Assembly: GCF_001650195.1 (NCBI RefSeq)
Contig: NZ_LXYR01000005.1
Location: forward strand, 1 to 64,000
Direction of reading: 5' to 3'
DNA from: Phormidesmis priestleyi BC1401
GTDB lineage: Bacteria; Cyanobacteriota; Cyanobacteriia; Leptolyngbyales; Leptolyngbyaceae
DNA length: 64,000 nt
Below are positions 1 through 64,000 of the stretch, one piece after another. The notes under the pieces are model-generated. The model was not told the origin of the DNA and searched no databases. It saw only the letters and a program-made list of their open reading frames with translations. The first letter of the stretch is position 1; the number at the start of each line of letters is the position of its first letter. The translations under genes and the position numbers were made by a program.

Positions 1-119
1 TCTACACCAAGAACATCTTGCTAAATGAGGGCATCCGCGCTTGGATGGCTTCTCAAGACCAGCCTCACGAAAAATTTGTATTCCCTGAAGAGGTTCTTCC
101 CCGTGGTAACGCTCTCTAA
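1..119 (+). CDS. psbD: Photosystem II D2 protein, C-terminal end (partial)
   Basis: The frame beginning at base 3 encodes the D2 C-terminus ([10 protein letters not shown]..., ending in LPRGNAL) and stops at 117-119. D2 is a core reaction-centre subunit of photosystem II in the thylakoid membrane. The 5' part lies outside the window. The stop codon is downstream of the psbC start, so the two genes overlap by 17 bases, an arrangement known in cyanobacteria and chloroplasts. Confidence 0.95.
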
Positions 120-1488
120 TAGTTCGATCGTAGCGGGCAATCGCGACCAGGAATCCTCAGGATTTGCCTGGTGGTCAGGTAACGCCCGTCTCATTAATCT
201 CTCTGGTAAGCTGCTGGGCGCACACGTCGCTCACGCGGGTCTGATTGTGTTTTGGGCTGGAGCAATGACCTTGTTTGAGGTCGCTCACTTTATCCCCGAA
301 AAGCCGATGTATGAGCAGGGCTTGATCCTGCTGCCTCACTTGGCAAGTCAAGGCTGGGGCGTGGGTCCTGGCGGTGAAGTCATCGACATTTTTCCTTACT
401 TTGTAGTGGGTGTTCTGCACCTAATTTCTTCGGCGGTTCTCGGCTTTGGCGGCATTTATCACGCTGTTCGCGGTCCTGAAACTCTAGAAGAATATTCCAG
501 CTTCTTCGGCTATGACTGGAAAGATAAGAACCAGATGACCAACATCATCGGCTATCACCTAATTCTGTTGGGTGTAGGCGCATTCCTGTTGGTTGCTAAG
601 GCGATGGCGTTCGGTGGTTTGTATGACACTTGGGCACCGGGCGGTGGAGATGTGCGTGTGGTCACGAATCCTACCCTCAACCCTGCGATTATTTTTGGCT
701 ATCTGCTCAAGTCTCCTTTTGGGGGCGATGGCTGGATTGTTAGCGTCAACAACCTCGAAGATATCGTCGGCGGTCACATCTGGGTCGGTCTGATCTGCAT
801 TGCTGGCGGTCTCTGGCACATCTTAACCAAGCCGTTTGGTTGGGCACGTCGCGCTTTAGTCTGGTCGGGCGAGGCTTACCTCTCCTACAGCATTGGCGCT
901 TTGTCTCTGATGGGCTTCATTGCAGCCTGCTTTGTGTGGTTTAACAACACCGCTTACCCGAGTGAGTTTTATGGTCCTACGGGTCCCGAAGCGTCTCAGG
1001 CTCAAGCGATGACGTTCTTGGTTCGTGACCAACGCTTAGGTGCAAACGTCGGGTCTGCTCAAGGTCCTACAGGTCTTGGTAAGTATCTAATGCGTTCTCC
1101 TACGGGTGAAATCATCTTTGGTGGTGAGACCATGCGCTTCTGGGACTTCCGTGGTCCCTGGTTAGAGCCTCTACGCGGTCCCAACGGTCTTGACTTGAAC
1201 AAAATCAAGAACGACATTCAACCTTGGCAAGCTCGTCGCGCGGCTGAGTATATGACCCATGCACCTTTGGGTTCTATTAACTCGGTGGGTGGCGTAGCGA
1301 CGGAGATTAACTCGTTCAACTACGTATCTCCTCGTGCCTGGTTAGCGTCTTTCCACTTTGTGGTGGGATTCTTCTTCTTAATCGGGCACCTGTGGCACGC
1401 GGGTCGTGCTCGCGCAGCAGTGGCTGGCTTTGAACGGGGCATCGATCGGGAATCTGAACCCGTATTGTCAATGCCTAACCTCGACTAA
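103..1488 (+). CDS. psbC: Photosystem II chlorophyll-binding antenna protein CP43
   Basis: CP43 binds chlorophyll a, passes excitation to the photosystem II core and contributes to the oxygen-evolving site. The product is 461 aa, the normal family length. It reads [20 protein letters not shown] at the start and carries the typical [14 protein letters not shown] loop and membrane histidines such as [11 protein letters not shown] chose the GTG at 103 over the in-frame ATG at 25. The extra 26 residues from 25 come from psbD sequence in another frame, family members begin at the VTLS position, and a GAGG box lies about 10 bases upstream of the GTG. Translation is probably coupled to psbD. A terminator follows at once, so this looks like the end of the psbDC transcript. 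Confidence 0.97.
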
Positions 1489-1513
1489 GGTTGAGATTAG
1501 CTGAATAAAATTT

Positions 1514-1545
1514 AAGGCTCCTGTGTAAAAGCGGGAGCCTTTCTC
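1514..1545 (+). terminator. Rho-independent-like terminator of psbDC
   Basis: An 8-bp perfect stem, AAGGCTCC (1514-1521) with GGAGCCTT (1534-1541), has a 12-base loop and is followed by TTCTC. It begins 26 bases after the psbC stop. The T-run is short, so its efficiency is uncertain. Confidence 0.75.
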
Positions 1546-1657
1546 ATGGGCAGATGGAGCGGTGGGCGATCGGCGATCGAGTCTGTTCTTCGGTGCATCA
1601 CAGTCTTTCTGCTGCCAGAGGTTAGAATTCAGTTCAGTACTCCTACGCACTCCAGTT

Positions 1658-2029
1658 ATGACGGATCAAATTGAACTGACGATCGATTTCCAAGATTCAA
1701 CCAGTATTGCAAAACAAGAAAAACTGACTCAGACTGTCTGGGAACAGATCAAAAAAATGCCGGGGGTTAAGGTTAATCGCGTTGTTGATCCAAATCCACC
1801 AGAGGGCAGCAGGGCGATCGGGGCTTTTCTGTGGGGTTTGCTTCAAGCTGAGGTCAGTACCAAAAGTGTTAAAACGTTATTTGGATTTTTAGGCGATCGC
1901 CTCGGAGACAAGCCGATCAAAGGCAAAGCCAAATTTTCCGATGGGCGAGAGTTTGAGTTTGAAGCTAGTAGTAGAGCCGAGCTTTTGGCAGCAGAAGAAA
2001 CGATTCAACGATTGGCGCAGATTAAATAA
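1658..2029 (+). CDS. Small EACC1-like component of a caspase conflict system
   Basis: A 123-aa soluble protein starting MTDQIELTIDFQD. I chose the ATG at 1658; the frame is open further upstream but that part looks non-coding. It has a central proline/glycine turn followed by a hydrophobic helix (PPEGSRAIGAFLWGLL), a strand reading FSDGREFEFEA, and a C-terminal helix. That pattern resembles the 'effector-associated constant component 1' (EACC1) family, which is encoded beside caspase or trypsin-like effectors and is thought to act as a constant scaffold or regulator. Directly downstream on the same strand is a caspase/FGE protein, which fits. The two genes were once about 25 bases apart; a MITE now separates them. 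The family call is by pattern memory and could be wrong; the gene itself is secure. Confidence 0.6.
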   Translation: MTDQIELTIDFQDSTSIAKQEKLTQTVWEQIKKMPGVKVNRVVDPNPPEGSRAIGAFLWGLLQAEVSTKSVKTLFGFLGDRLGDKPIKGKAKFSDGREFEFEASSRAELLAAEETIQRLAQIK

Positions 2030-2030
2030 A

Positions 2031-2224
2031 CGTGAGTTCGATAGAAGTGGTTCACTCCGAACAGCTTTGCTGAACCGAAGGTAGTGTGAATTCGGGAGAG
2101 CTACCTAAATCCCCCAAAATTGGGGGACTTTGAACCGGAAATCTTGGCTTGAAGTCCCCCAAATTGGGGGATTTAGGGGGCAGAAGCCGCTGACAACGAA
2201 GCGAAAAAACTCGTCGAACTCACG
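2031..2224. mobile_element. MITE-like element with 11-bp terminal inverted repeats and 9-bp target duplication
   Basis: Terminal repeats CGTGAGTTCGA (2031-2041) and TCGAACTCACG (2214-2224) are perfect inverted repeats. The element is flanked by direct copies of TTAAATAAA (2022-2030 and 2225-2233). Inside is a large hairpin: arms 2104-2130 and 2152-2177 are near-perfect inverted repeats, each itself rich in CCCCCAA/TTGGGGG. It has no coding capacity, so a transposase elsewhere would have to move it. The left target copy contains the stop codon of the upstream gene (2027-2029), so that gene stayed intact. The right end shares CCGCT..CAACGAAG with the element at 46014-46152. Confidence 0.85.
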
Positions 2225-2257
2225 TTAAATAAACAGCATTAAATAAGCCGTGGATCA

Positions 2258-4207
2258 ATGACTAAGGTTGCCCTGTTGATTGGAGTGAGTGAATATAAAC
2301 CGGGACTCAATCCCTTGCCTGCGGCAGTCAGAGACGTTGAGGCGATGCAGGGCGTTTTGCAGCATCCAGATTTTGGGGCGTTTGACGAGATCAAGCGGCT
2401 GCCAAATCCTGGACTGCTGGAAATGCGGAGCGCGATCGCTGAGTTATTTGGCGATCGCGACACTGATGACCTGGTTTTGCTCTATTTCTCTGGGCATGGG
2501 GTCACGGATGAGTATGGCAAATTTTTCCTGACCAACTGCGACACGCAAAAGGCAGGCAGACTCAACAAAGCAACGGTGGTCGAAGCGGGGTTTGTGCATG
2601 ACCTGATGGAAAACTGCGACTCAGAAAGGCAGGTGATCATTCTAGACTGTTGCCACAGTGGGGCATTTCCAGAAGGCATGAAGGCAAGAGATGCTGGAAG
2701 CACGATCGACTTTCAGCAACAGTTGGGCGGTCGCGGCAGAATTGTCTTGACTTCTTCAGCAGCAACCGAATACTCGTTTGAGCGAGAGGGGGAAGATCTC
2801 GCGATTTATACTCGTTATTTGGTGGAGGGCATTCAAACCGGGGCGGCGGATTTGGATGGAGATGGCGCTGTTTCGGTGAATGAACTGCATGATTATGTGA
2901 GGGAGAAGGTTCATAAAGCCGCTCCAGCGATGCAGCCTGAGCGCTATGTGTTTCAAGATGGCGAAAAGATTTTGTTAGCAAAAGCGCTGATTAGTGACCC
3001 CAAACGCAACTATCGCAAAGAAGTTCAGAAACGAATTAGAGATGGCAAACTTTCGGGTTTATCTAGTCGATCGCTCAGGGAAATTGCTCGTAAAACAGGT
3101 GTATCGATCTCCGACGCTGAAGCGATCGAAGCCGCAGAACTAAAACCTTATCAAGAACTCCAGCAAAAGCTCGACGACTATCGCGAGGCATTTCTAGAAG
3201 CAGTACAAGTAGAATATCCTCTCACCGAAGAGACGCGACTCGAATTGCAAGATTATCAACACGTTTTAGGTCTACGGAATGAAGACATCCAGTCACTCGA
3301 AGCCAACCGTTCTACATTCTCCTTCGAGACTATTACAGTGAATGGTCAAGGGCAGGAAAGCGATCGTCGCATCAACCAAGCCGAATTCTTTACAGAAGAC
3401 CTGGGTAATCAGACCACACTAAACATGGCTTCAATTCCAGGTGGCTCTTTTCAAATGGGAGCCGCTAAGAATGAAGAAGATGCAAACGACGATGAATATC
3501 CGCAGCATTCAGTGACGATCGCGCCTTTTCACATAGGCAAATTTGCCATCACTCAGGCGCAATGGAAAGCGATCTCTACTCTACCCAAAATCAATCACGA
3601 CCTCAACCCAGATCCCTTAATCTTCCCAGATGCCCCAACCCTCACAATCTTCCAAGGAGCAAACCGACCTGTTGCGCTAGTTTCCTGGTTTGAAGCCGTG
3701 GAGTTTTGCGATCGCCTCACCCAAAAAACTGGAAAGCTTTACCGTCTGCCCAGTGAAGCTGAATGGGAATACGCCTGTCGTGCTGGCACTACAACCCCTT
3801 TTCACTTTGGTGAAACAATCTCAACCGATTTAGCAAACTATCAAGGTACTGACCGGACACACGAAGGCACGACTTATTCAGGTTCCTATGGCGAAGGTGC
3901 AAAAGGAATTTTTCGACAACAACTAATCAAGGTCGGTAGTTTTCCACCAAATTGGTTTGGGCTGTTTGATACGCACGGAAATGTTTGGGAATGGTGCGCC
4001 GATTGCTGGCATGATACCTATCACGGCGCTCCGAGCAATGGAAGTGTTTGGGAAGCTGGAGACAGTGAACATCGGCTTTATCGCGGCGGTTCGTTAATCA
4101 GCGATCCGGGGCAATGCCGCTCTGCGTATCGCGAAAAGAACGCACCCGATCATCGCAACATAGACATCGGTTTTCGGGTTGTCTGCCTTTCCCCCAGGAC
4201 TCTTTAG
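2258..4207 (+). CDS. Caspase-like (C14) protease with tandem helical module and C-terminal FGE-sulfatase domain
   Basis: A 649-aa three-part protein. Residues 1-245 form a caspase/metacaspase-type protease: YFSGHG gives the catalytic His80 and DCCHSG the catalytic Cys132. An EF-hand-like loop, DLDGDGAVSVNE (198-209), may bind calcium. Residues 252-291 and 308-348 look like two copies of one helical unit, each starting with YR and ending in an acidic GL/GV-S...E segment; they probably act as an adaptor. Residues 385-648 are an FGE-sulfatase/C-type-lectin-like fold (PGGSFQMGA, LPSEAEWEYACRAGT, GNVWEWC, GFRVVC). Proteins built this way serve in bacterial conflict systems: the lectin-like end senses a ligand and the protease executes a response. 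The C-terminal segment looks like a DGR variable region. There is no signal peptide, so it is cytosolic. Its probable partner is the EACC1-like gene upstream. Confidence 0.88.
   Translation: MTKVALLIGVSEYKPGLNPLPAAVRDVEAMQGVLQHPDFGAFDEIKRLPNPGLLEMRSAIAELFGDRDTDDLVLLYFSGHGVTDEYGKFFLTNCDTQKAGRLNKATVVEAGFVHDLMENCDSERQVIILDCCHSGAFPEGMKARDAGSTIDFQQQLGGRGRIVLTSSAATEYSFEREGEDLAIYTRYLVEGIQTGAADLDGDGAVSVNELHDYVREKVHKAAPAMQPERYVFQDGEKILLAKALISDPKRNYRKEVQKRIRDGKLSGLSSRSLREIARKTGVSISDAEAIEAAELKPYQELQQKLDDYREAFLEAVQVEYPLTEETRLELQDYQHVLGLRNEDIQSLEANRSTFSFETITVNGQGQESDRRINQAEFFTEDLGNQTTLNMASIPGGSFQMGAAKNEEDANDDEYPQHSVTIAPFHIGKFAITQAQWKAISTLPKINHDLNPDPLIFPDAPTLTIFQGANRPVALVSWFEAVEFCDRLTQKTGKLYRLPSEAEWEYACRAGTTTPFHFGETISTDLANYQGTDRTHEGTTYSGSYGEGAKGIFRQQLIKVGSFPPNWFGLFDTHGNVWEWCADCWHDTYHGAPSNGSVWEAGDSEHRLYRGGSLISDPGQCRSAYREKNAPDHRNIDIGFRVVCLSPRTL
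4082..4186 (+). other. Candidate DGR variable region at the 3' end of the caspase/FGE gene
   Basis: This stretch encodes RGGSLISDPGQCRSAYRE and then a segment ending IGFRVVC. In DGR target genes of cyanobacteria the same place carries a C-terminal repeat whose AAC/AAT-rich template codons have been changed. Here the conserved Trp of GGSW is Leu, and the usual Asn positions are mixed (I, S, D, Q, E, A, H, I, D) between unchanged CRSA, PD and IGFRVVC anchors. The assignment is an inference; no template repeat is present in the window. Confidence 0.45.
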
Positions 4208-4280
4208 CTCTTTACCCTCTTGCTCTCTTGCCCTTCTTCACCTTTCGCGCTCTCCGCGATAAAATTTTTATTTTCATAAC

Positions 4281-4343
4281 ATGAATGAACTACCGATTAT
4301 TCAAAAAACCTACGACTTAATCAAAAAGAGCGATCGAGGGTAA
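4281..4343 (+). pseudogene. Truncated start of an Avd-like (four-helix bundle, DGR accessory) gene
   Basis: A 20-codon frame begins MNELPIIQKTYDLIK and then runs into unrelated sequence and a stop at 4341-4343. The first 15 residues match what I recall of the N-terminus of cyanobacterial Avd-family four-helix-bundle proteins, which assist the reverse transcriptase in DGRs; those continue for about 110 more residues. The stub lies 73 bases after the caspase/FGE gene, the usual place for avd behind a DGR target. Homology stops about 5 bases before the 35-bp repeat at 4331. No reverse transcriptase or template repeat follows. The match is short, so confidence is moderate. Confidence 0.5.
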
Positions 4344-4365
4344 TTAGCTTGCGATCGCAAACTCA
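4331..4365. repeat. 35-bp direct repeat, left copy
   Basis: It begins CGATCGAGGGTAATTAGCTT and ends GCAAACTCA, and matches 5188-5222 with a single mismatch (A/G at the twelfth base). The two copies bracket the VapBC-type module and are 857 bases apart. Confidence 0.85.
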
Positions 4366-4457
4366 GAATTACTCGTGAAAAGCTAAAATCCCCGACTTCT
4401 CTCAGAGCGGATTGGTCAAACAACAGCAGCGAAAAACATGAAAAGGTTTGAGAGTCG

Positions 4458-4871
4458 TTAAACACGATCGGATTCGCTGTTTGTTGATGACTGATCATCT
4501 TCCAGAATCTCCCCCATTCGTTTAGCAAGCGTTTGATCAAGTGTGAGGAGTTCTAGATTTAAAGCTTTGGCAGCTGCGGCAATCAGAGCGTCAGGCGTTT
4601 TGAAATTGTGCTGACGACGCAAGTCGATCGTAGTGTTTTCTATCTCTTTAGAGAGTGAGATGTAGTGCATTGTCGCCAAAATACTCTCCACAGACTCAGC
4701 TCCTGTCTGCGTAATTGACTGATATCCCAGTAGCTCAATTCGGGTGATAAAACTGTAAGCACACTCGGCTGGAGTCATCGTCTTTTCGGACAGAATAGCT
4801 AGAACCGCTTCATTTCCTCTAATGATGCCAATAATAAAATTTGTATCCAAAAGGAATCTAATCCCAGTCAC
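4458..4871 (-). CDS. vapC: PIN-domain ribonuclease toxin, VapC type
   Basis: A 137-aa PIN-domain protein. Acidic metal-binding residues are visible in FLLDTNFI (N-terminus), ITRIELLG (middle Glu), KTPDALIAA and LLTLDQTLAKRM (C-terminal Asp residues), matching the four-acid active site of VapC nucleases, which cleave RNA in a Mg-dependent way. Its start overlaps the end of the preceding small gene by 14 bases, the usual antitoxin-toxin coupling. The serine-rich tail after residue 125 is not conserved. The module sits between two 35-bp direct repeats. Confidence 0.85.
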   Translation of the reverse strand: MTGIRFLLDTNFIIGIIRGNEAVLAILSEKTMTPAECAYSFITRIELLGYQSITQTGAESVESILATMHYISLSKEIENTTIDLRRQHNFKTPDALIAAAAKALNLELLTLDQTLAKRMGEILEDDQSSTNSESDRV

Positions 4872-5079
4872 TTCGCATTCTCCTTTGGATCTCTACCGGG
4901 TCGCCACCAAAGCTAGGGGAGTTCTTAAGAATGCCAAAAAAATCTAGTAGAGATTTTTCTTGTTTTAAAGATTTCTCCATCTGTCTTTTCTGTAGCGTTT
5001 CTGCAAGCTTTAAAACAAGAGATGCCTGCTCTTCCGGCATTGTTTTCACCAATTCATAAATTGTCTCTGCGGTGGTCAT
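4858..5079 (-). CDS. Antitoxin partner of the VapC-type toxin
   Basis: A 73-aa protein, first in a two-gene unit with the PIN toxin. It starts MTTAETIYELVKTMPEEQAS, a helical N-terminus common in small antitoxins of cyanobacterial PIN modules, followed by a charged Lys/Glu/Gln stretch and a C-terminal tail (GDPVEIQRRMRSDWD) that probably wraps the toxin. Position, size and the 14-base overlap are the main evidence. I cannot assign it to a specific antitoxin fold. Confidence 0.75.
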   Translation of the reverse strand: MTTAETIYELVKTMPEEQASLVLKLAETLQKRQMEKSLKQEKSLLDFFGILKNSPSFGGDPVEIQRRMRSDWD

Positions 5080-5187
5080 TGAATGTTCTCCCGATTTAGC
5101 TAACTAACTTCACTATGAACTCAAATAAGCTTGTTTATTGGGGCGATCTCTTCAGACTTTGCTAATGACCCTATTTATAGAACGTAC

Positions 5188-5222
5188 CGATCGAGGGTGA
5201 TTAGCTTGCGATCGCAAACTCA
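5188..5222. repeat. 35-bp direct repeat, right copy
   Basis: It differs from 4331-4365 at one base and ends 2 bases before the hicB stop codon. Its position suggests that the toxin-antitoxin module was inserted or rearranged between two repeat copies. Confidence 0.85.
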
Positions 5223-5224
5223 AC

Positions 5225-5419
5225 CTACTCACACAAAGTCCTCGGTGGAATCGGCAACCCATCTTCCTGAATTGCCTCTAAGTGCATTTCAACGGCTTCG
5301 CGCATATTCTCCATCAACTCTTCCACAGTGTCACCAACCGTCACGCAGCCAGGGAGATCAGGAACGTAAGCCGAATAGTTTCCTTCTGCTTTTTCAATCA
5401 CGATCGCATATCGCATCAT
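5225..5419 (-). CDS. hicB: HicB-family antitoxin-like protein without an adjacent HicA
   Basis: A 64-aa protein with the HicB fold signature: MRYAIVIEKAEGNYSAYVPD, then LPGCVTVGDTVEELMENMREA, then a helix LEAIQEDGLPIPPP-like end (here GLPIPPRTLCE). HicB proteins neutralise the HicA mRNA-cleaving toxin, and many short ones have no DNA-binding tail, as here. No hicA-sized frame lies on either side (pnp terminator upstream, direct repeat downstream). It is either an orphan or works with a distant partner. Confidence 0.8.
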   Translation of the reverse strand: MMRYAIVIEKAEGNYSAYVPDLPGCVTVGDTVEELMENMREAVEMHLEAIQEDGLPIPPRTLCE

Positions 5420-5434
5420 TCATCCCTACATTTA

Positions 5435-5469
5435 CAAAAAACGTCCTTCAACTCAAGGCTGAAGGACGA
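5435..5469 (-). terminator. Terminator of pnp
   Basis: On the minus strand CGTCCTTC and GAAGGACG (plus 5442-5449 and 5461-5468) form an 8-bp stem directly followed by a run of T residues (plus 5436-5441). It lies 24 bases beyond the pnp stop, a classical intrinsic terminator. Confidence 0.85.
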
Positions 5470-5492
5470 TCGTTGATCAAATGATCTACAGC

Positions 5493-7643
5493 TTATTTAG
5501 AGTCGGCTGTTTCACGAGCGGCAGTTGCCTCATCGGGGTGAATGCCTAATCGCGTCAGGTTGACTCGACCTCGGTTATCGATTTCGCGAATCTTGACGAT
5601 CACCTCATCGCCCAGCGCGACTTCATCTTCAACTTTGCCGACTCGATGATCGGCGAGTTGAGAAATATGCACCATGCCTTCTTTGCCGGGGAGAAACTCA
5701 ACAAAGGCTCCGATCGGAATGATGCGGGTGACTTTGCCGACAAAGACATCGCCTGCACTTAACTTGCGCGTCATGCCCTCAATGATGCTGCGGGCGTGTT
5801 TCGCTTTTTCACCATCGACCGCAGAAATCGTAATGGTGCCATCATCGTCAATGTCGATTTTGGCTCCGGTCTCTTCGGTGATGCCCTTGATGTTCTTACC
5901 GCCGGGACCAATGACCATGCCGATAAACTCAGGATCGATCTTGATGGTCAGCAGTCGAGGTGCGTAGGGCGACATCTCAGTGCGAGGTGTGTTAATCGCT
6001 TCCATCATTTTGCTCAAGATATGAAGTCGAGCAGGTTGCGCCTTGTTGATTGCCTCCGCGATTACTTCCATCGGCAAGCCTGAGATTTTCATGTCAAGCT
6101 GCAAGGCGGTGATTCCAGTGTCGGTTCCGGCAACTTTAAAGTCCATGTCGCCTAAGAAGTCTTCAAGACCTTGGATATCGGTCAGAATGCGAATTTCGTC
6201 GCCTTCTTTGATTAAGCCCATCGCTGCACCGCTCACAGGCTTGACGATCGGCACTCCAGCATCCATCAGCGCCAGCGTCGAGCCAGACACCGAACCCATT
6301 GAGGTCGAGCCGTTTGAGGATAAGACCTCAGACACGACGCGAATCACGTAGGGAAACTGTTCTTTAGACGGCAACACCGGAAGGAGTGCCCGTTCTGCCA
6401 GTGCGCCGTGACCCACTTCTCGACGACCTGGCGTTCGCATCGGTCGCGTCTCACCCACCGAGTAAGGAGGGAAATTGTAGTGATGCAGATAGCGTTTGTC
6501 ATCGTCGGGATGCAAATCATCTAACATCTGAGCATCACCAGGACTGCCCAGCGTCACGGTTGACAGCACCTGAGTCAAGCCTCGGTTAAATAAGCCACTG
6601 CCGTGAACGCGACGCGGTAAGACGCTGACTTTGCAAGAGATCGGACGAATCTCGTCTAACTTGCGACCATCGACGCGCATTCCGTCATCAATCACTTGGC
6701 GACGCATTAGGGTTTTAGTGACTTCTTTAAAGGTGTTGCTGAGGACTTTTCCATTCGCAGTCGCTGCCACTTTCACCGGATCTTCGTCGGGTAGCGCTTG
6801 GATTTCTTTGGAGATGGAGCCTTTGACTTCATCTAAAGCGGCTTCGCGGAGAGCCTTGTCTTTCTCAAATCTGCCCAAGATTTCTTTAACCGGAGCCGTT
6901 GCCCGATCGCGGATAAAGTTCTCTAGGGTCGGATCGACGGGAGGAGCTTCTTCGGTCACTAGCTCGATGCCCATTTCTGCCATAAAGTCTCGCTGCGCCT
7001 GGATCAGGTCGCGCACCGCTTCATAGCCAAAGTCGATCGCTTCGATCATGTCTTGCTCAGGAAGCTGATTGGCTCCGGCTTCGACCATGATCACGCCATC
7101 AGGGGTGCCCGCGACGACTAAATCGAGGTCGCCGGACTCAATCTCTTTATAGGTGGGGTTGATCACAAAATCGTCACCCACCAAGCCGACTCGCACGGCT
7201 GCCATCGGTCCGTTAAACGGAATTTTTGCCAGCATGACGGCGATCGAGGCTCCGGTCACAGCCAACACATCGGGCGGAACGTTTTCGTCCATCGACATCG
7301 TGGTCGCCACTACTTGAATGTCATCTCTCAGCCACGAGGGAAAGAGCGGACGCAGGGGACGATCGATTAAACGACTCGTCAAGGTTGCTCGCTCTGGAGG
7401 TCGTCCTTCTCGTCTTAAAAATCCGCCGGGAATGCGCCCAGCCGCGTACATCCGCTCTTCATAATCGACAAGCAATGGCAGAAAATCGATGCCTTCTCGT
7501 CCTTTAGCGCGAGTCGCTGCCACCAACACCGCCGTATCACCTGACTGAATTAAAACCGCGCCTCCCGCTTGTGGGGCAAGCATCCCTACTTTGAGTCTAA
7601 TATCCCTACCGTCAAAGGATATCGACTTCTCGAACTCTTGCAT
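5493..7643 (-). CDS. pnp: Polynucleotide phosphorylase
   Basis: This 716-aa enzyme degrades RNA 3' to 5' by phosphorolysis and can add tails; it is a degradosome component. Two RNase PH-like domains are present (about residues 10-220 and 310-545), with the helical linker between them. A KH domain follows ([15 protein letters not shown], about 560-620) and then an S1 domain ([20 protein letters not shown], about 625-695). The catalytic region has the usual GDAQMLDD and [12 protein letters not shown] segments. Length is normal. The gene is monocistronic, ends in a terminator, and is divergent from the SNF2 helicase across a 210-base gap. Confidence 0.97.
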
Positions 7644-7853
7644 GAAGTGTCCTTTCCTTTCTTATTCTTTTACTTTGTTCTGTACCGATCGTAGCACCGA
7701 TACCTTTTTACGGACTTCTTTAATGTTACGGATGCTGGAATTTACGCTAATTTTGGCTCTGTCGCATCGGGTCGCTCTATGATTACAGAATTGATCTGAT
7801 GGCGATCGCATCCTCTTGAGTCGTCTTGACTAAAATCTGGGGATTCAACTCAA

Positions 7854-10800
7854 ATGGCAGTTTTACACGGTAGCTGGTTATTTCAGACGCAATCGGCTGG
7901 GTTGCAGGGAGGCTTGCTGATTTGGGGCGAGGCTTGGCGACGGTTAGATTCCTCTAGTGAAGAGGGAGCCGATTCTTTAATTACGACTCATCCGTATAGT
8001 ATGAGTCGCGCTGAGTTGCTGACACATTTAACGGAACTGCAACACGCTAAACGGTTGAGTTTGCCGTTTTTAGAAACGGTGACGATCGCCAAATCCAAAA
8101 GCAAGCGCGGCAAAGCACCAGAGAATTCTGCGGTAGACGAGATTGGACGGTGGCGATCGCAGATTATCGCGTTGCCGTCTGCTGCTTTGGAGTCAGATGA
8201 GACGTTGATTCCGCACCTGTCTGCGGCGGCATCAAGTCAGCCTGTGCTGTTATATCTGTGGCAAGTCGAGGGGCTTTGGCTAAGTCCGATCGAAGCCTTG
8301 CAGTTTTTAAATTCCCTGCCGTTAGGGTCGCTGAATGAAGAGGATTCCTTTTTGGGAGGAGACTTGCGCTTTTGGTCGCACACGGCGCGTTGGAGTTTGG
8401 ATCTGTTGGCTCGATCGAAGTTTCTCCCCGCCTTAAAAGCTCAAGAAGATGTCGCGATCGCGTCTTGGGAAGCCCTGCTCGATAGCTCAACCGATCAAGA
8501 ACGTTTGGGCAACTTCGCGAAGTTAATGCCGTCTGTCTGCCGCACCTATCAACAGGAAAGTTTGGAAGATTGTTTAGCGATCGAGCTTCCCCCCGAACCG
8601 CAAGCGCTTCTCTCTAGTTTTCTCAATCAAGTCGTCGATGCTCAAATTAGAATCACGGTTGACCAGCATCCTATTCCCACCAAGCTGTCTCGTGAAGCGG
8701 TGGCGAGAGGAGGAGTTTTGATCGAGTCCCCATTACGAGAATGGCTGCAATCGTTGGGGCAATCATCTCAAGTCCATGCGGACGGACTGGATCGATTAGA
8801 ATCCGCCCTGACAGATTGGAAAGCGCCCCTACGCAATGATCAAACCGCTCAGTTTCGGGCGTGTTTGCGACTTCAGCCGCCGCTTAGTCATCAAAAAAAC
8901 TGGACGTTAGAGTATTTGCTGCAAGCGATCGACAATGCTGAATTCCTCGTCAGCGCGTCTGTGATTTGGCAAAATCCGGTCGATCGATTGGTCTATCAAG
9001 GACGCACGATCGACCATCCTCAAGAGACGCTGCTGATGGGGTTGGGACTCGCTTCTCGCTTATACAGTTTGATGGAGCCGAGTTTGCAAGAAGCCCGTCC
9101 GCAGTCGTGTCAACTGACTCCGGTGCAGGCGTATGAGTTGATCATGAATGGCTCATGGCGGTTGCAGGACAGTGGGTTAGACGTGATTTTGCCGCCTAGT
9201 TTGGCAAACCGGGGTGGATGGGCAAATCGATTGGGATTGAAGATTCAAGCGTCCACGCTGACCAAGCAGAAAAAAGGACAGTTAGGGCTGCAAAGTCTGC
9301 TCAACTTTCGGTGGGAACTCGCGATCGGAGGGCACAGCATTCCTAAAGCCGAGTTCGATCGTTTGGTAGCGTTGAATGCGCCCTTAGTGGAGATTAACGG
9401 TGAATGGGTAGAGCTACGATCGCAGGATATCAAAGCCGCCCAAGCGTTTTTTGCGGCTCGAAAAGATCAGACTACCCTGTCTTTAGAAGATGCTTTGCGG
9501 ATTAGCACCGGGGATACGCAGTCGATCGAGAAGCTTCCAGTCGTCAGTTTTGAAGCATCGGGTGCCCTGCAAGAATTGGTAACAACCCTTACCGGAAATC
9601 AATCCCTCGAAGAAATCGAGACTCCTAAAGACTTTCACGGCGAACTGAGACCTTATCAATCTCGCGGCGTTGCCTGGTTAGCCTTTTTGGAGCGATGGAG
9701 TTTAGGCGCGTGTCTCGCCGACGATATGGGACTGGGAAAAACGGTGCAGTTCATTGCCTTCATGCTGCATTTGCGAGAGCAGGGAACTTTAGAGCAACCG
9801 ATTCTCTTAGTCTGTCCCACATCGGTTTTGGGCAACTGGGAGCGCGAGGTGAAAAAGTTCGCTCCCGTTCTCAAAGTTTTGGTGCATCACGGTGATAAAC
9901 GTCCTCAAGGGTCGGCGTTTGCCAAAGCGGTGCGAGACTGCAATCTGGTCGTGACGAGCTACGCGCTAATTCAGCGAGATGTCAAAACGTTGACCGCCGT
10001 TTCTTGGCAAGGAGTCGTTTTAGATGAAGCGCAAAACATCAAAAACCCAGATGCCAAACAATCTCAGGCAGTGCGGCAACTCGACGCGCAGTTTCGCATC
10101 GCTTTGACCGGAACGCCCGTCGAGAATCGCTTGTCGGAACTCTGGTCGATTTTAGACTTTTTGAATCCGGGCTATTTAGGTCCGCGTAATTTCTTTCAGC
10201 GTCGGTTTGCGATTCCGATCGAGCGTTATGGCGACACAACCTCGCTGCAAACCCTGCGATCGCTGGCGCAACCGTTTATCTTGCGACGACTGAAGAGCGA
10301 TCGAGACATCATTCAAGACTTGCCCGAAAAACAAGAGATGACGGTTTTCTGTGGACTGTCTGCCGAACAAGCCGCGCTCTATCAGCAAATTGTAGACAAA
10401 TCTCTGGCGGATATCGATGCCGCAGAAGGCATTCAGCGTCGGGGCATCATTTTGGCACTGCTGACCAAACTCAAGCAACTCTGCGATCATCCGACGCTGA
10501 TCAAAGAAGACAAAACTTCTGATGTGTCGTTTGAAAGTCGATCGGGCAAACTTCAGCGCTTAGAAGAGATGCTAGAGGAGGCAGTCGCGGAGGGCGATCG
10601 GGCACTAATTTTCACCCAGTTTGCGGAGTGGGGCAAGTTGCTCAAAGCCCATCTCGAACAGCGATTGGGACGCGAGACGCTATTTCTCTATGGCGGCACC
10701 TCTAAAAAGCAGCGTGAAGAAATGATTGATCGCTTCCAGCAAGATCCGCAAGGTCCGCGCATTTTTATCCTGTCGCTCAAAGCGGGCGGAGTCGGACTGA

Positions 10801-11087
10801 ATTTGACTCGTGCCAATCATGTGTTTCACTTCGATCGCTGGTGGAACCCGGCAGTCGAAAACCAAGCCACCGATCGGGTGTTTCGCATCGGGCAAACTCG
10901 CAATGTGCAGGTGCATAAGTTTGTCTGCACGGGCACGTTAGAAGAGCGCATTCACGAAATGATTGAAAGCAAAAAAGCCCTAGCCGAGCAAGTGATCGGC
11001 GCAGGTGAAAATTGGCTCACTGAACTTGACACTGACCAATTGCGGAATTTGTTGTTGCTCGATCGGAGTGCTGTAATCGAGGAGTAA
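7854..11087 (+). CDS. SNF2-family DEAD/DEAH-like helicase
   Basis: A 1077-aa SWI2/SNF2 ATPase of the long bacterial type. The N-terminal half (1-580) is the SNF2-associated region of unknown detail. Motif I DDMGLGKT is near residue 625, the DEAQ-type motif II (VLDEAQNIKN) near 725, and LTGTPVENRL follows. The second RecA lobe includes LIFTQFAEWGKLL (about 917), LKAGGVGLNLT and DRVFRIGQ. These enzymes translocate on DNA and remodel protein-DNA complexes; the exact role of the cyanobacterial members is not established. The gene stands alone. The SWIM zinc-finger gene that often accompanies it is not adjacent. Confidence 0.93.
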   Translation: MAVLHGSWLFQTQSAGLQGGLLIWGEAWRRLDSSSEEGADSLITTHPYSMSRAELLTHLTELQHAKRLSLPFLETVTIAKSKSKRGKAPENSAVDEIGRWRSQIIALPSAALESDETLIPHLSAAASSQPVLLYLWQVEGLWLSPIEALQFLNSLPLGSLNEEDSFLGGDLRFWSHTARWSLDLLARSKFLPALKAQEDVAIASWEALLDSSTDQERLGNFAKLMPSVCRTYQQESLEDCLAIELPPEPQALLSSFLNQVVDAQIRITVDQHPIPTKLSREAVARGGVLIESPLREWLQSLGQSSQVHADGLDRLESALTDWKAPLRNDQTAQFRACLRLQPPLSHQKNWTLEYLLQAIDNAEFLVSASVIWQNPVDRLVYQGRTIDHPQETLLMGLGLASRLYSLMEPSLQEARPQSCQLTPVQAYELIMNGSWRLQDSGLDVILPPSLANRGGWANRLGLKIQASTLTKQKKGQLGLQSLLNFRWELAIGGHSIPKAEFDRLVALNAPLVEINGEWVELRSQDIKAAQAFFAARKDQTTLSLEDALRISTGDTQSIEKLPVVSFEASGALQELVTTLTGNQSLEEIETPKDFHGELRPYQSRGVAWLAFLERWSLGACLADDMGLGKTVQFIAFMLHLREQGTLEQPILLVCPTSVLGNWEREVKKFAPVLKVLVHHGDKRPQGSAFAKAVRDCNLVVTSYALIQRDVKTLTAVSWQGVVLDEAQNIKNPDAKQSQAVRQLDAQFRIALTGTPVENRLSELWSILDFLNPGYLGPRNFFQRRFAIPIERYGDTTSLQTLRSLAQPFILRRLKSDRDIIQDLPEKQEMTVFCGLSAEQAALYQQIVDKSLADIDAAEGIQRRGIILALLTKLKQLCDHPTLIKEDKTSDVSFESRSGKLQRLEEMLEEAVAEGDRALIFTQFAEWGKLLKAHLEQRLGRETLFLYGGTSKKQREEMIDRFQQDPQGPRIFILSLKAGGVGLNLTRANHVFHFDRWWNPAVENQATDRVFRIGQTRNVQVHKFVCTGTLEERIHEMIESKKALAEQVIGAGENWLTELDTDQLRNLLLLDRSAVIEE

Positions 11088-11145
11088 GTACATAAAAAGG
11101 GAGTAGATAGGGGAGCGATCGTAGAGCCAAACTTTTACTAAGCAA

Positions 11146-11891
11146 ATGAAGATTCAAGTATTGAGTGACCTTCACATTGAATTCAGACCTTTTGATATTC
11201 CAGATACTGATGCTGATGTCGTCGTATTAGCGGGGGATATCCATCTTGGAATCAAAGGGATTATCTGGGCTATCAAGAACATCCCAAACAAGCCCGTTAT
11301 TTACGTCTTGGGAAACCATGAATATTATGGTCAAACTTATCCAAAACTGATAAAGAAGCTAAAGGAAGCTTCTGCGGGTACAAACGTTCAAGTTTTAGAG
11401 AATGAGTTAACCCAGATTGGCGGCGTAAACTTTTTAGGTTGTACTTTATGGACTGACTTTGAACTTTTTGGAGATCCACGAACTGCAGGTTATCACGCAT
11501 CTCAGCGAATGACAGATTTCAGAAGAATAAGAGTTATGCCAAACTACTCAAAAATGAGATCTGTTGATGCTTCAGTGATTTGTAAAAATCAGTTCGTTGG
11601 TTAAGAGATACTTTGGCTCAATCCGGTTTAGAGCCGCTTGTAATCGTTACCCACCACGCACCGAGCAAAAAATCCATACCGCCGCACTATCAAGAAGATC
11701 TACTGAGTGCAGCCTATGCCTCACATCTTGATGATTTAGTTGTGTCATGTGGATCTGCATTATGGATACATGGGCATTTACATGAACAATTTGATTATAA
11801 GATTGGTTTGACGCGGATAATTTGCAATCCTCGCGGCTATCCAGATGAACCAAACTATTTTTTTAATCCAGAATTAGTAGTGGAAGTTTGA
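11146..11891 (+). pseudogene. Calcineurin-like metallophosphoesterase, frameshifted
   Basis: Two adjacent frames together make one phosphoesterase of about 248 aa. The first (11146-11604) has the metal motifs SDLHIEF, LAGDIHLG and GNHEYYG. The second (read from about 11589, with a first Met at 11613) has VTHHAPS and IHGHLHEQ. The join is at an A-run (11584-11588): after VDASVI the frame hits a stop, while the shifted frame reads KSVRWLRDTLAQS without a gap. One base gained or lost there explains everything. Motifs needed for one active site are split, so the gene is probably inactive unless the indel is a sequencing error. Confidence 0.8.
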
Positions 11892-12062
11892 AAAGACACC
11901 TCAACTAGCTCCTTACTTACCTTTTTGAGCAAGTGAGATAACAACCGCTCTCCGTAAATTTTTATCAGGAAGTTGAGTGCTGCAAACAGTCTAATTTTAA
12001 GCCAGGACGTGTAGCACGATCGGGTTCAGACGATAATAAGACATCGGGTTTGGTTACTGCCC

Positions 12063-12776
12063 ATGACTCAACAAATTCTCAACGATGAAGAAATCGTCAC
12101 CGAGCTTGACATCAGCCATCTGACGATCGAGGACGATACGCCTGTGGACAACTTTCAAAGTGCAAAGCAACAACGTCTCCTGGTAGAGCCACTCTACGCC
12201 TCATGGTCGCCAGGAGTCCCCTTTGTTGCTGACTCGAATATTGGGCTATTCTACGCTCTCAAGCAAGATCCCCTTGTCCCTGATGCCTTTCTCAGTCTGA
12301 ATTTGCAGATGCCCACCGATTGGAGCCAGAAGCAAAACCGCTCCTATTTCGTCTGGGAATTCGGGAAGGTTCCAGAAGTGTGCATCGAGATCGTCTCTAA
12401 CCGCAAAGGCAACGAGTTGGACTCAAAGAAAGATGACTACGCTCAGATTGGGGTTGCCTATTATGTCGTTTTCGATCCCTTGCAGCAACTTCAGCGAGAA
12501 GGCGAGTTAAATGGCAATCTACTGAAGATTTGGGTACTGACAGCAGGGCAGTATGTAGAGATGTCAGAACCCTTCTGGCTGCAAACAGTGAAGCTGGGTT
12601 TAACCCTTTGGAATGGAGAGTTTGAGGGTCAAGAGTCTACTTGGCTGCGGTGGTGCGACGATCGAGAGGGACGAGTCATTCCCACTGGTGCAGAACGGGC
12701 AGACGAAGCAGAACTGAAAGCTCAGAGACTAGCCGAACGACTCCGGGCAATGGGAGTGGACCCAAACGAAATTTAA
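12063..12776 (+). CDS. Uma2/DUF820-family putative endonuclease
   Basis: A 237-aa member of the large cyanobacterial Uma2 (DUF820) family, which has a PD-(D/E)XK nuclease-like fold. The core reads VPDAFLSL, then PEVCIEIVSNRKGNE, then KKDDYAQIGVAYYVVFDP, matching the conserved PD, (I/V)E(I/V)xS and K..Y...GV.YY segments. The C-terminus has a helical ERADEAELKAQRLAERLRAMGVDP tail, common in the longer subfamily. Biological function is unknown. It converges with a second Uma2 gene only 8 bases away. Confidence 0.8.
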   Translation: MTQQILNDEEIVTELDISHLTIEDDTPVDNFQSAKQQRLLVEPLYASWSPGVPFVADSNIGLFYALKQDPLVPDAFLSLNLQMPTDWSQKQNRSYFVWEFGKVPEVCIEIVSNRKGNELDSKKDDYAQIGVAYYVVFDPLQQLQREGELNGNLLKIWVLTAGQYVEMSEPFWLQTVKLGLTLWNGEFEGQESTWLRWCDDREGRVIPTGAERADEAELKAQRLAERLRAMGVDPNEI

Positions 12777-12784
12777 CTTGAGTA

Positions 12785-13381
12785 TCAAACCGCGCTCAAG
12801 CCTTTGCGAAATTCAGTCGCTGCCCCTAACCAACTTGTTTCGCCCATGAGAATGCAGCGAGTGAATAACGCCAGGTCTAATTCTGCTAACTCAAGAAATT
12901 GGCTACGCTCAATCTGCCTATAGCCGCCGTCCCTTAATCGATAAAGCGTCAACAAGCCATCCTGCCAAAACCAAACTTCAGGAACTCTCAAAGCCTGATA
13001 GCGCTTTAACTTTGCCACCGAGCCACTGGTAAAAATCACCTCAATAGACAAATCAGGAATCGGTTTAGCCACTCCAAAACAGTAAGATTCATCAGCTTGG
13101 GCAGAGGCTTCACCGTCCTGCTCCTGCGTGACAGAACCCGTTGGCACGACGTTGATCCCCTTCTCAAAGAAAAACATCTCTGGCAGAAATCCAATGATTT
13201 TCCTAAAAATCTCATGAGCCTGTCCTGGCATCAGTATCTCAACCACTCCGTCATAGAATGCCAAACGCACACCGGGAGAGCCTTCCAAGCCTTTCTGAAT
13301 ATGCTTAAACTGTTCCCAAGTGCGATCGTACTGAGTAAAAACTTGATCAGCGGCTTTCTCTAACATTTGAGTGGTCATCAC
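12785..13381 (-). CDS. Uma2/DUF820-family putative endonuclease
   Basis: A 198-aa Uma2-family protein of a different subfamily from its convergent neighbour. Visible core: RLAFYDGVVEILMPGQAHE, KPIPDLSIEVIFTSG, KLKRYQALRVPEVWFWQDG. Asp and Glu of PDLSIEV and the Lys of KLKRY fit a PD-(D/E)XK-like site. It starts MMTTQML with ATG at 13381 and appears complete. No partner gene identifies its role. Confidence 0.8.
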   Translation of the reverse strand: MMTTQMLEKAADQVFTQYDRTWEQFKHIQKGLEGSPGVRLAFYDGVVEILMPGQAHEIFRKIIGFLPEMFFFEKGINVVPTGSVTQEQDGEASAQADESYCFGVAKPIPDLSIEVIFTSGSVAKLKRYQALRVPEVWFWQDGLLTLYRLRDGGYRQIERSQFLELAELDLALFTRCILMGETSWLGAATEFRKGLSAV

Positions 13382-13409
13382 TAAATAGTCCCAACTCTTA
13401 AATGTTCTC

Positions 13410-13943
13410 TCATCGACGCTCTAACCACTGGCGAATGCGCACCTTAGACGATACATAAATCGGCAGTTGATAATGCTCAACCATCAGCCATGCCACAAAC
13501 GCAAAATGAGTTAAGAACGTCAGCCCCACCCAGACATTCGGCAACCACGCCAACGTGCTGCCCTCCAGCGGTGGCACAATCCGAGACGAGAGAAAAATCA
13601 GCGTCGGCGGCAGCACCACTAAAATTACGCCGACAATCCAAATCACCAGCGTCAGATCGACATCCAGTTGATTTGCCGCTTGCCAGTTGCGACCATTCCA
13701 GCGCCATGTCATCGGCTGAGAGCTATCTTCAACGTGAATCGACTGTTCTTGCAGATTGGCGGTGAAAATATGACGACAAAAATTGCAGGCAAACGCATCC
13801 ATCAGCGTCAACTCGGCAATCTGCCCGTGACGACAGACCGGACAGATGTAAGTCTCATGAAAGTTAAGCGATCGCCGCTCAACCCCCGATCGAGCCGATG
13901 ACTTACCGTTAAGATGCGCTATAGGTTCCGTCATGCCGACCAA
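13410..13943 (-). CDS. Zinc-ribbon membrane protein of unknown function
   Basis: A 177-aa protein with a four-cysteine zinc ribbon (CPVC at 34-37, CNFC at 53-56), a short soluble stretch, then two hydrophobic segments (about 98-118 and 135-155) and a basic C-terminus. It is probably an inner or thylakoid membrane protein with a cytosolic zinc ribbon. I recognise it only as the kind of conserved hypothetical found in cyanobacteria. It lies 28 bases upstream of the Uma2 gene on the same strand. Confidence 0.7.
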   Translation of the reverse strand: MVGMTEPIAHLNGKSSARSGVERRSLNFHETYICPVCRHGQIAELTLMDAFACNFCRHIFTANLQEQSIHVEDSSQPMTWRWNGRNWQAANQLDVDLTLVIWIVGVILVVLPPTLIFLSSRIVPPLEGSTLAWLPNVWVGLTFLTHFAFVAWLMVEHYQLPIYVSSKVRIRQWLERR

Positions 13944-13972
13944 CTCCTAAACTCAGGAAGGGTTTTGAGCAG

Positions 13973-14683
13973 CTATCTAGCACTCGCGATCGCACCACTG
14001 CTGCCCACAGATTTGATGACTTCGACTCCGTTTTCTTGAAGCACGATCGTCGGTTCACCGTTCTTGCTCATGATAATTCGTTTGAGCAAAACTCTGCCAT
14101 TCGCCACTGAGTCACCCGGCTTCACATAGCGAGCCGTTCCTTCTTCGGGTGATTGAATGATCGCCATCGCTTTGCCGCCAATCTGCACCACTCCCGTAAT
14201 CTGCACTGCATCGGCAAGGCTAGTCTGTGAAATAGCGGGAGGCGCGATCGACAAAGGTGTTTGATTAATCGGTAAAAGAGGCAACGCCGCGATCGGAGTC
14301 AATGGTAAAGGAGCCTGAGCGATGGATTGAGGAGTCTGTTGGATGGGAGCCTGTTGAACTGTCTGCCTTACAGGAGCCTGAACCACCTTTTGAGCCGGAA
14401 GTTGAATTGAGGCGGGAAGAAGCGCCGCAAACGGGTCGCGTCGCCCTGTCGTAGAAATTTGTGATAGTCGGGTTTGAGAATTAGTCGTCTGAATCATTCC
14501 CTTTACTGGAATGATCGGCAAAGACGCACTTGACGACGGAATAGTGGGCTTCTCAAAGGTTGGAGCAGATGCTTGAACGGGTGCCGAAGATTGAACGGGA
14601 TTGTTTGCGGATCGATCGCTTCCACAACTCGTTAAAAATAACGCTGCGATTCCCAAACTTGCCATCCATAAAATGTTCTTCAT
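13973..14683 (-). CDS. Putative lipoprotein with PilP-like C-terminal domain
   Basis: A 236-aa secreted lipoprotein: the N-terminus MKNILWMASLGIAALFLTSCG has a lipobox (LTSC) for signal peptidase II. Residues 22-150 are a low-complexity Pro/Gln/Ala/Ser linker. The C-terminus (about 80-95 GRRDPFAALL and 155-230) contains ITGVVQIGGKAMAIIQ, VKPGDSVANGRVLLKRI and a final strand, like the small beta domain of PilP-type pilus assembly lipoproteins. No pilus genes are nearby, so the role is an inference. Confidence 0.65.
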   Translation of the reverse strand: MKNILWMASLGIAALFLTSCGSDRSANNPVQSSAPVQASAPTFEKPTIPSSSASLPIIPVKGMIQTTNSQTRLSQISTTGRRDPFAALLPASIQLPAQKVVQAPVRQTVQQAPIQQTPQSIAQAPLPLTPIAALPLLPINQTPLSIAPPAISQTSLADAVQITGVVQIGGKAMAIIQSPEEGTARYVKPGDSVANGRVLLKRIIMSKNGEPTIVLQENGVEVIKSVGSSGAIASAR

Positions 14684-14828
14684 AGCCCCTCCCCTGCGTA
14701 CATCCGTTCACACTTGCACCAGCATATCGCGGATTGTTCTCAGTGAAAGTTTTTTGTTTGACAAACCGTTTCGAGTGTGCGGCTGAGATAGAGTGAACGG
14801 TCAAGCTTTCCTCTTTTAGAATTGAGAA

Positions 14829-17123
14829 ATGCAACGATCGTTCCAGCCCATAGTCAAAGATCTCGTCTTAGTCGGTGGTGGTCACAGCCACGCGATCGTC
14901 CTGCGAATGTTTGGGATGCACCCACTGCCCGGAGTGCGGTTAACGCTGATTACCGAAGCCTCCGATACGCCCTATTCGGGAATGCTGCCGGGGCATATTG
15001 CCGGATTTTATGACCATGAAGACTGTCATATCAATCTGCGATCGCTCTGTCAATTTGCTCAGGCTCAGATTTTTATTGATACCGCGATCGGACTGGATTT
15101 AGAAAATAATCGCGTGCTGTGTGCAAATCGCCCTCCAGTCGCGTTTGATTGGGTGTCGATCGACATTGGCAGCACTCCCACATTGCCAAAAGGAATCGGA
15201 ATAACAGACCACAATATCGCAGCGAAACCCGTTCAGCATTTGCTGTCGTGGTGGAATCGATTCACCGACGCTCTCAAGCAAAACCCTGAGAAACCAGTCA
15301 CTCTCAGCATTGTGGGAGGCGGAACGGGTGGCGTTGAGTTGGCACTCAATATGCAGCATCGCCTGCACGAAATTTTGCAAAAAGCCGGACAGCCCCCAGA
15401 TCTGCTGACTCTGCATCTCTTTCACACGGGCGCAGATCTGATGTCCAAACACAATCCTTGGGTGCAGCGTTACTTTCATCACCGACTCACCCAACAAGGC
15501 ATTCACTTGCATCTATCTGAACGGGTGCGTGAGGTTCAGATGGGAATGGTGATCACAGAGTCGGGCTTAAAAATTCCCTGTGATGCAACGGTTTGGGTGA
15601 CGCAAGCATCGGCTCCTGACTGGGTGAGCAAAGCTGGATTAACCGTCGATGAACACGGATTTATTCTCGTCAATGATGCCTTGCAGTCGGTGTCTCATCC
15701 TCACGTTTTTGCGGCGGGAGACATTGCCACGATCGTCAACTACGATCGCCCTAAAGCTGGGGTGTTTGCAGTTCGGCAAGGAAAACCTCTGTTCAAAAAT
15801 CTGCAAAGCATCATCCTGGATAAACCTCTTCAGTCCTACCATCCGCAAAAAAACTATCTCAGCTTAATTGGCACCGGAGACCAATCTGCGGTTGCCTCTT
15901 ATGGAGCAATTGGCTGGAAGTCTTCGCTGTTCTGGACGATCAAAGATCGCATCGATCGCGCTTTCATGCAGCGATTTCGAGACCTCCCAACGATGACAGA
16001 AACGAATGCTGTCACCCATCAATCCGAATCGTCATCGACATCCCAAGCGCAACTCATGCGATGTGCAGGATGCGGTGCAAAAGTTGGCGGCAATACTTTG
16101 GAGCGATCGCTCAAACGCATTCGTCAAGATCACCCAAATTTAATTCAATCTCAAGACATTCTCATTGGGTTAGATGCGCCAGACGATGCTGCTGTGGTGC
16201 AAGTTCCGATCGGGCAAGTCTTAGTCCAAACAATCGACTATTTCCCTGCTCTGCTGAATGATCCATTTTTGTTTGGTCAAATCAGTACTCATCACAGCTT
16301 AAGTGATCTATTTGCAATGGGGGCAACGGCTCAGAGTGCCTTAGCGATCGCCACCATTCCCTACGCGACAGAATCCAAACAAGAAGAAACCCTCTATCAG
16401 CTACTCTCTGGTGCTGTCAAAGCTCTTCAGCAAGCAGGTGCCGTTTTAATGGGAGGACACACTGTTGAAGGCGCAGACTTAGCTTTTGGTCTATCGTGTA
16501 ACGGATTTGCCGATCCGACTCGTCTGCTGCGAAAAAGCGGAATGCAGCCCGGACAGGTGCTCATCTTGACGAAAGCGATCGGCACCGGAACCCTTTTTGC
16601 TGCCGAAATGCGACGACAGGCAAATCCTCGCTGGATCGATGGCGCGATCGCGTCAATGCTGATCTCTAATCAGCAAGCCGCCTCTTGTTTTCTGAATCAT
16701 GGCGCAACAGCTTGCACCGATATTACAGGCTTTGGCTTACTCGGACACTTGGCTGAAATGATGCACGCCTCTCAGATGTCAGTTACTCTCGATCTCTCTG
16801 CTGTGCCCATCTTAGAAGGCGCAAGGCAAACGGTTCAACAAGAAATTTTCAGTTCTCTCTATCCTCAAAATCTGCGATCGAGTTCAGCGATCTCTAATCT
16901 CAACGAAGCTAAAGACTATCCCAATTATCCCTTGCTGTTTGACCCACAAACATCGGGCGGACTATTAGCAAGTATCGCTGAAGATAAGGCAGAAGATTGT
17001 TTGGGTGCACTGCGATCGGCGGGATATTTAGAAGCAGCGATCGTCGGTCATGTTCGGTCAAGTTCACTGGACGAGCGCCCTTCTTTATTTCTAAGTCAGA
17101 ACACTTTACGCAACAAAATTTAG
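14829..17123 (+). CDS. selD: Fused NAD(P)H/FAD oxidoreductase and selenide, water dikinase
   Basis: A 764-aa fusion. Residues 1-370 form a pyridine-nucleotide-disulfide-type oxidoreductase like type II NADH dehydrogenases: LVGGGHSHA binds FAD, VGGGTGGVELAL binds NAD(P)H, and AAGDIATI closes the FAD site. Residues 405-764 are SelD, which makes selenophosphate from selenide and ATP; RCAGCGAKVGG holds the catalytic Cys-Lys region and GLDAPDDAAVV the metal/ATP acidic residues. The fusion is known in cyanobacteria; the oxidoreductase may supply reduced selenium, but that is not proven. Selenophosphate probably serves tRNA 2-selenouridine rather than selenocysteine. No mnmH or selA is in the window. 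Confidence 0.93.
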   Translation: MQRSFQPIVKDLVLVGGGHSHAIVLRMFGMHPLPGVRLTLITEASDTPYSGMLPGHIAGFYDHEDCHINLRSLCQFAQAQIFIDTAIGLDLENNRVLCANRPPVAFDWVSIDIGSTPTLPKGIGITDHNIAAKPVQHLLSWWNRFTDALKQNPEKPVTLSIVGGGTGGVELALNMQHRLHEILQKAGQPPDLLTLHLFHTGADLMSKHNPWVQRYFHHRLTQQGIHLHLSERVREVQMGMVITESGLKIPCDATVWVTQASAPDWVSKAGLTVDEHGFILVNDALQSVSHPHVFAAGDIATIVNYDRPKAGVFAVRQGKPLFKNLQSIILDKPLQSYHPQKNYLSLIGTGDQSAVASYGAIGWKSSLFWTIKDRIDRAFMQRFRDLPTMTETNAVTHQSESSSTSQAQLMRCAGCGAKVGGNTLERSLKRIRQDHPNLIQSQDILIGLDAPDDAAVVQVPIGQVLVQTIDYFPALLNDPFLFGQISTHHSLSDLFAMGATAQSALAIATIPYATESKQEETLYQLLSGAVKALQQAGAVLMGGHTVEGADLAFGLSCNGFADPTRLLRKSGMQPGQVLILTKAIGTGTLFAAEMRRQANPRWIDGAIASMLISNQQAASCFLNHGATACTDITGFGLLGHLAEMMHASQMSVTLDLSAVPILEGARQTVQQEIFSSLYPQNLRSSSAISNLNEAKDYPNYPLLFDPQTSGGLLASIAEDKAEDCLGALRSAGYLEAAIVGHVRSSSLDERPSLFLSQNTLRNKI

Positions 17124-17155
17124 AATAGAATTCAAGAACATTTATCTATTAGGTA

Positions 17156-17290
17156 ATGGAAGTTCTACAACTGACAACCACGATCGATGAATCAGGATAT
17201 TTGCATCTCAGTATTCCAACACCAGAAGCGTTGGCGTTTAGCTTAAGAATTATTAAGATCGTGTTCGTGCTGAATGCGATCAATAGATAA
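17156..17290 (+). pseudogene. Short antitoxin-like remnant
   Basis: A 44-codon frame reads MEVLQLTTTIDESGYLHLSIP and then a non-conserved tail. This start resembles small cyanobacterial antitoxins of the DUF2281/AbrB-like kind, whose strand pair is followed by a longer C-terminus. Here the tail overlaps the opposite-strand DUF2442 gene and looks unrelated. It could be a relic or a chance frame. Confidence 0.3.
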
Positions 17291-17530
17291 TGTCACACCA
17301 TTCTTCCAAAGCTCATACTCACTAATATCAATCTCTTCATTCCATACCACTCCATGCCCACCGTGCTCAACCTTAAAGTTTTTAAAGAAAGCAGGTTGCC
17401 GAAGCGGAGAAAACATTGAGATGTCTAAGAGATGACAAATATCGTATCTTTTAACGTCTTGATTGGTAAATTCAATTACTAAAGTCGTGTCATCGATCGC
17501 TTCGACTTTATGAATGCGAGGATATTTCAT
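17243..17530 (-). CDS. DUF2442 domain protein
   Basis: A 95-aa protein with the DUF2442 pattern: VEAIDDTTLVIEFTNQDVKRYD, a middle ISMFSPLRQPAFFKNFKVE, then GHGVVWNEEIDIS and LWKNG. These short proteins often lie next to DUF4160 proteins, as here (58 bases apart, same strand), and the pair is often suspected to be toxin-antitoxin-like. Its molecular function is unknown. Confidence 0.85.
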   Translation of the reverse strand: MKYPRIHKVEAIDDTTLVIEFTNQDVKRYDICHLLDISMFSPLRQPAFFKNFKVEHGGHGVVWNEEIDISEYELWKNGVTLSIDRIQHEHDLNNS

Positions 17531-17588
17531 ACTGCTCTTAGATCTAACATTGCTTTAGAGGGGGTAACTTACGAAACTCCTGGGTATT

Positions 17589-17798
17589 CTACATTTGCAG
17601 CAAATCTTGCTGATATAACATTGCCCACTCAAGGACTAATTTTTGGGCGCGACTCGGCAAATCTCCCTCTATGATTTCAAGTAACTCAACGTCTACCAGC
17701 GCGTTATACTCACCGTAGATTGCATGAAAATGAGGCGGAGGGTGATCGCCAAAGAATACCTTAATCACAATTCCATAAAACCGTGCGATCTCTGGCAT
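17589..17798 (-). CDS. DUF4160 domain protein
   Basis: A 69-aa protein starting MPEIARFYGIVIKVFFGDH, followed by PPPHFHAIYGEYNALVD; this is the DUF4160 signature with the PPHFH motif. I chose the inner ATG at 17798 because family members start MPEI. It is first in a two-gene unit with DUF2442. The function of the pair is not established. Confidence 0.85.
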   Translation of the reverse strand: MPEIARFYGIVIKVFFGDHPPPHFHAIYGEYNALVDVELLEIIEGDLPSRAQKLVLEWAMLYQQDLLQM

Positions 17799-17965
17799 AA
17801 CCGCGTTTGACAGCAAATGATGAATTTCCTTTATTCTACCAAAGCGCGATCGCCATTTTGTCGCACAGTTTCTAATGCAGATACCACTCCTAAAGCTGAA
17901 TTAAACCGAAAAAGTAACCAGGGATGTAGGATAAATCAAATCACTCACGTTAGGGCAAGAAACCT

Positions 17966-18337
17966 GTGGCTCGAAAACGCTTCATCATTGAAATGGGAAT
18001 GGGAGTCGATCAACATGGGCAAGAACCCACGGTTGCGGCGGCTCGTGCGGTGAGAAACGCGATCGCTCACAATGCGCTCCCTGGGATCTGGGAAGTTGCG
18101 GGGTTAGACCATCCTGATCAAATGATTGTCGAAGTGCAGGTTGCCGTTCCCTACCCCGAACAGGTCAGAGAGGCAGACGTGTTGGCGGTTTTACCGTTTG
18201 GACGAAAGACTCTCACCGTCGAGGCAGGCGGCATGATCGTGCAAGGGCGAGCGATCGCAGAATTTAACGACAAAAATGATGAAATGATAATCGCAGTCGC
18301 TGCCGTGACGGTGTATATCGAGAAAGAAGACTCTTAA
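17966..18337 (+). CDS. Lin0512-family conserved protein
   Basis: A 123-aa protein starting at GTG: MARKRFIIEMGMGVDQHGQE, then TVAAARAVRNAI, matching the Lin0512 family found in Firmicutes and cyanobacteria. Members are small, probably oligomeric cytosolic proteins of unknown function. Its last 4 bases overlap the end of the convergent carotenoid oxygenase gene. I see no clear ribosome-binding site, so the exact start is uncertain. Confidence 0.75.
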   Translation: MARKRFIIEMGMGVDQHGQEPTVAAARAVRNAIAHNALPGIWEVAGLDHPDQMIVEVQVAVPYPEQVREADVLAVLPFGRKTLTVEAGGMIVQGRAIAEFNDKNDEMIIAVAAVTVYIEKEDS

Positions 18338-19755
18338 GCAGGCTTCCAAGTGCCGTGAAATCCAAATGGAATCACTTCGGGTAATGCTAGACGGCACACA
18401 GGCGAATCGTCGAGGTGATCGCTGTCGAAAACCCAAACCTCGCTACGATCGAGCGTTCCATCATACACCACGGTGACAATCCAACCTTGATTAGGGTTCT
18501 CAGCATCCGGTGCATAGATCGGCTCCATTGGGTAGAGATTTTCACCTAAATCAGCTTCCATTAGCTCTCCAGTGGTTTGATCAAATCGAGCGATCGCGCC
18601 AAACCAATCCTGAGCCGGATCAACGCCTTGACGACGCAGTGATAAATAGGTGTGGGGCGCAGGTTGACCCACATCATGAGGCTTCACCACCGGAAATTCG
18701 CAGAAGCGATCGAGGAGTTGATGGGTCTCGATTACGTTTCCAGCCACTGGATTCAAGCGCACTTGCCACAGCGTTGACTTAGCGGATGTGTGAGTTTTAC
18801 CTGTCGCGACTTCTTTGAGATATTGATTCGTGTCAAAGTTGTCATACCGAACAGTATTCACAACTACGTCACCGTCAGCATTCACAAAGCCATTGCCAAA
18901 GTGCCACTGATACCAGGGTTCTGTTTCACCTTGGCTGACTAGAGTTAGAGAAGTCCGATCGAAGACTAAAATCTGTGTTCCGAGTTCTGGCTTCCACTCA
19001 AAAGAGTCACTAAAACTTTTGAGCCTGAGCAGCAGCGGCAACACACTCAACCGCACGGGCGCAATGAAGAAGATCAAATATTGCCCCGCCATCACAAAAT
19101 CGTGAATCAACGGCAAGCCATCTAGCTTAACGCTGCCTTTTTGCTTGAGTTTGCCACTCGCGTCAAGGCGATAGACATTCAGCGTCGCCTCTTTGCCAAA
19201 GCTCACCCCAAAATTAAACGCATCACCCGTTTTCGAGTCACGTTTAGGATGGGCAGAAAACGGTAGCGACTTCGGCAACCCGCCTAAGTCATCCAGTCCA
19301 CGCGTTTCGAGAGTGTCTAAATCGAGCGCGTAAGGATGTCCTCCTTCCCACAGAGCAAGCAGCCGATCGGGAAATGCCAACACTGAGGTATTCCCCGCAT
19401 TCTTGGTTGCCTTAAATCGATCCCAAATCGCTCCCGGCGGATTCATCCCATAGCCACCGTAAATAAATCGCCCCGCTTTTTCCTCTGCTTGATATTCAGC
19501 CGATTGGATGTAGCGATAAACGCCCGTCGCCCCCACATCAGTGAAATGAACGCCCAAAATTGCCCCGTCGCCATCAAACCAGTGCCCGACGCGCTGCCCG
19601 ACGCGCTCTAGTCGAGCCGCGCCGTTGCGATAGAGCGATCCGCGTAACCCAGCCGGAATGGCTCCCGACAAAATCGATAATGAGGTCTGCTCGAATCCTC
19701 TTGCAGTATGCAATACCGCCTTTGCCCAGGGTTTGGTTTTAGAAGAACTAATCAC
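18334..19755 (-). CDS. Carotenoid oxygenase (apocarotenoid-cleaving, RPE65 family)
   Basis: A 473-aa iron-dependent dioxygenase. The four iron-ligand histidines are recognisable in SAHPKRD, LIHDFVM, WHFGNGF and FGFHGTW near the C-terminus; GSLYRNGAARLERVG and HWFDGDGAI are typical N-terminal family segments. The closest known group is the cyanobacterial apocarotenoid-15,15'-oxygenase, which makes retinal-type products; substrate cannot be read from the sequence. Translation probably starts at the GTG at 19755, with AAGGAG about 10 bases upstream. A divergent PadR-like gene and shared palindromes in the 167-base gap suggest direct regulation. Confidence 0.9.
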   Translation of the reverse strand: MISSSKTKPWAKAVLHTARGFEQTSLSILSGAIPAGLRGSLYRNGAARLERVGQRVGHWFDGDGAILGVHFTDVGATGVYRYIQSAEYQAEEKAGRFIYGGYGMNPPGAIWDRFKATKNAGNTSVLAFPDRLLALWEGGHPYALDLDTLETRGLDDLGGLPKSLPFSAHPKRDSKTGDAFNFGVSFGKEATLNVYRLDASGKLKQKGSVKLDGLPLIHDFVMAGQYLIFFIAPVRLSVLPLLLRLKSFSDSFEWKPELGTQILVFDRTSLTLVSQGETEPWYQWHFGNGFVNADGDVVVNTVRYDNFDTNQYLKEVATGKTHTSAKSTLWQVRLNPVAGNVIETHQLLDRFCEFPVVKPHDVGQPAPHTYLSLRRQGVDPAQDWFGAIARFDQTTGELMEADLGENLYPMEPIYAPDAENPNQGWIVTVVYDGTLDRSEVWVFDSDHLDDSPVCRLALPEVIPFGFHGTWKPA

Positions 19756-19823
19756 GATCGTGCATCTCCTTGGTAGTGGTGTCAGTTTAGCGTTTCAAAG
19801 CAAAAGCTCTTTGAGACGCTATT

Positions 19824-19906
19824 ATGCAATTAGTTGCATTAATTGATTCAAGTATTATGCAATTAGTTGAATATGTCAATTAGTAAATATGCAATAAATT
19901 GTATAT
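19824..19906. promoter_or_regulatory. Three related palindromic sites, candidate PadR operators
   Basis: ATGCAATTAGTTGCAT (19824-19839) is an inverted repeat with a 4-base centre. ATGCAATTAGTTGAATAT (19857-19874) and ATATGCAATAAATTGTATAT (19887-19906) are variants of it. They lie about 33 bases apart in the intergenic region between the divergent carotenoid oxygenase and PadR genes; the last is 5 bases before the GGAGA ribosome-binding site of padR. The arrangement fits autoregulation plus control of the oxygenase. Confidence 0.6.
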
Positions 19907-19922
19907 CTAAGGAGAAACTTCG

Positions 19923-20477
19923 ATGGCACTTGCCCACGCAATTTTGGCAGCGTTAGTTCATCAACCCCGCAGTGGCTACGATCTGACCAAATATTTTGAA
20001 CGCTCAATCGGGTTTTTCTGGAACGCCAGCCATCAGCAAATTTATCGCGAACTCGCTAAACTCGAAGCCCAAAACTGGATCGACTCTGAAGCGATCGCTC
20101 AGGCAAGTCGCCCCGATAAAAAGCTCTACCACCTGACTCCATTAGGTCACCAACACTTGACCCAATGGGTTGCTGAACCTTGCGAGGCTGTAGCGATGAA
20201 AGATGATCTATTGGTCAAAGTGTTTGTCGGTAGCCTCGTTTCTACCTCCGTGATTGAGCAAGAATTAGCGCGACATCGACAGCTTCACTCAGAAAAATTG
20301 GCAACCTACAAAACCATTCAGCAGGAATATTTTCAGGCTCCTCGGCAGCTACCAGAAGTCGATTTATTTCCCTATCTCACCCTGCGACGGGGCATTCGTC
20401 ACGAGCAAGAATGGATCGATTGGTGCGATGAAGCGCTCGAACTGTTGACGAAACGTTCGGATGACAAGCCTGTCTGA
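19923..20477 (+). CDS. PadR-family transcriptional regulator
   Basis: A 184-aa regulator. The N-terminal winged helix reads ALAHAILAALVHQPRSGYDL, then NASHQQIYRELAKLEAQNWI and a LTPLGHQHLTQW wing; the C-terminal helices (90-180) form the PadR dimer region. Such proteins usually repress a neighbouring detoxification or metabolism gene until a ligand binds. A GGAGA ribosome-binding site is 7 bases upstream. The divergent carotenoid oxygenase is the obvious candidate target; the ligand is unknown. Confidence 0.9.
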   Translation: MALAHAILAALVHQPRSGYDLTKYFERSIGFFWNASHQQIYRELAKLEAQNWIDSEAIAQASRPDKKLYHLTPLGHQHLTQWVAEPCEAVAMKDDLLVKVFVGSLVSTSVIEQELARHRQLHSEKLATYKTIQQEYFQAPRQLPEVDLFPYLTLRRGIRHEQEWIDWCDEALELLTKRSDDKPV

Positions 20478-20498
20478 TAAAATAGCGGCGTTGTCACC

Positions 20499-21014
20499 AT
20501 GTGTACGGCATTGAGTCAGTCGATTGATCTACCAAAAGTCGATGATTTTTTACAAGAGCTAGCCACCATTCAGCAAACAGGTTCTAAACGGATCGCCCTG
20601 CTGGGTTCTCGGCACGTGCCCATCACTCACCAAAACTTGATTGAGATGATGAGCTATGCCCTGGTTTTAGAAGGAAATCGTCTCATCACATCCGGTTCTA
20701 CAGGAACAAATTTTGCGGCAATTCGGGGGGCGTTGCGTGCCGATCCCAGCTTGCTGACGGTAATCTTGCCCCAAACGATGGATCGCCAGCCGCGTGAATC
20801 TCGCGAACAGCTTGAAAACGTCATGCACCTGGTCGAAAACCCTGAGAATAATAGTCTCTCTCTCGCCGAAGCCAGTGCTTTGTGCAATCAAGAGATTATT
20901 TCTCGGTGTCAGCAGCTCATTGGGTTTGCGTTTCACGACAGCCGGACGTTGCTGCAAACCTGCCAAGACGCGGAAGATCAGCGCAAAATTGTGACGTTGT
21001 TTTATTTCGATTAG
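20499..21014 (+). CDS. DprA/LOG-like nucleotide-binding protein
   Basis: A 171-aa Rossmann-fold protein. It has KRIALLGSRHVPITHQNL near the start and LITSGSTGTNFAAIRGAL in the middle, the pattern of the DNA-processing/DprA and LOG-like families (Gly-Ser-Arg and Ser-Gly-x-x-G loops). It is much shorter than true DprA and lacks its C-terminal domain, so a role in natural transformation should not be assumed. It lies 21 bases after padR and 10 bases before the MAPEG gene, possibly one transcript. Confidence 0.65.
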   Translation: MCTALSQSIDLPKVDDFLQELATIQQTGSKRIALLGSRHVPITHQNLIEMMSYALVLEGNRLITSGSTGTNFAAIRGALRADPSLLTVILPQTMDRQPRESREQLENVMHLVENPENNSLSLAEASALCNQEIISRCQQLIGFAFHDSRTLLQTCQDAEDQRKIVTLFYFD

Positions 21015-21024
21015 GAAATCACGA

Positions 21025-21456
21025 ATGAGCCTGTTTGGACTGTCTACTCCGACGATTTTGTTAGGGGCGATCGCTGCCGCTGCCGTTCTGGTCTATCTTC
21101 CTTTTCTCGCAGTGGGATACGCCCGTGTCACCATTGGCTACGACAAAACCATGATGGCAGCTCCTCGCGCTGCCTTTGACAAGCTGCCTGCGTTTGGGCA
21201 ACGGGCAACGTGGGCACACCAAAACTCATGGGAGTCGTTCACGCTGTTTAGCGTCGCAGCACTGATGGCATACGTTACAGGTCAAACCTCCGAGTCAGTA
21301 GCTTGGGCAGCGATCGCCTATCTCCCTATCCGGTTGCTCTACTCGGTGGCTTATATTTTTAACGTGCCTTTGCTGCGATCGCTAATGTTTGCGCTTGGAT
21401 CAACGTGCATTTTCACCTTGATCGCAGCCAGCATTACCAGCACCATTAAGGGATAG
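21025..21456 (+). CDS. MAPEG-family membrane protein
   Basis: A 143-aa integral membrane protein with four hydrophobic segments. The region RAAFDKLPAFGQRATWAHQNSWESF contains the N/Q-rich MAPEG loop used for glutathione or quinone-type ligands. MAPEG proteins include glutathione S-transferases and related enzymes; the cyanobacterial short form has no proven substrate. It starts 10 bases after the DprA/LOG-like gene. Confidence 0.85.
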   Translation: MSLFGLSTPTILLGAIAAAAVLVYLPFLAVGYARVTIGYDKTMMAAPRAAFDKLPAFGQRATWAHQNSWESFTLFSVAALMAYVTGQTSESVAWAAIAYLPIRLLYSVAYIFNVPLLRSLMFALGSTCIFTLIAASITSTIKG

Positions 21457-21496
21457 TGATTGCCCCTGATCTCCAACCTCTGCCCCCTAATTTCTT

Positions 21497-21988
21497 ATGG
21501 CTTCAACTTTTTCTTTTGATGTGGTTAGCGACTTCGATCGCCAGGAACTCGTCAACGCGGTTGATCAAACCAACCGAGAGATCATTGCTCGCTATGATCT
21601 CAAAGACACCAAAACCACGCTGGAGTTAGGTGAAGATGCGATCGTCGTCAGCACCGACAGCGAATTCACGCTAGATGCGATTCAGACGATTTTGCAAATA
21701 AAATCTGCCAAGCGTAATTTGTCGCTCAAGATTTTTGATTATGGCAAAGTCGAGTCTGCTAGTGGCAACCGAGTTCGGCAAGAAATCAAGCTCAAAAAAG
21801 GCATCAGCCAAGAAGTCGCCAAGCAAATCACAAAGCTGATTCGAGACGAGTTTAAAAAGGTGCAAGGCTCGATTCAGGGCGATGCAGTGCGCGTGTCTGC
21901 CAAAGACAAAGATGACCTGCAATCCGTGATGCAGCGATTAAAACAAGAAGATTATCCAATGGCGTTGCAGTTTAATAACTATCGCTAG
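21497..21988 (+). CDS. yajQ: YajQ-family nucleotide-binding protein
   Basis: A 163-aa protein starting [20 protein letters not shown], with [19 protein letters not shown] and a C-terminal [17 protein letters not shown]; these are diagnostic of YajQ. It has two ferredoxin-like halves. Some homologues bind cyclic di-GMP and act with a regulator, others bind tRNA or nucleotides; which applies here is open. Length is normal. Confidence 0.93.
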
Positions 21989-22074
21989 TTTGATTCCAAC
22001 TTGGGCACAATAGGCGCGGTCTATGGATATCCCAAAAACCATTAGACCGAGCGAACACTCATTCAAGAGGAATT

Positions 22075-22545
22075 ATGCCCAAGCGTCGGTTGCCAAGTGG
22101 GGGAACTCAAAGTCAAGTCGCATTAAAGCCAGAAGTCGCAATCGCGGCGATCGCCATCTTTTCTGCCTATGCGGATGGAGATGGTGTCAGCGAAGACGAA
22201 GGCTACGCGCTGGATGAAATGCTCTCAGGCATTAACTTGTATGAAGAGTATTCGGACGAAGATCTGCAAGAGCTAGGCGCAAAAGTTGGCGCGATGGTTC
22301 GAGAAGACGGCGCTGATGCAGTGTTTGCCCAAGCGATCGAATCGTTGTCCGATCACGATCTAAAAGAAACCGCGTTTATCGTGGCAATGGTGGTTCTTGC
22401 GATTGATGGAGAAGTCCCTGAAGCAGAAGAGGAGTATCTGGAAGATTTGCGTCTGGCTCTGAAGATCTCTGACGATCGAGCGCAAGAACTCGCAGATGAG
22501 TTATTTTCTGAAGAAGATGAAGAATCTGAAGAAGATGAAGAGTAG
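22075..22545 (+). CDS. TerB-like acidic helical protein
   Basis: A 156-aa protein of the TerB (tellurite-resistance B-like) helical fold. It has KPEVAIAAIAIFSAYADGDG, then LKETAFIVAMVVLAIDGEVP and EEYLEDLRLAL: two repeats with acidic metal-binding positions. The last 15 residues are almost all Glu/Asp/Ser. The TerB-like fold is used in stress and membrane-associated complexes; no other ter genes are nearby. A strong terminator follows, then the metallothionein gene, so a link to metal stress is tempting but only positional. Confidence 0.8.
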   Translation: MPKRRLPSGGTQSQVALKPEVAIAAIAIFSAYADGDGVSEDEGYALDEMLSGINLYEEYSDEDLQELGAKVGAMVREDGADAVFAQAIESLSDHDLKETAFIVAMVVLAIDGEVPEAEEEYLEDLRLALKISDDRAQELADELFSEEDEESEEDEE

Positions 22546-22561
22546 GGATTGAAACGCGATC

Positions 22562-22594
22562 GCAGGGAGCACTCAAATCTGCTCCCTGCTTTTT
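22562..22594 (+). terminator. Terminator of the TerB-like gene
   Basis: A 10-bp perfect stem, GCAGGGAGCA (22562-22571) with TGCTCCCTGC (22580-22589), 8-base loop, then TTTTT. A textbook intrinsic terminator, so smtA needs its own promoter. Confidence 0.92.
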
Positions 22595-22609
22595 AATTTA
22601 ATTAATATC

Positions 22610-22623
22610 TGAATAGCTGTTCA
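22610..22623. promoter_or_regulatory. SmtB/ArsR-type operator upstream of the metallothionein gene
   Basis: TGAATAGCTGTTCA is a 6-2-6 imperfect palindrome close to the SmtB/ZiaR site (TGAACA..TGTTCA; one mismatch). It lies 40 bases before the smtA start codon, in the promoter zone. Zn-free SmtB-like repressors bind such sites and release them when metal is present. No smtB-like gene is adjacent, so the regulator would act from elsewhere. Confidence 0.75.
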
Positions 22624-22662
22624 TACGTTATGATAAGAGTATAAATTTAGAGGAATTTAATC

Positions 22663-22830
22663 ATGGCTGCTACAGTTACCCAAATGAAATGTGCTTGTGA
22701 GCCTTGCCTGTGCGTCGTTACGACAGAAGGTGCAGTCCAAAAAGATGGCAAACTCTATTGCAGCGACGTGTGTGCTGATGGTCATCCCAATGGGCACGGC
22801 GACTGCGGACACAAAGGCTGCACCTGTTAA
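22663..22830 (+). CDS. smtA: Cyanobacterial metallothionein SmtA
   Basis: A 55-aa cysteine-rich protein starting MAATVTQMKCACEPCLCVV and ending GCGHKGCTC-like (here DCGHKGCTC). It keeps the KCACEPCLC and YCS.VCADGH signatures of SmtA, with nine cysteines plus histidines that hold a Zn cluster. SmtA buffers zinc and cadmium in the cytosol. A GAGG box lies about 10 bases before the ATG. An SmtB-like operator is upstream and a terminator downstream, so it is a single-gene, metal-inducible unit. Confidence 0.95.
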   Translation: MAATVTQMKCACEPCLCVVTTEGAVQKDGKLYCSDVCADGHPNGHGDCGHKGCTC

Positions 22831-22891
22831 TCAAAACCGACGGAACAAGGGAAAACGTATTCTTCGTTCCGTTATAATTTCATCAAAAAGT

Positions 22892-22933
22892 AGGGTAGAA
22901 GGTAACTTGATATCGCCTTCTGCCCTGCTTTTT
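22892..22933 (+). terminator. Terminator of smtA
   Basis: AGGGTAGAAGG (22892-22902) pairs with CCTTCTGCCCT (22916-22926) with one G-T pair, then GCTTTTT. A weaker hairpin (22840-22846 with 22866-22872) precedes it. It lies just before the convergent hemL end. Confidence 0.8.
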
Positions 22934-22941
22934 GCTGAATT

Positions 22942-24240
22942 TTAGAGTTGAGACATCACGGCTTTTGCGGCAGCGATCGTGCGATCGACATCCTCATCGG
23001 TATGAGCCAGCGAGGTGAATCCGGCTTCAAACTGAGACGGGGCGAGGTAAATTCCTTGCTCTAGCATGGCGCGATGAAACCGCCCAAACTTAGCTAAATC
23101 ACACTTCTTAGCGTCTTCATAGTTATGAACCGGTCCTTCGGTGAAGAAGAAGCCGAACATTCCACTGATCGAACCGCCACACGCGGCATGACCTGTGTCT
23201 TTAGCGGCTTGAAGAAGTCCGTTGACTAAGCGGGTGGTGACGCGATCGAGCTGCTCATACGTCCCCGGCTGGCGCAATAGTTCCAATGTTTTGATTCCTG
23301 CCGCCATCGCGAGAGGGTTGCCAGACAGCGTTCCTGCTTGATACATCGGACCTGCGGGAGCAACCATTGCCATAATGTCTCTGCGTCCGCCATAAGCGCC
23401 GACGGGCAACCCGCCCCCAATCACTTTTCCTAACGTCGTCAAATCGGGCGTGATGCCAAACTTCTCTTGTGCGCCACCGTAGGCGATGCGGAATCCGGTC
23501 ATCACTTCGTCAAAGATCAGCAGCGCATCATTTTCGCGAGTCAATTCTCGCAGACCTGCCAAAAAGCCACTATCGGGAGGAATAAAGCCCGCGTTGCCGA
23601 CTACAGGTTCTAAAATTACGCCTGCAATCTCACCAGGATTAGCTGCAAACAGAGCTTTCACTGCTTCCAAATCATTAAAAGGCGCAGTCAGCGTGTTGTT
23701 GGTCGTCGATTTAGGAACACCCGGAGAATCAGGTAAGCCGAGCGTCGCCACTCCAGAACCCGCTTTCACGAGAAACATATCGGCGTGACCGTGATAGCAG
23801 CCCTCAAATTTGATCATTTTCTCACGTCCGGTAAACGCTCGCATCAGCCGCAAGACCGACATACAAGCCTCAGTTCCCGAATTGACGAATCGCACCATTT
23901 CCACACTGGGAACGGCATCAATGACCATTTCAGCCAAGACATTTTCTAGGGCATTTGGAGCGCCGAAACTGGTGCCCTTTTCTAACGTTTCGTGAAGCGT
24001 TTTTAACACTTCGGGGTGCGCGTGACCGCAGATTGCCGGACCCCAAGAGCCGATGTAGTCAATATATCGGTTGCCATCGACATCCCACGCGTATGCGCCT
24101 TTGACGTGATCGAACACGATCGGCTGTCCGCCCACCGACTTAAACGCGCGCACCGGGGAACTCACTCCACCCGGCATCAGCGTTTGGGCAGCAGCAAAGA
24201 TTTCTTCTGATTTTGTCGTTCTCAATGTGCCTGTGATCAA
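22942..24240 (-). CDS. hemL: Glutamate-1-semialdehyde 2,1-aminomutase
   Basis: A 432-aa PLP enzyme that converts glutamate-1-semialdehyde to 5-aminolevulinate, feeding heme, chlorophyll and bilin synthesis. Markers are [15 protein letters not shown] at the N-terminus, [20 protein letters not shown] for the PLP ring Asp, and [18 protein letters not shown] containing the Schiff-base lysine. Length is typical. It stands alone, with an upstream gap of about 150 bases to the divergent ChaB-like gene. Confidence 0.97.
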
Positions 24241-24391
24241 AGTTTTCTCCTTAAATCTCTCGATCGCTCTGCAATAGTCTTGGGCAACACTCCCTGAGTC
24301 TTATCACCAAAGATATTCCTCAAGGTAGGCAGATTTCTGAATGCAAGCAAGCCATACTAACTAATTATCTCACTTACCGGAGGCGGCTAGA

Positions 24392-24613
24392 ATGTCGTAC
24401 CAAAACAATCAGGAGTTGCCTGCGAGTATTCGCACTCAGCTTTCTGAAACAGCTCAACACTTTTATAGCGTAGCGTTTAACTCGGCTCTTCAGTGGTATG
24501 GCGACGAGACAAAAGCGCATCAAATCGCCTGGAGCGCGGTTAGAAATCAAGCGGTAAGCTTGAATAGCGGGATTTCCTCAGAACCCTGTCTTGCGGTTGT
24601 CGAAGTGGGTTGA
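24392..24613 (+). CDS. ChaB-like small protein
   Basis: A 73-aa protein reading ELPASIRTQLSETAQHFYSVAFNSALQWYG, then AHQIAWSAVRNQ. The ChaB fold pattern is clear (LP..., A...Y..AFN.A, H..AW.AV). ChaB proteins were named for cation transport regulation in E. coli, but their biochemical role is unclear. The C-terminal 18 residues are not conserved. The ribosome-binding site CCGGAGG is about 9 bases before the ATG. Confidence 0.75.
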   Translation: MSYQNNQELPASIRTQLSETAQHFYSVAFNSALQWYGDETKAHQIAWSAVRNQAVSLNSGISSEPCLAVVEVG

Positions 24614-24874
24614 TTTCTTGATTTTTTAGTTCGGTCTTTAAATTGTAAATTTTTGAGGCATTTGCCTCGCGGTTGATTGAGGAGAGCTTTCAAATTAGTT
24701 GAAGCAAAAAATATGGGAGTGCGATTTTGCTGAAGAGCGATCGTGCTCCTATTTTGCATGAATGTCTCAACCTGTAGCAAGAGTTTTTGATCGGATACAC
24801 TTTGAAAGAACTCAACCAGGAGATATGTTCTGTCGTACATTATCGTAGTCATTCGCAATGACCAGGGAGTAAGT

Positions 24875-25156
24875 ATGTCCTCGATCTCAGGACAACCGAT
24901 CGTTGTACTGCTAACTTCAGACGGACAAGTTATTGATCAACAGCCCGTTAGAATCACTGTCGCCGATGCAATTTTCTCAAATTTGCCAGCAGGTCGTTAC
25001 ACTGTGATTGCGCGCCACCCTTCCCTCAATCCTACAGAAGCACGCCAGGATATTCTACTGGCAGATAACACGATGCTTGGCATAAAGTATTTCTACACTG
25101 AGGTTGAGAGGCAACTGTTAAAAACAGAAATATTAGAGAGGCGATTAGATGTCTGA
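24875..25156 (+). CDS. Small beta-rich hypothetical protein
   Basis: A 93-aa protein, MSSISGQPIVVLLTSDGQVI then ITVADAIFSNLPAGRYTVIAR and a C-terminal helix. The middle resembles a small carboxypeptidase-regulatory/prealbumin-like beta domain (NLPAGRYTV), but I do not recognise a named family. It overlaps the next gene by 8 bases, so the two are translationally coupled. Confidence 0.6.
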   Translation: MSSISGQPIVVLLTSDGQVIDQQPVRITVADAIFSNLPAGRYTVIARHPSLNPTEARQDILLADNTMLGIKYFYTEVERQLLKTEILERRLDV

Positions 25157-25361
25157 ACTGAAACGACACGCTGTTGATCCTGAGTCAATTGAGGCTTATC
25201 GAATTCGAGTCTTGTTTCACTGCGAGGAGTTGCATCGGGAGAAACACGCCGCTACTCGCGCAATGATCGCTCTCTATCTAGCAGAAGCCGCAGCAACCCT
25301 AGCTCGGCTGGAGGTAGAAGAGGCACAAAAGACTGCCGCGATTGGGGCTTCACCCATTTAG
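25149..25361 (+). CDS. Small helical hypothetical protein
   Basis: A 70-aa, mostly helical protein rich in Ala, Glu and Arg (CEELHREKHAATRAMIALYL). It is the second gene of a coupled pair with the beta-rich protein upstream (8-base overlap). I do not recognise it. The pair's size and overlap are compatible with an adaptor or toxin-antitoxin-like function, but nothing specific is visible. Confidence 0.6.
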   Translation: MSELKRHAVDPESIEAYRIRVLFHCEELHREKHAATRAMIALYLAEAAATLARLEVEEAQKTAAIGASPI

Positions 25362-25368
25362 CGATTAG

Positions 25369-25683
25369 TCATCTGTCAAACTCGCTCTCGGTGTCAGCAT
25401 CTTCGGATTCATAACCATATTCGGAAAGGAATAGCTCTATTCCTAGATCGTTCATAATCCGCACCATTTCCGTATTTATGACTGCACCTCCCCCAGAGGC
25501 ATCCCTGCGCGTCACAAAGCCTATATCGGCGACGTAGCTTCCCTTCTCGATTTTTCCTTCAATCTGTTTCAACCAATCTGATAAGTAGTCAACCTGCTCT
25601 GCAATATTCCAATTTTGGTCGCACAGCCATGCAATTCCCTCTCTCGGTCTCGATTCATCCATAGAATAAAAACTTATTGGCAT
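25369..25683 (-). CDS. Hypothetical acidic protein
   Basis: About 104 aa: MPISFYSMDESRPREGIAWL, an amphipathic stretch WNIAEQVDYLSDWLKQIEGK, and an acidic C-terminus (SEYGYESEDADTESEFD). I chose the ATG at 25683 because a GGAGAAG box lies 8-9 bases upstream; a longer start at 25719 is possible. No family recognised. It ends 7 bases from the convergent small gene. Confidence 0.55.
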   Translation of the reverse strand: MPISFYSMDESRPREGIAWLCDQNWNIAEQVDYLSDWLKQIEGKIEKGSYVADIGFVTRRDASGGGAVINTEMVRIMNDLGIELFLSEYGYESEDADTESEFDR

Positions 25684-25767
25684 CTGTTCTTCTCCAACTG
25701 CATCAGCAGTGTGCCTCATCAGCCAATGGTAAACTGTAATCCGCCCAATGATTAGCCTCTCGTTGCC

Positions 25768-26415
25768 ATGTCAGCCTTCCAATCTCTTTCCGCGCAGTCT
25801 ATTCCTGTTGAGAAAATTCAGTATGACGATCGGGGATTAGTGCCCGCGATCGTGCAAGATTATCTCGATGGCACCGTCTTGATGATGGCGTGGATGAATC
25901 AAGAATCGCTGCAAAAAACCTTGGAGACAGGCGAAACCTGGTTTTGGAGTCGATCTCGTCAAGCTTTTTGGAACAAAGGGGCAACCTCAGGACACATTCA
26001 AAACGTCAAAGCGATTCGATACGACTGTGATAGCGATGCCTTGCTCGTCACTGTCGAGCAGATTGGAGATGTGGCTTGTCACACCGGAGAGCGCAGTTGT
26101 TTCCATCAAGTCGATGGCGGCGTGACTCCTCCCCCGGCTGATACGCTGTCGCAGGTATTTAGTGTGATCTGCGATCGTCGCGACAATCCCAGCGAAGGCT
26201 CTTACACTCGCAAACTTTTGGATGGCGGTGATAACAAGATTCTTAAAAAGATTGGCGAAGAAGCGGCTGAAGTCGTGATGGCGTGCAAGGACGATGATGC
26301 CGACGCGATCGCCGGAGAAGCTGCCGATTTGCTTTATCACACGCTGGTGGCGATCGCCCACCACAACGTTGACATCAAAGCCGTCTATCGCAAACTGCAA
26401 GAGCGCAGAAAATAG
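25768..26415 (+). CDS. hisIE: Bifunctional phosphoribosyl-AMP cyclohydrolase / phosphoribosyl-ATP pyrophosphatase
   Basis: A 215-aa enzyme for steps 2 and 3 of histidine synthesis. The HisI half (1-110) has [36 protein letters not shown] and the zinc cysteines in YDCDSDALL and [10 protein letters not shown]. The HisE half (120-215) has [20 protein letters not shown] and [12 protein letters not shown]. The fusion is normal in cyanobacteria. It is not in a his operon here, as usual for this phylum. Confidence 0.96.
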
Positions 26416-26416
26416 A

Positions 26417-27005
26417 TTAACTAACGGTTAAAACTTGCTCGGCAGTGAGATTGAGATTAGGGAACGTCATGGAGAGGATGCGATCGTATCCCACAAATTC
26501 TGTCTCTTCATACACCCCATCTACCAATATCAGAACGGTAACTCTTTGGGCGGCTTCTTGAAGATCGACAATCCAATATTCTGGAATGCCTATACTTTGG
26601 TATTCACGCGATTTTTGCTCGTAATCTCGTTTACGGTTTTGTTCACCAGGACTCACGACCTCAACTATAAATAACGGCGGAACCGTCAAAATCGCGACTC
26701 CATCTGGGTCGGTGACGGTTTCTCCCTCAAAAACCACAACATCGGGCAAGCGAACAGTAATCTTAGTTTTTCCTCTGGTCTGCACTCCAACTTCGCCATT
26801 TCGGGCAGTTTCCCATCTCAGGGAAGTTTTGATAATTTCTTGTCGAAGCATTTCTTCTAGACATCGACTAATTCTGCGGTGCCGATGAGTTGCTGGAGTC
26901 ATTTGAAGCAGTTCCCCATCGACAAACTCATATCGATCGTCAGTGCCATCGTCATAGGTCAGTCAGATAGTCATCAAAGCTTAGTTTGACAGAAGCTTGA
27001 GTCAT
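26417..27005 (-). pseudogene. Uma2/DUF820-family gene disrupted by a 4-bp duplication
   Basis: The intact part (26417-26902, 161 aa) carries the Uma2 core: VRLPDVVVFEG, PPLFIVEVVSPGEQN, KSREYQSIGIPEYWIVDLQ. Upstream the N-terminus is still readable: from the ATG at 27005, MTQASVKLSFDDYLT, then a stop, and in the shifted frame YDDGTDDRYEFVDGELLQM. A tandem GTCA GTCA (plus 26958-26965) at the break accounts for the shift: removing one copy restores a 194-aa protein. Translation could restart inside, but the N-terminal Asp/Glu part would be missing. Confidence 0.8.
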
Positions 27006-27058
27006 GATTAGGGATGAGAGACGCGGATGCTGCTCTTATAGTAACGACTGTGGATTCT

Positions 27059-27922
27059 TTACTTTCGAGTCAGCTTCAGTTTTTGCTTGATGATCAGCCA
27101 GAAGAACGGCAAATCATCTACGAGATAGCGTTTCCAGAGGCGAATAGGTTCACACCACAGGCGGTAGAGCCACTCGATGCCCAAGTCGCTCATCCACTCC
27201 GGCGATCGGGGTTTGTTTCCGGCTTCAAAGTCGATCGAGGCGCCGACCGCCATAAAAATGTCAATTTTTGGAAGCTGGTTTTTGTAGTTAAAAATCCAGA
27301 TTTCTTGTTTGGGCGCACCAACCCCAACCACTAAAACCGTTGCGGGAGAATCATTGATCATCTGCACGATCGCTTGACATTCTACCTCATCTTTCTCAAA
27401 CCCAAACGAGGGAGAATGCGCCTCGACGATGATGTTTCGTCCGGTTTTGCGGTTGATACGATCGCGCGCTCTATCCGCGATGCCTTCTGCACCACCCAAC
27501 AAAAAGATCTTGATTTTTTCGTTGACTCTGTGGTGGTCACAAAACACCGGAAAAAGCTCAGAGCCAGAGATTTTGGCTTGAAGGGGTGAGCCTAAAAACT
27601 TGGAGGCATAGAGAACGATCTGACTGTCGCAAATTTTGTAGTCTGCGACTTCATAGGCTTGTTTAAAAGTTGGGTCATATTGCAGCTTCATCAAATGATC
27701 GACATTGGGAGTGAAGACAACCCCTTTTGTGAGCTGATCGAGCAACTCCTTTCGCGATAAATTGTCGATCTGAACGTTGAGAACTTCGACTTTTTCGCGA
27801 AGTAACGTACGGTTTTCAAGCGTGATTTCGTTGGCAGTTGAGGCGAGAACGGCTTTTCTGAAATCTCGATAAAGCTGTTGAACCTCTTCTTTCCTGACAA
27901 TTCTTGGAGTTTCTTGAGACAT
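27059..27922 (-). CDS. WecG/TagA/CpsF-family glycosyltransferase
   Basis: A 287-aa GT26-family enzyme. Diagnostic segments: VVFTPNVDHLMKLQYDPTF, YKICDSQIVLYAS (catalytic Asp region), IFLLGGAEGIADRARDRI, VLVVGVGAPKQEIWI and RSPEWMSDLGIEWLYRLWCEP. These enzymes add a ManNAcA- or GlcNAc-type sugar to a lipid-linked acceptor in surface polysaccharide synthesis. It carries an N-terminal extension of about 45 residues. It lies apart from the large polysaccharide cluster, next to crtB. Confidence 0.88.
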   Translation of the reverse strand: MSQETPRIVRKEEVQQLYRDFRKAVLASTANEITLENRTLLREKVEVLNVQIDNLSRKELLDQLTKGVVFTPNVDHLMKLQYDPTFKQAYEVADYKICDSQIVLYASKFLGSPLQAKISGSELFPVFCDHHRVNEKIKIFLLGGAEGIADRARDRINRKTGRNIIVEAHSPSFGFEKDEVECQAIVQMINDSPATVLVVGVGAPKQEIWIFNYKNQLPKIDIFMAVGASIDFEAGNKPRSPEWMSDLGIEWLYRLWCEPIRLWKRYLVDDLPFFWLIIKQKLKLTRK

Positions 27923-28117
27923 GGTGATCCGATTTCAGGGTATCGGATGCGACTCTTCTCGATCGAAAGACGCACCTCTAAGACAAAGGGCGCATAGCAA
28001 ACCGTAGTGGCTACACAGTCCTCTGGTCATAGAGTTCCCAATCTAAATATCAATTTTAGAATTGAGATCAAATTAGGGCGACAAGTGATTAAATTTCTAT
28101 GATTACAGGACGATTGC

Positions 28118-29050
28118 TTACAAAACTTTCGCTCTCAGCCACGCGATCGGCAGCGACACAATCTTCTTGGGCTTTGACACGTAAGCCCGTTGCCGGAAAT
28201 TATCGTAGCCATTGCGCTCGATCACTTCTAAAATTTGGCTATAGAGCATCAGCGCAGACCAGACAGGCCATCGAGCATCTTCGCTCAAGGCACCGATGCC
28301 GCTTTCTGCCAGCGCATAAAACTTGCGCGCTCGTTGAATTTGAAACGACATTAACGCCCGCCAGCGATCGTCTACGACTCCTTTAAGCAAATCGTCTTCA
28401 GTGTAGTCAAAGAGCGCCAAATCTTCTAACGGCAGATAGATGCGACCGCGACGGGCATCTTCGCCAACATCGCGGAGAATATTGGTGAGTTGATTAGCGA
28501 TGCCAAGCGCAATCGCTTGCTCGATCGGGTCATTGGTTTTGGGCTGATCCCACGGAGCAGTAGATAATCTCTCGTCTCTGCCCATCACTGTAGTGGACAT
28601 CAACCCCACAGTTCCCGCCACGCGATAGCAATAGAGCCATAGCTCGTCAAATGTCTGATAGCGACTGCGATACAAGTCCATTCGCTGCCCAGCGATCATG
28701 TCTCGAAACGGTTCGATATCGAGCGAAAACCGCTCTAATGCATTGACGAGGGCAACATCGTAGTGGTCGTGAGGATGCCCCGCAAAAAGCGCCTCTAGTC
28801 GCCGCTCCCACTGATCTAGCGTCTCGTTGGTGGTCAGACTGGCGTTCGGTCCATCGACAAGTTCATCAGTGCGACGACACCACACGTAGATCGCCCAGAT
28901 TGCCCGACGTTTCTCAGCAGACATCAGCAGCGTTCCGAGGTAGAACGTCTTAGAATAGTTTGCTGTGATTTGGCGGCACTGTTCATAGGCTTCTTCTACG
29001 GAAGCCAGGGTTCTTACGCAGGAGGTAGTTGGTTCGGGCAGTTGCAGCAT
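28118..29050 (-). CDS. crtB: Phytoene synthase
   Basis: A 310-aa enzyme joining two geranylgeranyl diphosphates to 15-cis-phytoene, the first carotenoid step. Both Mg-binding acidic motifs are present, RRTDELVDG and DVGEDARRGRIYLP, with YCYRVAGTVGLMS between them. It follows crtP by 37 bases on the same strand, the conserved cyanobacterial pds-crtB order. Length is normal. Confidence 0.96.
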   Translation of the reverse strand: MLQLPEPTTSCVRTLASVEEAYEQCRQITANYSKTFYLGTLLMSAEKRRAIWAIYVWCRRTDELVDGPNASLTTNETLDQWERRLEALFAGHPHDHYDVALVNALERFSLDIEPFRDMIAGQRMDLYRSRYQTFDELWLYCYRVAGTVGLMSTTVMGRDERLSTAPWDQPKTNDPIEQAIALGIANQLTNILRDVGEDARRGRIYLPLEDLALFDYTEDDLLKGVVDDRWRALMSFQIQRARKFYALAESGIGALSEDARWPVWSALMLYSQILEVIERNGYDNFRQRAYVSKPKKIVSLPIAWLRAKVL

Positions 29051-29087
29051 TCTGTTGCAGTCTGGAGGGTTGACAAAGCGCTACTCG

Positions 29088-31264
<2,177 letters not shown>

Positions 31265-33358
31265 GTGTTAGACTCTACTCTCGTCACCCAAGCAAGTGCT
31301 GTGGGTGTGAGCGCTGATGCACTTGCTCCGCAAGCTTCCTCCGGAATCACCAACAGTACTAGCTCGATATTTCCAGAGATTACTTCAACGTCTGCGGCGA
31401 CTGCTTCTCCATTAGGGACGATAGGATTATCTGCTCAATACTTCAATAACAAAGATCTTGCAACTCCGATTCTGACTCGAACCGATGCCACCGTAGACTT
31501 TGACTGGGGGAAAGGCTCGCCAGATGGAGCGATCGCCGCCGACAATTTTTCAGCACGCTGGACTGGACAAATTTTGCCCACTCAGTCAGAAGCATACACG
31601 TTCTATACCCATTCAGATGATGGGGTCAAACTGTGGGTCAACGGGCAACTTCTAATCGATCACTGGGCACCTCATGCAGTGACTGAAGACAGTGGCGTGA
31701 TTAATTTAGTTGCTGGGCAGAAGGTTGATATTCAGCTTGATTATTATGAGCAAGGCGGCTATGCAGTCGCTCAACTGCTGTGGTCTAACCCCACTCAAGT
31801 CAAAGAAGTCGTGCCTCAAAGCCAGCTTTTCGTGGGCGATCGAGTCGCTCGAAGTCAGTCTGCCGACTTCACGAATGCGGTAGATTGGGGCAGTCTTGGA
31901 ACCAATGAGACCAGAGATAGCGTCAGCCCAACTAATCTGAGTGACTATTACCGCTTTAGCGTAAACGCGCCCAGTCATTTAACCTTAAACTTGAGTGAGC
32001 TAACCGCCAATGCTAATCTCAACGTGTTGGATAGTCAGGGCAACGTGCTCAACTCTTCAACCCACGACGGAACGATGCTAGAAACGATCGATGCCCTGCT
32101 CAATGCTGGGACCTATTATCTTCAGGTGTATACAAGCGCCGATGTGCAGACTAACTATTTGCTAACGGCGATCGGGCAATCGCTGACTGAGCAGGCAAAA
32201 AGTGCTGACTCGTTTGTAGACTCGATCGGGGTCGCAACGCATCTGCGCTACACCGACACCAGCTATGGGCGCTATGACGATGTTGTAGAACCCAGACTGC
32301 GAGAGCTAGGAATCCGTAATATCCGCGATGGGGGCAACGATGCTGCCATGTTTGAGAAGCTAAATCGACTGGCAAATCTTGGGATTCGATCGACGCTCGT
32401 CATGGACCCGCGAGATGGAATCACCCCCGACAATGCAGTTGAGTTGCTCAAAAAAGTGTTGCCGTCTGTGAGGGCGATCGAAGGTCCAAATGAGTGGGAT
32501 GTCAACTCGATGCTGACCTATAAAGGCAAGTCTTTTCCCGATGGGGTTGTTGACTATCAGACAGACTTATATAAAGCGGTGAAAGGCGATGCGGCTACGT
32601 CGTTTGTGTCGGTGTTAGCGCCTTCAATGGCGTTTCCTGAAAATGGCTCTCGCATGGGGTCGCTGCAATCGGTGGTAGATGGCGGCAATATGCACAGCTA
32701 TGCGGGGGGCAACCAACCGGATCAAGACCTCGACACCAAATGGATTCCTAACACGAAAAAAGTGTCGGGAGATCGAGCGATCGTGGCAACTGAGACAGGC
32801 TGGCACAATGCAGTCAATGATCCGAATGCGAGTCAAAAAGGTGTCTCAGAGGAAGTGTCTTCAAAATACATTCCTCGACTGTTTTTAGAGTATTTCAACC
32901 GAGGGGTGACGCGCACATTCTTATATGAACTGATGGACGAGCGGGCACAATCTGATATGGAGAACAATTTTGGCTTAATTCGAGCGGATGGCACTCCAAA
33001 GCCTACGTTCTATGCGTTGAAAAACTTGATTGGGTTGCTGCAAGATCCGCAAGGCAGTTCTGCATCTGGTTCGTTGAGTTATTATCTGACGGGCAACACT
33101 AAAGACGTTCGGCATACACTGTTAAAGAAGAATAATGGCGATCTCTATTTAGTGATGTGGTTAGATGTGACGAGCACCGATGCAGCGGTGAGTCAGAAAG
33201 TCACATTGAATTTAGTGACTCCGACTCAGCAGGCGACGACTTATTTGACAAGCCGGTCGACTGATCTGGTAAGCCAATTTACGGCTCCGACTCAAATCAC
33301 ACTCGATGTTCCTGATGCGCCGTTAATTGTGAAGTTGACTCTCAAAGCGACGATTTGA
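31265..33358 (+). CDS. PA14-domain protein with a glycoside hydrolase-like catalytic domain
   Basis: A 697-aa protein. Residues 50-195 are a PA14 domain (GLSAQYFNNKDLATPILTRT, then TFYTHSDDGVKLWVNGQLLI), a sugar-binding beta barrel. Residues 200-305 look like a pre-peptidase C-terminal type beta domain (SDYYRFSVNAPSHLTLNLSE, GTYYLQVYTS). Residues 320-600 form a TIM-barrel glycosidase of clan GH-A type: IEGPNEWD supplies the likely acid/base Glu and ATETGWHN the likely nucleophile. No normal signal peptide is visible, so export might use a leaderless route. The start is GTG with GAGG about 10 bases upstream. Substrate is unknown; surface polysaccharide is plausible. Confidence 0.8.
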   Translation: MLDSTLVTQASAVGVSADALAPQASSGITNSTSSIFPEITSTSAATASPLGTIGLSAQYFNNKDLATPILTRTDATVDFDWGKGSPDGAIAADNFSARWTGQILPTQSEAYTFYTHSDDGVKLWVNGQLLIDHWAPHAVTEDSGVINLVAGQKVDIQLDYYEQGGYAVAQLLWSNPTQVKEVVPQSQLFVGDRVARSQSADFTNAVDWGSLGTNETRDSVSPTNLSDYYRFSVNAPSHLTLNLSELTANANLNVLDSQGNVLNSSTHDGTMLETIDALLNAGTYYLQVYTSADVQTNYLLTAIGQSLTEQAKSADSFVDSIGVATHLRYTDTSYGRYDDVVEPRLRELGIRNIRDGGNDAAMFEKLNRLANLGIRSTLVMDPRDGITPDNAVELLKKVLPSVRAIEGPNEWDVNSMLTYKGKSFPDGVVDYQTDLYKAVKGDAATSFVSVLAPSMAFPENGSRMGSLQSVVDGGNMHSYAGGNQPDQDLDTKWIPNTKKVSGDRAIVATETGWHNAVNDPNASQKGVSEEVSSKYIPRLFLEYFNRGVTRTFLYELMDERAQSDMENNFGLIRADGTPKPTFYALKNLIGLLQDPQGSSASGSLSYYLTGNTKDVRHTLLKKNNGDLYLVMWLDVTSTDAAVSQKVTLNLVTPTQQATTYLTSRSTDLVSQFTAPTQITLDVPDAPLIVKLTLKATI

Positions 33359-33381
33359 TCAACCCGCCATAGAACTATCGG

Positions 33382-33406
33382 AAGCCTCCCAATGTTGGGG
33401 GGCTTT
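33382..33406 (+). terminator. Terminator of the PA14 glycosidase gene
   Basis: AAGCCTCCCAA (33382-33392) pairs with TTGGGGGGCTT (33395-33405), nearly perfect, with a very tight loop, followed by TTC. It is 24 bases after the stop. Confidence 0.7.
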
Positions 33407-33525
33407 CAAATTATTTGAGCATCCGATGATGCCAACAAAATCGGCGAGACGTTCCACCGAAACATCTCTACAGCATCGGGTGAATCTATTATCTGTCGCT
33501 TTCATGGGGCGATTTTGTTGTGGGA

Positions 33526-34221
33526 TCACTGGCGATGAATCCAGCCGTTGATAGTGAAGCGGCTATCTTGAAACGATCGAGACAGGCAACTCACAGGTAA
33601 AACTTCGTGCATGTATCGACTGAGAAAAAAGACGATGCTATTGTTTCGAGGCTCGATCGTCTTAAAAGAGTCTGCATTGACGTAATAGGTATTCTCAATT
33701 TTGCTGTCGTAAATGACTAATTCTCCGCCCAAAAAGGGTTTAGGTTCTCGATGGAAATAATAGACATAGGTTAGTTCTCTCGTTGCCGTATTTGAACTGC
33801 CATTATCGTTGTGAACTTTGTAGTATAGCCATCGCCACTTTGCTTAGGACATTTTTGGTAGTGTGCTTCGCGTGCTGCCAAAAATGTCCCTGTCCTAACC
33901 TATGTGGCGGTAGCTATAGTTGCCATCATTGTGAGCCGTTAACTGAGATTCGATATAATCAACAGAAAACGGGGGTAGTTCCAATGTTCTAAAAATATCT
34001 AGAGCAACCGATTGAATGCGATCGCGGATCAACTCCGCAAACTCAGGAAATGAATAAAGAACGCTCGATCGCCGATAATTTACTTCATCGGTCGCGGTGC
34101 TAGTCGGCACAAACTCTGCCTCTTCTGCAAACACATAATTCAGCGATCTTTTTTTATCTTCTCTCGTGAGAAAGTTGTCAATCTGTAGATAATTAGACTC
34201 TAAAATATTTAGATTCATCAT
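33526..34221 (-). pseudogene. 2OG-Fe(II) oxygenase gene interrupted by a MITE
   Basis: Two fragments belong to one gene. The N-terminal part (34221 down to 33917) starts MMNLNILESN and reaches QLTAHNDGNY before running into the element and a stop. The C-terminal part (33823 to 33526) continues YYKVHNDNGSS, then PFLGGELVIYD, HEVLPVSC and RFTINGWIHRQ. Together they make an iron/2-oxoglutarate dioxygenase: H-x-D in VHND, the distal His in MHEVLP, and Arg in RFTINGW. Deleting the element plus one TA restores the frame exactly. The substrate was unknown; the family hydroxylates proteins or small molecules. Confidence 0.9.
33826..33916. mobile_element. 91-bp MITE with TA target duplication (IS630/mariner-like)
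   Basis: The ends are related inverted repeats (TAGCCATCGCCAC and, on the other strand, TAGCTACCGCCAC). The whole element folds on itself around GTGTGCTTCGCGTGCT, with long arms containing GGACATTTTTGG and CCAAAAATGTCC. It is flanked by TA (33824-33825 and 33917-33918). No coding capacity. TA duplication points to mobilisation by an IS630/Tc1-mariner-type transposase elsewhere. Confidence 0.9.
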
Positions 34222-34224
34222 CAA

Positions 34225-34944
34225 TTAACCTAAATAGGCTTGTCTGACTCGATCGTCTTTCAATAATTCAGAAGCTTTGTTAAATAGCGTTATGCAACCT
34301 GTTTCTAAAACATAGCCACGATCGGCGATCTGCAATGCCAGATTTGCGTTTTGCTCGACTAAAAGAATGGTCACTCCTGTCTCTCGTAAATTTTGAATAA
34401 TCGTGAAAATCTCACGCACGATCGTGGGTGCTAATCCTAAACTCGGTTCGTCTAACAGCAATAATTTGGGACGACTCATCAGGGCACGAGCGATCGCTAA
34501 CATTTGCTGTTCACCGCCGCTCAAAGTCCCTGCTAGTTGATTTTTGCGCTCTGCCAATCGCGGAAATAATCGAAATTGTTGTTCAATGTCGGACTGGATA
34601 CTGCGACGCGACGATCTGGTGTACGCTCCCAATTCTAAGTTGTCTAACACGGTCTGACGAGATAACACTCTGCGCCCTTCTGGGCTGTGGGCGATTCCTA
34701 GTTTGACGACTTCATGAGGACGACGACGCGTAATATTTTCGTGATTGTAGAGAATCTGCCCCTGATGGGCGTTAACGATGCGAGAAATCGCCCGGAGCGT
34801 CGTGCTTTTGCCAGCCCCATTTGAGCCGATCAACGTCACAACTTCGCCGGGGTAAATCGTCAGGTCAATCGCTTGGAGTGCCTGAATGCCGCCGTAGTGA
34901 ACGCTGAGTCCTTGAATTTCGAGCAGTGGAATCTCTTGCATCAC
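34225..34944 (-). CDS. livF: Branched-chain/neutral amino-acid ABC transporter ATPase LivF
   Basis: A 239-aa ATPase: LIGSNGAGKSTTLRAI (Walker A), LSGGEQQMLAIARAL (signature), LLLLDEPSLGLAP (Walker B). The LivF-type features are the HSPEGRRVLSRQTVLDNLELG segment and short length. It powers amino-acid import together with LivG. It is last in the operon, 2 bases after livG. Confidence 0.95.
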   Translation of the reverse strand: MMQEIPLLEIQGLSVHYGGIQALQAIDLTIYPGEVVTLIGSNGAGKSTTLRAISRIVNAHQGQILYNHENITRRRPHEVVKLGIAHSPEGRRVLSRQTVLDNLELGAYTRSSRRSIQSDIEQQFRLFPRLAERKNQLAGTLSGGEQQMLAIARALMSRPKLLLLDEPSLGLAPTIVREIFTIIQNLRETGVTILLVEQNANLALQIADRGYVLETGCITLFNKASELLKDDRVRQAYLG

Positions 34945-34946
34945 GT

Positions 34947-35771
34947 TTAATCTGTGCCCAAATAAGCTTCAATGACTGCCTGATCGGACTTTACATCGGC
35001 GGGGTTTCCGATCGCGATTAGCTGACCAAAGTTTAGAACCGCAATGCGATCGCACAAGCCCATCACGAGGGGCACATGATGCTCGATCAGCAAAATCGTC
35101 AGATTAAACTGCTGACGAATCTGACGGATAAAGTCGCTCAACTGCTGTTTTTCGTTGGGATTCATTCCGGCGGCAGGTTCGTCGAGTAAGAGAACACTGG
35201 GTTCGAGTGCCAGCGCACGGGCGATTTCTAGCCGACGCTGGTCGCCATAGGGGAAGTTGGAGGCTTTTTCGTCAGCGCGATCGCTCAAGCCGACCAATTC
35301 TAATAGCTCGAAGGCTCTCGATCGGGTTTTCTGTTCTTCGCGAGGAGCAGGAGGCAACCCCAACACGCCCGTAAACACGCCGCTTTTGGTGTGAATATGT
35401 TGAGCAATCATCACATTTTCTAACGCTGAAAGATCAGCAAACAGGCGAATATTTTGGAACGTTCTCGCAATGCCTTTTTTGGCGATTTGATGCGGACGTA
35501 GCTTAGAAATTTCGTCGCCTTGATAAAGCATTTGCCCGTTAGATGGATGAATCAGCCCCGTCACTAGGTTGAACAAGGTTGTTTTGCCTGCCCCATTTGG
35601 ACCGATTAACCCAAATATCTCACCTTCGTTGACAGAGAACGAGACATTGTTGACGGCAATCAATCCGCCAAAGCGACGGGTTAACCCTCTGGCTTCTAAA
35701 ACAGGAGTGCGATCGAGATTTGAAATGGAATCGGCAAGTTGAGGTTGAGGCATTGGGGCAGCGATCGTCAA
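34947..35771 (-). CDS. livG: Branched-chain/neutral amino-acid ABC transporter ATPase LivG
   Basis: A 274-aa ATPase with LIGPNGAGKTTLFNLVTG, FPYGDQRRLEIARALALEP and LLLDEPAAGMNP. The LivG hallmark is the TFQNIRLFADLSALENVMIA segment and the extended N-terminus. It is the partner of LivF on the cytosolic face of the LivHM permease. A 94-base gap separates it from livM, longer than the other gaps in this operon. Confidence 0.95.
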   Translation of the reverse strand: MTIAAPMPQPQLADSISNLDRTPVLEARGLTRRFGGLIAVNNVSFSVNEGEIFGLIGPNGAGKTTLFNLVTGLIHPSNGQMLYQGDEISKLRPHQIAKKGIARTFQNIRLFADLSALENVMIAQHIHTKSGVFTGVLGLPPAPREEQKTRSRAFELLELVGLSDRADEKASNFPYGDQRRLEIARALALEPSVLLLDEPAAGMNPNEKQQLSDFIRQIRQQFNLTILLIEHHVPLVMGLCDRIAVLNFGQLIAIGNPADVKSDQAVIEAYLGTD

Positions 35772-35865
35772 CAGAAAAACACTATCTCTTCAATTTCACC
35801 ATTTAATCCGATGGACAGGTATTTAAACGACTAAAGTTTCATTATGTGAATAGATTGGTTTAATT

Positions 35866-36798
35866 TCAACGATTAGCCTGCGATCGTGAACGGCGTTTTA
35901 ACAACTGAGGAGTCACTAATCCTTGTGGAAAGAAGCGGGTGCCGATGACAATTAACAATCCGAAAATAATCAAGCGACCGTCGCGCAAAAATTGTGCCAA
36001 CCAAACAGGTAACCCTGGAGTATCGGCGATCGCTCTCAAGATCTCTGGCAGCGCTGTAAACACCATGCCACCTAAAACAGGTCCGAGAAAGGTTCTTGAG
36101 CCGCCGATGAGAACAAATGTTAGGTAGATGATACTGGCATCAAAGGTGCCTTGACGAGCATTCCAGGTGTTGAGAAAGTGAGCACTGATAGCACCCACCA
36201 CTCCTGCTAGAATTGCGCCCAGCGTAAAGGCAAGAGCTTTGTAATAAGTGGGATTGATGCCCATTGAGTCGGCAGCAAGTTCATCTTCTCGAATAGCGAT
36301 AAAGGCACGACCGACGCGAATCTTTTCTAGTCGATAAACAAACGCCATGCTAATCAGCAGCAGCGGTAAGACAATCCACAAATATTCGATCGGACTCTGA
36401 AATGGCTGCGGAATGCCAAAAATGCCGACTGCTCCGCCCGTAACGTCGAGATTGAGGGCGAGAACACGAAGGATCTCGACAAAAGCAATGGTCGCGATCG
36501 CTAAATAAATCCCGCGCAGTCGCAGTGCAGGAACGCCAACGATAACGCCTAATAAACCACAGATGATTCCCGCAATCAGCATTTCTAGTAAAAGTAGTGC
36601 AATCGGAAACGGCTCCTTAACCTGAAACACTTTTGTAGATAGAATTGCGGCAACATAACCACCCAACGCATAAAACCCAGGACTCGCTAGCGATAATTGT
36701 CCTGCCATGAGGGGCAAATAGAGTGATAATCCTAACATTGCGCCTAAGATCATCGACACAAACAGAAAACCATACGTCGAAACAAAATCATTCATCAC
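35866..36798 (-). CDS. livM: Branched-chain/neutral amino-acid ABC transporter permease LivM
   Basis: A 310-aa membrane permease with about eight to nine hydrophobic segments. LivM-type markers: SLASPGFYALGGYVAAILS, VPALRLRGIYLAIATIAFVEI, GRAFIAIREDELAADSMGIN (the coupling loop to the ATPase) and GGSRTFLGPVLG. It pairs with LivH to form the import channel and lies 10 bases after livH. Confidence 0.95.
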   Translation of the reverse strand: MMNDFVSTYGFLFVSMILGAMLGLSLYLPLMAGQLSLASPGFYALGGYVAAILSTKVFQVKEPFPIALLLLEMLIAGIICGLLGVIVGVPALRLRGIYLAIATIAFVEILRVLALNLDVTGGAVGIFGIPQPFQSPIEYLWIVLPLLLISMAFVYRLEKIRVGRAFIAIREDELAADSMGINPTYYKALAFTLGAILAGVVGAISAHFLNTWNARQGTFDASIIYLTFVLIGGSRTFLGPVLGGMVFTALPEILRAIADTPGLPVWLAQFLRDGRLIIFGLLIVIGTRFFPQGLVTPQLLKRRSRSQANR

Positions 36799-36808
36799 GT
36801 CAACTCAG

Positions 36809-37759
36809 TTAAACTTTTTGAACCAGCGATCGACCTAATAATCCCTGTGGACGCACCAACAGCATGATGAACAGAATGCCAAACGCAACCGCATCTTTAT
36901 AGGCTGAATAGTCGCCCGGAACAAAGGCTTCGACGAGTCCGATCGTGAGTCCTCCGACGACAGCACCCGGAATGCTCCCCAATCCGCCCAGCACGATTAC
37001 GGCTAATCCTTTGAGTCCGAAGCCGATGCCAAAATAGGGTCCGGCGATGCTGACGCTAGAGCCAACTAGGGTTCCGGCTAATCCGCCCAGGAAGCCACTG
37101 ACAAAAAACGTGAGGACAATGAAGCGATCGGGGTCAATGCCCAGTAAACTTGCCGTGGTTGGGTCTTCTGCAACGGCGCGCATTGCCTTGCCGTATTTTG
37201 TGGCGTTAATCAAATAAGTCAACAGACTGACAATTACGCCCGATACGACAAAAATCACGACTTGCACACTGCGAATTGGAATCGGATTTGCCTCTGTTCC
37301 AAAGTTGATTGCTGGGGGCAACGTGCCATAAGTGTCGGGAGGAAACGTATAAATCTCGGCACCAACTAGGTACTGAATCAGATTCACAATCACAACCGCA
37401 ACGCCCAAGCTTGACACCACTGTCAGCAAAGAATCCGCTTTTTTGCGACGCAGCGGACAAAACGCTAATCGTTCGATCAAAACACTGACTAAACCTGCGG
37501 CAATGCTGCCAAAAAACAATGCTAATACAAACGGCAATCGAATTGGCAACGCTAGATTAGCCAGTAATCCATTAAATCCGAATGCGTTGCCCATTAGCAT
37601 ATAAGTAAAGTAGGCTCCGAGGGTAAACACTGCCCCATGAGCAAAATTGATGATGCCTAAAATTGAGAATACTAGCGTGTAGCCCAATGCAAAAATTGCG
37701 TAGATGCTTCCGATCGAGAGTCCGTTCAGCACATTTTGTAGAAATACAGTCAGATTCAT
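36809..37759 (-). CDS. livH: Branched-chain/neutral amino-acid ABC transporter permease LivH
   Basis: A 316-aa membrane permease. LivH markers: GLSIGSIYAIFALGYTLVFS, IINFAHGAVFTLGAY, YGKAMRAVAEDPTTASLLGI (coupling loop) and GGLGSIPGAVVGGL. About eight membrane segments. It lies 13 bases after the cysteine-rich membrane protein, in one transcript with livM. Confidence 0.95.
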   Translation of the reverse strand: MNLTVFLQNVLNGLSIGSIYAIFALGYTLVFSILGIINFAHGAVFTLGAYFTYMLMGNAFGFNGLLANLALPIRLPFVLALFFGSIAAGLVSVLIERLAFCPLRRKKADSLLTVVSSLGVAVVIVNLIQYLVGAEIYTFPPDTYGTLPPAINFGTEANPIPIRSVQVVIFVVSGVIVSLLTYLINATKYGKAMRAVAEDPTTASLLGIDPDRFIVLTFFVSGFLGGLAGTLVGSSVSIAGPYFGIGFGLKGLAVIVLGGLGSIPGAVVGGLTIGLVEAFVPGDYSAYKDAVAFGILFIMLLVRPQGLLGRSLVQKV

Positions 37760-37772
37760 AACAAATATAGGA

Positions 37773-38852
37773 TTAGGATAGCTGAATCGCTGGAAGTAAT
37801 AACAAACCTAAAATCATACTAATCAGGTTCATCGTGAGACTCAACAAACTTGCTTCTCGTAACGGGATCGCATCATTTAAGCGATAAATGAGCCAAGCCT
37901 CAAACACGACCGCAAACACTTCAGACACAGGAAGAGTGATTAGAGAAGGAATCCCATTTACTGGAGGAAGAGATTCTCCATAGCCGACCGCGATCGCTAA
38001 AAAGAACCCTATCCCTAACGCGATTGGCAATGAAATGAGCCATCCGACGAAAATATTCCGCAGCGTTTTAAGCGTGACGATCGAGCGAGTCGCCAACAGT
38101 GTGCCAAACAAACTTGCGATTCCAAGAATGATCACCCCAAACACCCGCGATGTGCTGTATTGAAACGGCTGCAATGACGGAAAGAAAAACCACACTACAG
38201 GAAACGTCAGCAAATTGATAAACGCGATCGCCACTAGCGCCTTAGCCAATTGCTGTTTGTCAAGTTTCATCCGCCACAGCCAAACTGCCGCCACCGCCAA
38301 CTCGGATAATTCTGTCAGCAGTAGAGCTTTGTTAAACATCTCCCAACGGCTGGGCTTCATTAGAGTGGTATCGGGCACGATCGCCAGATCAGCCTCTCGA
38401 ACAATCACCCGCAAATTTCGAGCCGAATAGCCTGCTAAGGAGTCTTGAATTCTCAAAGCAAAGCCCTCACTAATGCGAACCCGATCGCCAAACTGAGCCA
38501 GCAATTTATAATAAGGTCCCGTCGATCGCTGAGTATAAGATGGCTCTACAAAAAGACAGCGATCGCCTACACAGTCAAATCGATGAGGAGCGCTGAGAAT
38601 AGGAGGAGATTTTAGACACGCCGCATCAGTGCAAATCCCGCTTTGCATCAATAAAATGGGCTGAGAACATTGTAAGGTGCGACACTCTGCTAACTGAACG
38701 CCTTGAATTGCAGTGTGAGACGATCGCCCCTCAAAATTAAACCAGGCATAAGAAGGAGGAGCGGGAGCATTTGCATAGACAGGCGTTGCCCATAGTGAAA
38801 CCGCCGTGAATGCCAAAATGCCGATCAGAAACGAGCGCAGCGATCGCATCAT
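37773..38852 (-). CDS. Cysteine-rich membrane protein of unknown function inside the amino-acid transporter operon
   Basis: A 359-aa protein. The first 27 residues form a signal peptide-like segment (FLIGILAFTAVSLWATPVYA). An outward-facing domain follows with three C-x4-C pairs (CRTLQC, CTDAAC, CVGDRC), probably disulfide-bonded. The second half (about 165-359) has five to six membrane segments. It sits between the binding protein (6 bases) and livH (13 bases), so it is surely co-expressed with the importer. I do not recognise a family. It may assist binding-protein docking or sense substrate, but that is a guess. Confidence 0.8.
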   Translation of the reverse strand: MMRSLRSFLIGILAFTAVSLWATPVYANAPAPPSYAWFNFEGRSSHTAIQGVQLAECRTLQCSQPILLMQSGICTDAACLKSPPILSAPHRFDCVGDRCLFVEPSYTQRSTGPYYKLLAQFGDRVRISEGFALRIQDSLAGYSARNLRVIVREADLAIVPDTTLMKPSRWEMFNKALLLTELSELAVAAVWLWRMKLDKQQLAKALVAIAFINLLTFPVVWFFFPSLQPFQYSTSRVFGVIILGIASLFGTLLATRSIVTLKTLRNIFVGWLISLPIALGIGFFLAIAVGYGESLPPVNGIPSLITLPVSEVFAVVFEAWLIYRLNDAIPLREASLLSLTMNLISMILGLLLLPAIQLS

Positions 38853-38858
38853 GGTTCC

Positions 38859-40055
38859 CTACTTCAAAAATGCGAATTTGCCATTATTACCGCTCGCATC
38901 CATTTTGATTTGCGCCACATAAAACTCTTTTTGCACAATTTCGCCTTCAGGAGTGAATGAGATGGTTCCGATCGGGCTTTCATATTGTCCCTTAAGTAAA
39001 GTTTGATTCAGCGCAGCCCGCAATTCTGGCAGTGATTTCTGAGCCACTTTTGTCTGCTTGTCCACGGCTTTCAGCGCTTCGACATACACCTGCACTGCCG
39101 TAAACGCCTGAGCGCTAAACTGGGGTGGCTCTTTTTTGAACTGAGTTTGATAAGCCTCTCGAAACGCTTTATTTACGCCACCTGTCTGTTCGGGACTGTA
39201 TGCCTGAGCAATGAGAACGCCGTCGCAGAGAGCTTTGCAAACTGAGAAGACATTGGACGTATTTAAGCCATTGCCGCCAATGATTAAGCCTTTATAACCC
39301 AACTCTCGCAACTGCCGCACCAGGTTTCCGCCATCTGCTGCCAAGCCAGAAATGATCACTAAATCGGGCTTGAGGTTAAGGGTTGAGGTTGCCTGCGTCT
39401 GAAAATCAGTGTCCGTGGTCTGAAATTTCTGCACCGTCACCAGTTCTAAATTCTGGTCTTTCACCGTTTGCTGAAACGTCTCAGTTTCAGACTTGCTAAA
39501 CGCATCATTTTGAGCAAACAACACCGCCACTCGCTTAATTTGCGGATTGATTTTGAGCGCCGCCTTAACCGCATTTGGCGCAACCACCGCCACCGGAGCC
39601 GACACCCGTGCGATAAAATTACCAATCTGCGGAATGCCCTTTGCTGTATTCGACGGAGCCAGCACCGGAACCTTAGCGCGATCGGCGATCGGGTCTGCCC
39701 CAAATGCCTGCTGCGAGAGCGTCGGTCCCACAATTCCCACCACTTTGTCTTTTGTAATCAGCGTTTGAAACGCATTAATCGCTCCCGCCTCGTCTCCTGC
39801 CGTATCTTGAAACACCAGACGAATCGGCGTACCATTCACGCCGCCGTTGTCGTTGAAATATTTTTCAGCAATTTTTGCCCCCGCCACTTGCTCTTGACCC
39901 AACAGCGCGACATTACTGGTTTGCGCTACCGCGATTCCGATCGGAATAGCACCCGACACCCCGCCCGTAGATTGGGACGAATTAGTCGTGCTCGATTGGC
40001 AAGCAGACAGCAAAGCAAATATCATGAATAACGTCGATCGAAGAGTCAGTGTCAT
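38859..40055 (-). CDS. Amino-acid ABC transporter substrate-binding lipoprotein (Leu/Ile/Val-binding type)
   Basis: A 398-aa periplasmic binding protein of the LivJ/NatB class. I chose ATG 40055: it gives MTLTLRSTLFMIFALLSAC, a lipoprotein signal with lipobox LSAC; an upstream in-frame start would bury it. Typical segments: GIAVAQTSNVALLGQEQVAG, NGTPIRLVFQDTAGDE, VVGIVGPTLSQQA, and GLIIGGNGLNTSNVF. It delivers amino acids to LivHM and is the first gene of the six-gene operon running to livF. Confidence 0.93.
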   Translation of the reverse strand: MTLTLRSTLFMIFALLSACQSSTTNSSQSTGGVSGAIPIGIAVAQTSNVALLGQEQVAGAKIAEKYFNDNGGVNGTPIRLVFQDTAGDEAGAINAFQTLITKDKVVGIVGPTLSQQAFGADPIADRAKVPVLAPSNTAKGIPQIGNFIARVSAPVAVVAPNAVKAALKINPQIKRVAVLFAQNDAFSKSETETFQQTVKDQNLELVTVQKFQTTDTDFQTQATSTLNLKPDLVIISGLAADGGNLVRQLRELGYKGLIIGGNGLNTSNVFSVCKALCDGVLIAQAYSPEQTGGVNKAFREAYQTQFKKEPPQFSAQAFTAVQVYVEALKAVDKQTKVAQKSLPELRAALNQTLLKGQYESPIGTISFTPEGEIVQKEFYVAQIKMDASGNNGKFAFLK

Positions 40056-40137
40056 AAAATCAAGCGGGTAGTTTGCAGCGGGTGGGCACCCTAACAGTTG
40101 ATTTACCACATAATAGACCTCCCGCACGAATCCTTCG

Positions 40138-40182
40138 CCCTCACCCTAGCCTTCTCCCCAAGGGAGAGGGCTAGGGTGAGGG
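40138..40182. terminator. Strong hairpin between two convergent-looking transcription units; contains the kinase stop codon
   Basis: A 14-bp perfect stem, CCCTCACCCTAGCC (40138-40151) with GGCTAGGGTGAGGG (40169-40182), plus inner pairing of TCTCCC with GGGAGA. A TAAAA tail lies on the right side and a short T/A region on the minus side. Dispersed hairpins of this sequence type are common in bacterial genomes. The stop codon of the permease-kinase gene (40171-40173) is inside the right arm, so the arm encodes the final LPSP residues. Confidence 0.75.
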
Positions 40183-42720
40183 TAAAATCTTTGCTTCATC
40201 GATCGATTCAGCAATACCCACTCGCGATCGGGCAATCGGAATCTGAATGACAAACTCGGTGCCTTTACCAGGAGTTGAAAAACAATTCAGCTTGCCGCTG
40301 TGTTTTTTAGTGATAATTTGATAGCTAATCGACATTCCCATGCCAGTTCCCTTTCCGATCGGTTTGGTGGTGAAAAACGGATCGAAAATGCGCGATTGAA
40401 TTGATTCAGGAATCCCAAAACCATTATCTTCGATCGCGATCTCAACCCACTGACGATCGAGGACGGAGGTACGAATCGTGATGCGACCAGGATGTTCTTG
40501 TCCATCGCGATCGGCTTGGATGACATGAGCCTCGTCTAACGCATCGATCGCGTTTGCCAAAATATTCATAAACACTTGATTCAGTTGCCCTGGGCAACAC
40601 TCAATCAGCGGCAATTCGCCATACTCTCGAAGGAGTACGATCTCGGCACGATTGGATGTCGCTTTAAAGCGGTGGTGCAAAATCAGCAGGGTGCTCTCAA
40701 TTCCCTCGTGGATGTCTACTTTTTTGAGTTCCGCTTCATCCGTTCGCGAAAAATTCCGCAGTGACAGCACGATTTCGCGGATGCGCTCAGTTCCCACATT
40801 CATTGAGTTGAGAATTTTAACGAAGTCTTTTTGCAGAAATTCGAGGTCAATTTTATCCGCTTCCGCTTGGATTTCAGAAGCCGGATGAGGGTAGTGTTTT
40901 TGATAAAGCTGCATTAGGTTCAGAAGATCTTGGGCATAGTTTTGGGCATGAGACAGGTTGCCATGAATAAAGTTGACTGGGTTATTGATTTCATGAGCGA
41001 CCCCGGCAACCAGTTGACCCAAGCTAGACATCTTCTCTTGCTGCACTAACTGCGTCTGGGTCTGCTGGAGTTGTTGAAGCGTCTGCTGAAGATCGTCAGA
41101 CAGGGTTTCTGCCTGTTCACGCGCAGCATTGACGGCGACCAGTTGGGGCAAAATGGTCCAGCACGCGATCGCGACCCCCACAAACGAGAGCACCAGAATC
41201 AGAACAACCAAGAGATCTGCGCTTCTTGCCGATGACATTTTAGTCACCAGCACACTGCTAAACCAGCTAATGATGGTTGCACCACAAATAAACAGAATCA
41301 AAATAAACACCTGAAGCGCGATGAAGTCCTGAAGGTTTTTTTGGGGCTTAACCCGGTAGCGCTGAATCCACCACTGAGGTTTGAGAACATTCCACGAAAC
41401 CCGATGCAGAACTTGATCGCCTTTTAAGACGGCGATCGGCAGCAGCAGACCCATTAACAAATCTTGTACTCCCCAAGCAAATCCGCCCACCACTAGCACA
41501 ACAGTTTCCATGATACAGAAGACCAATGACCACCTGGGAAATAGGATTCCTGCCTGACCCCGCTGCTGCCAAAAGCTCCAATGCAGCACGATGAAAGCCA
41601 CAAGCCAACCAACCCCCGTGATCATCACGATCCGAGGGACATTCCCCCAAACTAAGCAACCTAAGCTCAGGGTTAATGTTAAAAGTAAGCCTGGTCCAAA
41701 CACGCCTTGACGAGACGTAACGCCGAATACGGGCGACAAGTGCCCGTCTTGCGCGAGTTGATACAGAATTCGGGGACAGATAGCGACCGCAGTGGCACAA
41801 GCCAGAAGGCTACTAGAGACGACAAGAAACGTCACTAAAAAAGATGCAGATTGCCCCCAAAACGGTTTAGCAGCCGCTAACAAATTCAAGAAGGTATCGT
41901 CGTTTAGTCCTGGTTCTGTTGCCAAATGCAGCAATACCCAAGAGCCTCCGATATAGACGATCGGAATCAGTGCCGCCGCAACCAGCAAACTTTGCAGAGT
42001 TCCATAAGGGCGTTTGCTGTCGGCGACAAAGACTGAGGCAGTTTCACAAGCATAAAAAGCGTAGGTGCCATTCAAATACCACTTTGCCCAACCCTGAAAG
42101 GAAAAGCTAGACTCCTGACTCGGAATCAAGCTGAGATGGGAGGATGAGAACAGAATCCAGTGGCTTCCCTGAAAGCAGAAAGCGAGAAGAAAGCCTACGG
42201 CAGGCAGCAGAAATACTAAATGAAGAGTACCCAAGGCATGACTGCCACTAAAGGCGACAATGAAGGCTAAGACCGTGAATCCAACTCGTAGGAGGGCATC
42301 AGGTAGGGCAATGCCCAAAGATTCTAGGTTTACTTTAAGCAAGTCGCTCAAGATAATGGCATTAACAGGCAGAACTGCGATCCAACTAAGAAAGTATCCG
42401 ATCGCAGCATAGCGAGTTAGTTGAGGATAGCCCTTCAACAGGTGAGTGATGTAGTTTGGGGTTCCTCCCGATACATGGGTTAGGGTTCGCCCCAATTGCC
42501 TAATTTGCAAGTTTACCAGCACCCCAACGATCGCACCCGGAATCCAAACCCACATCGCTTGGGCACCTAATTCTGCATGGGCACCCGGCGCGACCCCCAT
42601 CCACAGGAGTAGCCCGGTGAGACCAAATCCCCAGGTTTCGATCAGGCTCAGGTTGCGCTGAAGCCCAACGGGGGTAGATTGCTTTCGTTCGACTGGGGCA
42701 GAACCTGAGATCTGAGCCAT
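40171..42720 (-). CDS. APC-family amino-acid permease fused to a sensor histidine kinase
   Basis: An 849-aa fusion. Residues 20-530 have about 14 hydrophobic segments; the first twelve resemble the APC (amino acid-polyamine) superfamily, starting IETWGFGLTGLLLWMGVAPG, with YAFYACETASVFVADSKRPYG in the middle. A Gln-rich coiled coil follows (about 530-565, TLQQLQQTQTQLVQQ). The kinase is residues 566-835: AGVAHEINNPVNFI with phospho-accepting His576, then DNGFGIPE and GKGTGMGMSISYQI ATP motifs. It probably senses an amino acid through the transporter domain, analogous to CbrA-type transporter kinases. No response regulator is adjacent. It lies directly upstream (115 bases) of the amino-acid importer operon, same strand. 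Confidence 0.88.
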   Translation of the reverse strand: MAQISGSAPVERKQSTPVGLQRNLSLIETWGFGLTGLLLWMGVAPGAHAELGAQAMWVWIPGAIVGVLVNLQIRQLGRTLTHVSGGTPNYITHLLKGYPQLTRYAAIGYFLSWIAVLPVNAIILSDLLKVNLESLGIALPDALLRVGFTVLAFIVAFSGSHALGTLHLVFLLPAVGFLLAFCFQGSHWILFSSSHLSLIPSQESSFSFQGWAKWYLNGTYAFYACETASVFVADSKRPYGTLQSLLVAAALIPIVYIGGSWVLLHLATEPGLNDDTFLNLLAAAKPFWGQSASFLVTFLVVSSSLLACATAVAICPRILYQLAQDGHLSPVFGVTSRQGVFGPGLLLTLTLSLGCLVWGNVPRIVMITGVGWLVAFIVLHWSFWQQRGQAGILFPRWSLVFCIMETVVLVVGGFAWGVQDLLMGLLLPIAVLKGDQVLHRVSWNVLKPQWWIQRYRVKPQKNLQDFIALQVFILILFICGATIISWFSSVLVTKMSSARSADLLVVLILVLSFVGVAIACWTILPQLVAVNAAREQAETLSDDLQQTLQQLQQTQTQLVQQEKMSSLGQLVAGVAHEINNPVNFIHGNLSHAQNYAQDLLNLMQLYQKHYPHPASEIQAEADKIDLEFLQKDFVKILNSMNVGTERIREIVLSLRNFSRTDEAELKKVDIHEGIESTLLILHHRFKATSNRAEIVLLREYGELPLIECCPGQLNQVFMNILANAIDALDEAHVIQADRDGQEHPGRITIRTSVLDRQWVEIAIEDNGFGIPESIQSRIFDPFFTTKPIGKGTGMGMSISYQIITKKHSGKLNCFSTPGKGTEFVIQIPIARSRVGIAESIDEAKILPSP

Positions 42721-42827
42721 TGCTAACGCCCTACGATCGAGAAATCGCTGAGTTTGAACATCAATCCGGCATTTAGTAGTTATGCGGTCTTGCTGTGTTC
42801 AGTTTTCCCACAAAGTCTAGGAAAAAG

Positions 42828-42980
42828 CTAGGTACGAGACAAAGGCTTGAAAATGACGTGCAAAGCGATCTTTGGCTGAGAACCGCGAGTCCCCACGTGC
42901 AGATGGGGCAAGATGAATTCTTCAAACTGTTCTCAGGTCAAATGAGTGGGAATCCCTGGTCTGGATTGAGATTGAGCCAT
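42828..42980 (-). pseudogene. N-terminal remnant of an IS transposase
   Basis: From ATG 42980 the frame reads MAQSQSRPGIPTHLT, a stop, then EQFEEFILPHLHVGTRG and SQPKIALHVIF before diverging. This resembles the start of cyanobacterial DDE transposases that read LT..QFE.F.LPHL..G.RG..PK. The in-frame stop and loss of about 90 percent of the gene show decay. The flanking sequence in 42721-43137 holds no other gene I can support. Confidence 0.6.
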
Positions 42981-43137
42981 CGAAACTCCTAATGACCGTC
43001 AAACCAATAAGACTCAAGGCTTTTTGGTTTGAATGTTGCAAAGGCAAGCATCTAAAAGCTTCCAGACAAATTCAATCTACAGGGAAAACCCGCAGCCAGT
43101 TGATTGCTTTAATCGCTCAAAAAATGTCGGTATCCTT

Positions 43138-44109
43138 CTAAGTCTGGTGATCGGTCAACTCCTTTAAATCATGGTCAACCATCAACTCCACCAACTGCTC
43201 AAACGGATATTGAGGCTGCCACTTTAACTGCTGACGAATCTTGTCGATCGAGCCAACCAACTGCACTGCTTCATCCGGTCGATGAAACGATGGGTCAACT
43301 GATACATAGTCTTGCCAGGTCAGTCCCACACAGCGAAAGGCACATTCCACCAGTTTTTTCACCGAATGCGTTTCGCCACTGGCAATGATGTAATCATCGG
43401 GCTGGTCTTGCTGGAGCATTAGCCACATCGCATAGACCGCATCTTGGGCATAGCACCAGTCTCTTCGCGCCTCTAAGTTGCCAAGTTTCAACTCCTTCGC
43501 CAGCCCCAGCTTGATCCGGGCGGCTCCCTGCGTAATCTTGCGAAACACAAACTCGGTGCCCCGACGTGGTGACTCGTGGGTGTAAGTGATCCCACAGCAG
43601 GTATACAACCCGTACTGCTGACGATAGTTGATGGTCATCCAGTGAGCGTAGGCTTTAGCAACTCCATAGGGGTTACGAGGACGGAAGGCAGTGCGTTCGG
43701 TTTGAGGCGACTCATCGGGCTGACCAAACACCTCACTGCTCGAAGCCTGATAAAATCGTGAGCTAGGATGGCACCGCCGAATCGACTCCAGCAACCGAGA
43801 CACGCCCAACGCTGTATATTCTGCGGTGAGAGCAGGCTGCGTCCAAGAGATAGGTACATAGCTTTGAGATGCCAGATTATAGATCTCATCGGGTTGAGAC
43901 TGCTCGATCGCGTCCATCAGCGAGCATTGATCCAGCAAATCGCCCGAGAGAATCGTGACCTCGCCGGCGAGGTGACTGATCCGATCGACCTTGCCAGAGC
44001 TAGAGCGACGAACCAGACCAAAAACCTGATAGCCTTTAGTCAAGAGAAGTTCCGCGAGATAAGAGCCATCTTGTCCGGTGAGTCCTGTGATGAGAGCGTT
44101 CTTTTGCAT
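43138..44109 (-). CDS. gmd: GDP-mannose 4,6-dehydratase
   Basis: A 323-aa SDR enzyme making GDP-4-keto-6-deoxymannose, precursor of GDP-fucose, GDP-rhamnose or related sugars. NADP site: ALITGLTGQDGSYLAELLL. Catalytic residues: SSSEVFG and the YxxxK motif NPYGVAKAYAH. HESPRRGTEFVFRKI and the RRDWCYAQD segment are GMD-specific. No reductase (fcl/wcaG or rmd) is adjacent, so the end sugar is unknown. It is the last gene of the polysaccharide region read on the minus strand. Confidence 0.94.
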   Translation of the reverse strand: MQKNALITGLTGQDGSYLAELLLTKGYQVFGLVRRSSSGKVDRISHLAGEVTILSGDLLDQCSLMDAIEQSQPDEIYNLASQSYVPISWTQPALTAEYTALGVSRLLESIRRCHPSSRFYQASSSEVFGQPDESPQTERTAFRPRNPYGVAKAYAHWMTINYRQQYGLYTCCGITYTHESPRRGTEFVFRKITQGAARIKLGLAKELKLGNLEARRDWCYAQDAVYAMWLMLQQDQPDDYIIASGETHSVKKLVECAFRCVGLTWQDYVSVDPSFHRPDEAVQLVGSIDKIRQQLKWQPQYPFEQLVELMVDHDLKELTDHQT

Positions 44110-44264
44110 GTGAGTTCTAAAAAGATTAACTACATTAATGTTCTCCCCAGAAGCAGATCTGCCCTTATAGCTTTTCTCGCTTCAGTAAGATCTGCTGGAG
44201 CGAGTTCTTGACCGCTACGACCCGATGAGTAAGAGTGTCCAAATTAATTACCCAGCGGATTTGA

Positions 44265-45185
44265 TTAGTTAATTCCCTGCTTGGGTTTCACAGGTTGCTG
44301 CTCCACAATCCACATGACCGCATAGTAATAGACTGTGAATAAAATCGTTGAAAAAATTTGTCCACCCCAGGGTCCATGCCAAAACTCAAATGAATCTTTG
44401 CCCCAGTAAACTGACGCGATCGTCAGCAGCATAATTCGAGGAATGTTGAAAATCAGGGCTAACATTACGCCGACTACGACCATCGCGATCGTGTCTATGC
44501 GACTTTGCTTGAGCCACAGCCCCATCAGCAAGCTCGCCCCCGCCATCGTCACTGCCATATCAAATCCACTACAGCCATAGCCAACCTGCACCGCTCCGGT
44601 AGGTAACTCAATGATGATTCCTTTGGCGATCGCGGGTTGTCCGATCGCTTGCAGTGCTACACCGCCTGCCCAAGCCATCAGCTTTTCAAGATATTCTGGA
44701 GGAGTTGTCAGTCTCCAAACCTCGGCTAGAACATAGATCCAGTTTGGATAGAAACTCAGCAAGATGAGCGCACTGGAAAGATAATAGGTCTTGAAAAAAG
44801 CCACGCCCCAAGAACTATAAGCAATGCCGAGCAGAATGCCTGCCCAAAGTAGTGCCCGCAGGGAAATAGACGATAGGCAGAATGGCATCAGTGCTGCACT
44901 GCCAAAGATAATCAAATATCCTGTCAAGCGCTCTTCATCGGCAGGCAATACTTTGGTAAGCGAAGTGCGGTTTCGCCACAGACGATCAACCCCTAGATAA
45001 AGAAATCCAAAATTGAAGAATAGATTTGTTGATCCGCTTAGGGTTGCTTTTCCTAACTCTCTTAGAAGCTCTGGCAGATACAGCAACCCCATCAATAAAC
45101 CAAAGGTTACTATCTGATGATGGGGAGTGCGGATACTCAATTGAGCTAGTTGGACTATGCTCCTCTGGATTTTTTGCTGATTCAT
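44265..45185 (-). CDS. Cyanoexosortase (transpeptidase-like membrane enzyme)
   Basis: A 306-aa multi-pass membrane protein. The exosortase active site is visible: Cys205 in VGYGCSGF, Arg250 in FNIPRIML and His270 in FWHGPWGG. Exosortases process proteins carrying PEP-CTERM-type C-termini during export and are linked to exopolysaccharide production. A candidate substrate with a PTPA-type C-terminus is encoded 1.0 kb upstream on the same strand, and an HpsJ-like gene lies 20 bases upstream. The cyanobacterial subtype (A, B or C) cannot be settled by eye. Confidence 0.88.
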   Translation of the reverse strand: MNQQKIQRSIVQLAQLSIRTPHHQIVTFGLLMGLLYLPELLRELGKATLSGSTNLFFNFGFLYLGVDRLWRNRTSLTKVLPADEERLTGYLIIFGSAALMPFCLSSISLRALLWAGILLGIAYSSWGVAFFKTYYLSSALILLSFYPNWIYVLAEVWRLTTPPEYLEKLMAWAGGVALQAIGQPAIAKGIIIELPTGAVQVGYGCSGFDMAVTMAGASLLMGLWLKQSRIDTIAMVVVGVMLALIFNIPRIMLLTIASVYWGKDSFEFWHGPWGGQIFSTILFTVYYYAVMWIVEQQPVKPKQGIN

Positions 45186-45205
45186 GGGCTAAGAAAGTTG
45201 AAAAA

Positions 45206-45808
45206 TTAAGCTTTAGATGGGCGATTGCCATATTGCCCCAAACCAATGAGTGCTATACCAACAATCACCAAATTGCCAATGCTCGAAAGGCTGGTTTTGA
45301 CAATTCCAGTTTTGGCGTTTTGTTTGAGTGAAGTAGCTTGTTGGGTCAAGGCTTGAGAGGCTTTTTGGATGTCTTCAGAAGTGACCTTAACCTTGCCCTG
45401 AGTCGAGCCTGGCTGCACTGCTTGAATTTGACTTTGCAGCGTGGAGGCTTGAGCGCTAATCGTGTTGACTGCTCTCTCTTGAAAAGAAAGCCCGTCGCGA
45501 ATCACCAGCACACAGGAAAGATTAAACAAAACGCCCAGAACCAGACAGACGATCGCTAACCGCTTGCGTAATCGGCGAGTCTCGATGCTGCCATACGTCA
45601 ACAGCGCTAAACCAAACAGTAGAATGATGCTGCGATCGCCGATCTGCTGAAACAAAGCAATCCGCCACTCAATGTTTCCAAATGCAGGCGGAATCGCCAG
45701 TGCTAACACATCGAAGATAAATCCGGCAATGCAGGCGACCCCAACAATGCGACACAACCCTGTAGAGCTATAAACAGGGGCAAAACTTTGAGAGGAAACT
45801 GTGGTCAT
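45206..45808 (-). CDS. HpsJ-like, cyanoexosortase-associated membrane protein
   Basis: A 200-aa membrane protein with four hydrophobic segments: two N-terminal (about 18-40 and 52-72), one at 83-105 and one near the C-terminus (about 172-190). The loop between the last two is a polar helix (TISAQASTLQSQIQAVQPG, then EDIQKASQALTQQATSLKQ). This layout matches HpsJ-like proteins encoded beside cyanoexosortases. HpsJ is needed for hormogonium polysaccharide in Nostoc; here the role is inferred from neighbourhood. Confidence 0.75.
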   Translation of the reverse strand: MTTVSSQSFAPVYSSTGLCRIVGVACIAGFIFDVLALAIPPAFGNIEWRIALFQQIGDRSIILLFGLALLTYGSIETRRLRKRLAIVCLVLGVLFNLSCVLVIRDGLSFQERAVNTISAQASTLQSQIQAVQPGSTQGKVKVTSEDIQKASQALTQQATSLKQNAKTGIVKTSLSSIGNLVIVGIALIGLGQYGNRPSKA

Positions 45809-46013
45809 AGAAGTTACAACAACTCATTCAATACTAGATAGGAGCTTAATTCAACCCTGTGAGACACGAACCGGATATTTACGAAAAACTTGGAAAAATG
45901 CAAAAGTTCAACATCTGACAATGAACGATCGAGGAGTGCAGACAACTCAGAAAGGCAACAAGGATTGCACCTGTAAATTGTCTGACTCCTGGCTCGATGG
46001 TGGTGTTTAACTA

Positions 46014-46152
46014 GGGTGTGTCTGCAAACTCTTAGAGATCCCCCCAACCCCCTTAAAAAGGGGGAGAAATTCATCAAAAGTCCCCCTTTTTAAGGGGGAT
46101 TTAGGGGGATCTCAACCGCTATCAACGAAGTCAATTAGTTTACAGACAACCC
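46014..46152. mobile_element. 139-bp MITE-like element
   Basis: Imperfect terminal inverted repeats GGGTGTGTCTGCAAACT (46014-46030) and, at the right end, AGTTTACAGACAACCC (46137-46152). Inside is a long palindrome of G- and C-runs: CCCCCAACCCCCTTAAAAAG with its partner around 46080-46112. No clear target duplication. Its right part, CCGCTATCAACGAAG, matches CCGCTGACAACGAAG in the element at 2031-2224, so the two seem related. Confidence 0.7.
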
Positions 46153-46194
46153 AGTACAGACGAGTTTTCGACTCAGTGCCAGGGACACAAAAGT

Positions 46195-46824
46195 CTAGGC
46201 TTCAGCATTCGCTGCTGCCATCTCTCTCTTGCGCTTGCGGAGCATACCCATTCCTAGACCAATCAGCCCAGGCAACATTGCAGGCGTTGGAATCGCGGCA
46301 ATTGATCCAGAGTAGGAGGCAGGGTTGAAGCTAGTTAGCTGAGACGTGAATAGACCACCCTTCGCAGCGATGGAGTCAGTACCACTTCTGAAGATTCCTT
46401 CAAAAGTTGCACTCGACTTACTATTGTCGTAGATGAACTTTGTGAGATCGAAGCTGATGCCTGCTTTAATGTTTGTGATGAAATTGGTCACTGAACCACT
46501 GCTGAAGAGGTGACCTCCAGGGGTTAGTTGGGTTAGAGTGAGGTTTTGAATTGGAGCGAATCTGTCTAAGCCAGCGAAGCTACCAGTGCTACCCTTTTTA
46601 TAGATCACCGTCTTTCCGGGGCCGCCACCAAACTCGGGGAAAGGAGCGTCGAATACAAATTCAGTCGGGGCAGCGTTGTTGGGATTAGCTTGAACAACTC
46701 CACCAATATTGAGAATGCTACCAGGAGTGATACTGAGGGCTTGAGCAGGAGATGCCGAAATTGTGGCAGCAGATAGGGCGATCGCAGTCGCTGCTGCGCC
46801 GAAAAACATTGTCTTCGATTTCAT
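46195..46824 (-). CDS. PTPA-CTERM sorting-domain protein (exosortase substrate)
   Basis: A 209-aa secreted protein. The signal peptide is MKSKTMFFGAAATAIALSAA plus a following ASPAQA cleavage site. A beta-rich body of about 145 residues follows. The last 32 residues are a sorting signal: IPTPAMLPGLIGLGMG, a hydrophobic stretch, then basic LRKRKRE. This PTPA type is the cyanobacterial variant of PEP-CTERM. Probably processed by the exosortase encoded downstream. The function of the body is unknown. Confidence 0.87.
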   Translation of the reverse strand: MKSKTMFFGAAATAIALSAATISASPAQALSITPGSILNIGGVVQANPNNAAPTEFVFDAPFPEFGGGPGKTVIYKKGSTGSFAGLDRFAPIQNLTLTQLTPGGHLFSSGSVTNFITNIKAGISFDLTKFIYDNSKSSATFEGIFRSGTDSIAAKGGLFTSQLTSFNPASYSGSIAAIPTPAMLPGLIGLGMGMLRKRKREMAAANAEA

Positions 46825-47213
46825 TGATTTAACCTATTAACGTTTAGGGGCGTTCATTCGGAAGCAGTCCGAACAGAACCTAGTAGGCTACCGCTCTCAA
46901 CACAGGGCTGGAAATCTTTAGGTTAAAGATGAGCAAAAAACAATCGCGTTTAATGTTGCTATTGTCCGCTCTAGCCTGAGTCGAGAGTCTTCCGATGCTG
47001 GTAGCCTGGAAATGCACGTTAGCCCTGATTTCTTAAAAACTATTGTTGTCTTAGGTATAAGCACCCAGTAACCTAGATACTTTCCCGGATGGTGTCACTT
47101 TTGTCTATGACATTCATCTAATAATATATTATGCAATTTCACCAGGTTTGGCATCACCCGTTAAAGGACTTTACCGTTAGTTCACACAATCTCACTGACG
47201 TAAGCACAATAGC
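46825..47213. other. Intergenic region upstream of the PTPA-CTERM gene
   Basis: 389 bases without a gene I can support. It must hold the promoter of the PTPA-CTERM gene. AT-rich tracts (around 47110-47150) are present but no clear promoter or operator stands out. Confidence 0.5.
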
Positions 47214-48395
47214 TTATAAAACTGTGCCCGTTTGGATCGGTGTTAACCCTTGATCAGCTACGACACTCTCTAAAACCTGGGTAACTTTTTGACAAGTTCC
47301 ATCCAAATGGAAAGCTTGGCTTGCATACTGATAGGCACGTTGAGCGATCGCTGTCGATCGATCGGGGTCGGCATAGCACTCATTGATCACTTCAGCCAAC
47401 TTTTCAGCATTATTGCTGGGCACCAACCACCCAGTCGCTCCCGGCTCAATCAACTCCACCACACCCCCGGCAGCAGTGGCTACGATCGGGCGCTGGCACA
47501 GCATCGCCTCCACAATCACCCGACCAAACGGTTCGGGCGAAGTTGACGTATGAGCAACCAAATCGCAAGCACTCATCAGCTCAGACACATCTGCCCGAAA
47601 GCCGAGAAACTTGACGCGATCGTGCAGCCCCAACTCGGCAACTTGTTGATGGAGGCAATCAACATATTCATCTTCACCAAACAAGGCATCTCCAACAAAT
47701 AGAGCCGTCACATTGTCAGGGCAGTGGGCGAGTGCCTCTAGCAAAACGTGTTGTCCTTTCCAGGGAGACAAGCGACTGAAGTTGCCCACCACAAAGCGAC
47801 CCTCTAACTCTAGCTCTTGCCGCAATTGCAGCTCATTGGCAGATGAGGTTTGAAACCTCTCTGGCACAAACCCGTTGTAGATCACTTCAGTGAGTTTGGC
47901 ATTACCACCTGCCGACACAAAAGCAGTTTGGGTCGCTTTTGAGTTGGCAATCACTCGCGCCGCAAACCGATTGGTCAAACCCGGAACTAGCCGCACGTTA
48001 ATCTGGCTGAAGTGTTCAACCGTGAGAATGTCGTGTAGAAAATGCACCAACGGTCGGCGGCTAAAAAGACTGGCGATCGCGCCCACAACCAGCGCTTTTG
48101 CCGTATTGGTGCAGATCACGTCATACTCTCGACTCAGCGCTGCGACCTCAGCAATCAAGGGCACAATCTGCCTCAAACTCATCAGACTTTGCCAGATAGA
48201 ACTGTCTCGATTCACGGCGATCGCTTGCTTGTTCAACACCCGAACCGGGATGTGTTCTTGCTCTAACCGAGCTTTAAACGAACCTTCCGCCATCAGCCCG
48301 ACTAAACACGAATCTTGATATCGTCGAGCAACATCGAGCAGAAACAGTTCTGCCCCTCCTAGCACTCCACTGTGGTCTAAGAACAAAATTTTCAT
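47214..48395 (-). CDS. Glycosyltransferase family 4 (tandem paralogue 1)
   Basis: A 393-aa GT-B fold retaining glycosyltransferase. N-terminal donor-independent domain begins MKILFLDHSGVLGGAELFLL; the C-terminal nucleotide-sugar domain has VGNFSRLSPWKGQHVLLEAL and the EX7E-type STSPEPFGRVIVEAMLCQRP. It transfers a sugar from an NDP-sugar to a growing surface polysaccharide; donor unknown. It is clearly a duplicate of the next gene upstream (48560-49714): most segments are the same throughout. Confidence 0.92.
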   Translation of the reverse strand: MKILFLDHSGVLGGAELFLLDVARRYQDSCLVGLMAEGSFKARLEQEHIPVRVLNKQAIAVNRDSSIWQSLMSLRQIVPLIAEVAALSREYDVICTNTAKALVVGAIASLFSRRPLVHFLHDILTVEHFSQINVRLVPGLTNRFAARVIANSKATQTAFVSAGGNAKLTEVIYNGFVPERFQTSSANELQLRQELELEGRFVVGNFSRLSPWKGQHVLLEALAHCPDNVTALFVGDALFGEDEYVDCLHQQVAELGLHDRVKFLGFRADVSELMSACDLVAHTSTSPEPFGRVIVEAMLCQRPIVATAAGGVVELIEPGATGWLVPSNNAEKLAEVINECYADPDRSTAIAQRAYQYASQAFHLDGTCQKVTQVLESVVADQGLTPIQTGTVL

Positions 48396-48559
48396 AGCGT
48401 AGGCTTTTTAAAGGTGAGTAAGGGTTTAAAAAATAACACTTTAAATCTGATTTCAAGAGATACAGAAGAAAGCAACTGCCAAAATGCGAATTCACCAAAT
48501 TGTTTTTGTTCCATGACTTAATTTATCAAATGAGAACACATCTTCTGTCACTAAATTTT

Positions 48560-49714
48560 CTAAAAGTTGGGGAAACTTTTGACAAGTTCCATCCATTGGG
48601 AAAATTTTCGACAAGTTTCATCCAGGTGAAAAGCATGACTCGCGTACTGATAGGCACGTTGTGCGATGACCGCCGCCTGTTCTGGATGAATTCGACACTC
48701 GTTAATCACACCTGCTAAGTTCACTGCATCGTTCACTGGCACTAACCACCCTGTTCGATTCGGCTCGATCAGTTCTAAAACTCCCCCGGCTGCGGTCGCA
48801 ACGATCGGTGTCCGACATAACATTGCCTCGATGATCACGCGACCAAACGGCTCTGGTGCTGTAGACGTATGAGCCACCAAATCGCAAACGCCCATTAAGC
48901 TAGACACGTCTGCCCGAAAGCCGAGAAACTTGACGCGATCGCCCAAACCCAGTTCAACAACTTGTTGATGCAGGCGCTCAACGTAGGCAGTCTCACCAAA
49001 CAAGGCATCGCCCACTAACAAAACAGTCACATTTTGAGGACAGTGTGTGAGTGCCTCTAGCAAAACGTGTTGCCCCTTCCAGGGAGACAAGCGGCTAAAG
49101 CTACCGACGACAAACTGCCCTTCTAGTCCAAGTTCCTGCCGTAACTGTATTGCATTTTCGGGCGGCTGTTGAAACCGATCGGGCAGAAACCCGTTGTAAA
49201 TGACTTGTGTGAGTTCTGCCTTGCCGCCAGCCGCCACAAAAGCCGATTGAGTTGCCTTAGAATTGACAATCACTTTTGCCACGCAGGTATTTGCGATCGC
49301 AACTGCAATCCACAAATTTGCTCGATTGAAGTGATCGGCTGAGAGAATGTCTCGCAAGTAATAAACTAAAGGACGATGGCTAATGAGAGATGCGATCGCG
49401 CCAAGCACCATCGATTTTTGAGTATTCGTGCAAATCACATCGTAGTTTCGACTGAGTTGTGCAATCTTGACAATTAAGGGCAGTATTTGACCTAGACTAC
49501 TAAGACTTTGCCAAAAGCTGCTGTCCCGCTTGATCCCCGTCAACTGACTAGTCAACACCTGCACCGGAATACCTTCTTGTTCTAACCGAGTTTTAAATGC
49601 TCCCTCTGCTAGCAGCACCACCAAACAAGAATCTTGGTAGTAGCGAGCAATATCCAGCAAAGAGAGTTCTGCACCTCCCAAAACTCCGCTGTGATCTAGA
49701 AATAGAATCTTCAT
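48560..49714 (-). CDS. Glycosyltransferase family 4 (tandem paralogue 2, altered C-terminus)
   Basis: A 384-aa GT4 enzyme closely similar to its neighbour: same MKILFLDHSGVLGGAE start, SRLSPWKGQHVLLEALTHCP and STAPEPFGRVIIEAMLC. The C-terminus differs: after FHLDETCRKFSQ it reads WMELVKSFPNF and stops. The DNA there carries a second copy of the FHLD..CQK-coding segment in another frame (see the repeat at 48569-48624), so the native tail was replaced. The catalytic domains are complete, so it is probably active. Confidence 0.9.
   Translation of the reverse strand: MKILFLDHSGVLGGAELSLLDIARYYQDSCLVVLLAEGAFKTRLEQEGIPVQVLTSQLTGIKRDSSFWQSLSSLGQILPLIVKIAQLSRNYDVICTNTQKSMVLGAIASLISHRPLVYYLRDILSADHFNRANLWIAVAIANTCVAKVIVNSKATQSAFVAAGGKAELTQVIYNGFLPDRFQQPPENAIQLRQELGLEGQFVVGSFSRLSPWKGQHVLLEALTHCPQNVTVLLVGDALFGETAYVERLHQQVVELGLGDRVKFLGFRADVSSLMGVCDLVAHTSTAPEPFGRVIIEAMLCRTPIVATAAGGVLELIEPNRTGWLVPVNDAVNLAGVINECRIHPEQAAVIAQRAYQYASHAFHLDETCRKFSQWMELVKSFPNF
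48569..48624. repeat. 28-bp imperfect tandem repeat that shifts the frame at the end of a glycosyltransferase gene
   Basis: GGGGAAACTTTTGACAAGTT (from 48569) is repeated as TGGGAAAATTTTCGACAAGT (from 48597), each continuing TTCCATCCA / TTCATCCA. The offset is 28 bases, not a multiple of three. Read in the other frame the lower copy encodes DGTCQKFPQLLENLV, matching the C-terminus of the paralogue at 47214-48395. Confidence 0.75.
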
Positions 49715-49725
49715 TTAGAGAATGC

Positions 49726-50970
49726 CTAACGAATGATTTCTGATCGAGGAGATGGGCTAAACCGCACGGATGTTGGAGAAGGAGCCGAAAGTGCAGCGCT
49801 GTAGACCGCTTTAATCTGTTGAGCTACCACCGACCAAGCGTAGTGATCTTTGACGTATGCCCGACAAGTCTCGGCATTAGGTAACGATCTCTGCCCCGAT
49901 AGAATTTCTAAAATTCCTTGTGCTAAGTGCTCGGTCGAAGATCCTTCAAATACTAGGTCGTCAGACAACGGACGCAACACTTCTGGAATCGCTCCGATCG
50001 GAGTGCCAACCACAGGAGTTCCCGAAGCCAAAGACTCGATCATGCTCAAGCCAAACCCTTCAAACGAAAGCGTCGGCACGATTGAGAAGTCAGCCGCACG
50101 ATAGGCAAGGGCAAGCTGGTCTTCTGCAACAAACCCCAACAGTCGAACTTGGTTAGTTAAGTCTAATGATTCAATTTGCTGTTGCAGCGTTTCGGCGAGT
50201 TCGCCTTTGCCTGCAATGAGCAACAATGCATCGGGATAGCGCTGACGCACCACGCTCATCGCGCTGACCAAATTCTCTAAGCCTGTGCGTTTTACCAGTC
50301 GTCGCGTTGCAAAGAGAATCGGACGATCGAGATCCCAGCCAAGCTGCGAACGAGCATTCTCACGCGAGTCAGAAAACGCAAACCGATCAAGATCAACGCC
50401 CGGTGGCACAACATGAATGCGATCGAGGGGAATCTGATAAGTCTGATGCAACAGGTCACGAAATGCGGTAGAAAGAACAATCAGCTTACTTGCACGTTGG
50501 TAATGCTTTTGCTCTAATGTCTTCTTCATCCAGATATTGACACTAGAGTGACCTTCAACCTGGCTTTCTAACGCCCACGGTCCTTGAAAATGAACAACTA
50601 AAGGACGATCGCCAATCAAATTTAGAATCGGAAACCCATAGAGGGCAAAATGCGACACCACCAGAGGTAACTCTTCTTCTTTGAGCAACTGCCGAGCCGC
50701 CGATCGCGCGCCTTGCCAACGCTCTAACAAAGAAGCTTTTTGAGGTGCAAAGGCTTGAATTTGCTCTTGGGAGTCTTGGAAAACCTGGGGCGATCCGGCC
50801 ACTAATCCCCTGATTCCGATGCCAGCAGCAGGCAAATGACGAGCGCAATCATAATAGAAACGATTTAGCCCCCCGGCTTGCTCAGGAAACCAACCCATGC
50901 CGATTTGTAGCGTCCGAATTCTAGAGCACTCCTCACCTTGAGGGTTCAATTGCACGATGTCATGATTCAT
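49726..50970 (-). CDS. Glycosyltransferase family 4
   Basis: A 414-aa GT4 enzyme. I chose ATG 50970 (MNHDIVQLNPQ), which has AGGAG 8-9 bases upstream, over a TTG 18 bases earlier. Features: QAGGLNRFYYDCARHLPAAG near the start, VVPPGVDLDRFAF, ILFATRRLVKRTGLENLVSA and SFEGFGLSMIESLASGTPVV. It is distinct from the tandem pair downstream. It lies 11 bases upstream of paralogue 2 and probably shares its transcript. Confidence 0.92.
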   Translation of the reverse strand: MNHDIVQLNPQGEECSRIRTLQIGMGWFPEQAGGLNRFYYDCARHLPAAGIGIRGLVAGSPQVFQDSQEQIQAFAPQKASLLERWQGARSAARQLLKEEELPLVVSHFALYGFPILNLIGDRPLVVHFQGPWALESQVEGHSSVNIWMKKTLEQKHYQRASKLIVLSTAFRDLLHQTYQIPLDRIHVVPPGVDLDRFAFSDSRENARSQLGWDLDRPILFATRRLVKRTGLENLVSAMSVVRQRYPDALLLIAGKGELAETLQQQIESLDLTNQVRLLGFVAEDQLALAYRAADFSIVPTLSFEGFGLSMIESLASGTPVVGTPIGAIPEVLRPLSDDLVFEGSSTEHLAQGILEILSGQRSLPNAETCRAYVKDHYAWSVVAQQIKAVYSAALSAPSPTSVRFSPSPRSEIIR

Positions 50971-51088
50971 ATTAGTTACTCCTAGCAAAGACTGGGCAGT
51001 TAGTGTTGTTGGTTGTTGAAGTTAAACGTCACGCTAACTAAGCTCTTCGCCACTGCCTGTTTGTCTCCGGAGGAACTCTGTGAAGTAA

Positions 51089-52480
51089 TTAAGTAGAGGA
51101 AGTGGGACGACCGTGAAATTTTTGTGCAGCTAACCCAATCCCCATGAAGCCCCACAAAATCATTCCAGGCAGCCCCAACATAGAAGAACCAAATAGAACT
51201 TGGGAAAACATCGCGATTGTAATGGCGCGAGCGGTGCTGGCAAATGAGTCACCGCCAATCTGTGCGCTCCCAACCAATCTCAACAGCAATAAAAGCAGTC
51301 CACTGACATAAAAAGTAGTGCCAATCCAGCCTAGAGAAATCAGAGTTTCTAAAACGGCACTATCGTAAATTTCGCCGCTCTTAATGCCGTCTCCAATCAC
51401 ATTCGTGAGCGCAGGACCCAAAAGAGCTTGATAAGTGGCTTGTCGATCAGCGCTACTGGTGTCACCTTCTAGATTAGACAGTGAGTCAAGCCGCCCAGAA
51501 ATGACTTCAGAAAAAGGTTCAACCAATGTCAACGGCACCACGCAGAGTGCTGCTACTGCAACAATCACAACTAGACGAACTTGAAACTTTGGCTTTAGAA
51601 AAACAACCAGGTTGAGTAAGCCAACAAGCCAGCCCAGCCAGAGTGAGCGAACCAGAGACAGCAAAAAAGATAGGTAGCCAACTGCCATTGCTGGAAGGCC
51701 CAGCGTTTTCACATTAGTTAATAACAGCAGTAACCCAGCCATCATGACGCTGGCAAACACGCCAGGTCCGTGCATCGTACTCCAAACGCGAAGCCCTTGA
51801 GGTTCAGGTTTGCCTGCACTTCCCAATTCAGTGTTGATCAGCCAGGAAGTATCCCATTCAGGTGCAACCAGGTATTGATAGACTCCGTAGCTGCCAGTAA
51901 TCAGCACACACCACAAAAAGACGGTTTGAATATTCTGACGTTGCTCTGGATAATCTCTCCAGTTGATAAATAGATGATGACCCAAAATGATCGGAGCGAA
52001 CCACTCTAGCGATCGAATCGATGCTGAAACGGGGGATGTTTTAATGACCCCGACCAAAAAACCATACAGTACGCCTACCAGCGATAGCAAGAATGGCCAA
52101 CTCCCTCTGCGTTTGGCGCTGGGAAGTGATCGCAACACCGTGATTAAACTAATCAAGGTCACAAAATAAGGCGCAAGCAAAATCGGGCTAGGCTCAGTGA
52201 AGCCACTGCGAAAATCAGCATAGCGCCGAACTAGTGGGGTCAGAAACCAAATCCACCAGCAAAACCCCATATAGAGAATGGGATAGCGAAAATATAGAAT
52301 CAGACCCACCAAAAAGGCTCCGCCCGGAAATGCAAAATTTAAGACTTTACCTAGCCCTGCCCAAGCACATACGCCTGAGATAACGGCAAATCCTAAAATT
52401 GCTAGCCATGCGTTTGCGGGCTGCAACCCTGAAAATAGTGAGTTTCCAGCGCGTTTGTTAGCGGTCAAATGCGTGTCCAT
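51089..52480 (-). CDS. O-antigen ligase/polymerase-like membrane protein
   Basis: A 463-aa protein with about eleven to twelve hydrophobic segments and a periplasmic-type loop near the middle-to-end (GRLDSLSNLEGDTSSADRQAT, then GDGIKSGEIYDSAVLETLIS). This is the Wzy/WaaL topology. LVRSLWLGWLVGLL precedes the loop. It probably polymerises or ligates the repeat unit on the outer face of the plasma membrane. I start it at ATG 52480, 4 bases after the upstream gene; a longer start at 52519 would overlap. Confidence 0.82.
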   Translation of the reverse strand: MDTHLTANKRAGNSLFSGLQPANAWLAILGFAVISGVCAWAGLGKVLNFAFPGGAFLVGLILYFRYPILYMGFCWWIWFLTPLVRRYADFRSGFTEPSPILLAPYFVTLISLITVLRSLPSAKRRGSWPFLLSLVGVLYGFLVGVIKTSPVSASIRSLEWFAPIILGHHLFINWRDYPEQRQNIQTVFLWCVLITGSYGVYQYLVAPEWDTSWLINTELGSAGKPEPQGLRVWSTMHGPGVFASVMMAGLLLLLTNVKTLGLPAMAVGYLSFLLSLVRSLWLGWLVGLLNLVVFLKPKFQVRLVVIVAVAALCVVPLTLVEPFSEVISGRLDSLSNLEGDTSSADRQATYQALLGPALTNVIGDGIKSGEIYDSAVLETLISLGWIGTTFYVSGLLLLLLRLVGSAQIGGDSFASTARAITIAMFSQVLFGSSMLGLPGMILWGFMGIGLAAQKFHGRPTSST

Positions 52481-52484
52481 AAGT

Positions 52485-53315
52485 CTAATGTTCTCGCCCA
52501 CTTGTCCAACCCAGCTCATAGAGCTTGATCTCTTTTAGGAGATCGTAGTAAACCTTGAGCAGTGCAACCGACAGCCCTGCTAGACCTTTGCTATAAAGCT
52601 GGTGGACAATGTAAACCTGAACAAATCTGGCGGGGGGCTTAAATAGAAGCCGAGCGAGGCTAAATCGCTTTCCAACCAGGTAATCTTTTTGAGCTTCTAA
52701 ATCAGTATATTTGTTAAATCGAACGACATGATCACTAATGCTGCGGAAGCCATAATGCCAAAGCACTCCCTCAAGTTGAATCACTGGATTTTCTCCTGAA
52801 TCAATGCTTTCATGCACTAAGACGTCAGTAACTTGAAAAATAGTTTTGTTAAACAAACGAATCTGATAATCTGCACGGCTGGTCAACCATTTGCCTAAAA
52901 AATCACCGATGCGATCGACCGAGAAGGCATCTGCTTTTAGGGTTTGAGTGTGCTTCCAGGCTGCGATCGACTGAGCTAGCTCCTCACTTACCACCTCGTC
53001 TGAATCAATCATAAAAACCCAGTCGTGCTGAGCCTGGTCAATCCCAAATCTACGCTGCTTGGCATAACCGGGCCAGGGGTTTATAAACACTTTGCAGCCT
53101 AGCTCTTGAGCGCGTTGAACCGTGGAGTCTTTGCTTCCTCCATCGACCACAATAATCTCGTCTGAAAACGCTTGACAAGAACAAATCGCCTTTCCAGTTC
53201 TGACTTCTTCATCTTGAGTGATGATGATGGTAGAAATTGAACGGGGCGAAAAATTTGACCATTGATCGGTCTGATTGTTTTCTAATTGGGTCGATGCATC
53301 ACGGGCTTGAGTCAT
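52485..53315 (-). CDS. Glycosyltransferase family 2 (WaaE/KdtX-like)
   Basis: A 276-aa GT-A fold enzyme: STIIITQDEE, DEIIVVDGGSKDSTVQRA, QAQHDWVFMIDSDEVV (metal-binding DSD) and RLFNKTIFQVTDVLVHESI. The N-terminus extends about 28 residues before the first strand. WaaE-like enzymes add core sugars; here the acceptor is unknown. It is tightly spaced with the polymerase gene. Confidence 0.88.
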   Translation of the reverse strand: MTQARDASTQLENNQTDQWSNFSPRSISTIIITQDEEVRTGKAICSCQAFSDEIIVVDGGSKDSTVQRAQELGCKVFINPWPGYAKQRRFGIDQAQHDWVFMIDSDEVVSEELAQSIAAWKHTQTLKADAFSVDRIGDFLGKWLTSRADYQIRLFNKTIFQVTDVLVHESIDSGENPVIQLEGVLWHYGFRSISDHVVRFNKYTDLEAQKDYLVGKRFSLARLLFKPPARFVQVYIVHQLYSKGLAGLSVALLKVYYDLLKEIKLYELGWTSGREH

Positions 53316-53370
53316 ACCATCCTCATGCTTATTTAAGGTTTTTTATGGAACTTGAGAGTGGGCGGCAGCT

Positions 53371-54318
53371 TCAGAATGGGAATTGCTTCCACGATCGACA
53401 ACCGTGCCAACGACCATCCATCGCGACCCGCCATTTTTGAATTGCTAAGGTTTTTTCTTGAGGTAAAAATCGCAGCATGTTAACGAATCCATAGAGGCTG
53501 CGAGTGCCCAGAAGAATCGACCACAAAAAGAAAACAATGCGCCGTCCTGGAGGTAGGTGCTTGAGCAACACAAAGGTTTCGTTGTGGGCAGCATTGCGGC
53601 AAGCCACCTCATTAAAGGCTTCAGTTCGCTGATCTTCATCAAAGCGCCGCGACAGATAGTGATCGACTTCTACCTTGGGGTCATAGATTAGCTTCCAGCC
53701 ATTGCGCTTAACGGCCAGGCTAAAAGCTAGATCGTTGTGCACCTGTGCGCCTGTCCCCAGCAGAGCTTCGTCAAAGCGCACACCCGCGATCGCGCTTTTG
53801 CGATAACTCATGTTTGCGCCTTTGAGAATATCGACTTCACGGGACTGACCTTCCCCAATGTGATGATTGCCAACCGCCCGCCCAAACCACTGCAACTGTC
53901 CAACAACTTTAGAAGCGCCGGGATGAACGCTTGCGTCTTGCAGTTCACCGTTGAGATACATCCAGTCACGTCCACCTACCCCACCGATGCGATCGTCGGT
54001 TAAAAAGTGAGCCTCAATGCGTTTTAGCCAGTCTTTGCGAGGAGCCGCATCATCATCGGTAATCGCCAACACATCGCCCTGGGCAGCATCGACCCCGGCG
54101 TTGAGGGCGGCAACCTGCCCCGGAATGCTGACGCAGATTGTTCGCAGATTGAGCGGCTCAGTCTCTTTGGCTTGCAGAAATGCCCAGGTATCGGCATCGC
54201 TGTCTCGCACAATGACCAACACTTCACTGGGCTGGCTTATCTGCTGTTTTAGGGCTTCAAGGCAGCGATCGAGATCTTGAGTCCGGCGGTAGGTCGGAAC
54301 CAGAACAGTAATATTCAT
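53371..54318 (-). CDS. Glycosyltransferase family 2 (HpsN-like)
   Basis: A 315-aa GT2 enzyme: ITVLVPTYRRTQDLDRCLEA, then VLAITDDDAAPRKDWL (DDD metal site), GGVGGRDWMYLNGEL, VDILKGANMSYRKSAI and VEVDHYLSRRFDED. This resembles the HpsN group of cyanobacterial polysaccharide loci. A hydrophobic stretch near residues 260-285 suggests membrane association. Same transcript direction as its neighbours. Confidence 0.87.
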   Translation of the reverse strand: MNITVLVPTYRRTQDLDRCLEALKQQISQPSEVLVIVRDSDADTWAFLQAKETEPLNLRTICVSIPGQVAALNAGVDAAQGDVLAITDDDAAPRKDWLKRIEAHFLTDDRIGGVGGRDWMYLNGELQDASVHPGASKVVGQLQWFGRAVGNHHIGEGQSREVDILKGANMSYRKSAIAGVRFDEALLGTGAQVHNDLAFSLAVKRNGWKLIYDPKVEVDHYLSRRFDEDQRTEAFNEVACRNAAHNETFVLLKHLPPGRRIVFFLWSILLGTRSLYGFVNMLRFLPQEKTLAIQKWRVAMDGRWHGCRSWKQFPF

Positions 54319-54421
54319 CGGTGACTAGCTTGTAGAATCTGTATCTAGCGCTTTATTCGGACAGCGTTGCTAGAAATCAGCATGATTTTTGTAGACAGGA
54401 CTGAAGTTCACGAGAACTTCT

Positions 54422-55408
54422 TCAAATTGGTGCGGCTGGCTCTGATTGTCCAACCACAAAATTCTCGCAATCTTGATCTAAGTTAAGAGCGAAAGACTGA
54501 TCGAGCAGACTGAAAATCCGATCGTCTACAGCCTCATCAAATTTACGGGCAAAAAACTTACCTGAATGAATCAGTGGCTCAAAATCAGACGTTTGCATAA
54601 TTGCAGGATAAGGAGGCTGCCAGGAGACGTAGCGCAAGTTGTCTGGGCAAATGTTGAAACTGTGATTGTTTAACAAAATTGTTTGAAAAAAAGACTCGTC
54701 TGGAATCATGGTCGTGCGGTAGTGATTGACAAAATCCGAATTGTTTTGAACAAACTTGTGAATATAGTCAACGCATTGGTAAGAAAGCGTGTGCCACTGT
54801 GAGCCTGCGTAGCACTCAAAATCGTCAGTAAACGGGGTGAAGCGTCGGCGAACTGCCAGCTTGGCACCAAATCTCCCGGCTCTAACTCGAATCAACCTCT
54901 GCCAATCCACCACTCGATAAAGCTTATAGACTAGCCATTTTAGAAAAGAGGGCAGTCGATAATATCGATAACAATAGCGTTCGGTGCCAATATCTTTATG
55001 CCAGTCTCTCAGCATTTCTGATGGTTTAAAGGCAGGAAAATGCTCTATGAAGCCATCGTGTTCTGTAGTGCTAAGAAACTGCTCCATTTTTTGGATCGGC
55101 TGAATGGGATAGTCTTGCCCAGACAGTAGAATTAGCCAATCGAACGGAATAGAGTTCTTGAGAATCCAATCAATGCAGCGCAGTTCTAACTCGACGACCG
55201 AAAATTCGCCCCAGGTGGCGACGATCGGGTTCTCAAAAATATGCACGCCTTTTAATAGGGCAAACGCGGCTGAATCGAGGGTGGATTTTGAGCGATCGTG
55301 ATGGATCACAATCTGGCACTCTGGGCTACCAGACTTCAGAGCTTTAACTAGCCTGAGCACCTGACCAGGATTAGTATGGGAAGCAATTAAAAAAAGTAGC
55401 TGGCTCAT
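54422..55408 (-). CDS. Core-2/I-branching-type N-acetylglucosaminyltransferase (GT14)
   Basis: A 328-aa GT14-family enzyme: FLIASHTNPGQVLRLVKAL, FDWLILLSGQDYPIQPI, CYAGSQWHTLSYQCVDYI and MIPDESFFQTILLNN are all hallmarks of the beta-1,6-GlcNAc/xylosyltransferase-like fold. Eukaryotic members branch glycans; bacterial ones occur in capsule loci with unknown specificity. It lies 2 bases from the next GT2 gene, so they are co-transcribed. Confidence 0.88.
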   Translation of the reverse strand: MSQLLFLIASHTNPGQVLRLVKALKSGSPECQIVIHHDRSKSTLDSAAFALLKGVHIFENPIVATWGEFSVVELELRCIDWILKNSIPFDWLILLSGQDYPIQPIQKMEQFLSTTEHDGFIEHFPAFKPSEMLRDWHKDIGTERYCYRYYRLPSFLKWLVYKLYRVVDWQRLIRVRAGRFGAKLAVRRRFTPFTDDFECYAGSQWHTLSYQCVDYIHKFVQNNSDFVNHYRTTMIPDESFFQTILLNNHSFNICPDNLRYVSWQPPYPAIMQTSDFEPLIHSGKFFARKFDEAVDDRIFSLLDQSFALNLDQDCENFVVGQSEPAAPI

Positions 55409-55410
55409 AC

Positions 55411-56397
55411 CTATTGATTGGTTTTGACCCCTAGAAATGGGCGTGACAAAGGCTGTGGCGCAAAACTGAGTGCAAGCGCTACTAAAGTATGAAGGTTAAA
55501 CTTTTGACCCAGCGCCGATAACAAGTAGGGTCTTGCCTCAGAGCGATTGTTTAGCCGCAGTAAGGCGATGCCCATGCTTGTGCTGGCTTCAACCCATTTA
55601 GATTTGAAATAAGACTGATGTTCTTTGAGTCGATCGTCCTGCATGAAGGTGCTATAGCAAAACATTCCACACTGCGCCCAGTGAATCTTACCTTGAGTGC
55701 TACTACTGTTGTTGATGCTTGCGGATTGCTCATGTTCACGATAGAGAGTCAACCGCTCAGGGATGTAATAGGCACCTCGACCAGAACAACAGGCTGAGTA
55801 AGCAGTATAGAGATCCCAAGCGCTACCTGCTGAGGCTGGCATATTGTCCCAATCAACTGCGTCTTTCCGAATCACTGCTGCTGCCGCAGTCGAGACAGAC
55901 TGATCAACTAGCCCAGCTTGGTAAAAAGGTTGGTGAATTCCTTCCTTCAAGCCATCCCGTTTCCAGCGCCGTGTGTTGATTTCGGTTGCTGTAGGGTTGA
56001 GGGTTCCTTTTGCGTCCACAACATAGTGATCGCAAAAAGCAAGGGCAAGCTCTGGGTTTGCTTCTAGAGGTGGAATTAGTTTCTCTAGAAAATCCTCCTT
56101 CCACATATCATCGTCATTCAGGCTGGCAACGTATTTACCATTTGCTTTTTTAAAGGCGTTGGTGACGTTACAAAATATGCCAAGGTTCTTCTCGTTACTC
56201 CAAAAATGGATTCGAGTATCTTGAAACGAGTCAATTACGTCGATCGGGCTGATAGAACTGCAATCATCAGAAACTAGAATCTCGATGTCTTTATAGGTTT
56301 GATTGAGGGCGCTTGCGATCGCATCTCGCAAATAAAGCGGTCGATTGTAGGTTGGAATAATGACGCTAACAAGGGGTTGGTTGGTTTGAATATTCAT
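55411..56397 (-). CDS. Glycosyltransferase family 2
   Basis: A 328-aa GT2 enzyme: LVSVIIPTYNRPLYLRDAI, IEILVSDDCSSISP, KYVASLNDDDMWKEDFLEKL (DDD metal site). The start ATG 56397 (MNIQTNQ) follows an AAGGAG box by about 12 bases; a TTG at 56409 is less likely. The C-terminal 70 residues are helical and typical of cyanobacterial surface GT2 enzymes. It lies 4 bases from the upstream GT2 gene. Confidence 0.88.
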   Translation of the reverse strand: MNIQTNQPLVSVIIPTYNRPLYLRDAIASALNQTYKDIEILVSDDCSSISPIDVIDSFQDTRIHFWSNEKNLGIFCNVTNAFKKANGKYVASLNDDDMWKEDFLEKLIPPLEANPELALAFCDHYVVDAKGTLNPTATEINTRRWKRDGLKEGIHQPFYQAGLVDQSVSTAAAAVIRKDAVDWDNMPASAGSAWDLYTAYSACCSGRGAYYIPERLTLYREHEQSASINNSSSTQGKIHWAQCGMFCYSTFMQDDRLKEHQSYFKSKWVEASTSMGIALLRLNNRSEARPYLLSALGQKFNLHTLVALALSFAPQPLSRPFLGVKTNQ

Positions 56398-56401
56398 ACA
56401 G

Positions 56402-57223
56402 CTAAACAAACTCCTTGAGATATAGCCTTAACTCGTCTCTGCGGTGAATTAGAAACCATCTGAGCTTATATTTCGCTTCTAAGAGGGAATATAAGAAGCC
56501 AACGCGAGCTTTCTGTGGCTGTGGTAGCTGACTTCGATAAGTTCTAAGCAGCAAACCAACTCGGTCTTTCCCTTGTCCATTCTTAAAGTCTGTGACAGTC
56601 TTGGTGCCTTCTAGCATTTGATAGTTGCCCCAGAGCTGGTCAAAATAATGAACGGTTGCTGCTTGCACTGCCCGAAGAATGAACTCTACATCCATTGTGT
56701 AGTGATCATCAATTTGGTATGGTCCTACTTTTTCGTGTAGCGATCGGTGATAAAAGTAAGCGGAGGGGTTCATTGGAAACGGATTGACGTGAAACCCTAG
56801 AAGCAGATCTGAAAGCTTTAGTTTAGCTGGGCGATTGACTGTCCAGAGGGTGCCGTCGGCTTGCCAAATATTACAATTGCCGACTACGAAACTGGGGTTT
56901 GGGAGATCTTTAAAAACCTCTAAGATGCGGTTCAGTACCCCTGGCTCGTAGTAATCATCTACGTTTAAGAATCCAATAATTTCATTTTTCGCTAATAAAA
57001 CTCCCTTGTTCATGGCATCAGATTGACCTTTGTCTTTCTCGGAGATCCAGCGAATATGGGCAAACTCTTCGGCATATTGCTGCACGATCGCAAGGGTACG
57101 ATCGCAAGAACCTCCATCAATAATCAGGTGTTCTACTTCTGAACAAGCTTGCTCGATCACTACCTCAATGCAAGACTCTATAAATTTTTCGCCATTATAG
57201 ACGGGCGTGATGACGGTAATCAT
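56402..57223 (-). CDS. Glycosyltransferase family 2 (WcaA-like)
   Basis: A 273-aa GT2 enzyme: ITVITPVYNGEKFIESCIEV, VEHLIIDGGSCDRTLAIV, EIIGFLNVDDYYEPGVLN (DD metal site) and TMDVEFILRAVQAATVHYFD. It transfers a sugar in surface polysaccharide assembly; donor unknown. It is the first gene of a tight run (with 55411 and 54422); a 387-base gap lies upstream of it. Confidence 0.9.
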   Translation of the reverse strand: MITVITPVYNGEKFIESCIEVVIEQACSEVEHLIIDGGSCDRTLAIVQQYAEEFAHIRWISEKDKGQSDAMNKGVLLAKNEIIGFLNVDDYYEPGVLNRILEVFKDLPNPSFVVGNCNIWQADGTLWTVNRPAKLKLSDLLLGFHVNPFPMNPSAYFYHRSLHEKVGPYQIDDHYTMDVEFILRAVQAATVHYFDQLWGNYQMLEGTKTVTDFKNGQGKDRVGLLLRTYRSQLPQPQKARVGFLYSLLEAKYKLRWFLIHRRDELRLYLKEFV

Positions 57224-57305
57224 GATCTATTTTTTGTAGAAAAAGATGCTCTAGATTTCGACAGACGCGTGTAAATATTTTGGCTTCTGTCATCTACTTT
57301 CAAAT

Positions 57306-57568
57306 CTAATCAGATGCATCAGGATAATTCTCATAGCTTATGAGCAGATCTTCCCACTGCGATCGGGTTTGAATCAGTTCAAAAGTTTCATAGACCCAAT
57401 TTTGAGCAGCATTAAAATGCTTTGGTAGATTTAGTGCTAGAGAATCTCCTGAACGGCTCGTCTGAGTCCTCGCTGATTTGTCTGATAAAATCGCCGTTCT
57501 CTAGAAAACATTTCTATCATTCGGTAAACGTCTTTTAGTTGTTCGATTGGGGATGTTTTAGCTTTCAC
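57306..57568 (-). pseudogene. Possible decayed short gene in the gap between two glycosyltransferases
   Basis: Within the 387-base gap 57224-57610, one frame reads VKAKTSPIEQLKDVYRMIEM, then FSRERRFYQTNQRGLRRAVQ, then a stop. A -1 shift at the stop gives LALNLPKHFNAAQNWVYETF and more, up to a stop at 57306. The composition is protein-like in both pieces, and one lost base would join them. No family recognised; chance open frames cannot be excluded. Confidence 0.3.
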
Positions 57569-57610
57569 TACAGAGGTTAAAATTCACTAATTCATAGATG
57601 CTTTACTAAC

Positions 57611-58858
57611 TTAAGCAGAAGTGTTGATAGGTTTCTGGCTGAACTTCAACAACTGCCGATACAGCTCAAGATACCGTTGAGCTTGCAATTTTAGAGGGTA
57701 TTCTTCTAATGCGATCTCGCGACAGTTTCGACCCATGCGATCGCGAAGTGCTTTATCTTCTAGAAGTTGCACAATGCCAATAGAAAAATCATCAGCATCT
57801 TCTGGTGTTGCTAAGTAACCTGTTATGCCGGGGCGAACTAAATCTGGTACTCCTCCCACTTTGAAGGACACCATCGGTGTACCACACGCCATACTTTCTT
57901 GAAGGACGAGAGGGAGGTTGTCGGCGCGAGTGGGGAAGATAAAGAGGTCGGCAGCAGAGTAAGCGATCGCTTTAAGTCGATCGCTCCCCACATATCCCAA
58001 CTCGATCGTCTGCATTCCAATGGCTTTAGAAATAGACTCACTGTTACTTCCAATCATCAGTAGGACGGTATCTGCCTTGAGCGCGTCGGGTAAGCAGCTA
58101 AGAGCTTGAAAGAGTAGGTCGCCTCCTTTGCGGTTGTCTGAAAGGCTGTCTGCGCCAAACATCAAGACATTTTTGTGGGTTGGGATACCCAAAACAGCAC
58201 GGCACTGCTCAGAGTCGAGCGGTTGATAAAGCTCTGTGTCGATACCGTAAGGAATGTAGTGGATAGAGAAGCGATTCAACATACTTTGTTGAGCCTGTTC
58301 AGTCAACCAGCGACTAGGCGTTACGATCGTCAGATTTGATTGACTATAAACCCAGTCTTTCAGCTTCCACTCTAAATGTGTGTTGTCTCTACGAATCGCT
58401 GGATAGATTTCAAGATATGGGCATTGACCGCAACCTGTCTTCCATCGATCGCAGTCATAGCTATAGGCACAGTGCCCGGTAAAGCTCCACATATCATGCA
58501 GCGTAAAAACAGCAGGCTTAGTTTTTGTTAGAGATGGAATTGCTAGATAGTTGAAGTATCCAGTGTGGAGGTTGTGAAAGTTGAGAATGTCTGCCTGTTT
58601 GTAAAACGAATGCTTAGAAACTCCAAAAGTGTTGATATGGTTGAGATAGTTTAAACCTAGCTCATTTGTGAGACGAGCAAGTTGAGCTTCTACTCGGCGG
58701 CTTCGAGAAACTTCAGCGACACGATCGCTTTTGATGGTGGCTTTACCGACCAGTAAGTGAGACTCTACTTGCTGTGCCAATAACCCCTGGTGAAGTCGGT
58801 AGGCAGCGATCGCGGCACCTCCAGAGACATCGGATTGGTTGACATGGAGAATCTTCAT
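57611..58858 (-). CDS. Glycosyltransferase family 4 (WcaC/WfaV-like)
   Basis: A 415-aa GT4 enzyme: MKILHVNQSDVSGGAAIAAY, then HDMWSFTGHCAYSYDCDRWK and TGCGQCPYLE, a cysteine-rich loop typical of this subgroup. VLMFGADSLSDNRKGGDLLF and DNLPLVLQESMACGTPMVSF form the donor domain. It probably adds a sugar during repeat-unit assembly. It is separated from the upstream GT2 by 191 bases and likely has its own promoter or belongs to a longer transcript. Confidence 0.92.
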   Translation of the reverse strand: MKILHVNQSDVSGGAAIAAYRLHQGLLAQQVESHLLVGKATIKSDRVAEVSRSRRVEAQLARLTNELGLNYLNHINTFGVSKHSFYKQADILNFHNLHTGYFNYLAIPSLTKTKPAVFTLHDMWSFTGHCAYSYDCDRWKTGCGQCPYLEIYPAIRRDNTHLEWKLKDWVYSQSNLTIVTPSRWLTEQAQQSMLNRFSIHYIPYGIDTELYQPLDSEQCRAVLGIPTHKNVLMFGADSLSDNRKGGDLLFQALSCLPDALKADTVLLMIGSNSESISKAIGMQTIELGYVGSDRLKAIAYSAADLFIFPTRADNLPLVLQESMACGTPMVSFKVGGVPDLVRPGITGYLATPEDADDFSIGIVQLLEDKALRDRMGRNCREIALEEYPLKLQAQRYLELYRQLLKFSQKPINTSA

Positions 58859-59049
58859 TTGAGAACTATCTAGTTAGGTAGCGATTAACTGTTTGATCGA
58901 CGATAAGCGGTAGCGGGCTTTTGCGGATAGCCTACTTTGTTCCTTCATGCTTTTACAGTAAAGCCCGTAGTCAAACGTATATTAATTGACTATGATCGCA
59001 AGACCTTCAGAAGTAGAAGGCTGACTGAGGGTAGAGTATTCATTCACGT

Positions 59050-60135
59050 CTAACTCTTTGCATTCTCGGTTTCCGATGCTCTTGTTATGGCAGAAGAACC
59101 TGATTTTGTAGACTGTCTTATTTGATGCTTAAGCCGCATAGCTCCTGCTCTAAATAACAATTGCAATAGTTGTTTGGTGACTTCTTCAGAGGTACTTAGC
59201 TGTCGCGCGATCTGAAACTGATTGAAAGCAGATTGAGGATCACCAACATTCAGTAAACTCCGAACTATGTACAGAATTCCTAGTGCACAAGCTTCTCGGC
59301 TGCGAACTATCAGGTCGCTAGATACATCAGTAGGCAAAAGATCAGGTAGATAAGAACTCACAATGTCAACTGCTTTCTGCATATCTCGTGCAAACTTACC
59401 AGAGCGTAATGATGTTCGGGTTAGGGAGCCTTGTCGAGCATAACGATAGGCTGCTAGTGGCTTGACCTCATACCCGATTGGATATTGAGCAGCTATTCGC
59501 ACCCACATTTCCCAATCTTCGCAGCAACATTCAAAACGTTGATCAAACCCACCTAGTCGCTCGTAGACTTCTCGCCGCACTGCGATCGATGGCGTTTGAA
59601 TTGGATTAAAAGCTTTGTTTGCAACAATTCCCTCCAGACCAGCCTTTAGAATTCCTGTCTCTAGTTGTTCAACTGGTGAGAGTGTATTCCAGTGACTTTG
59701 TTCATCCATAAGTATGTGGCGACAGAATGCTGCTCCAATCTCTGGATGCTGCTCAAAAAGTCGCTGTAGCTGGGCGTAAAAACCTGGAAGCACACAATCA
59801 TCGCCGTGGAGCAGATGAATTAAGTGACCGCGCGATCGTTGCAAGCAAGTTTCAAAGTTTTTGATATAACCAACGTTCTGAGGCTGTTGATAGAATCTAA
59901 CTCGACCTCTTCCTAACTCCTCTACAACAGCTTTTGGGTCATCCTTTGTAGAACAGTCGTCAATGACCTCAATCTGCATCAGATCTGACCCTGGATCTTG
60001 CGCTAACACGCCTGCAAGAGTTTCCCGCAAATAGTGAGCGCAGTTATAGGTTGGAATCATTACCGACCACAAAGGTCGAGAGGGTGTTTCTATGATGGGA
60101 TAAATTGTTGCCCGGTAAGAATTTTTTTGGCTCAT
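59050..60135 (-). CDS. Glycosyltransferase family 2
   Basis: A 361-aa GT2 enzyme: LWSVMIPTYNCAHYLRETL, QIEVIDDCSTKDDPKAVVEE, GHLIHLLHGDDCVLPGFYAQ (GDD metal site), then GGFDQRFECCCEDWEMWVRI. ATG 60135 (MSQKNSYRAT) is preferred; the upstream TTG at 60153 is a weaker choice. The helical C-terminal domain (about 230-340) is of unknown use. Confidence 0.88.
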   Translation of the reverse strand: MSQKNSYRATIYPIIETPSRPLWSVMIPTYNCAHYLRETLAGVLAQDPGSDLMQIEVIDDCSTKDDPKAVVEELGRGRVRFYQQPQNVGYIKNFETCLQRSRGHLIHLLHGDDCVLPGFYAQLQRLFEQHPEIGAAFCRHILMDEQSHWNTLSPVEQLETGILKAGLEGIVANKAFNPIQTPSIAVRREVYERLGGFDQRFECCCEDWEMWVRIAAQYPIGYEVKPLAAYRYARQGSLTRTSLRSGKFARDMQKAVDIVSSYLPDLLPTDVSSDLIVRSREACALGILYIVRSLLNVGDPQSAFNQFQIARQLSTSEEVTKQLLQLLFRAGAMRLKHQIRQSTKSGSSAITRASETENAKS

Positions 60136-60177
60136 TATTCGACGCAATTTCAAAGTTTATCAGAACTAGAGACACAA

Positions 60178-61518
60178 TCACTCGACCTCTGGCTTCAACA
60201 GATCCTGATAAAAGGAGTATCTTTGTTTGGAGATCTTAGACTGCGAGTAATCTTCTTTAATCAACCTCTGAGCATTTTTACAAATCGAATAGGTTCGTTC
60301 TAAATCTGCTAGTAGATACTCTACGCTCTGACAAAATGTTTCTTTGTCGTCAGCAATCATCACGCTCTCTAGATGCTTTGCATTAATCCCCTCTAGAGCA
60401 AAGCTTGTACAGATAACGGGGATACTTCGTGCCATAGCCACCATTATCTTAGTCTTCAAGCCTCCACCTATTCTCACGGGAGCAATACTAATGCTACTCT
60501 TTGAAATTTCATGTAAGTCTTCAACAAATCCAACAAATTCTACTTGACTGGGGTGATCTTTATATTTTTCAACAGTCTTCTGGCTCCAGTTACCTACAAC
60601 ACAGAGCCTCAAGCTAAATCTACGAAAGACTTCTTCTGCGGTTTCTTCGAGAAACCACTCCACAGCATCTCTATTCGGATAATGGCTTTCTCCTCCTATA
60701 AAAACCAACTTGTCTAGTTGAACGATTCTTTCAATCTCTTCAAAGTCGCTGTCAAGTGTAGGAAAAGGAGAAACAAGGAACTTAGCTTTGTTGTTTTTAC
60801 CAGCTAAAGCAGCCTTCAGAATTTCATTTTCAAGGTTATTGAATGTGATAATGCCATCTGCATTCTCCAGCAAAGAGATTTCTAGCCCCTTGTAGAATTC
60901 CAAGATGTAATCCACAAAGGCTGATTTTATTTGCTTGGCTTCAGCATGCGATTTGATTCTATGAAATACGCACTCATGCTCTACAAATACTTTTTTTACA
61001 TAAGAGGGAAGTGCTTTCATCAAGTTTAGGTTGTCAGAATACTCCATTTGCACAATATTAATATTGTCTCTCACAATAATGTTATTGATTTTTTCAACAT
61101 ATTCTTGGCTATGGATGTAATAGGGATTCCATGATGAGTACATTTTGCTAAAATGTACTTCTGAAGAATCTTCTAACTTATAACCTTCGTTTTTGTTAAC
61201 TTGAAGTAAAACCTTAAGAAACAGCTTAATACTGCCTTTAATGAAACTATAAGAATCCCGTATTTTTGAAGCGACATTCTTACTTTTTGCTTTGTCGGCT
61301 GACGGAGGGCAAGTTGCGATCGTATAGATCTTCACTTTTGGCAGCAAGCAGTTTAATTCAATCAGTTCTTCATCTGTCGGATTGCAATCCTCAGCGACCA
61401 GCAAGCTGATATTGCAGAGATGGCTGAGGTATTCAATAATTCCGAACTGTGCGATACTTGCACCCGTTTCAAATGGGTAAAGCTGATTGAATGTGATGAA
61501 TAAAATGTTTACGCTCAT
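60178..61518 (-). CDS. Glycosyltransferase family 4-like protein, AT-rich gene
   Basis: A 446-aa GT-B protein: NILFITFNQLYPFETGASIA at the start, VFVEHECVFHRIKSHAEAKQ, LVFIGGESHYPNRDAVEWFL, ISIAPVRIGGGLKTKIMVAM and RSIPVICTSFALEGIN. The last two are the Glyco_trans_1_4-type donor site. By eye the gene is richer in A and T and in Lys, Ile and Asn codons than its neighbours, suggesting a different origin. It lies 35 bases from wzt. Confidence 0.85.
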   Translation of the reverse strand: MSVNILFITFNQLYPFETGASIAQFGIIEYLSHLCNISLLVAEDCNPTDEELIELNCLLPKVKIYTIATCPPSADKAKSKNVASKIRDSYSFIKGSIKLFLKVLLQVNKNEGYKLEDSSEVHFSKMYSSWNPYYIHSQEYVEKINNIIVRDNINIVQMEYSDNLNLMKALPSYVKKVFVEHECVFHRIKSHAEAKQIKSAFVDYILEFYKGLEISLLENADGIITFNNLENEILKAALAGKNNKAKFLVSPFPTLDSDFEEIERIVQLDKLVFIGGESHYPNRDAVEWFLEETAEEVFRRFSLRLCVVGNWSQKTVEKYKDHPSQVEFVGFVEDLHEISKSSISIAPVRIGGGLKTKIMVAMARSIPVICTSFALEGINAKHLESVMIADDKETFCQSVEYLLADLERTYSICKNAQRLIKEDYSQSKISKQRYSFYQDLLKPEVE

Positions 61519-61553
61519 ATTGCTGGTTAACTACAAAGATGGGCTTTTACTTT

Positions 61554-62807
61554 TCACTTAAAGGCAAGCGTTGAAACTTGCACATCGATCGGTAATCTGC
61601 ATCCTCCATATCCTCTGTCACCTACACGGTCAGAAGGGCCTGAATTCACTTCCCAAGCAATTACGTTAGATAGAAGATCAAGCATGAGAGCGTCTGAGAG
61701 AACAGCGACGCTGATCGCGTAGGTACTTGGATGAAGAGGATTTCGATCCAAGCGAAGGTGGATTTCATGAATACCCGCAGATATTTCTTGAAAGGGAAGT
61801 TGGTTATTGTCAGAATCAAGCGTTAGGACTCTACTGCCCTCTAAGGTCTCAAACCCAATTCCAATCGCCAGGTTTGATATGTCACGAAGACACTGCACAG
61901 TAAATATTAATTCTAGAGGTTCTCCATAGTTGAGATTAGAACCAGGAGCCAATCGTAAACGAAGCAGACGAGCTTTTTCTCCAAATGCACCATTTCTATG
62001 TATAGAATCCATGTCAACATCAAGCTCTGACATCAATAGCTGATTAGAGTATCGCTGAATTGCATCCTCTACACTGCTGACTTCCTTCGTTGAGCCTCTT
62101 TCTAGATATACCGCCCGCGAACACAATCTTCTAACAGCCTGGGTATTGTGGCTGACAAAAATGATAGTTCGTCCATCTTCTGCAACTTCTCCCATTTTGC
62201 CGAGACATTTCTTCTGAAACGTGGCATCCCCTACAGCTAGAACTTCATCTACAATCAGAATTTCTGGTTCCAAGTGCGCCGCAACCGCAAATGCAAGACG
62301 CACATACATGCCTGATGAATAGCGTTTGACAGGCGTATCTAGAAATTTTTCAACTTCAGCAAACGCTACAATCTCGTCAAACTTACGAATGATCTCTGCC
62401 TTACTCATACCCAAAATAGCACCGTTCAGGTAAATGTTTTCTCTGCCCGTTAGTTCTGGGTGAAACCCTGTCCCCACTTCTAATAAACTGGCGACTCGAC
62501 CTTTGATCCGGATACTTCCATTTGTGGGTTCTGTGATGCGACTGAGAATCTTAAGCAATGTCGATTTGCCTGCGCCATTGCGACCGATAATGCCCACTCG
62601 ATCGCCCTGTTTAATCTCAAACGAAACATCCTTCAGCGCCCAAAACTCTTCTTGAGCAGCGCGGGCTTTAGAGCGACCTTTGAACAAAGACCCAACGCCA
62701 TTCGCGATCGTCTCTCGCAGCGACTGATAACTACTGCTTCCTTCTTGCTGATGACCCAGAATGTATTTCTTACTCAGGTTCTCAACTTGAATGATTGTGT
62801 CAGACAT
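61554..62807 (-). CDS. wzt: Polysaccharide ABC exporter ATPase with substrate-binding C-terminal domain
   Basis: A 417-aa ATPase of the Wzt/TagH class. Walker A GIIGRNGAGKSTLLKIL, signature YSSGMYVRLAFAVA, Walker B ILIVDEVLAVGD. Residues 290-417 are the extra beta-sandwich (Wzt-C) that recognises the end of the polymer, typical of O-antigen and capsule exporters. It works with the Wzm permease encoded about 1 kb upstream; the HEPN/MNT pair lies between them. Confidence 0.94.
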   Translation of the reverse strand: MSDTIIQVENLSKKYILGHQQEGSSSYQSLRETIANGVGSLFKGRSKARAAQEEFWALKDVSFEIKQGDRVGIIGRNGAGKSTLLKILSRITEPTNGSIRIKGRVASLLEVGTGFHPELTGRENIYLNGAILGMSKAEIIRKFDEIVAFAEVEKFLDTPVKRYSSGMYVRLAFAVAAHLEPEILIVDEVLAVGDATFQKKCLGKMGEVAEDGRTIIFVSHNTQAVRRLCSRAVYLERGSTKEVSSVEDAIQRYSNQLLMSELDVDMDSIHRNGAFGEKARLLRLRLAPGSNLNYGEPLELIFTVQCLRDISNLAIGIGFETLEGSRVLTLDSDNNQLPFQEISAGIHEIHLRLDRNPLHPSTYAISVAVLSDALMLDLLSNVIAWEVNSGPSDRVGDRGYGGCRLPIDVQVSTLAFK

Positions 62808-62893
62808 TTACAACCCCTATCTGTTTCGCTATTACCCACTACGACCACTTTGAAATTAATCAGGACAATAAAAGAACCATTACTCAAAACACA

Positions 62894-63310
62894 TCAATCG
62901 TCTCTTAAGCCCAACTCAAGCGGCAAAACCTGAATCACAAACTTCACAAACGCTGCTGCCATTTCAAATGCTTGGGTTGCTTCAGCTTGTTCTGGAGCCA
63001 AAACCTCTCCCGGATAACGAAACTCTGTTGCATAAGGCGTTAATCTAATCGCCATTGCTCTCCACTCACCAAAACTCGGTTCCAAAGGGATACAAAGCGC
63101 CAGTAGAGCTACTAAATTGTGAGTTTTCTGAAAAATTGTATTCTGGTAGGTCAAATAACCCTTGATTGCCTTCTCAGATGCTTGTTGGCAGTGATAGACC
63201 GAGATATCAAGATAAGATTCTTCACTTTTGAGCAATAGCCGAGCTGCGCCCAAATCTCGTTGGCTTTTAATCAACCACTGGCAAACCTCATCCCGCTTTG
63301 CCTCATTCAT
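62894..63310 (-). CDS. HEPN-domain protein (toxin of an MNT/HEPN pair)
   Basis: A 138-aa helical protein from ATG 63310 (MNEAKRDEVCQWLIKSQRDL). The HEPN pattern is present: YLDISVYHCQQASEKAIKGY and TIFQKTHNLVALL. HEPN proteins are often RNases, held in check by the MNT nucleotidyltransferase. I chose the inner Met; a longer frame to 63376 would overlap the MNT gene heavily. The start overlaps the MNT stop by 8 bases, so translation is coupled. Confidence 0.87.
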   Translation of the reverse strand: MNEAKRDEVCQWLIKSQRDLGAARLLLKSEESYLDISVYHCQQASEKAIKGYLTYQNTIFQKTHNLVALLALCIPLEPSFGEWRAMAIRLTPYATEFRYPGEVLAPEQAEATQAFEMAAAFVKFVIQVLPLELGLRDD

Positions 63311-63626
63311 AAAGCACCTTACCTCTCTCAAGCGCTTGGGAAACCAGCGATGTCGCCACCGTCGCCGATTTCTCAACTTCCCGACGTGTCAATACCAGAA
63401 TCTCCGTCGGAGCCGTCAATCCCCATAGCGATCCATAAGCTTGGCTTGCTCGTCGATGACGCGGTTCATCAGAGTCAGAGACAATCACCAAAATATCAAT
63501 GTCACTATCTTCATGGGGTTCTCCGTAAGCGTGGGAGCCAAAGAGAATTACCTTTTCTGGCTGCAAGCCCTGCACCAATCGCTCAACAATTTCTTTGAGA
63601 AGTTCTGCTGATAGATACTTCATCAC
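63303..63626 (-). CDS. Minimal nucleotidyltransferase (MNT) antitoxin
   Basis: A 107-aa nucleotidyltransferase of the MNT group: VILFGSHAYGEPHEDSDIDI carries the GSxxxG and the D-x-D metal site. In characterised pairs MNT adds AMP to the HEPN toxin and silences it. It is the first gene of the pair, 110 bases after the wzm stop, and is read with wzm and wzt. Confidence 0.9.
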   Translation of the reverse strand: MMKYLSAELLKEIVERLVQGLQPEKVILFGSHAYGEPHEDSDIDILVIVSDSDEPRHRRASQAYGSLWGLTAPTEILVLTRREVEKSATVATSLVSQALERGKVLYE

Positions 63627-63736
63627 TTTTATCCCTGACTACTCACTCAACGATCGAATTGACACCACTAGTCTATTGCCATAACTCAGGTTTTCAACTT
63701 CATCCAACCCATTCTTAGCGTGTGGTTTGACGATCG

Positions 63737-64000
63737 CTAAATCACATCTGCAAACGTTCGTTCTACTTTTCGGAAATACCAAACGCCGCTCATCAAAACC
63801 AGAATCACCAGGCTGAGCGATAAGGCAAATCCGGGTAGATAAATGGCAGCCTCCTGTCCCAAAATCGCCCACCGAAACCCATCAATTACTCCCACCATCG
63901 GGTTGATCGAATACAACAACCGCCACTGCGCTGGAACAATATTGCTGCTAAACCCCACGGGCGAGATATATAGCCCAAACTGCATCACAAACGGCACGAT
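63737..64000 (-). CDS. Polysaccharide ABC exporter permease, C-terminal part (partial)
   Basis: The frame is open to the window edge and continues beyond it. The 88 visible codons read MPFVMQFGLYISPVGFSSN, WRLLYSINPMVGVIDGFRWA and LPGFALSLSLVILVLMSGVWYF, the end of an ABC-2-type Wzm permease; the motif SP.GF...NP..G.I...R is typical. It forms the channel for Wzt-driven export of a surface polysaccharide. The N-terminal part lies outside the window. Confidence 0.9.
   Translation of the reverse strand: MVPFVMQFGLYISPVGFSSNIVPAQWRLLYSINPMVGVIDGFRWAILGQEAAIYLPGFALSLSLVILVLMSGVWYFRKVERTFADVI

Follow-up and report, generated by a model that had tools for sequence, protein, structure and literature searches.

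The 64,000-nucleotide stretch of Phormidesmis priestleyi BC1401 analysed here (the window) contains a gene for a caspase-like sensor that is followed by a very short open reading frame. This arrangement raises the question of whether a diversity-generating retroelement (DGR) once diversified the sensor, and what became of its machinery. The sensor gene (positions 2258-4207, forward strand) encodes a protein of 649 residues, in which Pfam recognizes a caspase domain (residues 3-221, PF00656, E 9e-21) and an FGE-sulfatase domain (residues 389-642, PF03781, E 7e-59). A preliminary description of this DNA had pointed out GGS, CRSA, PD and IGFRVVC anchors in the FGE tail as well as a leucine in place of the tryptophan of GGSW. 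Both features are confirmed at 4085-4189. Comparisons of variable regions (VRs) and template repeats (TRs) place the VR of the target, GGSLISDP..CRSA..GFRV, at 4085-4180 on the forward strand. Leucine is present in none of the other VR- or TR-like repeats listed, nearly all of which carry tryptophan. The change is private to the window genome, is not of the adenine type, and the tryptophan is retained in the sister genome, ULC007 (G001). The CRSA, PD and GFR anchors belong to the FGE fold as such, and on their own they are no proof of DGR ancestry. It is the elements further downstream, namely the IMH, a pyrimidine-rich tract, a hairpin and the start of avd, that do prove it.

The IMH motif AGGACTC is located at 4196-4202 (forward strand). 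When the IMHs of VRs and TRs were scored at one base, 66 of 72 scorable VRs had G there and 39 of 41 scorable TRs had C or T; by this base the window motif is of the VR type. An FGE VR followed by this motif gives the sensor gene the 3' end of a functional DGR target. The pyrimidine-rich tract (4178-4261, forward strand) is the sole stretch of its kind in the window and is also present in live cassettes. An inverted repeat closes the tract, forming the hairpin TCGCG-CTCTC-CGCGA (4245-4259, forward strand), a weakened form of the TCGCGC-NNN-GCGCGA that occupies the same place in many live cassettes and in the sister. The window hairpin has a 5-bp stem and a 5-nt loop, compared with a 6-bp stem and a 3-nt loop at many live loci. 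In BPP-1, efficient homing needs a hairpin downstream of the VR, and a loop only 2 nt longer brings activity near background (PMC3240598). By this analogy, the window hairpin may be past use.

The next ATG stands 73 bases beyond the end of the sensor gene at 4207, and opens a 20-codon reading frame (4281-4343, MNELPIIQKTYDLIKKSDRG and a stop). Its first 15 residues (MNELPIIQKTYDLIK, 4281-4325, forward strand), which had been said to resemble an Avd start, are identical at 15/15 positions to the beginning of a full-length Avd encoded by G014, which belongs to the same family, and match the other Avds found at 9-13 of 15. Forty-seven full-length avd genes, with the window left out, were turned into a DNA profile, which matches 4282-4324 with 28.1 bits (E 2.3e-8), and the second-best place in the window reaches 3.6 bits. 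Judged by sequence comparison, the avd resemblance of the stub is far beyond chance. The last five codons (KSDRG) and the stop, 4326-4343 on the same strand, read as a non-avd tail. A Pfam search with the bare 20-residue stub gave no match, which is possible at such length. The target thus retains homologous remains of a DGR, as a degenerate locus would: avd codons 1-15 behind the VR, IMH, tract and hairpin.

Intact cassettes in relatives reveal the layout from which such remains could derive. A degenerate pattern for IQKTYD[LF] was run against 390 genomes of the class and matched at 69 places. Most of these hold a full-length avd gene, as a rule preceded by an FGE VR 150-300 bp upstream and followed by a YVDDF-type reverse transcriptase (RT) about 1 kb downstream. 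The cyanobacterial order in these relatives is FGE target, avd, RT and TR. The preliminary description had given target, avd, TR and RT as a frequent order. Among VR-TR pairs of the relatives, which served as controls, 54 of 56 show no more than a single mismatch outside template adenines. Live FGE-target DGRs in G014 (L064), G010 (L073) and G025 (L066) share with the window the target fold, IMH type, pyrimidine tract, hairpin place and avd start. They possess a complete avd, RT and TR, whereas the window is without all three. The best-scoring full-length relative of the sensor outside the genus is a caspase-FGE protein of G040 with 54% identity. At G040:C13 (L080, 4441-6770), a VR and a TR are separated by about 320 bp and differ at 11 positions, 10 of which are template adenines; RT and avd are absent from the 14 kb examined.

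VRs and their downstream regions were compared within 13 genomes, and the sequence shared between targets of one genome ends before avd. The avd start behind the sensor therefore indicates a former cassette in cis. We consider it very probable that the locus is the relic of a DGR that once stood in cis behind the caspase-FGE sensor gene, that its machinery was lost and that the sensor tip became fixed. The earlier proposal that a DGR once diversified this sensor is supported by the avd start, VR-type IMH, tract and hairpin together. The locus might instead never have been a primary cassette: the target, its downstream element and the avd start would have been copied from a DGR elsewhere, as a remote target, and the donor later lost. 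Remote or secondary targets are indeed common in these genomes, a VR with downstream tract and hairpin is common to targets, and several stubs break at almost one same codon. However, in the genomes compared the usual target module does not extend to the avd start, and the stub would need an unusually long copy, which makes this origin improbable. We also did not adopt the codon-15 stub as a functional DNA module, as homology between targets stops before avd and breaks are found at codons 22, 26, 33, 38 and 46 as well.

No machinery was found for this probable cis cassette. The window genome has four RTs, none of which is a DGR RT by motif, and its best score with a DGR RT profile is 52 bits (65 in the sister), compared with 600-700 for full DGR RTs. 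No full-length avd was found in the window genome or in ULC007, the window holding only codons 1-15. A second copy of the VR was not found in the window genome, nor a TR in the sister, and no RT or TR fragment remains at the window locus. These searches covered draft assemblies of 213 contigs (window genome) and about 120 contigs (sister), in which a missed RT is possible. Within this scope they bear out the suggestion that most of avd, the TR and the RT were removed.

The VR itself carries marks of drift. Since template codons read AAC or AAT, live VRs mostly keep C or T at the third positions of variable codons. In the window VR, 6 of these positions hold a purine, the highest count among the VRs listed. 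Against the best foreign TR it shows 26 mismatches, 15 of them away from adenines, which is near the top of the calibration values for a reference that is not the locus's own template. The VR looks long frozen, as it has drifted at bases out of reach of adenine mutagenesis. Since the comparison is to a foreign template, this argument for the frozen state put forward in the preliminary description is strong but not final. The 3' end of the sensor does vary in the close relative, where the comparison had been called for: 5 substitutions and a 3-base gap, grouped into two clusters, separate window and sister. We rejected these differences as proof of recent DGR activity, as the changes are not adenine-only. 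Elsewhere in the FGE domain, 5 of the few differences from the sister fall within 11 codons (3607-3635) and are mostly non-synonymous.

The two clusters could also be read as the work of a DGR that was missed in the draft assemblies and still diversifies the sensor in trans, an activity reported for incomplete loci of Thiohalocapsa (PMC10907252). Yet DGR RT, Avd and TR were not found in two nearly complete genomes, the clusters are not restricted to adenines, and the window VR has many substitutions that adenine mutagenesis cannot produce, all of which renders ongoing diversification highly unlikely. A chance resemblance of stub and DGR-like tail has practically no probability: FGE anchors do occur without any DGR and a 20-codon reading frame alone is meaningless, but the profile match, the correct position and strand, the IMH, tract and hairpin, and the same stub in the sister refute it.

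For a DGR in cis that was later lost, we infer past activity at the locus, the order of events and mobile elements as the cause of the loss. An RT-Avd complex would have copied the TR with errors at adenines, and the cDNA would have been written over the terminal ~100 bp of the sensor gene, with the downstream IMH and hairpin as guides. The machinery would then have been lost, with avd cut after codon 15 and the remaining avd, RT and TR swapped for unrelated sequence: a toxin-antitoxin block between direct repeats in the window, a MITE and other sequence in the sister. The sensor gene would have been retained with a fixed tip.

In the window, a 35-bp direct repeat begins just past the avd remnant (4331-4365) and returns at 5188-5222 with 97% identity. 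The two copies flank a toxin-antitoxin pair on the reverse strand, which comprises a PIN-domain toxin gene (4458-4871, PF01850), standing where avd, RT and TR would be, and an antitoxin-like DUF2281 gene (4858-5079, PF10047). Just outside the repeat lies a HicB-like antitoxin (5225-5419). The sister carries this sensor and this avd start as well. Its avd is interrupted at codons 13-15, where the window avd breaks off, by a MITE of 169 bp. Its terminal repeats are perfect (CGTCAGTTCGA and TCGAACTGACG), and it has a 9-bp target duplication (flanks TTGATCAAA and TTAATCAAA). After the MITE, the sequence resumes with TGGT (codon 16) and then departs from avd. We considered the post-MITE sequence as further avd and rejected it, as the profile match stops at TGGT. 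A short match to the start of the PIN gene is also found behind the sister's stub. A mobile element at the damaged component is seen in the sister avd, as the MITE; the window has the direct repeats with the toxin-antitoxin block instead. A 194-bp MITE of the same family, flanked by the 9-bp duplication TTAAATAAA, stands in front of the window sensor (2031-2224), and the family is multi-copy in the window genome. The sister MITE is a concrete disrupting element, and its insertion may or may not have been the first event.

Divergence between the two species provides an indication of when the loss took place. The caspase domain has a dS of 0.20 and a dN of 0.009; the ratio of 0.04 indicates that the enzyme was kept. 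The 3' two-thirds of the sensor gene (~2993 to 4190) are near-identical to the sister (L063), with a dS of 0 to 0.013 outside the VR, beside a dS of 0.45 in the neighbouring psbC, which points to recent exchange. In the stub, 5 changes are synonymous and 1 is non-synonymous. Avd was therefore probably functional during much of the species' separation, and the synonymous bias suggests separate, late losses in the two species, perhaps at the same codon. A single ancestral loss fits this pattern poorly.

Cuts at codons 14-16 of avd are found in about seven cyanobacterial lineages, this genus included; the others are Tychonema/Phorm 6, a Halomicronema MAG, Phormidium SL48-SHIP, G366, G024 and G223. 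One breakpoint scan (ten loci) was selected for codon-15 breaks, and four to five of its loci (L084, L085, L086, L090, L091) were discarded, since they lack an upstream FGE VR and appear to have matched by chance. The class survey was selected only for codons up to 13, and about 5 of its 10 truncations fall at codons 14-16, for which a rough hand estimate under uniform breakpoints gives ~1e-5. The L-I-K codons 13-15 (TTRATYAA) resemble MITE target duplications, and a target preference is a plausible cause of the breaks. It remains doubtful, as a wider proposal, that avd codons 13-15 are a recurrent breakpoint, perhaps through mobile-element preference, that loss of diversification is repeated and near-site-specific and fixes sensors, and that the avd start is sometimes reused before a new FGE gene.

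Individual stubs differ in what follows the break. In the Halomicronema MAG (L087, 4581-4630), the sequence after avd codon 15 turns to GCTTGCTGAAAAAG.., as at a candidate insertion sequence, and is available for 50 bases more. In Tychonema LEGE 06208 (L083), where codon 3 of the stub is a stop, TTTAATTAA is directly repeated around a few bases after codon 15, much as a transposon footprint would be. In G366 (L153/L154), avd breaks off after codon 16, and the AAATGG of codons 15-16 already contains the start of an FGE target gene. From 1102 onward in L215 (G024:C354, also L146), avd codons 1-14 are fused in frame to a 330-residue FGE protein, the avd start opening a different gene.

Decayed DGRs have been described before. 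Thiohalocapsa PB-PSB1 has degenerate loci in which RT, TR or the accessory gene has been lost or turned into a pseudogene, and transposons and MITE-like repeats occupy the vacated positions (PMC10907252). Window and sister resemble these loci in the loss of DGR components, and the sister also in the MITE inside avd. The difference is that other DGR classes remain in PB-PSB1 and most of its loci still diversify (PMC10907252), whereas DGR machinery was not found anywhere in the window genome. Cyanobacterial remnants include all3226, which retains TR-VR homology although an RT is lacking, and a lone RT in Anabaena sp. 90 (PMC7517822). Like the window, they are traces left after loss of the machinery, but they keep TR-VR homology or the RT alone, while the window keeps the avd start and the target-site elements. 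Orthocaspase-type DGR variable proteins of cyanobacteria combine a caspase-like N-terminus with a hypervariable C-terminus (PMC7517822). The window protein shares this N-terminus but no longer has a diversifier. Among the papers searched, none names Phormidesmis together with DGRs. Degenerate, transposon-damaged DGR loci and orthocaspase targets are already known; new here are a clear fossil record and a possible hotspot.

The locus is a legible example of an immune-like, hypervariable bacterial sensor that became fixed upon loss of its diversifier, and in the sister a disrupting element can still be seen. The recurrence of breaks at codons 14-16 makes transposon target choice testable as a driver of DGR loss. 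Searching for avd starts behind FGE genes reveals fossils in which no RT remains, and makes the loss of DGRs countable across cyanobacteria.
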